25,473 nucleotides of DNA from a virus, in IMG/VR virus record IMGVR_UViG_3300021960_000464, positions 1 through 25,473 of that record; one strand, 5' to 3'. Below, one piece after another: positions 1 through 25,473 of this stretch. The notes beneath the pieces are model-generated. The model searched no databases, had not been told where the DNA came from, and saw only the letters and a program-made list of their open reading frames with translations. The position numbers were made by a program, and so were the translations under genes. The number at the start of each line of letters is the position of its first letter. Positions within the stretch are counted from its first letter, which is position 1.

Positions 1-162
1 GTCAGTGGATCAGGAGGATTTAAAAACGATGAAGGTTGGAAAGAAAATCTTGCGCGCATCGCGGAAGCACATCCGACGACTCCTCTCGCAGAAAAGGTCG
101 GAGGAAGAAAATCCAAAGATCTTAAAACCCAAGAAGTACTAAAAAAACATGGTTTGTTTTAA
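1..162 (+). CDS. C-terminal end of an unrecognised protein (partial)
   Basis: The first 53 codons of the window read open in frame 1 and stop at TAA 160-162; the start lies upstream of the window. The visible tail is hydrophilic and basic (VGGRKSKDLKTQEVLKKHGL) and follows a short segment rich in Ala, Glu and Pro. I do not recognise the family. The next gene begins three bases after the stop, so the two are probably co-transcribed and translationally coupled. Confidence 0.6.
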   Translation, partial: VSGSGGFKNDEGWKENLARIAEAHPTTPLAEKVGGRKSKDLKTQEVLKKHGLF

Positions 163-165
163 TTT

Positions 166-834
166 ATGTTTACTCATAAAAATTTTAGTCTAGAAGAACT
201 AAATACAGAGACTATCGATGGGAAGCGATTTTATGTCACACCTCAAGGTAAGTTGCCCTCTATTACAACGGTCTTGTCAATTCTGTCACGAGATGCTATT
301 AAGAAGTGGAGACAAAGAGTTGGAGAAGCAGAAGCAAACAAAATTTCAACCAAAGCATCAAGGCGAGGAACAAACGTCCACGCAATGTGCGAGCACTATA
401 TCAACAATGATCTCGATGCAAAGAAGTATCTTCCAAACGACAGAGAAACCTTCAACTCTCTCAAACCTGTTCTCGACGAACACCTCGATAACATCTACGC
501 ACAAGAAGTACCTTTGTGGAGTTCTTATCTGGGTGTCGCTGGTCGTGTGGACTGCATTGCTGAGTGGGATGGTAAACTCTCTGTTATAGACTTTAAGACA
601 AGTCGTAAACTCAAAAAGAAAGAATATATCTCCAATTACTTCCAACAGTGTGCCGCGTATGCGGTTATGTGGGAGGAGAGAACTGGTATTCCCATAAATA
701 AAATTGTAGTGGTAATCGCAGTTGATGGTGAGGAACCTCAAGTGTTTGAGGAAAAACGCGACAATTACATTTATGAATGCGTAGAGACCATTGCTCGATA
801 TAGGAAAGAACAGAGTGGCAACTATACCTCGTAA
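166..834 (+). CDS. PD-(D/E)XK exonuclease, MGME1/Cas4-like
   Basis: This 222-residue protein looks like a single-strand DNA exonuclease of the PD-(D/E)XK superfamily, of the MGME1/RecB-C/Cas4 type found in marine T4-like phages. Motifs appear in the family order: PSITTVLS near residue 31, a GxxxH helix (G68, H72), an acidic residue at E114, D129 in AGRVDC, the catalytic D-x-K in IDFKTS (D142, K144), and the QxxxY motif (Q161, Y165). Length and motif spacing suit a stand-alone nuclease domain. A role in degrading host DNA or trimming recombination intermediates is inferred from the family. The start follows the upstream stop by three bases, and a small gene overlaps its 3' end. The fold is well supported; the exact substrate cannot be read from the sequence. 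Confidence 0.82.
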   Translation: MFTHKNFSLEELNTETIDGKRFYVTPQGKLPSITTVLSILSRDAIKKWRQRVGEAEANKISTKASRRGTNVHAMCEHYINNDLDAKKYLPNDRETFNSLKPVLDEHLDNIYAQEVPLWSSYLGVAGRVDCIAEWDGKLSVIDFKTSRKLKKKEYISNYFQQCAAYAVMWEERTGIPINKIVVVIAVDGEEPQVFEEKRDNYIYECVETIARYRKEQSGNYTS

Positions 835-1015
835 CTATTTTGAAACCTACGAACCTATTCAGATTGGAGATTGGGGTTGTAAGGTTTCTAAGTATGGCAA
901 TCAAATCATGGTATTCATGTGGCACATCCAAGCAATGGATACCTACCTACAATACTTTGACACCGAACACGATGCAGTGATGTGGATGGAGTATATGTCT
1001 TGCAAATATGTTTGA
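815..1015 (+). CDS. Small unrecognised protein
   Basis: A 66-codon gene reads to TGA at 1013-1015. I chose the GTG at 815 because an AGGAAAG ribosome-binding site lies at 802-808, six bases upstream; an in-frame TTG at 791 has no such site. It overlaps the end of the nuclease gene by 20 bases, which suggests coupling. The product is rich in Trp, Tyr and Met and has no membrane segment or motif that I recognise. The late promoter of the tmRNA begins eight bases after its stop, so this gene probably closes the upstream transcription unit. Confidence 0.55.
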   Translation: MATIPRNYFETYEPIQIGDWGCKVSKYGNQIMVFMWHIQAMDTYLQYFDTEHDAVMWMEYMSCKYV

Positions 1016-1022
1016 TGTATGT

Positions 1023-1030
1023 TATAAATA
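1023..1030 (+). promoter_or_regulatory. T4-type late promoter for the tmRNA
   Basis: An exact TATAAATA octamer, the T4 late-promoter consensus, lies in the gap between a gene and the tmRNA. By T4 spacing (octamer at about -13 to -6) transcription would start near 1036, just before the first stem of the tmRNA acceptor piece. The genome is AT-rich, so one octamer alone is weak evidence; its position immediately 5' of an RNA gene is what supports it. Confidence 0.7.
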
Positions 1031-1035
1031 TAAAG

Positions 1036-1262
1036 TAACTTGTTGACGCTGACAAGAAGGTGTTTGGACGAGGGTTCGACTCCCTCCATCTCCACCAAAT
1101 ATCATTCTATGAGTGGTATTCGGGGGGATGCTCTGGGTTCGACAGGCAGATGGACGGTTAGACGAGAGTTACAAAAAGACAAACGCAAACGATGAAACGT
1201 TCGCACTTGCAGCCTGATTAAGACTGCGGAGTTTCGGGGACACTTGGCAACAGAAGTCCCCA
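1036..1262 (+). ncRNA. ssrA: Circularly permuted two-piece tmRNA
   Basis: The halves of a tmRNA occur in reversed order. The acceptor piece comes first: T-arm stem GAGGG/CCCTC (1070-1074 with 1082-1086) around loop TTCGACT, acceptor strand CATCTCC (1087-1093), discriminator A and encoded CCA (1095-1097). The coding piece starts at 1124 with GGGGATG, which pairs with the acceptor strand over seven base pairs; the third pair is G1126-U1091, the G3-U70 identity signal for alanyl-tRNA synthetase. GGGTTCGACAGG of the tmRNA D-region follows. The resume codon is GCA at 1185 and the tag ORF (1185-1217) encodes ANDETFALAA, then TGA. A hairpin GGGGAC/GTCCCC (1236-1241 with 1256-1261) closes the piece. 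CAGGCA (1143-1148) can pair with TGTTTG (1061-1066) as helix P2. Exact mature ends are inferred. The role is release of stalled ribosomes and tagging of the peptide for proteolysis. Confidence 0.93.
1098..1120 (+). other. Intervening hairpin of the tmRNA precursor
   Basis: Between the encoded CCA and the mature 5' end of the coding piece, AATATCATTC (1098-1107) pairs with GAGTGGTATT (1111-1120) over ten base pairs, two of them G-U, with a three-base loop TAT. This would continue the acceptor helix in the unprocessed permuted precursor and be removed by RNase P and 3' processing, as in known two-piece tmRNAs. Confidence 0.75.
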
Positions 1263-1284
1263 CCCATTCAAAAAGGCAAAAAAC

Positions 1285-1608
1285 ATGAGATATCTAATTG
1301 CACTCATGTTGTTATGGACGACGGCATCATTCGCAGATCACAATGGTATTCCGTTTGATGAAAAACAATTACCTATGTTCTGCGGTGATACTGAACATAT
1401 TCTAGAAGGGATCAGAGATAAATATTCGGAAGAAGTTGTTATGATGGCACCCAGTCAAAATGGTCAAGGACACGATCTGTTTCACTCTTTGTGGATCAAT
1501 GCAGGATCAACCACTTGGTCATTCATTGTAATGAACAAACAAGTTGGTGTCACCTGCATTATTGCAAGTGGAAATAATATGAGAATGATGTTACCACCGG
1601 GGATTTAA
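1285..1608 (+). CDS. Small secreted protein of unknown function
   Basis: This 107-residue protein begins with a clear signal peptide: a positive start (MRY), the hydrophobic run LIALMLLWTTASF, and a likely cleavage after A-D at about residue 17. The mature part has two cysteines (in MFCGDT and GVTCII) that could form a disulphide in the periplasm. I do not recognise a family. The gene starts 24 bases after the last tmRNA hairpin with no promoter or terminator between, so it may be read from the same late promoter. Only a weak AAGGC-like ribosome-binding site precedes the ATG. Its stop codon overlaps the stop of the convergent gene. Confidence 0.7.
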   Translation: MRYLIALMLLWTTASFADHNGIPFDEKQLPMFCGDTEHILEGIRDKYSEEVVMMAPSQNGQGHDLFHSLWINAGSTTWSFIVMNKQVGVTCIIASGNNMRMMLPPGI

Positions 1609-1841
1609 CTTAACTTGAAGTCACCTTTCTTGAGAAACCATTCTCGCATCTCGACGCATTGCCCTTCAAAGAGCATACCGTCGGATGCGACGAATTTAAA
1701 TCCATAGTCTGAGTTCACAACATCCATATTCGCAACAGTGTTGACAAATGTCGCGCACTCTTCATACGAAGTGAATATTCGATCTGATATATCTTCAAGT
1801 CTACCGTTAATTGAAAATACTAATAGAATTTCAATCACCAC
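1605..1841 (-). CDS. Small unrecognised protein, last gene of the minus-strand cassette
   Basis: This gene encodes about 78 residues. It opens with two consecutive GTG codons (1841 and 1838); a GGAG site is better spaced for the second, so the true start may be 1838. The start overlaps the stop of the preceding membrane-protein gene by eleven bases. The N-terminus is mildly hydrophobic (VIEILLVFSI) and the rest mixed, with two cysteines. I do not recognise a family. Its stop overlaps that of the convergent secreted-protein gene. Confidence 0.6.
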   Translation of the reverse strand: MVIEILLVFSINGRLEDISDRIFTSYEECATFVNTVANMDVVNSDYGFKFVASDGMLFEGQCVEMREWFLKKGDFKLS

Positions 1842-2106
1842 CTTTCTCCAATTTCTTTATACGGTCTTCTAGTTCGTCTATTTTTTTGGTAACAAATGGA
1901 TACTTTTTACGCCATGCGTCTGTTGGTTGCTCTAACCATGTCCACCCATAACGTGCAACCAAAAAGTCAAGAGTCTGATCTACCTTTCCATAAAACCAGA
2001 TCCCTGCTCTTGTGTCTTTGAGATACGCTAATGCAATTGCACCAATGATTGAACCACCTATTGCAGTCCAGATCCATAATGTATCAGCAAACATTCTCTC
2101 AAGCAT
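1831..2106 (-). CDS. Small membrane protein with C-terminal coiled coil
   Basis: The 91-residue product has one hydrophobic segment (about residues 9-29, WIWTAIGGSIIGAIALAYL) near the N-terminus, a Trp/Tyr-rich middle, and a charged heptad-like tail (KKIDELEDRIKKLEK). The start has an AGGAAAG site and overlaps the lipase stop by eight bases, so translation is probably coupled. Its position next to a lipase and other small membrane proteins would suit a holin- or spanin-like lysis role, but no diagnostic motif shows this. Confidence 0.65.
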   Translation of the reverse strand: MLERMFADTLWIWTAIGGSIIGAIALAYLKDTRAGIWFYGKVDQTLDFLVARYGWTWLEQPTDAWRKKYPFVTKKIDELEDRIKKLEKGGD

Positions 2107-2818
2107 TTTCTTTCCTTCCTGTAAACTCTACGTAGTTGTCCATTCCGTGATCCATAGCACCATCTAAGATACCAGATCTGTACCCTCTGAACTTATCTTT
2201 GATCTTCTGCCAGAAAGTCAACTTACGAACAAACCCATAGAAGTTGATATATCGAAGAGTGCCGTGATGACGATAGAACATTAAAGCAGGAGGTACAGAT
2301 GTGACAATATCATTATTATTTACATGTCTGTAATGAGGACATTTGATTGTCTTAGTAAACCCTTTAGTACCTACCCTAGGCGAACCATAAGTATACAAAC
2401 AATCAACTGAGTCTTGAAATCTGGAAGCAGCGATAGTTGACATTGCTCCACCTAGTGAATGACCTGTGATGAAAAATTCCTTTTTGTTTCCATTATCAAC
2501 AAAATGTTTAAAGAGTTTAGGCCACACCTTTTCTACTTCATTTTGGAATCCATTGTGAACGTATCCACCCATGATGCCTTTATCAGGAAACGCATTAAGA
2601 TCTGCTAATATATCAGACAGTTCATCAGGTTCTGTTCCTCGGAAACAAAGAACATATCGTCGATCATTCCATACAGCATGGCACTGAGCACCATCTTCAT
2701 CAAAAAACTTGTGCTTGGTATACCCTAATTTCTTATACTCTTTGGATGCTTCTTTTCCGTCCAGATAAGCAATACCAGCCATCTTAGCCATTTCATGACA
2801 GTTTTCTATATGCTTCAT
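2099..2818 (-). CDS. Class 3 lipase (alpha/beta hydrolase)
   Basis: This 239-residue protein matches the Lipase_3 family. It carries the nucleophile elbow GHSLGG (residues 119-124, Ser121), the FRGTEPD oxyanion segment (59-65), YGSPRVG (144-150) after the elbow, catalytic Asp170 in NNNDIVTSVPP, and a C-terminal DHGMDNY that supplies His224. All three triad residues are present, so it is likely active on lipid esters. No signal peptide is visible, so it would act in the cytoplasm or on the inner membrane face unless membrane damage lets it out. The start overlaps the thermonuclease stop (ATGA at 2815-2818). A role in membrane breakdown at lysis, or in reusing host lipids, is inference. Confidence 0.88.
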   Translation of the reverse strand: MKHIENCHEMAKMAGIAYLDGKEASKEYKKLGYTKHKFFDEDGAQCHAVWNDRRYVLCFRGTEPDELSDILADLNAFPDKGIMGGYVHNGFQNEVEKVWPKLFKHFVDNGNKKEFFITGHSLGGAMSTIAASRFQDSVDCLYTYGSPRVGTKGFTKTIKCPHYRHVNNNDIVTSVPPALMFYRHHGTLRYINFYGFVRKLTFWQKIKDKFRGYRSGILDGAMDHGMDNYVEFTGRKENA

Positions 2819-3246
2819 ATCTCAACCTTTCCCTCTCCGATTAGACGTTGCCTGTTTACCATATGTGCATCCTGTACATCATCTTTAGATTGTCCGTGAT
2901 ATGCTACCGCATGACCTTCCTCAATCAATATTTCAGTTACTGTCCGTCCACCACATCTAAAATCACCAAGTACTCTTCCGAATTTACCCTTCATATCTTC
3001 ACCTTTCTTATCATCGTATGTGATAAGAATTGCTTCTTCATCAAGTAGTTCTTTTAACCTTGCTTTCGATGCAAGACCAAATATTTTTTCGACTTTATCT
3101 GATGTCCGTGACTCAGGAGTATCAATTCCCATAATACGAACGCGTTCATCTTTCAACCAAATACCAAATCCAAGATCAATGTTCACATCAACAGTATCAC
3201 CGTCAACCACTTTGATCACCTCTACGTCATACTCATTTACTTTCAT
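2815..3246 (-). CDS. Thermonuclease (staphylococcal nuclease family)
   Basis: The product is a 143-residue SNase/TNase-family nuclease. Counted from the ATG at 3246, VVDGDTVDV holds the calcium-binding Asp17, ERVRIMGIDTPES holds Arg37, Asp42 and Glu45, and KFGRVLGD holds Arg91; these match the catalytic Arg-Glu-Arg set and metal ligands of staphylococcal nuclease. I prefer ATG 3246 over the upstream ATG 3258 because GGAG lies six bases before it and it forms an ATGA overlap with the 44-codon gene upstream. No signal peptide is seen, so it likely cuts nucleic acid inside the cell, possibly host DNA or RNA late in infection. Confidence 0.87.
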   Translation of the reverse strand: MKVNEYDVEVIKVVDGDTVDVNIDLGFGIWLKDERVRIMGIDTPESRTSDKVEKIFGLASKARLKELLDEEAILITYDDKKGEDMKGKFGRVLGDFRCGGRTVTEILIEEGHAVAYHGQSKDDVQDAHMVNRQRLIGEGKVEI

Positions 3247-3377
3247 AGACTTCTCCATTTCTGTTTTATTATTTTTTTCTTTTCTTCAAAGTCATCACGC
3301 ACCTTCTGTATTCTCTCAAATAACAGTTGGTGCCAATAATCGTATTTCGGTTTCGCAATTCTTCTTGGTCTTATCAT
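3243..3377 (-). CDS. Tiny basic protein (44 residues), unrecognised
   Basis: A 44-codon gene fits exactly between its neighbours: its ATG overlaps the upstream stop as ATGA (3374-3377), and its TGA overlaps the thermonuclease ATG in the same way (3243-3246). The product starts MIRPRRIAKPKYDYW and continues as a charged helix rich in Lys, Arg and Glu. There is no Shine-Dalgarno sequence, so translation would depend on coupling. The double stop-start overlap is the main reason to call it real. Confidence 0.6.
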   Translation of the reverse strand: MIRPRRIAKPKYDYWHQLLFERIQKVRDDFEEKKKIIKQKWRSL

Positions 3378-3817
3378 TTAAGTGAGATTAACCATAGCAG
3401 TAACCAAATTGCACCACCGATAACAGCAAGACAAGCAAGTCCCGCACTTCCGTATATTAAAGTATCTTTAATGAGTTTCTTCTTTGCTTTTTCTTTTTCT
3501 TCTTGACGTTTGCGTTCGTTTTCACGCATCATCTTTCTGTTTTCAATGAACTTGCAGTAATCATCCCAAAGTCCAGCTCGTCCATTGTAAATAAACATTT
3601 GCTTGACTTCAGCTTCATGTCTCTTGATGTCTTCTAGTGCCCAAAACGCCTGCATATCACCGGATGCCGCATCTTTCTCAAGTTCATCTTTTGCGTCTGC
3701 TAGTTTAGTGAGATCTTTGCCCATCTGACCGACGGACTCGACATGACCCGCAAACTCTTTAATGGCACCGATTGCCTCGTTTGCGATCTGAATTGCCGCG
3801 ATAGCTTCGAAAATCAT
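3374..3817 (-). CDS. Membrane-anchored coiled-coil protein, first gene of the minus-strand cassette
   Basis: This 147-residue product has a long helical, charged body, with heptad-like stretches around residues 25-60 and a Lys/Glu-rich section (ENERKRQEEKEKAKKK). A C-terminal hydrophobic segment (about LIYGSAGLACLAVIGGAIWLLLWLI) would anchor it in the membrane with the body on the cytoplasmic side. I use the ATG at 3817 because GGAAG lies eight bases upstream; an in-frame ATG at 3868 has none. It is the first gene after the minus-strand late promoter at 3887-3894. The family is unknown to me; a tail-anchored virion or lysis protein is possible. Confidence 0.68.
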   Translation of the reverse strand: MIFEAIAAIQIANEAIGAIKEFAGHVESVGQMGKDLTKLADAKDELEKDAASGDMQAFWALEDIKRHEAEVKQMFIYNGRAGLWDDYCKFIENRKMMRENERKRQEEKEKAKKKLIKDTLIYGSAGLACLAVIGGAIWLLLWLISLK

Positions 3818-3886
3818 GAGTTCTTCCTTTTGTGACTCATGATATAAAAATAGTGAAGGGAATTTCAATCAAATGATTAGAGATAC

Positions 3887-3898
3887 TATTTATAAATA
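3887..3898. promoter_or_regulatory. Palindromic, two-way T4-type late promoter
   Basis: TATTTATAAATA is a perfect 12-base palindrome, so each strand reads TATAAATA (3891-3898 on +, 3894-3887 on -). It lies in the only gap between the minus-strand cassette (start 3817) and the plus-strand gp33 gene (start 3966). By T4 spacing the starts would be near 3904 (+) and 3881 (-). The T4 late promoter is the family; two-way use is inference from the symmetry and the divergent genes. Confidence 0.72.
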
Positions 3899-3904
3899 TG
3901 GAAC

Positions 3905-3933
3905 TTGACTAAACCATTACTATATGGTATATT
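3905..3933 (+). promoter_or_regulatory. Sigma70-type promoter for gp33-gp59
   Basis: TTGACT (3905-3910) and TATATT (3928-3933) are separated by exactly 17 bases, predicting a start near 3940. The spacer holds an inverted repeat ACCAT/ATGGT (3913-3917 with 3924-3928). This would allow host polymerase to make gp33 and gp59 before late transcription begins. Confidence 0.68.
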
Positions 3934-3965
3934 AATTAAACAAAGAATATTACATAGGAGTAAAA

Positions 3966-4187
3966 ATGCTAGACTTAATGTCTTCTCAAAAATTTTCTAT
4001 AATTATAGAAGAAACAGTGAAAGATAAAAGATTAAGTTACATGGATGCTATCGTTTGGTGGTGCGAAAAGCACGAAATGGAAATTGAAGTTGCCGCGAAA
4101 CTGTGTAATGGAGTCATTAAAGAAAAACTAAGATATGAAGCACAGGAACTTAACTTTCTGGAGAAACCTAATCGCCTACCTATATGA
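3966..4187 (+). CDS. 33: gp33-like late-transcription accessory protein
   Basis: This 73-residue protein resembles the conserved part of T4 gp33, which bridges the beta-flap of host RNA polymerase and the sliding clamp gp45 so that late promoters are activated. Visible support includes IIEETVKDKRLSYMDAIVWWCEKHEMEIEVAAKLCNG, matching the T4 pattern of a Glu-rich helix, SY-(M/L)-(D/E)-A and a second helix, though only part of it is quoted by position here (residues 12-48). It is shorter than T4 gp33 (112). The order 33-59-32 is that of T4, and TATAAATA promoters occur in this window. An AGGAG site lies six bases before the ATG. Its stop overlaps the ATG of gp59. Confidence 0.8.
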   Translation: MLDLMSSQKFSIIIEETVKDKRLSYMDAIVWWCEKHEMEIEVAAKLCNGVIKEKLRYEAQELNFLEKPNRLPI

Positions 4188-4789
4188 GTGAAACAATGAG
4201 TGGATTTGATTGTTATCAAACATACCTTGCAGTGAATAATCACTTCAAGCAAAAGTCATACGACTTTTTTAAATATCATGGAAAAATATCTGCAAAAACC
4301 ACCTCTTACGAAATAAGGAAAGATAAATATTTTTTTGAGAAGGCATCTCGTAAGTTCAATCGGGACGACTTTATCAAATACCTCGTTGCCAATTTCATCA
4401 GAGGCAACACTTGGATAGGAGAACTACTCACACCTAAGACTGAAATTGATTTTAAAAAATGGCGTAAACGAATCGAATCTCTGACATATAATTTCAGGCA
4501 AGAATTATCACAGATACACGATAAAGAGGAGAACTTTAATAACCTTTTTGTGATAGAAAAAGGAAAGCACCCATACGCATTCCGACTCTATCAAAGGGGT
4601 ACAGTGTCACTAGAGACACTCGTCTTACTCGATGATCTGGTACACTTTACCAAACATTGGTCTAAGCACGATGATATTATACTGAATGAAGTCGTTGAAC
4701 TCATACATAAGTATCGTCCGTTCTTATACCACTTTACTAATGCTGATAATAACAAACTAAAGCATATTGTATTGGAGACATACTCATGA
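4184..4789 (+). CDS. 59: gp59-like loader of the replicative helicase
   Basis: This 201-residue protein matches T4 gp59 (217), which binds fork DNA and gp32 and loads the gp41 helicase during recombination-dependent replication. The strongest match is RKDKYFFEKASRKF (residues 45-58), corresponding to RRDKYFFQKLSEKY in T4, followed by a helical region with LVANFI and WIGELL. It starts with ATG overlapping the gp33 stop (ATGA at 4184-4187) and ends overlapping the next ATG, in the T4 order 33-59-32. The protein is basic and cytoplasmic. An in-frame ATG six codons on could also serve. Confidence 0.83.
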   Translation: MSETMSGFDCYQTYLAVNNHFKQKSYDFFKYHGKISAKTTSYEIRKDKYFFEKASRKFNRDDFIKYLVANFIRGNTWIGELLTPKTEIDFKKWRKRIESLTYNFRQELSQIHDKEENFNNLFVIEKGKHPYAFRLYQRGTVSLETLVLLDDLVHFTKHWSKHDDIILNEVVELIHKYRPFLYHFTNADNNKLKHIVLETYS

Positions 4790-4974
4790 CGCATAACGAT
4801 TTAACAGAACTGCAAATCGAAATTTCAGAACTTGAAAAGGAGAATCAAAACCTTAAAGAACGACTTCAAGATTTAGAAGTTAACTTATCGTATGTCGAGC
4901 AACAACTTTCAGAAAAACAAGACGCGCCAAGAGCAGTTTTTATTGAACCGAAACCCAAACTTTCTGTGGTTTAA
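4786..4974 (+). CDS. Short coiled-coil protein between gp59 and gp32
   Basis: This 62-residue product has an almost uninterrupted heptad pattern (residues about 6-46, with LQIEISELEKENQNLKERL in phase), then a Pro/Lys tail. It would form a parallel or antiparallel coiled coil. Its ATG overlaps the gp59 stop (ATGA at 4786-4789). I know no T4 counterpart here. A scaffold or partner for gp59 or gp32 is possible from context only. Confidence 0.65.
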   Translation: MTHNDLTELQIEISELEKENQNLKERLQDLEVNLSYVEQQLSEKQDAPRAVFIEPKPKLSVV

Positions 4975-4987
4975 TAAATAAAAAGGG

Positions 4988-5016
4988 TTGACACCATCCC
5001 CTAATTGGTGTAATAT
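4988..5016 (+). promoter_or_regulatory. Strong sigma70-type promoter for gp32
   Basis: A perfect -35 TTGACA (4988-4993) and a near-perfect -10 TAATAT (5011-5016) are 17 bases apart, predicting a start near 5023. An inverted repeat ACACCA/TGGTGT (4991-4996 with 5006-5011) fills the spacer and touches both boxes, so it could be an operator. The gp33 promoter has a similar ACCA...TGGT dyad. Confidence 0.8.
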
Positions 5017-5056
5017 AAGGTAATACATTATGAATACGTGGACAAGTTACATACAA

Positions 5057-5088
5057 AATATACAATTATACGAGGAATATACAATTAT
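5057..5088 (+). repeat. 13-base direct repeat in the gp32 leader
   Basis: AATATACAATTAT occurs at 5057-5069 and again at 5076-5088, where the second copy runs into the gp32 ATG (5087). The ribosome-binding site GAGG (5072-5075) lies between the copies. The leader is A/U-rich and has little stable pairing. In T4, gp32 represses its own translation by binding such an unstructured leader; a similar role here is inference. Confidence 0.7.
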
Positions 5089-5980
5089 GGCAAATTCATT
5101 TGCATCTCTCAAAAAGTCACGCAACTCATCACTCGACAAGTTGCTTCAAGAAACTCAGAAACTTTCTGACAACACTAGTGGTGTCTCACAAGGTCCGGAT
5201 GAACGCATCTGGAAACCAACTGTCGACAAAGCAGGTAATGGTTACGCAGTGATTCGTTTTCTACCAGAACCAAAGGGTGAAGATCTACCTTGGGTTCGTC
5301 TATTCGATCATGGGTTCCAAGGAACTGGTGGTTGGTACATCGAGAACTCTCTGACTACACTGAATCAGAAAGATCCAGTATCTGAGTATAATTCTGAACT
5401 GTGGAACAACGGTACCGATGCAGGTAAAGAGCAAGCACGAAAGCAGAAGCGTCGTCTAAAGTACTTCTCTAACATTCTGGTCGTCAAAGACCCATCAAAT
5501 CCTCAGAACGAGGGCAAGGTGTTTCTGTACCAGTATGGTAAGAAGATTTGGGATAAGATCAATGATCTCATGCAACCAGAGTTTGAAGATGAGTCACCAG
5601 TTAACCCATTCGACTTTTGGGAAGGTGCCGACTTCAAACTGAAGATTCGTCAAGTTGAGGGTTATCGCAACTACGATAAGTCTGAGTTTGACGCACCGTC
5701 TCAGTTGTTTGATGGTGATGACGATTCACTTGAAAAGGTGTACGAAGGACTGTACTCTCTCCAAGAGTTAGTGTCACCAGACAAGTTCAAGTCTTACGAC
5801 GAACTCAAGCAAAAACTTAACAAGGTTTTGGGGTTAGGTTCTACTACACCTAGTCCTGCGTATGAGGTAGAAGATTTTACTCCTGCCCCTGCTCCGAAGG
5901 AGGCATCCGCACCAAAAATTGCAACAACCGCAGATGATGATGACGATCTGTCATTTTTTGAGCAATTAGCAAACGACTAG
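5087..5980 (+). CDS. 32: gp32 single-stranded DNA-binding protein
   Basis: The 297-residue product matches T4 gp32 (301). It begins MANSFASLKKSRNSSL, which contains the Lys/Arg-Ser/Thr LAST motif for cooperative binding, followed by the OB-fold core with VIRFLP and FDHGFQGTGGWYIEN, and ends in an acidic tail (ADDDDDLSFFEQLAND) of the kind that recruits replication partners. In T4 the segment after WYIEN holds three cysteines that, with a histidine, bind zinc; here it reads IENSLTTLNQKDPVSEY with none, so zinc is probably absent. I set the start at ATG 5087, after GAGG, because the upstream ATG at 5030 would add an unrelated AU-coded leader only seven bases from the predicted transcript start. 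It binds single-stranded DNA in replication, repair and recombination. Confidence 0.95.
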   Translation: MANSFASLKKSRNSSLDKLLQETQKLSDNTSGVSQGPDERIWKPTVDKAGNGYAVIRFLPEPKGEDLPWVRLFDHGFQGTGGWYIENSLTTLNQKDPVSEYNSELWNNGTDAGKEQARKQKRRLKYFSNILVVKDPSNPQNEGKVFLYQYGKKIWDKINDLMQPEFEDESPVNPFDFWEGADFKLKIRQVEGYRNYDKSEFDAPSQLFDGDDDSLEKVYEGLYSLQELVSPDKFKSYDELKQKLNKVLGLGSTTPSPAYEVEDFTPAPAPKEASAPKIATTADDDDDLSFFEQLAND

Positions 5981-6000
5981 TTACAGTGCCATTGTAGCGT

Positions 6001-6024
6001 GGGGGACGAAAGTCCCCCTTTTTT
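6001..6024 (+). terminator. Rho-independent terminator after gp32
   Basis: GGGGGAC (6001-6007) pairs with GTCCCCC (6012-6018) around a stable GAAA tetraloop and is followed by six T (6019-6024). The last T residues overlap the stop codon of the convergent tape-measure gene. Confidence 0.93.
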
Positions 6025-7813
6025 ATGCAGAAAATACAAAATCATCCATTACCGGATTTCGTTTTTGCCTCTGAGCATTTGTTCCACCAAATGCATTAAC
6101 TTGTTGGACAGAAGATTGTGAACTCGCATCAACAGATACTGGAGACACAACTGGACTGATAGTTGGATTCGATTGTTTTGCAGTTTCGACATTCTCAGAT
6201 CTTGTTTGTATTTCACTACCTGCAAGACCTCCAGAACCTGTTGCAGATTCACTTGGAGTGACAACCTCTCCCACATCATCCGGTTGCACTAGATCTGGTG
6301 GTTCTGGCACTCTTTCTCCAGTTTCAGGATCAAGTCCTGCAAACTCATAAACCGATGCAGGAATTACCTTAGATACTAAATTACCAATATTATACCACTT
6401 TGCGTCTGGATCTGGTTTGGGTAAAACTTGACGAAGAATAAATCCATATAAGGTTTTATACAAATCTCCAATATCACTTAATGCACCCATAAAGTCACCA
6501 GTGAATAATTTCTTAAAGAATCCTTTGATGCCATCCCAGATCGGGTCAACTAACGCAGTGAAACTAAAGTCGGATAGTGATGCCGCAGTGTCCTCAAATC
6601 CAAGTTTTTCCATAATCCATGCAGGAAGTTTGACAAAGATCAAATCGATTGCGTCTGTGATTCCTTTGATAACACCTAGAATCCCCCCCTCAATACCTGC
6701 AAGGAGTTTATCTATCAGTCCACCTTCTTCATTAGTGAACCCTTCATAGAATCCTGTTACGAAGTCAATGAAGGTTATAAAGAATCGAGTAAATGGACTA
6801 AGCATAATACCAACTACTGATTTAAGAGGTTTGATGATTGGGTTAAGTAATCCAAATGCTTTGCCGAAAAATCCAAGAATTCCAGTTCCTTCTTTCGCAC
6901 TACCAAGTACTTTTGCAAAAGAAAAGACAGAATCTGCACTACTAATACTAAATCTAGGAAGTGCATCAAAGAATGCAGAAATAGATTTTTTGACATCAGA
7001 TAGTCCCTTAGTAAATGGATTATCTGTGGTAAACAGTAAAAATGGTTTTTTAACTTCATCGATTAAAGTTGTAAATGCTGTACTGATGCGTGTAAAGAGT
7101 CCTCCACCTTCACCTCCTGCGAGAATTGATGTTTTTATGGAATCTAAACCAGTTGTAAATGCCTTGACAATCTGATTCGCACTATTGGTGATTTGTTTAT
7201 AAAGACCTTGTTGAAACTTTCCATCAGCACCTCGGACAGCAATCGGTTTACCATCTTGCCCCAACCCAACCACAGCGTATGCGGCAAATTTTACTTGCTT
7301 TGCGATGTTGTCCATAACTGCAGTATTACTGACAGTAACTTTCGGTAGTTTTATTTTATCGATGCCAGATTTGAAAGCATTGAAAGTTGTTTTAAAACGA
7401 TCAATTGTCTTAGGTAGTCCTAGTGCTTTTAAGTATGCGTCAAAACCAAATAAAGATGCGGCAAAGGCAGTGTATGCACTTAAAAGAAGTGGATTAAAAT
7501 CAAATTTAGAATCACTCTTTTTGGCATCTGCAGTTCCTGACTTTAATTCTTCGCCGCGGTCATCTTCACGACGGTTTTCTTCTGTTAAACGGAGTTGCTC
7601 TTCTAGAGTTTTAAGATGCTCCGCATCGAGATTGAACATTTTGTTAAGAGTCAAATTTAAAGAATCCAATCCTGCCTTAATGCCTGAGTTAGAACTAGAA
7701 AGTGCTTTCATATTACTTTTAAAAATTTGGGCAGAGTCTACCTGACCGTCACGAATTTCAGTACTGGTTTTGTTTAAATCATCAAGTCTATTGACTACAG
7801 GTAAATCTGCCAT
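6023..7813 (-). CDS. 29: Tail tape-measure protein, gp29-like
   Basis: At 596 residues it has almost the length of T4 gp29 (590), which sets tail length and sits in the baseplate hub. The N-terminal 95 residues are hydrophilic and helical (KTLEEQLRLTEENRRED), the middle is rich in hydrophobic and amphipathic helices (for example ILGFFGKAFGLLNPIIKPL and FFITFIDFVTGFYEGF), and the C-terminal 110 residues are Pro, Ser, Val and Gln rich and probably flexible. This helical, partly membrane-like make-up is usual for tape measures. It lies downstream of gp26 and a T-like chaperone ORF, the standard place for a tape measure. Sequence identity to gp29 is not obvious by eye, so the name rests on size, composition and context. 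Confidence 0.72.
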   Translation of the reverse strand: MADLPVVNRLDDLNKTSTEIRDGQVDSAQIFKSNMKALSSSNSGIKAGLDSLNLTLNKMFNLDAEHLKTLEEQLRLTEENRREDDRGEELKSGTADAKKSDSKFDFNPLLLSAYTAFAASLFGFDAYLKALGLPKTIDRFKTTFNAFKSGIDKIKLPKVTVSNTAVMDNIAKQVKFAAYAVVGLGQDGKPIAVRGADGKFQQGLYKQITNSANQIVKAFTTGLDSIKTSILAGGEGGGLFTRISTAFTTLIDEVKKPFLLFTTDNPFTKGLSDVKKSISAFFDALPRFSISSADSVFSFAKVLGSAKEGTGILGFFGKAFGLLNPIIKPLKSVVGIMLSPFTRFFITFIDFVTGFYEGFTNEEGGLIDKLLAGIEGGILGVIKGITDAIDLIFVKLPAWIMEKLGFEDTAASLSDFSFTALVDPIWDGIKGFFKKLFTGDFMGALSDIGDLYKTLYGFILRQVLPKPDPDAKWYNIGNLVSKVIPASVYEFAGLDPETGERVPEPPDLVQPDDVGEVVTPSESATGSGGLAGSEIQTRSENVETAKQSNPTISPVVSPVSVDASSQSSVQQVNAFGGTNAQRQKRNPVMDDFVFSA

Positions 7814-7823
7814 TTTTTATTCT

Positions 7824-8150
7824 CTACTTTTTCTTTTGTGCTACCGCGTCTGAGGCAAAGAAAGCTGAAACAAGAACGGCAATCGATGCAAAGTAAGTCG
7901 GAGCGATGTCTGCAATTAAATCTGCCGCAGTGTCTAAACCAAAAGCAGATGTTATGAAGATTCCAAATGGATATAATAATAAACCCCAGAGTGAGAACCA
8001 TGCCATTTTTCTAATAGCGTCACGTTGATTGTCTTGGTCTTCAAGTTCTTTGCGTTTAAATTCCAAATACATCTCTCGTTCTTCTGGACTTACTACACCA
8101 TCCCCATTAGTATCTGCGGGATGGTATCCGTTCTTTGTTTCTTCTGTCAT
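7824..8150 (-). CDS. EF-hand membrane protein
   Basis: This 108-residue protein has one canonical EF-hand loop: D13-T-N15-G-D17-G18-V-V-S21-P-E-E24, with ligands at positions 1, 3, 5, 9 and 12. A charged helix follows, then two hydrophobic segments (about 49-70 and 82-103) separated by a short polar turn. It is likely an inner-membrane protein with the calcium loop at the N-terminus. A GAGG site lies nine bases before the ATG. It is inserted between the tail-chaperone ORF and the tape measure, in the same operon. The function is unknown; a calcium-sensitive holin-like or channel-associated role is only a guess. Confidence 0.75.
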   Translation of the reverse strand: MTEETKNGYHPADTNGDGVVSPEEREMYLEFKRKELEDQDNQRDAIRKMAWFSLWGLLLYPFGIFITSAFGLDTAADLIADIAPTYFASIAVLVSAFFASDAVAQKKK

Positions 8151-8155
8151 GTGAC

Positions 8156-8329
8156 TTACCTCTTTTGTTTCATTTTTTCTTCTTGTTCTTCAAGGAAATT
8201 CTTTAACAAAGTCACATAGATATCCCTTTCCCAAGGGATCATATTTTCTAATTCAGTCAAACTATATTTATGATGTTGCATGAGTGCAAAGTTTAATTGA
8301 TACATATTCGCGAGGGAATCGTGCATCAT
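8156..8329 (-). CDS. 51: gp51-like tail/hub assembly protein (T-like chaperone ORF)
   Basis: The stand-alone reading is 57 residues from ATG 8329 (or ATG 8326), starting just after the gp26 stop, with no clear ribosome-binding site. The same frame stays open upstream across the end of gp26 to 8386. It contains MIPWERDIYVTLL, a motif like the W-E-R sequence of T-type tail-assembly chaperones, then a Glu/Lys helix. In T4, gp51 acts with gp26 in hub assembly; this protein is much shorter than T4 gp51 (249), so that name is positional. The weak start and the slippery run upstream suggest that it is mainly made as a -1 frameshift extension of gp26. Confidence 0.6.
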   Translation of the reverse strand: MMHDSLANMYQLNFALMQHHKYSLTELENMIPWERDIYVTLLKNFLEEQEEKMKQKR

Positions 8330-8331
8330 GC

Positions 8332-9027
8332 TCAAGTAAAAAAACTTTGCAATCCTTCCAATGTAATTTTTTCTTCTTGTCCACACTCCTTACATTTCCA
8401 AGTAATGTCGTGAGATAATCTCGGAACTGAATTAAAAAATTCAGATATTTTTTGGAACTGTCCTTGGTTTAAAGTTTCCATCCATTCTTCAATTTCTTTT
8501 TCAGTAAAATCATTATACACTTGCTCTTGATCGAATACATAATCAATGCATCGATACACAAGTTTAAACAGTGCATCAGTATCTTCACCAATAACAGTTT
8601 GAATATCAGACATATTGGGATATCTTAATACGACACCGATATCATCAGTCAACATAATTTTACCATCAAGAATCTCACCTACGACTTTGACATCATCCAC
8701 ATTAACTGATACATCAGTTCGGTGCGCGCACTCACTATCAGTGTGTCCTACTTTTATTTGGACAACCTCACCAACAGATTTGCTTCTCAGTTTGAGAAAA
8801 AGATATTCGATATCAAAAGTTGCAAGTTTGTTAATATCGATTGGTGTAAGAATACAGTTAACTAAAATATTTTGAACTGAATTCTGAATTTCCTTTTGGT
8901 CTTTGCCTTCCATTGCCATGAGAAGTAGTTTTTCTTCTTTGACTAGAAACGGTCTGTATTTTATTTCTTCCCCTGTTGAAGGAATATTCGTAATAAACTC
9001 AGGAGTAGATATACTCGGTAATGCCAT
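8332..9027 (-). CDS. 26: gp26 baseplate hub subunit / tail-assembly chaperone
   Basis: This 231-residue protein matches the T4 gp26 family (208 in T4), needed for assembly of the baseplate hub. Support: the N-terminal pattern PEFITNIPSTGEEIKYRPFLVKEEKLLLMA (residues 9-38, not all quoted in one motif elsewhere), a central beta region, and a C-terminal WKCKECG with a CxxC pair (C212, C215) that could bind metal. A GAGG site lies seven bases before the ATG. The last codons are AGT TTT TTT ACT TGA, so the protein ends on a T7 slippery run; a -1 slip would give a 290-residue form joined to the gp51-like ORF. Confidence 0.82.
   Translation of the reverse strand: MALPSISTPEFITNIPSTGEEIKYRPFLVKEEKLLLMAMEGKDQKEIQNSVQNILVNCILTPIDINKLATFDIEYLFLKLRSKSVGEVVQIKVGHTDSECAHRTDVSVNVDDVKVVGEILDGKIMLTDDIGVVLRYPNMSDIQTVIGEDTDALFKLVYRCIDYVFDQEQVYNDFTEKEIEEWMETLNQGQFQKISEFFNSVPRLSHDITWKCKECGQEEKITLEGLQSFFT
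8338..8344 (-). promoter_or_regulatory. Candidate -1 ribosomal frameshift site (T TTT TTT)
   Basis: In the gp26 frame the run of seven T reads exactly as X XXY YYZ (T TTT TTT), two codons before the gp26 stop. A -1 slip leads straight into TAC TTG AGC ATG and the gp51-like frame. This is the arrangement of G/GT tail-chaperone frameshifts upstream of tape measures. I found no strong downstream stem, and slippage by RNA polymerase on the T run is an alternative. Confidence 0.6.
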
Positions 9028-9040
9028 GATAAAACCTCAA

Positions 9041-9781
9041 TTAAAATGATGAACGTATTTGTGCGACTCGACTATTAATATCTCCGACTGTTGCTTGAAC
9101 TGCGTTGACTCCACCAAAAATACCAGATGCTCTTCCAATGCCCGGAAGATTAACACTCCCGGCAACACCGCCGGGTCCGATAGAGAACCCAAAACCAATA
9201 CCTCGTCTTGGTTGGTCTCCAACATTAAACGCAACCTTATAGTTGCGGTAGACAAATGTAATTTGCAATTTTGCGAGAGTGTCGTCTCCCCAAGACATTG
9301 CAATGGGATTCATATTCGTTGGATACGCCTCATTCAAAACATGAATAGAACTTAAATTACCTGCTGATCCATATTGACGAATAATAACCGATCCGGTGTA
9401 ATCATTAAAATATTTTGAGTTGAATCGAGAAAAAGTTCTCCCTTGAACACCTTGCTCAAACGCACCAGTATTGACAATTCTTTCTTGCCAATATTCAAAG
9501 TATTCCTTTTCGCGAAGATCTTCTGACAGTAAAAATGAAACAGTAATGTCATTATAGATTTGAGCACCATAAGGAACTTTGTTTAAAGGTCCATAATTAT
9601 CAAATCGATGTTCTGCTGTTGCTAACGAACGTCCGGGAAGTTCCGCAGTGTCTGCTCGGAACATCATATCCCTTTCTTCTCCTGAAGTGCCATATCCTAA
9701 TATTTGAACTTCAAAATGAGAAGTTTTTGCGACACCAGATTTGTTGATCGATGTCATAAGATTATTAATATTGAATGTCAT
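9041..9781 (-). CDS. 54: gp54-like tail tube initiator
   Basis: This 246-residue protein has the tail-tube fold shared by T4 gp19 and gp54. Recognisable elements are SHFEVQILGYG, the loop FRADTAELPGRSLATAEHRF (residues 42-61), NDITVSFLLSED with EYWQERIVN, and the last strand pair MNPIAMSWGDDTLAKLQITFVYRNY, seen as residues about 166-190, which parallels gp54. A Gly-rich C-terminal extension follows. I choose gp54 over the tube subunit gp19 because the neighbours are all hub genes (gp26, gp51, tape measure) and the extension would suit contact with the cap gp48. The ATG overlaps the upstream stop (ATGA at 9778-9781). Confidence 0.72.
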   Translation of the reverse strand: MTFNINNLMTSINKSGVAKTSHFEVQILGYGTSGEERDMMFRADTAELPGRSLATAEHRFDNYGPLNKVPYGAQIYNDITVSFLLSEDLREKEYFEYWQERIVNTGAFEQGVQGRTFSRFNSKYFNDYTGSVIIRQYGSAGNLSSIHVLNEAYPTNMNPIAMSWGDDTLAKLQITFVYRNYKVAFNVGDQPRRGIGFGFSIGPGGVAGSVNLPGIGRASGIFGGVNAVQATVGDINSRVAQIRSSF

Positions 9782-10371
9782 GTAATCATTTTCCTGCTGT
9801 CTGCCCAGACTGTTGACTTACCTGCCTTTTCAAATCTCTCGGTTGGTAAAAATAATGCGATGTCCCATTCCGTAGAATTGATTTCAATAAATTTAGACTT
9901 GACATGATCCATCAGATAATGTTTAAATGTTGGTTTAAAGTATCTATATTTAGACACTCCCTTTAAAACTCCATATGACAATCTCAGTCGTGTAGTCTCA
10001 TCATATCTTTTATTACTCGTGATGTCATATAGATTATCCATTAGCGCAGCTCGTAATTGTGGAGGAAGATAGTGTAAGTTGAGTCCATAAAATCCTCCTT
10101 TCGCGTCTCCTGCGTGAAAGACAAGAGGGAATCTATCGTAGTAAGGCAATTGTTGTTTTGTTTTAGGATCGTAGTAAAAGTGCAACATTCTTCCCGGACC
10201 CACACGAGGTTTTTCTCCCTCAGATGTTTTGAGTATGTTGTCTGGATATGCGAATGCATTTCTAGTGCTTCTTGCTTTATCTCGAAACCAATCTCTTGCA
10301 CCTTGCGTTCGTGCAGGTATCTGCCCTTTACGAACTCCTTGCACAAGAATGTCGTCAAATATTTTTGCCAT
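9778..10371 (-). CDS. Conserved T4-like phage protein next to gp4 (possible gp2 analogue)
   Basis: The 197-residue product is basic and contains GRMLHFYYDPKTKQQLPYYD followed by a FPLVFH segment, then GGFYGLNLHYLPP (residues about 61-104). It has no membrane segment. I recognise the pattern as recurring in T4-like phages but cannot name a proven function. It sits between gp4 and a tail gene; in T4 the neighbour of gp4 is gp2, the DNA-end protector that joins at head completion, so a gp2 analogue is possible, though sequence likeness is not evident. Its ATG overlaps the gp4 stop by one base (TAATG). Confidence 0.65.
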   Translation of the reverse strand: MAKIFDDILVQGVRKGQIPARTQGARDWFRDKARSTRNAFAYPDNILKTSEGEKPRVGPGRMLHFYYDPKTKQQLPYYDRFPLVFHAGDAKGGFYGLNLHYLPPQLRAALMDNLYDITSNKRYDETTRLRLSYGVLKGVSKYRYFKPTFKHYLMDHVKSKFIEINSTEWDIALFLPTERFEKAGKSTVWADSRKMIT

Positions 10372-10793
10372 TAAAGTTTTAATTCCTTTTCTGTGATAAT
10401 CTTAAATTTCCACTTACGATCTTCACAGAATTCTTTTGCCGCTTCCCACTTAGCACTATTTATACCCCATGTTCTAACTTCATATAAATAATTTTTTGTG
10501 ACACGAGATCTTTTCTTTGGTTCACGGGTTTCTTTGAGGGGTTTAATTTCGATAAGAAAAGTGTTGTTTGCAGTTCGAACCCACACATCAGGGAAATACC
10601 TATGCCATTTATTATCCATCGGTGATTTGTAAGGTATAACAATTTCTTCCGAAGACCACTGCAGTATGTCTGGATTTCGATCACAATAATTAAAAAATTT
10701 TAATTCCCACGAAGAACGAAACACAACAGTATTTGGATTACCTTTGTACTTCTGAGGGTTCTTAACTTGATATTTTCCTTTATATGTTTTCAT
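10371..10793 (-). CDS. 4: gp4 head completion protein (nuclease-like fold)
   Basis: This 140-residue protein matches T4 gp4 (150), which joins the DNA-filled head at completion before tail attachment and has a TnsA-like PD-(D/E)XK nuclease fold. Visible motifs are VVFRSSWELKFFNYCD (residues 23-38, with Glu30), the acidic YFPDVWV (Asp69) and FLIEIKPLKE with E-x-K (Glu82, Lys84). A late promoter for the opposite strand lies just upstream; TCTAAATA on the minus strand (10832-10825), one base off the octamer, could serve this gene. Confidence 0.85.
   Translation of the reverse strand: MKTYKGKYQVKNPQKYKGNPNTVVFRSSWELKFFNYCDRNPDILQWSSEEIVIPYKSPMDNKWHRYFPDVWVRTANNTFLIEIKPLKETREPKKRSRVTKNYLYEVRTWGINSAKWEAAKEFCEDRKWKFKIITEKELKL
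10457..10464 (-). promoter_or_regulatory. Possible internal late promoter in gp4
   Basis: An exact TATAAATA followed by G reads on the minus strand inside the gp4 gene, about 86 bases before the next gene's ATG (10371). It could raise expression of the genes after gp4. Chance octamers are expected in a genome this AT-rich, so support is limited. Confidence 0.3.
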
Positions 10794-10797
10794 GTGT

Positions 10798-10805
10798 TAT
10801 AAATA
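10798..10805 (+). promoter_or_regulatory. T4-type late promoter for the baseplate operon
   Basis: Exact TATAAATA followed by G in the divergent gap between gp4 (-) and gp48 (+). The predicted start is near 10811, about 21 bases before the gp48 ATG. The genes downstream are packed with stop-start overlaps, so this promoter probably drives the first part of the baseplate operon. Confidence 0.72.
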
Positions 10806-10831
10806 GTCAAAATGGATTAATGGATATTTAG

Positions 10832-11956
10832 ATGCCTAAAATAAATCTTAAACAACTCGCTGCAAGTGGGAAATCTGTTGTTGCACAAGCATCTGGTCAA
10901 TTAGAGAATGCACTAGGAGCATCGGGTCAAGGTGCATTCTCAGTATCCGCAGGACCGAATGGAGTATCAATTTCTGCAAACTTTAACGAGTTAATTAAGA
11001 ACGTCAAACGTTCGAACAGAATGGTTTCTCCCCTAAAAGAATTGTATAAAAATAACAAAGTAGAACCTTCAATTATCTTTCCTCCAGACATTGATAACGA
11101 ACACTATATAATATTTAGTGTCATGCGTTATGATCGTGCTCAAAGAACTGATAAGGCAAAACGAAACTACAAAAAACACATAGTTCTTCCAGTTCCTTCT
11201 AATCTAGGAGTTACTTATAGTGCTAACTATGCAAACGAAAATCTAGGAATATTTGGTGCCGCAGCTGCGGGTCAGATTACTGCTAACGAACTCAAACAAG
11301 CAGGTTCGTCCATCGCAGATATGGTATCTTCTAAAATTGATGCAGGAATGCAAGCATTTAAATCTGGTGATACCGATGCAGGAGTTCAAGTACTAGGAGC
11401 ATTAGGACCAACTGCACTTGTAGGTGCGGCAACATCTCTTGCGGGTGGTATTGGAGGACTTTTAGCACTTGGTGGCACTAGTGGTGGTGTCGCATCTGGA
11501 CTGTCGGTGAATGAAGGCATTTCTTTAAATCCACATATGGCAGTAGTCTTTAATGGTGTTGGTTTCCGTACACACTCATTTACATATAATTTCATCGCAA
11601 GAAATCAACAAGAGTCTGATCTGATTAAAGAAATCATTGATTCATTTAGTTATCATATGCTACCCTCTTACACTGCGGGGACACTTGCTTTTCAGTATCC
11701 GGATGAATTTTATATCGAGTTTGCAGAAGGCATTCGAAAATATTTGTTCGAATATGAAATCTGTGTGTTGCAATCGGTTCAAGTAAATTACAATGGTCAA
11801 GGCACACCATTATTTTTTGAAAATACACAAGCACCCGTAAACATAAGCATATCGTTACAGTTCCAAGAAACCGCAATTAAGACTAAAGAATCTATGGAGA
11901 AGAATAACATTTCCAAGAGACAAGATGTGGTGTCTAGATATGAGGGATACAACTAA
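10832..11956 (+). CDS. 48: gp48 baseplate tail tube cap
   Basis: The 374-residue product is close in length to T4 gp48 (364), which with gp54 starts tail-tube growth on the hub. The N-terminus is Ala/Gly-rich, followed by VMRYDRAQRTDKAKRNYKKH, a KHIVLPVPSNLGVTYSANY segment (residues about 109-128), a long Gly/Ala-rich insertion predicted flexible or helical, and a tube-like C-terminal domain with NPHMAVVFNGVGFRTHSFTY and DEFYIEF. Membership of the tail-tube superfamily fits the strand pattern at the end (PVNISISLQFQET). It is followed directly by gp53 (TAATG overlap). The ribosome-binding site is weak. Confidence 0.82.
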   Translation: MPKINLKQLAASGKSVVAQASGQLENALGASGQGAFSVSAGPNGVSISANFNELIKNVKRSNRMVSPLKELYKNNKVEPSIIFPPDIDNEHYIIFSVMRYDRAQRTDKAKRNYKKHIVLPVPSNLGVTYSANYANENLGIFGAAAAGQITANELKQAGSSIADMVSSKIDAGMQAFKSGDTDAGVQVLGALGPTALVGAATSLAGGIGGLLALGGTSGGVASGLSVNEGISLNPHMAVVFNGVGFRTHSFTYNFIARNQQESDLIKEIIDSFSYHMLPSYTAGTLAFQYPDEFYIEFAEGIRKYLFEYEICVLQSVQVNYNGQGTPLFFENTQAPVNISISLQFQETAIKTKESMEKNNISKRQDVVSRYEGYN

Positions 11957-12531
11957 TGTCTGAATATTTTTCCTACTTTCCGACGACTCAGCACGATCTA
12001 ACAAATGTAGGTCAGACCATCGATGTCACAAACATTCTAAGACGGTTTATTATACGTAATAATTTACAAGATCGTACCGATGTTTTTTATGAGTATACTT
12101 TACAGTCTGGTGATCGTCCAGATGTCGTCGCAGAAAAATATTATGGAGATTCAGATCTTGCATGGTTAGTATTGCACTTTAATGATTTAACTGATCCTTA
12201 CTTTGACTATCCAATGTTCGATAAAGATCTAGAAACTTTTATCAAAAATAAGTATCAAAGCATTCCTCGTGCTCAAAGTTTGGTGCATGAATATCGTCAA
12301 ATTATACGAAATAAAAGCACACGAATAGATGGGTCGACTATCGATAAAAAATATATTGTAGTAGACCAAACAACTTATAATTCTCTGTCTGAGTCCAACA
12401 GAGAACTCATTACGAAATATGATTTCGAAGTGGACGCCAACGACAAGAAAAGGAATATCAAATTACTTGACAAACGGTATATCAATCAAGTTAAAAGTGA
12501 AGTTGAAGTAATCCTGAAGGATGGTATTTAG
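11956..12531 (+). CDS. 53: gp53 baseplate wedge subunit
   Basis: This 191-residue protein matches T4 gp53 (196), which joins wedges to the central hub. Its start is typical: SEYFSYFPTTQHDLTN and DVTNILRRF. Residues about 46-88 form a LysM-like domain (YTLQSGDRPDVVAEKYYGD, then LAWLVLHFNDLTDPY), as in T4 gp53. The ATG overlaps the gp48 stop and the TAG stop overlaps the next GTG start, so the three genes are translationally coupled. Confidence 0.92.
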   Translation: MSEYFSYFPTTQHDLTNVGQTIDVTNILRRFIIRNNLQDRTDVFYEYTLQSGDRPDVVAEKYYGDSDLAWLVLHFNDLTDPYFDYPMFDKDLETFIKNKYQSIPRAQSLVHEYRQIIRNKSTRIDGSTIDKKYIVVDQTTYNSLSESNRELITKYDFEVDANDKKRNIKLLDKRYINQVKSEVEVILKDGI

Positions 12532-13874
12532 TGGCAAAAGAGTCCAAAACAGGATATCGTTTTGCAGGTGATATCGATATCAAGCAATCTCTTTTGATCT
12601 CAGTTACAGGTCAGATCATTGATATTGAAAAATTAATTGTAGAGTATAATTTTTATCAAAGTCTCCATGAGCATTATATGCAGTGCGACTTGGTTATTCA
12701 AGACGCAGTTGGACTCATTGATAGTTTAAAAGGTGATTCCAAAAATAAACTGATTGGAGGATTTACCGGAGGTGAAATGTTTATTATCAAATTTGCAGTT
12801 CCCGGCGGTAAAGATATTATTTTGTCTTTTGCATTATATGAGTTAACAGATCGATCTCGTGTAGACGAAAAAATCGAAAGTTATATGCTATCGGGTATTA
12901 GTGTCGAATCTTATTTTTCCTCGGTAAAGAAAATCAGTCGTTCATACGGTCCTAATAAAATTTCTGCAATGGTAAAATCTATTGTTGACGAATTTGTATT
13001 TTCAAAAGAAGTAAAGGGATTGTACAACAGTTATAAAGGTGTTACAAATTCCCGATTAAATAAAGAAGTATTTGTTCGTGACACTTCTGGTTTGCAAAAA
13101 TATATTATTCCAAATATGACAGTTGGAGAAACAATTGAGTTGCTATCCAAGGAAGCAAACAATACAAAAAATATTCCTTTCTATAGATTTTATGAGGACA
13201 CAGTAGGATTTAAATTTGAAGATGTGAATGAACTTATCAAGCAAGATTTCGTAAAACGATTTACTTACATTCCTACAATAGGAAACGAAGTTGATAATGA
13301 TCAAGAAGATCAATATAAAGATGCATCAAAAATTATTGAGTACACTGTACAAAAACAATCCAATATTTTAAACAACAGTCAAAAGGGTTTATTTAGGTCT
13401 AAAACAATAAACTTAGATATTTTAAGAAAAACAAAAACTGAAACAACTTTTGATTATGAAAAAAGACATTCGGACTTTAACACTCTTCAAAAATTTAAAA
13501 TACCGGGATCAATTGATGGTGATCCTGTGCTATACATGATGCAATCAAGAACAAATCACGATCAGGATTCTTTATTTACCACAGAAAGACCTTACCCTAA
13601 AAAAATAAATCAAAGTGTCGGGTTAACACAATCTTACAAATCACACATTTTTAATAATGTAGTGGATGTAGTAATACCCGGAGACGAAAATTTGATTGTA
13701 GGGAATACGATCTATTTAGAAATACCAGTTGCAACAACTCTAAATAAGAAAGATGGACAGCAAGATAAATATCTAAGTGGAAAATATCTTATTACCAAAA
13801 TTCGTCATCAGATGAAAGAAGAACAATTTTTTAGTTACTTGGAATGTGTTAAGGACACAGGGATAGAAATCTAA
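12531..13874 (+). CDS. 27: gp27-like baseplate hub protein
   Basis: The 447-residue product starts with GTG (TAGTG overlap with gp53, AAGGA upstream). It resembles the hub ring protein gp27 (391 in T4), on which the gp5 spike sits: an N-terminal strand region with YNFYQSLHEHYMQCDLVIQD and MFIIKFAVPGGKDIILSFAL, a helical middle (KISAMVKSIVDEF, GETIELLSKEAN), and a C-terminal beta part ending LSGKYLITKIRHQ with a conserved strand. Such tube-like double domains are the hallmark of hub proteins. Location before the spike gene and after gp53 supports the call. Similarity to T4 is low, so the name rests on pattern plus context. Confidence 0.76.
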   Translation: MAKESKTGYRFAGDIDIKQSLLISVTGQIIDIEKLIVEYNFYQSLHEHYMQCDLVIQDAVGLIDSLKGDSKNKLIGGFTGGEMFIIKFAVPGGKDIILSFALYELTDRSRVDEKIESYMLSGISVESYFSSVKKISRSYGPNKISAMVKSIVDEFVFSKEVKGLYNSYKGVTNSRLNKEVFVRDTSGLQKYIIPNMTVGETIELLSKEANNTKNIPFYRFYEDTVGFKFEDVNELIKQDFVKRFTYIPTIGNEVDNDQEDQYKDASKIIEYTVQKQSNILNNSQKGLFRSKTINLDILRKTKTETTFDYEKRHSDFNTLQKFKIPGSIDGDPVLYMMQSRTNHDQDSLFTTERPYPKKINQSVGLTQSYKSHIFNNVVDVVIPGDENLIVGNTIYLEIPVATTLNKKDGQQDKYLSGKYLITKIRHQMKEEQFFSYLECVKDTGIEI

Positions 13875-14719
13875 TGCTACACTTTAAAGAACATGTAGAG
13901 ATGCGTGACTATCAGCAGCTCGAAGAAAAACTGATTATGTACAACCAAGGCAAACGCTACGGTCAAGTAGTGTTCTTAGCAGGTGGTGCAGGTTCTGGTA
14001 AAGGGTTCGCACAATCGAACTTCATGGAAGCAGACAAGTTCAAGGTGTTCGATGTAGACGAACTCAAGAAGTTATTCATCAAAGTCCGTGACCTTAAAAT
14101 GGATTTGCGTAATCCAGATGATGTCGCTGCGTTACATCAAATGGTTAAAGACTCTGGTGTAAGAGACTCAGCATTGCTTTCTCTTGCGAGGTCAGTATCC
14201 CAATCCAAGACGACAGATACCTTGCCAAACCTGATGTTTGATGTTACACTGAAAGAGATCGAAGATATCAAAGAAATGATGCCGATGCTGAATGCATTGG
14301 GATACGATGCAAAAAATATTCACGTGACTTGGGTATTAGCAGACTACTATGTGGCAGTTAAGGCAAACCAAGAACGTGACCGTGTTGTACCAGACGACAT
14401 TATGCTAAAAACACACATTGGAGCATCAAAGACAATGACTGAGATTATCAAAGGCAAACTGCCTCGTGGTGTCAATGGTGAGGTGCGAGTCATTCTCAAC
14501 AATCGCGAAAACACGATTCCATACACTGATGCCGACGGGAATGTGATTAAGGGCAGTGGTTCAAAGAAAATGATTGTCAAGGACTTCACCTATGTCACTC
14601 TGAAAAAGTCTGGTAAATCATTCATGAAGGACGCGGCAGTTCAGAAGCAAGTATTCAGTTGGATTAAAAATAATGTACCAAAAGACGCATTGCGTCAGAT
14701 TAAAATACCCAAGCAGTAA
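13874..14719 (+). CDS. P-loop kinase, zeta-toxin-like, inside the hub operon
   Basis: This 281-residue protein has a Walker A motif GGAGSGKG (residues 37-44, Lys43), a following DVDELKK (about 60-66) that resembles the acidic substrate-site motif of zeta-type kinases, and an Arg-rich lid-like segment (NQERDRVVPDD). The fold is probably that of a small-molecule or polypeptide kinase. Its ATG overlaps the stop of the hub gene (TAATG), so it is translated together with a structural protein. Codon choice looks less A/T-biased at third positions than in its neighbours, hinting at separate origin. The substrate is unknown. A structural role or a host-directed kinase are both possible. Confidence 0.68.
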   Translation: MLHFKEHVEMRDYQQLEEKLIMYNQGKRYGQVVFLAGGAGSGKGFAQSNFMEADKFKVFDVDELKKLFIKVRDLKMDLRNPDDVAALHQMVKDSGVRDSALLSLARSVSQSKTTDTLPNLMFDVTLKEIEDIKEMMPMLNALGYDAKNIHVTWVLADYYVAVKANQERDRVVPDDIMLKTHIGASKTMTEIIKGKLPRGVNGEVRVILNNRENTIPYTDADGNVIKGSGSKKMIVKDFTYVTLKKSGKSFMKDAAVQKQVFSWIKNNVPKDALRQIKIPKQ

Positions 14720-14728
14720 GGAGGCAAT

Positions 14729-14884
14729 ATGCCATTACCAAAAAAACAAGTTCTACAAGAAATTGTAGAACCAGAAATTCAAGTTCCGCAAGAACCGGAG
14801 TTTCTGCAAGAAATTAAAGAACCCGCACATGAGGAAACTCTCGTTGAAGAACCAAAGAGCACAAAAAAATCAAAAAAGAAATGA
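14729..14884 (+). CDS. Small Pro/Glu-rich protein with basic tail
   Basis: A 51-codon gene with a strong ribosome-binding site (GGAG, five to six bases before ATG 14729). The product has repeated (V/L)QE-I and PE/PQ units (VLQEIVEPEI, VPQEPEF, LQEIKEP) and ends in a Lys-rich tail (KSTKKSKKK). It is probably unstructured. I know no family. It lies between the kinase and the next short ORF, whose ATG overlaps its TGA. Confidence 0.6.
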   Translation: MPLPKKQVLQEIVEPEIQVPQEPEFLQEIKEPAHEETLVEEPKSTKKSKKK

Positions 14885-14931
14885 TCATGGATTGGATACG
14901 CTCACTGATTGGGTTGAAGAGCAAGAAGTAA
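14881..14931 (+). CDS. Possible 16-residue peptide (MIMDWIRSLIGLKSKK)
   Basis: ATG 14881 overlaps the preceding TGA (ATGA) and reads 16 codons to TAA at 14929-14931. The peptide is amphipathic with a basic end. The coupling overlap is the only positive sign. A different frame across 14890-15017 is also open and equally unproven. Confidence 0.3.
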   Translation: MIMDWIRSLIGLKSKK

Positions 14932-14934
14932 CTA

Positions 14935-14968
14935 AGGAGACCCTGAAAAATGGTCTCCTCAGTTTTTT
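14935..14968 (+). terminator. Rho-independent terminator before the gp5-like gene
   Basis: AGGAGACC (14935-14942) pairs with GGTCTCCT (14952-14959) over eight base pairs around a nine-base loop and is followed by CAG and six T (14963-14968). It would end or attenuate transcripts from the gp48-kinase group ahead of the spike gene. I see no consensus promoter between it and ATG 14992, so read-through is probably needed. Confidence 0.8.
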
Positions 14969-14991
14969 AAATTATGTAGAAAAGGTAGAGA

Positions 14992-15780
14992 ATGAGAAAC
15001 TTCATAGGAAGGGGTAATTTTACTTGGTTTGTCGGAGTTGTAGAGGATCGTAATGATCCTGTACAACTTGGTCGTGTGCGTGTCCGGTGTTTCGGTTGGC
15101 ACACTGACGATAAGTCACAAATTCCTACTGAAGATCTTCCTTGGGCAATACCAGTTAATCCTGTAACAAGTGCTTCTGATTTAGGTATCGGAGAATCACC
15201 AACAGGATTACTTGTAGGTTCTTGGGTTGTAGGATTTTTTATTGATGGTGAACGAGCACAAGAACCGATGATTCTTGGTACCATTAATAGTTCGCAGAAT
15301 GGTACGATTGATACAAATCAACTTGCAGTAGGTAACAATACAATTTCTTACACCGCAGATGCATCAATTAGTGAACCCTCAGATCCATACAATACACAAT
15401 ATCCATATAATCATGTTATGCAAACTGAAAGTGGTCATGTTAAAGAATTCGATGATACCCCGAATGCTGAACGAATTAGAGAGTATCATAAGTCAGGCAC
15501 TTTTTATCAAGTACACCCTGACGGTGATATGTCTACACACATTATCAAAGACAGATACACAGTGGTTGCAAATGATGATTCTATTCATGTCAAAGGAAAT
15601 GTAAAGATTCTTGTCGATGGAAATGTTGATTTTGATTGTACAGATTTGAACATCAATGCATCTACTGGAACAATCACAATAGGAACTGGTGATGTGGTTG
15701 CTTCTGGTATTTCATTAACAGGACATACTCATACTGACCCTGCAGGAATAGCAGGAAGTGAGACATCAACACCAAATTAA
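14992..15780 (+). CDS. 5: gp5-like central spike protein without lysozyme domain
   Basis: The 262-residue protein has the N-terminal OB-fold of gp5/VgrG/gpV spikes: VGVVEDRNDPVQLGRVRVRC, then FGWHTDD, TEDLPWAIPV and a hydrophobic VGSWVVGFFIDG. A short middle segment leads to a repetitive beta-helix (HVKGNVKILVDGNVDFDC, LNINASTGTITIGTG). Near the C-terminus lies GHTHTDP with His245 and His247, the HxH pair that binds iron at the tip of some phage spikes. T4 gp5 (575) has a lysozyme domain between OB-fold and helix; here nothing of that size exists. It would sit on the gp27-like hub and pierce the outer membrane. Confidence 0.88.
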   Translation: MRNFIGRGNFTWFVGVVEDRNDPVQLGRVRVRCFGWHTDDKSQIPTEDLPWAIPVNPVTSASDLGIGESPTGLLVGSWVVGFFIDGERAQEPMILGTINSSQNGTIDTNQLAVGNNTISYTADASISEPSDPYNTQYPYNHVMQTESGHVKEFDDTPNAERIREYHKSGTFYQVHPDGDMSTHIIKDRYTVVANDDSIHVKGNVKILVDGNVDFDCTDLNINASTGTITIGTGDVVASGISLTGHTHTDPAGIAGSETSTPN

Positions 15781-15842
15781 TAGTTCTTAATGGACGACAT
15801 AGTTATTATACACAGAATTAAGAATTTTGTCAAGAGGAAATT

Positions 15843-16016
15843 ATGAAAAGTCATGACGCATTAGTAGGACTATACGAGATCTACTTAATAGAAAATGAAA
15901 AATTTGAGAATGGAAATAAAACGGCAGGTACTCGTGCGAGAAAAGCACTAGCAGAAATTGCAAAGTTATGTAAAGAAAGACGAGCAGAAATTCAAACTGC
16001 TAAAAATTCTAACTAA
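15843..16016 (+). CDS. Histone H1-like (Hc1-type) mini-protein
   Basis: A 57-codon gene with an AGGA site five to six bases before ATG 15843. The second half, ENGNKTAGTRARKALAEIAK (residues 22-41) plus LCKERRAEIQ, resembles the core of bacterial Hc1 histone H1-like proteins, which share a GNKAAGTRARKA-type segment and a Lys/Arg-rich helix. The first half is an amphipathic helix (LVGLYEIYLIENEKF). Hc1 proteins bind DNA; here a DNA-binding or packaging role is inference. It lies between spike and wedge genes, and no T4 counterpart occurs at this place. Its one cysteine (residue 43) is not a metal site. Confidence 0.68.
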   Translation: MKSHDALVGLYEIYLIENEKFENGNKTAGTRARKALAEIAKLCKERRAEIQTAKNSN

Positions 16017-16039
16017 ATATAAGAAAAAAGAGTTAACAG

Positions 16040-16435
16040 ATGCCAACACCAAAAACAGATTTATACAGTGACATAGATATCGGATTCATACCGCATCCGA
16101 ATACTAAAAAATTGTCGCGTAAAACAAACAGAGATGCTGTTAAGCAGTCTGTTAAATCTTTGGTATTGACTGATTTTTATGAAAGACCTTTTAAATCTAA
16201 TATTGGTTGTGGAATTCGATATCACTTATTTGAATTATTTACTCCAATCACAAAACAGAATATGGAGAATTCAATACGAGAAGTTATTAATAACTATGAA
16301 CCTCGTGCAGATCTAATCGATGTTTTGGTAGAAGAAAGACCAGACTTAAATGCGGTCACTTTATCAATTGCATTTTTTATTTTAAACGATCCAGAACCAG
16401 TTGTACTGGATGTAATTTTAGAGAGAGTCCGATAG
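16040..16435 (+). CDS. 25: gp25 baseplate wedge subunit
   Basis: At 131 residues it equals T4 gp25 (132), the sheath-initiating wedge protein conserved in all contractile injection systems. Typical features are the opening YSDIDIGFIPHPNTKKL, the central LVLTDFYERPFKSNIGCGIR (residues about 42-61), where E and R hold the core wedge contact, and IREVINNYEPRADLIDVLV. The gene is followed by gp6 after one base, as usual for wedge modules. Confidence 0.95.
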   Translation: MPTPKTDLYSDIDIGFIPHPNTKKLSRKTNRDAVKQSVKSLVLTDFYERPFKSNIGCGIRYHLFELFTPITKQNMENSIREVINNYEPRADLIDVLVEERPDLNAVTLSIAFFILNDPEPVVLDVILERVR

Positions 16436-16436
16436 G

Positions 16437-18266
16437 ATGACAACCACAGCAAATACTTATTTAAGAGTTACAGAATTAGATTTTGAGGACATCAGAACTA
16501 ATTTAAAATCTTACTTGTCTTCACAAAATCAATTTTCTGATTATGATTTTGAAGGTTCTGCAATGGCGGTTCTTTTGGATGTTCTTGCGTACAATACGCA
16601 TTACAATTCTTTCTACATTAACATGCTTGCAAATGAAATGTTTTTGGATACTGCACAGCAGAGAGATTCAGTCGCATCATTTGCAAAGTCGTTAGGTTAC
16701 ACTCCTATTTCCGCAGTCGGTGCAAGTGCAAATGTCAGTTTAACTTTCACTGGCATTGATTCCTCAACTGTCTCTCAATTTACCATTCCTAAAAACTCAA
16801 CATTCACAACAACAATTGATGACATTCAATACACCTATGTTACTCCAGAAGCATTTACTGTCGTTAGTTCTGGTGGTGCGTCTCCGACATATACTAAAAA
16901 CATTACAATTAAAGAAGGGACGCCTGTAACACATAGATTTGTAGTTGATGCAAACAATCCAGCTCGATATATCATTCCCAATGAAAATGTAGACACTACT
17001 AGTATCGTTGTCAATGTGCAAAATTCTTCTGCGGATACTACAAAAGTAGAATTTTCTCGTGCGACAAATGTTGCACAAGTTTTATCCACAGACAGTGTTT
17101 ATTTTCTTGAAGAAGCAAGTGATGGAAAATATGAAATTGTGTTTGGAAATGGATCTCTTGGTAAAGCAATCGTCGATGGAAATATTGTCATTGTAGATTA
17201 TCTTGTATGTAGTGGTGAAGACACTAATGGATCATCAACATTTAGTGTGGACTCTCTTAATGTGCAACCTGCATCTGTGTCTTATACTGATGTGACACTA
17301 ACGGTAAACAGTGCATCCTCTGGTGGTCGTCCTCAAGAATCAATTGATTCTATTAAATTTAATGCACCGAGGCATTATGAAACACAGAATCGTGCGGTTA
17401 ACGAAAACGATTATTCTAGGATTATTTTAACTGAAAATCCAGACTTGCAATCTGTGGTTGCGTTTGGAGGAGAAAAAGCAACCCCTCCAGTATATGGTAA
17501 AGTTTACATCGCGGCAAAACCTTTCTCTGAAAATTTTATAACCACAACTCGAAAAAATGCTATAAGATTGTCAATACTTGACCGTGTTCCTCTTGCAATT
17601 GATCCTGTTATTATTGACCCAGAATACACATATCTTATACCTACAATTACCACAAATTTTGATGCAACAAAAACCACGGAAACAACCTCTTCAATTATTC
17701 AAGCAGTGAAAGACACCATTACAAGTTTTTCTACAAACAATTTAGAACGATTTGGCAATCGTTTGAGATACTCAAAGTTTGTTCGTGCGTTGGATAACAT
17801 CAGTATTGGTTCAATTATAAACAATGATGCGATTATAAATTTAGAAAAACGAATTACTCCAAACACAAACAGTGCAGAAAAAATTACTTTAAATTTTAGC
17901 AACTCTCTACGTAAAGAAAGTTTAAAATCGACTCAATTTGTTTTGAATAATTTTACATGTTTCTTTGACGATCTCAATGGGATTGTTAGGGTGTATCGAT
18001 TTAATAATGATAAACAAAAAATTGTTGTGAACGATTCAATCGGTACTATAAACTATGATACTGGTCAAGTAATTATTAACAACTTTAAACCAACAAGTTA
18101 CTCTGGCATAGAACTTAAAATATCCGCAAGACCCGACACTTTTGACATTATTCCAGTGAGACAACAAATTCTTATAATGCAAGCAGATGACGCGTCAGTA
18201 ACAGTTATCGGTGAAGGCATCGGCAAGACGGTTGCAACTAGTTCAGGTCAAGGAAGTTCCTATTAA
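16437..18266 (+). CDS. 6: gp6 baseplate wedge subunit
   Basis: This 609-residue protein matches T4 gp6 (660), whose dimers form the inner baseplate ring. The N-terminus is characteristic: LDFEDIRTNLKSYL, then FEGSAMAVLLDVLAYNTHYN and ANEMFLDTAQQRDSV with KSLGYTP. The C-terminal half contains the expected RHYETQNRAVNENDYSRIIL-like segment (PRHYETQNRAVNENDY). Together with gp25 and gp7 it makes the wedge core. The stop overlaps the next ATG (TAATG at 18264-18268). Confidence 0.94.
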   Translation: MTTTANTYLRVTELDFEDIRTNLKSYLSSQNQFSDYDFEGSAMAVLLDVLAYNTHYNSFYINMLANEMFLDTAQQRDSVASFAKSLGYTPISAVGASANVSLTFTGIDSSTVSQFTIPKNSTFTTTIDDIQYTYVTPEAFTVVSSGGASPTYTKNITIKEGTPVTHRFVVDANNPARYIIPNENVDTTSIVVNVQNSSADTTKVEFSRATNVAQVLSTDSVYFLEEASDGKYEIVFGNGSLGKAIVDGNIVIVDYLVCSGEDTNGSSTFSVDSLNVQPASVSYTDVTLTVNSASSGGRPQESIDSIKFNAPRHYETQNRAVNENDYSRIILTENPDLQSVVAFGGEKATPPVYGKVYIAAKPFSENFITTTRKNAIRLSILDRVPLAIDPVIIDPEYTYLIPTITTNFDATKTTETTSSIIQAVKDTITSFSTNNLERFGNRLRYSKFVRALDNISIGSIINNDAIINLEKRITPNTNSAEKITLNFSNSLRKESLKSTQFVLNNFTCFFDDLNGIVRVYRFNNDKQKIVVNDSIGTINYDTGQVIINNFKPTSYSGIELKISARPDTFDIIPVRQQILIMQADDASVTVIGEGIGKTVATSSGQGSSY

Positions 18267-21200
18267 TGTCACATTCTGTAGGAAAGGGAATTCAGTTCTG
18301 GATTAATGGAACTGCCGCAAGTGATAGTAGATCAGGATCTTCTTCTGTTGGTCAAACTGGATACTTTTATCCTCTTTTTGTTTCACAGTCCGAAGCAAAT
18401 GCATATGATTTAGATAAGAATGGATCGGGAGTGTCTCACTCTCATACATTTGAAGGAATCACTCAAACCTTCTACATGCCTTTAACAGGTGCAACTCATG
18501 GATCGAATGTTCGTCCTACAGGAATTCGTCAATGGGTTGGTGATTCCAGTTTGTACATCGACAAAATGGCGAAACAAGTCCGAGAACAGTTTCCAGATTT
18601 TTACAAAGAAGACGGAGAAAAATTTCTTCTCTTTATCGAAGCATATTACGAGTACTTAGAAACAAACGGAAAAGCATTAGATGCAGTACGCAATCTGATG
18701 TCATATCGAGATGCAACGACAACCATCGATGAGTTTATTAATAATTTCATCAACTCATTTTTACCAAATGTTCCTATTAATGTTGTTGCAGATAAAAACT
18801 TGATGATTAAGTACATAAAGTACTTCAATCAATCTCGTGGAACTATCGCATCATACAAACTTCTTTTCCAAGCATTGTACAATGAAGATATTGAAATCGA
18901 ATATCCTGCCGATCAGATTCTTAAAGTTTCAGATGGAGAGTGGAATATTGATCGATATTTGGTTGCAGTGTTTGATCAAAAAAATTACGGTTTTATCGGA
19001 AAGACAATAAAAGGAATTGAATCTCAAGCAGAGGCACTTGTAGAAGATGTTATTCGTAAGACTGTTAATGGCAGAGATATCAACCAAATTATTGTTTCAA
19101 ATGTTAAAGGGACATTTAACGATTTAGAACCTATTAGATTATTATCTGATGTCGGTGGTGTTGGTCACACTCCTAAAGTTGAAGTTGGTATATACAAAAT
19201 TACTATTAATAGTGTCGGTGGTGAATACGAAGCAGGTGATGTTCTCAAAATTATTTCTTCTCTCAACGGAGATTTTGGAAAGGTAGTTGTCACATCAACT
19301 CAAGACCTTGGTGGATCTCTCACATTTTCTCTTGTCAATGGTGGGTCTGGTTACACTGCATCCACAGAACCTGATGGTTCGGTTATTGAAATTATTGGAG
19401 GAGACACTACTGAAGTCGGAAGTTTTCAAATTGGCACATCTGATATATCAGATACATTTGCAATTACGATTAATACAGATCTCATCACATCAAATACCTT
19501 ATTTGGAAGCAATGCTCCAGTAATTGCAGACCCAGAACTCACTGGTGGATCTCCAGAGGGTTCTGCAAAATTATCTACCTTTGCAAATATGATTATTGGA
19601 TCACCAGATTATGGATTTAGAGAGCAACAACAAATTGAAAACAATATTAATTTTAGAGATCATGTTGATGCGGTGTTAGTTATTGCTAACACCTCTGATC
19701 CGGGATTATCTGTTAACGATTCCCTATTTGGAGAAACCTCCGGTGCAAATGCAGTAGTAAAAGAAGTTATTAGATCGTATGATAGTACAGATGTTGTTAT
19801 CAAAATTGACGGATATAAAAATTTTACCTCCTCAGAAAAAATTAATCTTAGCACTTCAGACGGAACAACTATTGGAACAGTTTCGTCATTCTTTGCAAAT
19901 ACCGTAGGAATACAACCTGTAAGTATTGGTATTATAAGTGGCAATGAATTATCTCTTGGAGATATCGTTGCAGGTAGATCTTCTGGTACAACAGGAATTG
20001 TTCGTCATGTTGGAACTACAAACGGATATTATAATAGCACTCTTACGATTGCAAATACGACAGATCCACTCATTAGAGTTGGTGATGTTTTAAATGGAGT
20101 AACTTCCGGTGCAAATGCAGTAGTTCAGCACATTGATTCAGTATACGATGAAGGTACGGATACCATCGAACTAATGGTTCGTAACTATGGTGATTCTTTT
20201 ACATCAAGTGAAAAGGTCAACCTTATAATTTTGGATTCTGGTGATCCACTCAGGGATCCACTCAGAGCAAATACACAAACGGTCGGAACTGTAGATTCAT
20301 TTAGTTTGGGTGGGAGAGACCTTTACACATACAGAATCGGTGCAGTGAACACTACGGATAGTGTTACTTATCAAGCAAACGTTTCAACTCAATTTGACAC
20401 TGGTCCAATGGGAAGGTTTATTGCAGATGAAGGAATTTTCGATGTAGTCACTGATATTACAGTGGGCAATGTTGCATACTCAACTACGAACACCACGATA
20501 GAAAACACATTCACTCTTTTAAGAGATGCATTGAATTTTGAGGCAACTACATTTGGAACAATTGTGTCTCTTGGTTTGCCAGTCGGTGGATCTGGTTATA
20601 CTCTGAATCCTACGATTCGTATAACTGAACCTGACATCGCATCTCTTGGAATTGGTGAGGTCGTTCTCACATTACAAACAGACGACGCCAATTGGGATAC
20701 GAGTCCAAGTAACTCTCAATACACTACAATTGATACGAATGACCGTATTGTTCAGACATCAACTGGCGCTTCTGGTGATGTTAAAGGTTCTCAGAGAACT
20801 GGTATTCCAATCAGCACGATACAGTATGCTAATGGAACTTATGAAACTCAAGTTCGGGTCTTCCAAGATTTCTTGCAGAGAGAACCTCGAAATGTAAATT
20901 TCGCAAACGATGCAGTATGCACAATCGAAATTTACGATCAATCATACACACCGGGATCTGCGGATACTCGTCCACTTAAGGATTCAGCACAAGCAAAGAT
21001 CGTTTCAATAGAAGATCGTGGGGTGTTAGGAAAGAATGCAGTTGTTCGTTCTAGCATCGGTGCGAACGGAACATTAACAGGTCTTAGAGTTTTAGACTCT
21101 GGGTTCGCATATCGTAACGGAGAAGTTGTAATTATTCAAGCAACTAATAGGCGGTTGGCAACTTCTGCAACCGGGACTATTGAACTTTCTGGTGTCGCGA

Positions 21201-21916
21201 ACTCTGAAGGATATTATACTTCATCCAGATCTCATCTTTCTTCACAACGATCATATATTCAAGATTCAGACTACTATCAAGAATATTCTTATCAAGTTAA
21301 CTCTCCTATTTCATTGGATAGATTTAGAGACATTGCATTAAATTTAACGCACCCCGCGGGTCAAAAATTATTTGGTGCATTTAGGATTCAGTCTAATGCG
21401 TCGGTTGATGTGCAAGCAACCGCAAACACATCAACGAGTTCATTGATCAGTGGAACTGTTTCGGTTGCTAAGACACTAGCATCTGGAACTATTGCAATTC
21501 AAAATGGTAATACTCATGTAGTAGGAACAACCACAGACTTTACCAATGAGTTTAGTGCATCTGATTCACTGATTATTGAAATAGATCCGGGTGATGGAAT
21601 AGCAAACAAATTTATCGAAGTGTCTGGGTCAATATATACTTCATCAAACACAGTATTATCAGAACCTTGGATTTTTGCAACACAAACTTCTGCAAATGTT
21701 TACTATGCTAATTCGATCATTGTAACTGGATCTGGAACTTCATTTACTAGCGAATTTAGTGATGGGGATGAAATTATTTTTGTAACAAGTGACAATGAGT
21801 TTGTTACAACAACCATAAATAGTGTAAGAACTGATACAGAACTTACTTTGAATAAGAACTGGACTCTTGCAGATTTGTCTGGTGCAGAGTGTTTTTCTTC
21901 TACAGTTATTAATTAA
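18266..21916 (+). CDS. 7: gp7-like large baseplate wedge protein
   Basis: The 1216-residue product is in the gp7 position between gp6 and gp8 (T4 gp7 is 1032). The N-terminus (to about 90) holds YYPLF-like text with SHSHTFEG and FYMPLTG, resembling the YHYH-type terminus of marine phage virion proteins. Residues about 100-200 carry the recurrent FPDFYKEDGEKFLLFIEAYY domain with a helical bundle (TIDEFINNFINSFLPN). The rest is beta-rich with repeated segments (see 19673-20224) and Thr/Ser/Asn-rich C-terminal strands. It probably initiates the wedge and makes part of the outer rim. No lytic or receptor-binding motif is visible. Confidence 0.75.
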   Translation: MSHSVGKGIQFWINGTAASDSRSGSSSVGQTGYFYPLFVSQSEANAYDLDKNGSGVSHSHTFEGITQTFYMPLTGATHGSNVRPTGIRQWVGDSSLYIDKMAKQVREQFPDFYKEDGEKFLLFIEAYYEYLETNGKALDAVRNLMSYRDATTTIDEFINNFINSFLPNVPINVVADKNLMIKYIKYFNQSRGTIASYKLLFQALYNEDIEIEYPADQILKVSDGEWNIDRYLVAVFDQKNYGFIGKTIKGIESQAEALVEDVIRKTVNGRDINQIIVSNVKGTFNDLEPIRLLSDVGGVGHTPKVEVGIYKITINSVGGEYEAGDVLKIISSLNGDFGKVVVTSTQDLGGSLTFSLVNGGSGYTASTEPDGSVIEIIGGDTTEVGSFQIGTSDISDTFAITINTDLITSNTLFGSNAPVIADPELTGGSPEGSAKLSTFANMIIGSPDYGFREQQQIENNINFRDHVDAVLVIANTSDPGLSVNDSLFGETSGANAVVKEVIRSYDSTDVVIKIDGYKNFTSSEKINLSTSDGTTIGTVSSFFANTVGIQPVSIGIISGNELSLGDIVAGRSSGTTGIVRHVGTTNGYYNSTLTIANTTDPLIRVGDVLNGVTSGANAVVQHIDSVYDEGTDTIELMVRNYGDSFTSSEKVNLIILDSGDPLRDPLRANTQTVGTVDSFSLGGRDLYTYRIGAVNTTDSVTYQANVSTQFDTGPMGRFIADEGIFDVVTDITVGNVAYSTTNTTIENTFTLLRDALNFEATTFGTIVSLGLPVGGSGYTLNPTIRITEPDIASLGIGEVVLTLQTDDANWDTSPSNSQYTTIDTNDRIVQTSTGASGDVKGSQRTGIPISTIQYANGTYETQVRVFQDFLQREPRNVNFANDAVCTIEIYDQSYTPGSADTRPLKDSAQAKIVSIEDRGVLGKNAVVRSSIGANGTLTGLRVLDSGFAYRNGEVVIIQATNRRLATSATGTIELSGVANSEGYYTSSRSHLSSQRSYIQDSDYYQEYSYQVNSPISLDRFRDIALNLTHPAGQKLFGAFRIQSNASVDVQATANTSTSSLISGTVSVAKTLASGTIAIQNGNTHVVGTTTDFTNEFSASDSLIIEIDPGDGIANKFIEVSGSIYTSSNTVLSEPWIFATQTSANVYYANSIIVTGSGTSFTSEFSDGDEIIFVTSDNEFVTTTINSVRTDTELTLNKNWTLADLSGAECFSSTVIN
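19673..20224 (+). repeat. Internal duplicated domain in the gp7-like gene
   Basis: Two copies (19673-19849 and 20039-20224) are offset by exactly 366 bases (122 residues). Shared signatures are IANT(S/T)DP, GxTSGANAVV and TSSEK(I/V)NL. The 20 bases TCCGGTGCAAATGCAGTAGT are identical at 19739-19758 and 20105-20124. A weaker third element (LGDIVAGRSSGTTGIVRHVG) lies between them. Confidence 0.8.
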
Positions 21917-21928
21917 CGGATCACAATA

Positions 21929-23710
21929 ATGGCAGTCTATAGATACGCAACAAAAGACTTATCAATCAATAACGCAGAAGCATTCATTTCAGCAATGAAT
22001 GCGTCAGATGGCAGAAACACCAAAAATTCTGTCATTTTATATGCAGTCATTGGTAATGTTTTTCCTTATGTAAATGAACCAACTCCAGTCAATCCTGAAG
22101 ACAATGAACAATATCTTCAATATCAAGCACATCGTGATTTCATTGGTGGCAAAAGGATTACCACGGAAGATGTGAGTCATGTTACGACTCGTCACAACTG
22201 GACTAGTGGCACTATCTATTCAATGTACCGCGATACTGATACCGATATGTATGATCGTGCGTATTATGTGCTAACAGATCAAAACAATGTATACAAGTGT
22301 CTTTTTAACAACAAGGGTGGCACTTCTACAGTCAAACCAACTGGATTTTCAACTTCATCATTTACAACATCTGATGGGTATACATGGAAATATATGTATA
22401 GCATTACTCTTGGAGAAGCAAATAAATTTTTGACTGCAGTGCATATGCCTGTTAAAACAATTAGTGCTTCAGAAGGTAGTGTAGAATCAGATCGTCAAAT
22501 CGCAGTACAAAACGCTGCGGTAAATGGTTCGATTGAAGTTATTGAAACAGTTTCTACTGGGGCAGGTTATCTCGAAGTTGAAAATGGAATTGTCGCATCT
22601 GGTGGGAAATTTACAATTAGAATCTCTAATGATACCGTTGATGAATTATCATCAGATAATAATGAGTACACGGAATCTTCAGTTTACATTATTTCAGGAA
22701 CTGGAGCAGGACAATTACGAAGAATTATTGACTATTCATCGTCTACAAGGGTAATCACAGTGAATACTGCGTTTGCGACAACTCCCAACACTGATTCAAG
22801 AATTATTATTTCACCAACAGCAACAATTATTGGAGATGGTATAGGCGCAAAGGCATATACTCGTGTATCTGCTTCAGGTACAATTTCTAACATAAACATG
22901 ATTACAATAGGTTCTCGTTATACGAGAGCAGATTGTCTTATTACAGCAAACTCAGGTATTGATGCTACTGCAAATGTTGTAATATCACCAGTTGGTGGTC
23001 ATGGATCAAATCCAATTAGAGAACTATCTGCTGATAAAGTGTTGTTAAATGTTAAACTCGGCCGAGAGGAAGGCACATCGTCTACAGGTGCAGGTTACAT
23101 TCCTTCAAATACAGAATTTAGAACAATTAGTATTTTGAAAGATCCGGTTCTTAAGTGTGATGCTAACAATGATTTTGTCACACTCGAAAGTATTGCAAAT
23201 ACATCTAACAGTCCAAACTCTCTTAGATTTACTACGAGATTGCAAATATCATATAATCAGATGAACCAAGCAACTAATCTTCCAATAAATCCTGTATACC
23301 CTCGTGAAATTATTACAAATAAACGACTTAAAGAGCGAGCAGAACTTGGAACACTTCAATTTGTAACGGATACAAATCCTATTGTTAGGGCAAACAAAGC
23401 ATTATCGAATGCAGTCAAAGCAGCGAATGGAAATATAGTTTATGTGCGAGAAGATGAGACTGTTAATGATCCATCCTTCTATACAGTTTATATAAATAAT
23501 GTAGAAGGATATGGTCCTTATAACCCTCCTTTTACGAAAGACGATGTGATTTTAAGAAGTACTAGTGAATCTGAAATCGCAACTATTGAAGCAATTAAAG
23601 GACCAGAAGCAAACACATTTTCTGGTGAAATTATGTACATCGAAAATATACAAGCAGTTACACGAGATCCTGATCAAACAGAAGATATCAAGATCGTGTT
23701 GGATTTTTAA
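21929..23710 (+). CDS. 8: gp8-like baseplate wedge subunit
   Basis: This 593-residue protein follows the gp7-like gene by 12 bases. The N-terminal half agrees with T4 gp8 (334) in pattern: VILYAVIGNVFPY, HVTTRHNWTSGTIYSMYRDT (residues about 86-105), then VYKCLFNNKGGTST, PTGFSTSSFTTSDGYTWKYM, where the DGY-W-KY motif is diagnostic. It is about 260 residues longer, with an inserted beta-rich region and a C-terminal domain shared with marine T4-like relatives. It likely links gp7 and gp10-type proteins in the wedge. Confidence 0.8.
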   Translation: MAVYRYATKDLSINNAEAFISAMNASDGRNTKNSVILYAVIGNVFPYVNEPTPVNPEDNEQYLQYQAHRDFIGGKRITTEDVSHVTTRHNWTSGTIYSMYRDTDTDMYDRAYYVLTDQNNVYKCLFNNKGGTSTVKPTGFSTSSFTTSDGYTWKYMYSITLGEANKFLTAVHMPVKTISASEGSVESDRQIAVQNAAVNGSIEVIETVSTGAGYLEVENGIVASGGKFTIRISNDTVDELSSDNNEYTESSVYIISGTGAGQLRRIIDYSSSTRVITVNTAFATTPNTDSRIIISPTATIIGDGIGAKAYTRVSASGTISNINMITIGSRYTRADCLITANSGIDATANVVISPVGGHGSNPIRELSADKVLLNVKLGREEGTSSTGAGYIPSNTEFRTISILKDPVLKCDANNDFVTLESIANTSNSPNSLRFTTRLQISYNQMNQATNLPINPVYPREIITNKRLKERAELGTLQFVTDTNPIVRANKALSNAVKAANGNIVYVREDETVNDPSFYTVYINNVEGYGPYNPPFTKDDVILRSTSESEIATIEAIKGPEANTFSGEIMYIENIQAVTRDPDQTEDIKIVLDF

Positions 23711-23721
23711 AGGTAGTATAA

Positions 23722-25473
23722 ATGACAATCGAAACCAATTTTAACCAAAGTCCATTTTTCGACGATTTCAATGAAAATAAAAATTTTCATCGAGTGCTTT
23801 TTAGACCCGGTTTTGCGGTGCAAGCAAGAGAACTGACTCAACTTCAAAGTATTCTCCAAAATCAAATTGAACGATTTGCAAATGAAATTCTTGTTGATGG
23901 TACGGTTGTCTCTGGTGTCGGTTTTAAATCAGAACAAATTGATTATGTAAAATTAAGGGATAAAAATGCAAACAACGCAACCGTTTTGCTTACAAGTTTT
24001 TTTGAGAACGGAGTTGTTGCGAACGCAGTCGTTACAGGTGAGACCACTGGAATGACTGCACAATTGATTGATGCACAAGAAGGATCAGAAGCAGCGGCAC
24101 CCAACTACCTATCTTTATTTGTCAAGTACACTAATTCTGGTTCAAACAATACTGTTAAGGCATTTGGTAACAATGAAGTATTGGTTGTCCGTCGACGTTC
24201 TGATAATGGATTTTTAGTTGCATCAAATACTATTGTTGACGATGCAGTGGGCAAAGGATTGCGAGCAACAGTTAGTGACGGGATTATTTACCATAAAGGT
24301 CATTTTATTCGTGTCGCACCTCAATCTCATGTTTTTGAAAAGTATTCAACTAGAGCAAACAAAAAGGTTGGGTTTGAAACAACAGAAACAACCGTTGATT
24401 CCAATATTGATTCTTCATTATTAGATAATGCGACAGGCACTACAAACTTTGCCGCTCCGGGTGCGTCGCGACTCAAACTTTCTCCCACATTAACTTCTCG
24501 TCCCATCAATACAGCAAATACTACTACTTTCTTTACTATTGCTGAAGTACGAGAAGGTGTTGTAACACAAAAATTTACAGACACAGTATATTCTGATATT
24601 GCACAGTATATTGCACAAAGACAATATGAAACTAATGGCAACTATGCAACCGATCCCTTTAACATTCGGATTCGCGAACATTTGCGGACTCCTACAAATT
24701 ATGGAAGATATAATGCTGATGGTGGAGGAGACTCAAACAAATTAATTGCAGAGATAGAAAAGGGTACTGGTTATGTGAGTGGAAACAGAATTTCACTCCA
24801 TGCTCCTAGATTTAAAGATGTAGATAAAGCAACAGATTTTGAAACTAAAGACGCACGAACCATTGGACAAGCAATCGGTAACTATGTGTTCGCAAAAGAG
24901 CTTGTTGGCACTTGGGACTTCCAAGGACTCCGTGAAGTCTCTATCCGCGATGCAGTTCAAAACGGTGTTACTAGTAAAGAATATGGTGATAGAGTCGCAC
25001 AAGGAAATGAGATTGGGACTGCAAGAATTCGTGGTATTCAATATGAGTCTGGTGCAACAGGAACTGTTGATGGCCAGATTCGTTTGTATATTTTCGATAT
25101 TCAAATGGATGCCAACAAAAAATTTACTGATGCCCGAGGAATACACATTACCAATTCAACCGGACCTAATAGTTGTGCGGATCTTGTTCTGGTAAGTGGC
25201 AATGCCTCTCTAAAAGAATCTGGTAAAAATACTCTTGTATTCCCGTTCACTCAAACAGGAACAAAAACACTAAAAGATGCACTTGATGCAGTAGACACCG
25301 AATTTGTATTTTCATCAGAAAGAACCGTTACATTCACAAATGGAGTTGCAACAGTTTCAGCAAATACAGCACATACTGGTGGTGCAGAAACTATGAATGA
25401 TGCTTCAGAAGTAGGATTGACCCTTTCAGATCGTCGTAACATTTTTGTTGTGAGCAAGAGTGATATTGATAGT
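23722..25473 (+). CDS. DUF4815-type virion protein (5' part, runs off the window)
   Basis: ATG 23722 opens a frame of 584 codons without stop to the window end. The N-terminus FNQSPFFDDFNENKNFHRVL, then FRPGFAVQARELTQLQSIL and QIERFANEILVDGT, is the signature of DUF4815-type large structural proteins of marine T4-like phages. A segment AVVTGETTGMTAQLIDA resembles the repeats of the gp7-like protein. Later text (GTWDFQGLREVSIRDAVQNG) suggests a beta-rich baseplate or fibre-adaptor domain. The gene stands where T4 has gp9/gp10. The ribosome-binding site is weak (AAAGGTAG). Confidence 0.75.
   Translation, partial: MTIETNFNQSPFFDDFNENKNFHRVLFRPGFAVQARELTQLQSILQNQIERFANEILVDGTVVSGVGFKSEQIDYVKLRDKNANNATVLLTSFFENGVVANAVVTGETTGMTAQLIDAQEGSEAAAPNYLSLFVKYTNSGSNNTVKAFGNNEVLVVRRRSDNGFLVASNTIVDDAVGKGLRATVSDGIIYHKGHFIRVAPQSHVFEKYSTRANKKVGFETTETTVDSNIDSSLLDNATGTTNFAAPGASRLKLSPTLTSRPINTANTTTFFTIAEVREGVVTQKFTDTVYSDIAQYIAQRQYETNGNYATDPFNIRIREHLRTPTNYGRYNADGGGDSNKLIAEIEKGTGYVSGNRISLHAPRFKDVDKATDFETKDARTIGQAIGNYVFAKELVGTWDFQGLREVSIRDAVQNGVTSKEYGDRVAQGNEIGTARIRGIQYESGATGTVDGQIRLYIFDIQMDANKKFTDARGIHITNSTGPNSCADLVLVSGNASLKESGKNTLVFPFTQTGTKTLKDALDAVDTEFVFSSERTVTFTNGVATVSANTAHTGGAETMNDASEVGLTLSDRRNIFVVSKSDIDS

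Follow-up and report, generated by a model that had tools for sequence, protein, structure and literature searches.

The window, that is, the whole stretch of 25,473 bases that was analysed, is a virus record and represents a fragment of a phage genome. Its genes are T4-like (exonuclease PHROG 298, gp33, gp59, gp32, gp2, gp4, gp53 and others), and the phage carrying it is a T4-like, aquatic one. Positions 1035-1262 hold a complete circularly permuted tmRNA gene, which lies between an exonuclease and a group of T4-type replication and late-transcription genes, as follows.

166-834, plus strand: PD-(D/E)XK exonuclease (PHROG 298), upstream flank
1023-1030, plus strand: TATAAATA, T4-type late-promoter element, predicted start at about 1036
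1035-1097, plus strand: acceptor piece, with a helix 2 strand, the T-arm, the 3' acceptor strand, A1094 and CCA (sequence reading, Rfam, ARAGORN)
1035-1041, plus strand: 5' strand of distal helix 2, GUAACUU, pairing with 1166-1172
1049-1053/1157-1161: part of helix 2, joining both pieces
1061-1066/1143-1148: part of helix 2, joining both pieces
1070-1086, plus strand: T-arm, GAGGG UUCGACU CCCUC, with the T-stem at 1070-1074/1082-1086
1087-1093, plus strand: acceptor 3' strand, CAUCUCC (sequence reading)
1094 and 1095-1097, plus strand: discriminator A and encoded CCA (sequence reading)
1098-1123, plus strand: intervening segment of 26 nt, a hairpin fold extending the acceptor stem
1124-1262, plus strand: coding (mRNA-like) piece of about 139 nt (sequence reading, Rfam, ARAGORN)
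1124-1130, plus strand: acceptor 5' strand, GGGGAUG, 7/7 pairs with 1087-1093
1135-1143, plus strand: tmRNA motif GGGUUCGAC, within the coding piece
1166-1172, plus strand: 3' strand of distal helix 2, GAGUUAC, pairing with 1035-1041
1173-1184, plus strand: 12-nt linker AAAAAGACAAAC at the place of pseudoknot 1 (PK1), placed by leader length and the end of helix 2
1185-1217, plus strand: tag reading frame ANDETFALAA with UGA stop (sequence reading, ARAGORN)
1229-1232/1242-1245, plus strand: possible 4-bp pseudoknot, seen by eye in the window and its relatives
1236-1241/1256-1261, within 1229-1261, plus strand: 3' hairpin (predicted fold)
3966-4187, plus strand: gp33-like late-transcription coactivator (Pfam Trans_coact, E 3.4e-22), downstream flank
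4184-4789, plus strand: gp59 helicase loader, downstream flank
5030-5980, plus strand: gp32 single-strand-binding protein, downstream flank

Architecture of the two-piece tmRNA

A preliminary description of this DNA had recognised a circularly permuted, two-piece tmRNA whose tag ends in ALAA, and ARAGORN, Rfam and a reading of the sequence all uphold this identification. ARAGORN calls a single permuted tmRNA ('tmRNA*') with the tag ANDETFALAA, and no tRNA gene in the window. Two Rfam models are matched over their full length and above their gathering scores: RF01850 beta_tmRNA with 100.7 bits (cut-off 84, E 7.5e-30) at 998-1270, and RF04321 tmRNA_permuted with 93.4 bits (cut-off 47, E 3.6e-17) at 1038-1217. 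The preliminary description had named a covariance search with the permuted models as a check, and a score below threshold as grounds for refutation; with both scores above their cut-offs, this outcome is avoided. Its coordinates for the T-arm and CCA (1070-1097), the 5' end (1124) and the GCA codon (1185) are all correct, and so are the seven acceptor pairs including G3-U70, the ten-codon tag and the UGA stop.

The order of acceptor piece, spacer and coding piece is that of a permuted tmRNA as modelled in RF04321. The alanine-type tRNA-like domain is complete, having a 7-bp acceptor stem, G3-U70 (G1126-U1091), a T-arm, a GGNUUCGAC-like motif and the CCA end. Helix 2 provides a second pairing between the pieces, which puts the start of the acceptor piece at about 1035-1036. 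This link between the pieces, again as in RF04321, has undergone compensatory change within a clade of phages: in nine related phage sequences the pairs of helix 2 are kept with both-sided changes and a few mispaired cells at the helix edges, and distal helix 2 alternates between U-A, C-G and G-C at one pair and between C-G and U-A at another. Both-sided changes also occur in relatives at the first two T-stem pairs, and acceptor pairs 4, 5 and 6 covary across viral loci for which the ANDETFALAA tag pattern was the sole criterion of choice, the acceptor stem being left free. The tag frame runs from the resume codon GCA (1185-1187) through GCA AAC GAU GAA ACG UUC GCA CUU GCA GCC to the stop UGA (1215-1217), and its hydrophobic -ALAA end is likewise that of a permuted tmRNA.

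The spacer at 1098-1123 folds into a hairpin stacked on the acceptor stem (MFE -21.4 kcal/mol, z -5.6), and the longer spacers of relatives likewise close with a stem (z -3.8 to -4.6). In their mature parts, the window tmRNA and that of the related viral locus L119 are about 97% identical, and their spacers measure 26 and 110 nt; conserved mature parts combined with a freely varying excised part should be what a processed RNA would display. The spacers of the near relatives L119, L101, L102 and L302 measure 96-110 nt, the extra length being structured sequence inside the hairpin. In L103 and L124, unlike in the window, CCA is incompletely encoded (the RNA ends CTCCACCT), so a CCA-adding enzyme would be needed there.

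Loss of pseudoknot 1 and the origin of the RNA

PK1 is usual for tmRNA in general, yet it lies outside the base pairs of RF04321. In the window it is absent: helix 2 is followed by 12 unpaired bases (1173-1184) and then by the resume codon. The leader between the 5' end and the resume codon measures 61 nt; it measures 83-85 nt in 15 permuted tmRNAs from cellular Burkholderiales genomes and 82 nt in the phage Melnitz. The window tmRNA groups with those of L101, L102, L103, L112, L119, L124, L140 and L243 (SH-aLRT 98), and the tag frames are intact in all nine members. This PK1-less clade of the window and eight relatives, with its compensatory helix 2, is new here. Four other phage tmRNAs with short leaders (62-72 nt), those of L174, L175, L230 and L154, fall outside the clade and are possibly separate reductions of PK1.

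PK1 has been reported for nearly all tmRNAs, two earlier exceptions, Oenococcus oeni and the Pavlova chloroplast, being without its helix 4 (PMC1168896). An engineered Escherichia coli tmRNA without PK1 still tags, according to the title of the report (Wower, Zwieb, Wower 2009, cited in PMC4236655); this RNA shares the absence of PK1 with the window but is one-piece, whereas the loss in the window is natural and affects a two-piece RNA. Given the engineered RNA and the known exceptions, natural loss of PK1 is unusual yet compatible with function. It could nevertheless weaken activity.

Phage-borne two-piece tmRNAs are already known, and the window tmRNA is a structural variant of them by loss of PK1. 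A count of 18,146 phage genomes in 2021 found 53 two-piece tmRNAs, 50 of them marine or aquatic (PMC9004378), and a tmRNA database holds 79 phage sequences of all forms (PMC11915505). The earlier statement that phage-borne copies are uncommon therefore does not stand, considering that Melnitz and these 53 had been reported by 2022 (PMC9004378) and that about half of the T4-like contigs with both flanking genes carry one. Melnitz (a Methylophilales phage, MZ577097; PMC9004378) is the closest parallel in arrangement, being a T4-like aquatic phage with a permuted two-piece tmRNA in a slot ordered like that of the window: PD-(D/E)XK nuclease, small ORFs, tmRNA, gp33, gp59 and gp32. However, its tmRNA matches the alpha_tmRNA model and that of the window beta_tmRNA; its 82-nt leader leaves room for PK1; its tag is ANDNYVPVDYALAA instead of ANDETFALAA; its spacer is 142 nt instead of 26 nt; and it has a glutamine riboswitch on the 3' side, which an Rfam search did not find in the window.

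With the permuted tmRNAs of RF01850 and RF04321, the window tmRNA shares gene order, G3-U70, T-arm and form of tag. It differs from the betaproteobacterial members of RF01850 in having no PK1 and in encoding CCA, whereas many sampled Burkholderiales genes end in ACC followed by C or U. A simple betaproteobacterial type was considered and rejected, as the label is unstable among near-identical relatives: L119 comes out as alpha_tmRNA, and for L101 tmRNA_permuted is the one model matched.

The tag itself is also found in bacteria. A scan of 84,980 genomes, one per species, for DNA encoding ANDETFALAA plus a stop gave 99 genome stretches, mainly from Burkholderiaceae and Colwelliaceae. ARAGORN made 97 one-piece calls in these stretches and no permuted call with this tag; the few permuted calls in cellular stretches have unrelated tags and are spurious. 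Indeed, Paraburkholderia, Caballeronia and Thalassotalea have the identical tag but in a one-piece gene. Viral contigs gave 41 permuted calls in 49 ANDETFALAA stretches, and the combination of this tag with the permuted form is viral only, within the sample searched. Strong permuted matches (E below 1e-24) occur in 16 of 399 Burkholderiales genomes, with different tags. The idea that the gene was recently captured from a host sharing its tag was thus rejected, and the window tmRNA is no recent copy of a sampled host gene, since the cellular bearers of the tag are one-piece and the permuted Burkholderiales genes have other tags. The sampled Burkholderiales permuted tmRNAs also fall outside the phage clade, in a tree built without SAR11 and other alphaproteobacterial sequences.

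A slot in T4-like phages with a late-type promoter

Two sets of loci place the gene. Among 116 loci with a permuted call, chosen by tmRNA motifs, the exonuclease lies upstream on the same strand in 46/46 viral loci where it was found, and the downstream genes, where found, are gp33 (41/42), gp59 (42/42) and gp32 (33/34). An independent set of 160 loci was chosen by the exonuclease or gp32 protein, and 45 of these hold both flanks; a permuted tmRNA occurs in 21 of these 45 T4-like contigs and the one-piece form in none, figures that count contigs and not events, many contigs being near copies. In cyanophage S-SSM7 the exonuclease runs into gp33 with nothing between. Considering this carriage, the empty slot of S-SSM7 and the same order in Melnitz, the tmRNA is an optional resident of a fixed slot.

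The identities of exonuclease and tmRNA correlate across loci (Mantel r 0.47; 0/999 permutations as high), and some loci depart from this. The exonucleases of L302 and L303 are 93% and 88% identical to that of the window, with tmRNAs only 59-61% identical; conversely, L103 has an exonuclease of 53% and a tmRNA of 86% identity. These mismatches show that tmRNA alleles are exchanged between phages, a finding that is new here. PK1-less L102 and long-leader L302 have very similar spacers of 96-97 nt; exchange among different tmRNAs thus seems to extend to the spacers. By exonuclease the closest phage is C48C1, in whose stretch shown no tmRNA is annotated. By DNA no close relative turned up among isolate phages: the one blastn match was a 27% stretch in Acinetobacter phage BUCT628, and with the limit raised to E 1 there were short matches only.

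Several other genes accompany the tmRNA. Directly 3' of it, on the plus strand (1285-1608), lies a 107-aa protein of unknown function, which occupies the same place in much of the clade and in neighbouring loci (L101-L103, L112, L118, L119, L124, L136, L140, L147 and L243) and was not found in a search of isolate phages. Between the tmRNA and gp33, the minus strand carries a cassette made up of a class-3 lipase and an SNase-family nuclease (2099-3258), which in relatives is present, moved or absent. It is accompanied by a 164-aa protein (3374-3868), which follows two divergent copies of TATAAATA (3887-3898). Farther away, at 13874-14719 on the plus strand, a PHROG 5268 protein sits within the baseplate gene cluster; it weakly matches Zeta-toxin, a P-loop kinase (E 1e-6).

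The element TATAAATA lies 5 nt upstream of the point where helix 2 begins, and the usual spacing of T4 late promoters would place the start at about 1036. The window contains 7 copies compared with 1.76 expected (0/100 shuffles had as many), and further copies precede gp48, gp33 and gp2. At this register, 6 of 50 distinct T4-like loci have TATAAATA (0.07 expected), 16 have TAAATA (0.6 expected) and 13 have a sigma-70-like TATAAT (0.7 expected); these expectations were taken from whole loci, whose A+T content is probably lower than that of intergenic DNA, and they may thus exaggerate the excess to some degree. Cyanophages use NATAAATA as their late motif (PMC2984593). Melnitz has TATAAATA at the same register, and its ssrA was placed after an early promoter by its authors (PMC9004378). 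Late expression is the better prediction for the window tmRNA, and some relatives may differ. The occurrence of TATAAATA just upstream of the tmRNA, and its enrichment there in relatives, are new here.

Proposed working and competing explanations

We propose that the window encodes a functional two-piece tmRNA that acts late, together with the SmpB and alanyl-tRNA synthetase of the host, and we consider this very probable. As judged from sequence comparison, the gene is complete, the pairing between its pieces is compensated and its slot is conserved in aquatic T4-like phages; we infer that the RNA is processed and alanylated and that it cooperates with host SmpB in tagging and recycling. Transcription would begin at about 1036, from a late promoter of the gp55/gp33 type. 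The tRNA-processing enzymes of the host would excise the 26-nt hairpin spacer, with RNase P cutting at 1124 and 3' trimming proceeding down to the encoded CCA at 1097, and the processed pieces would be held together by the acceptor stem and helix 2. The host alanyl-tRNA synthetase would then charge the RNA by means of G3-U70, and host SmpB and EF-Tu would deliver it to ribosomes that have stalled in the absence of a stop codon. Translation would restart at GCA 1185, append A-ANDETFALAA and terminate, thus recycling the ribosomes and directing the tagged product to ClpXP-type proteases. The likely benefit is that ribosomes would be kept free late in infection, when the host tmRNA may not be renewable from a degraded chromosome.

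The preliminary description had assumed that the phage supplies its own ribosome rescue. This holds for the RNA, which is phage-encoded; however, an SmpB gene was not found in 32 related phage records (23 + 9, including Melnitz) by a search that recovered the gene in 10/14 control genomes, a result that is new here, and the phage's own rescue would therefore mean its own RNA with host proteins. It had also tentatively linked the recycling to cleaved host messages, on account of two nearby nucleases (the PD-(D/E)XK exonuclease and the SNase-family protein). This idea has no support of its own, and the nucleases were rejected as a sign of such a role; the exonuclease also stands here in cyanophages without a tmRNA, and the promoter evidence favours late expression. 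Two points count against a working tmRNA: about half of the related phages are without one, and a host tmRNA should already be in the cell.

A broader reading, which we offer tentatively and with more doubt than confidence, is that the clade is a phage-specialised tmRNA lineage, defined by loss of PK1, a late promoter, a dedicated locus beside the late-transcription coactivator and swapped alleles, and serving a late takeover of host rescue. Phage tmRNAs have been listed before; the fixed slot, the late-type promoter and the PK1-less form make their purpose testable. The naturally PK1-less two-piece RNA is roughly 200 nt, and the clade offers a natural minimal tmRNA for structural study of the role of PK1. 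The tmRNA is a common, exchangeable part of aquatic T4-like phages and not a chance capture.

Alternatively, the RNA may act mainly against the host, either by competing for SmpB and ribosomes or by early tagging of host proteins to free amino acids, the latter being the suggestion made for Melnitz. There is a precedent in the tagless tmRNA of mycobacteriophage DS6A, which inhibits the endogenous tmRNA in E. coli (PMC11915505), and both the early promoter assigned to the Melnitz gene by its authors (PMC9004378) and the TATAAT found at this place in some relatives (13/50) point the same way. We regard this as unlikely for the window, whose tmRNA retains the whole tag reading frame, including a degron-like end, and whose promoter element is late-type, as is the TATAAATA of Melnitz at the same register; turnover of host proteins early in infection fits late expression poorly.

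It is much less probable still that the gene is a captured host gene carried passively, or a decaying PK1-less copy, in either case without function. PK1 is missing in the clade, and tmRNA genes are common integration sites, and prophages contain fragments of them (PMC9004378). Against decay or passive carriage, the changes in helix 2 and the acceptor stem are compensatory, the tag frames of all nine clade members are intact, the slot is fixed and the sampled Burkholderiales permuted tmRNAs lie outside the phage clade. Finally, misassembly or bacterial contamination as the source of the tmRNA in this virus record is hardly credible, even though the tag is known in cellular Burkholderiaceae and Colwelliaceae. 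The cellular genes with ANDETFALAA are one-piece, and L101 and L119, which are independent contigs and come from other samples, contradict this reading by sharing both the RNA and the phage gene order.
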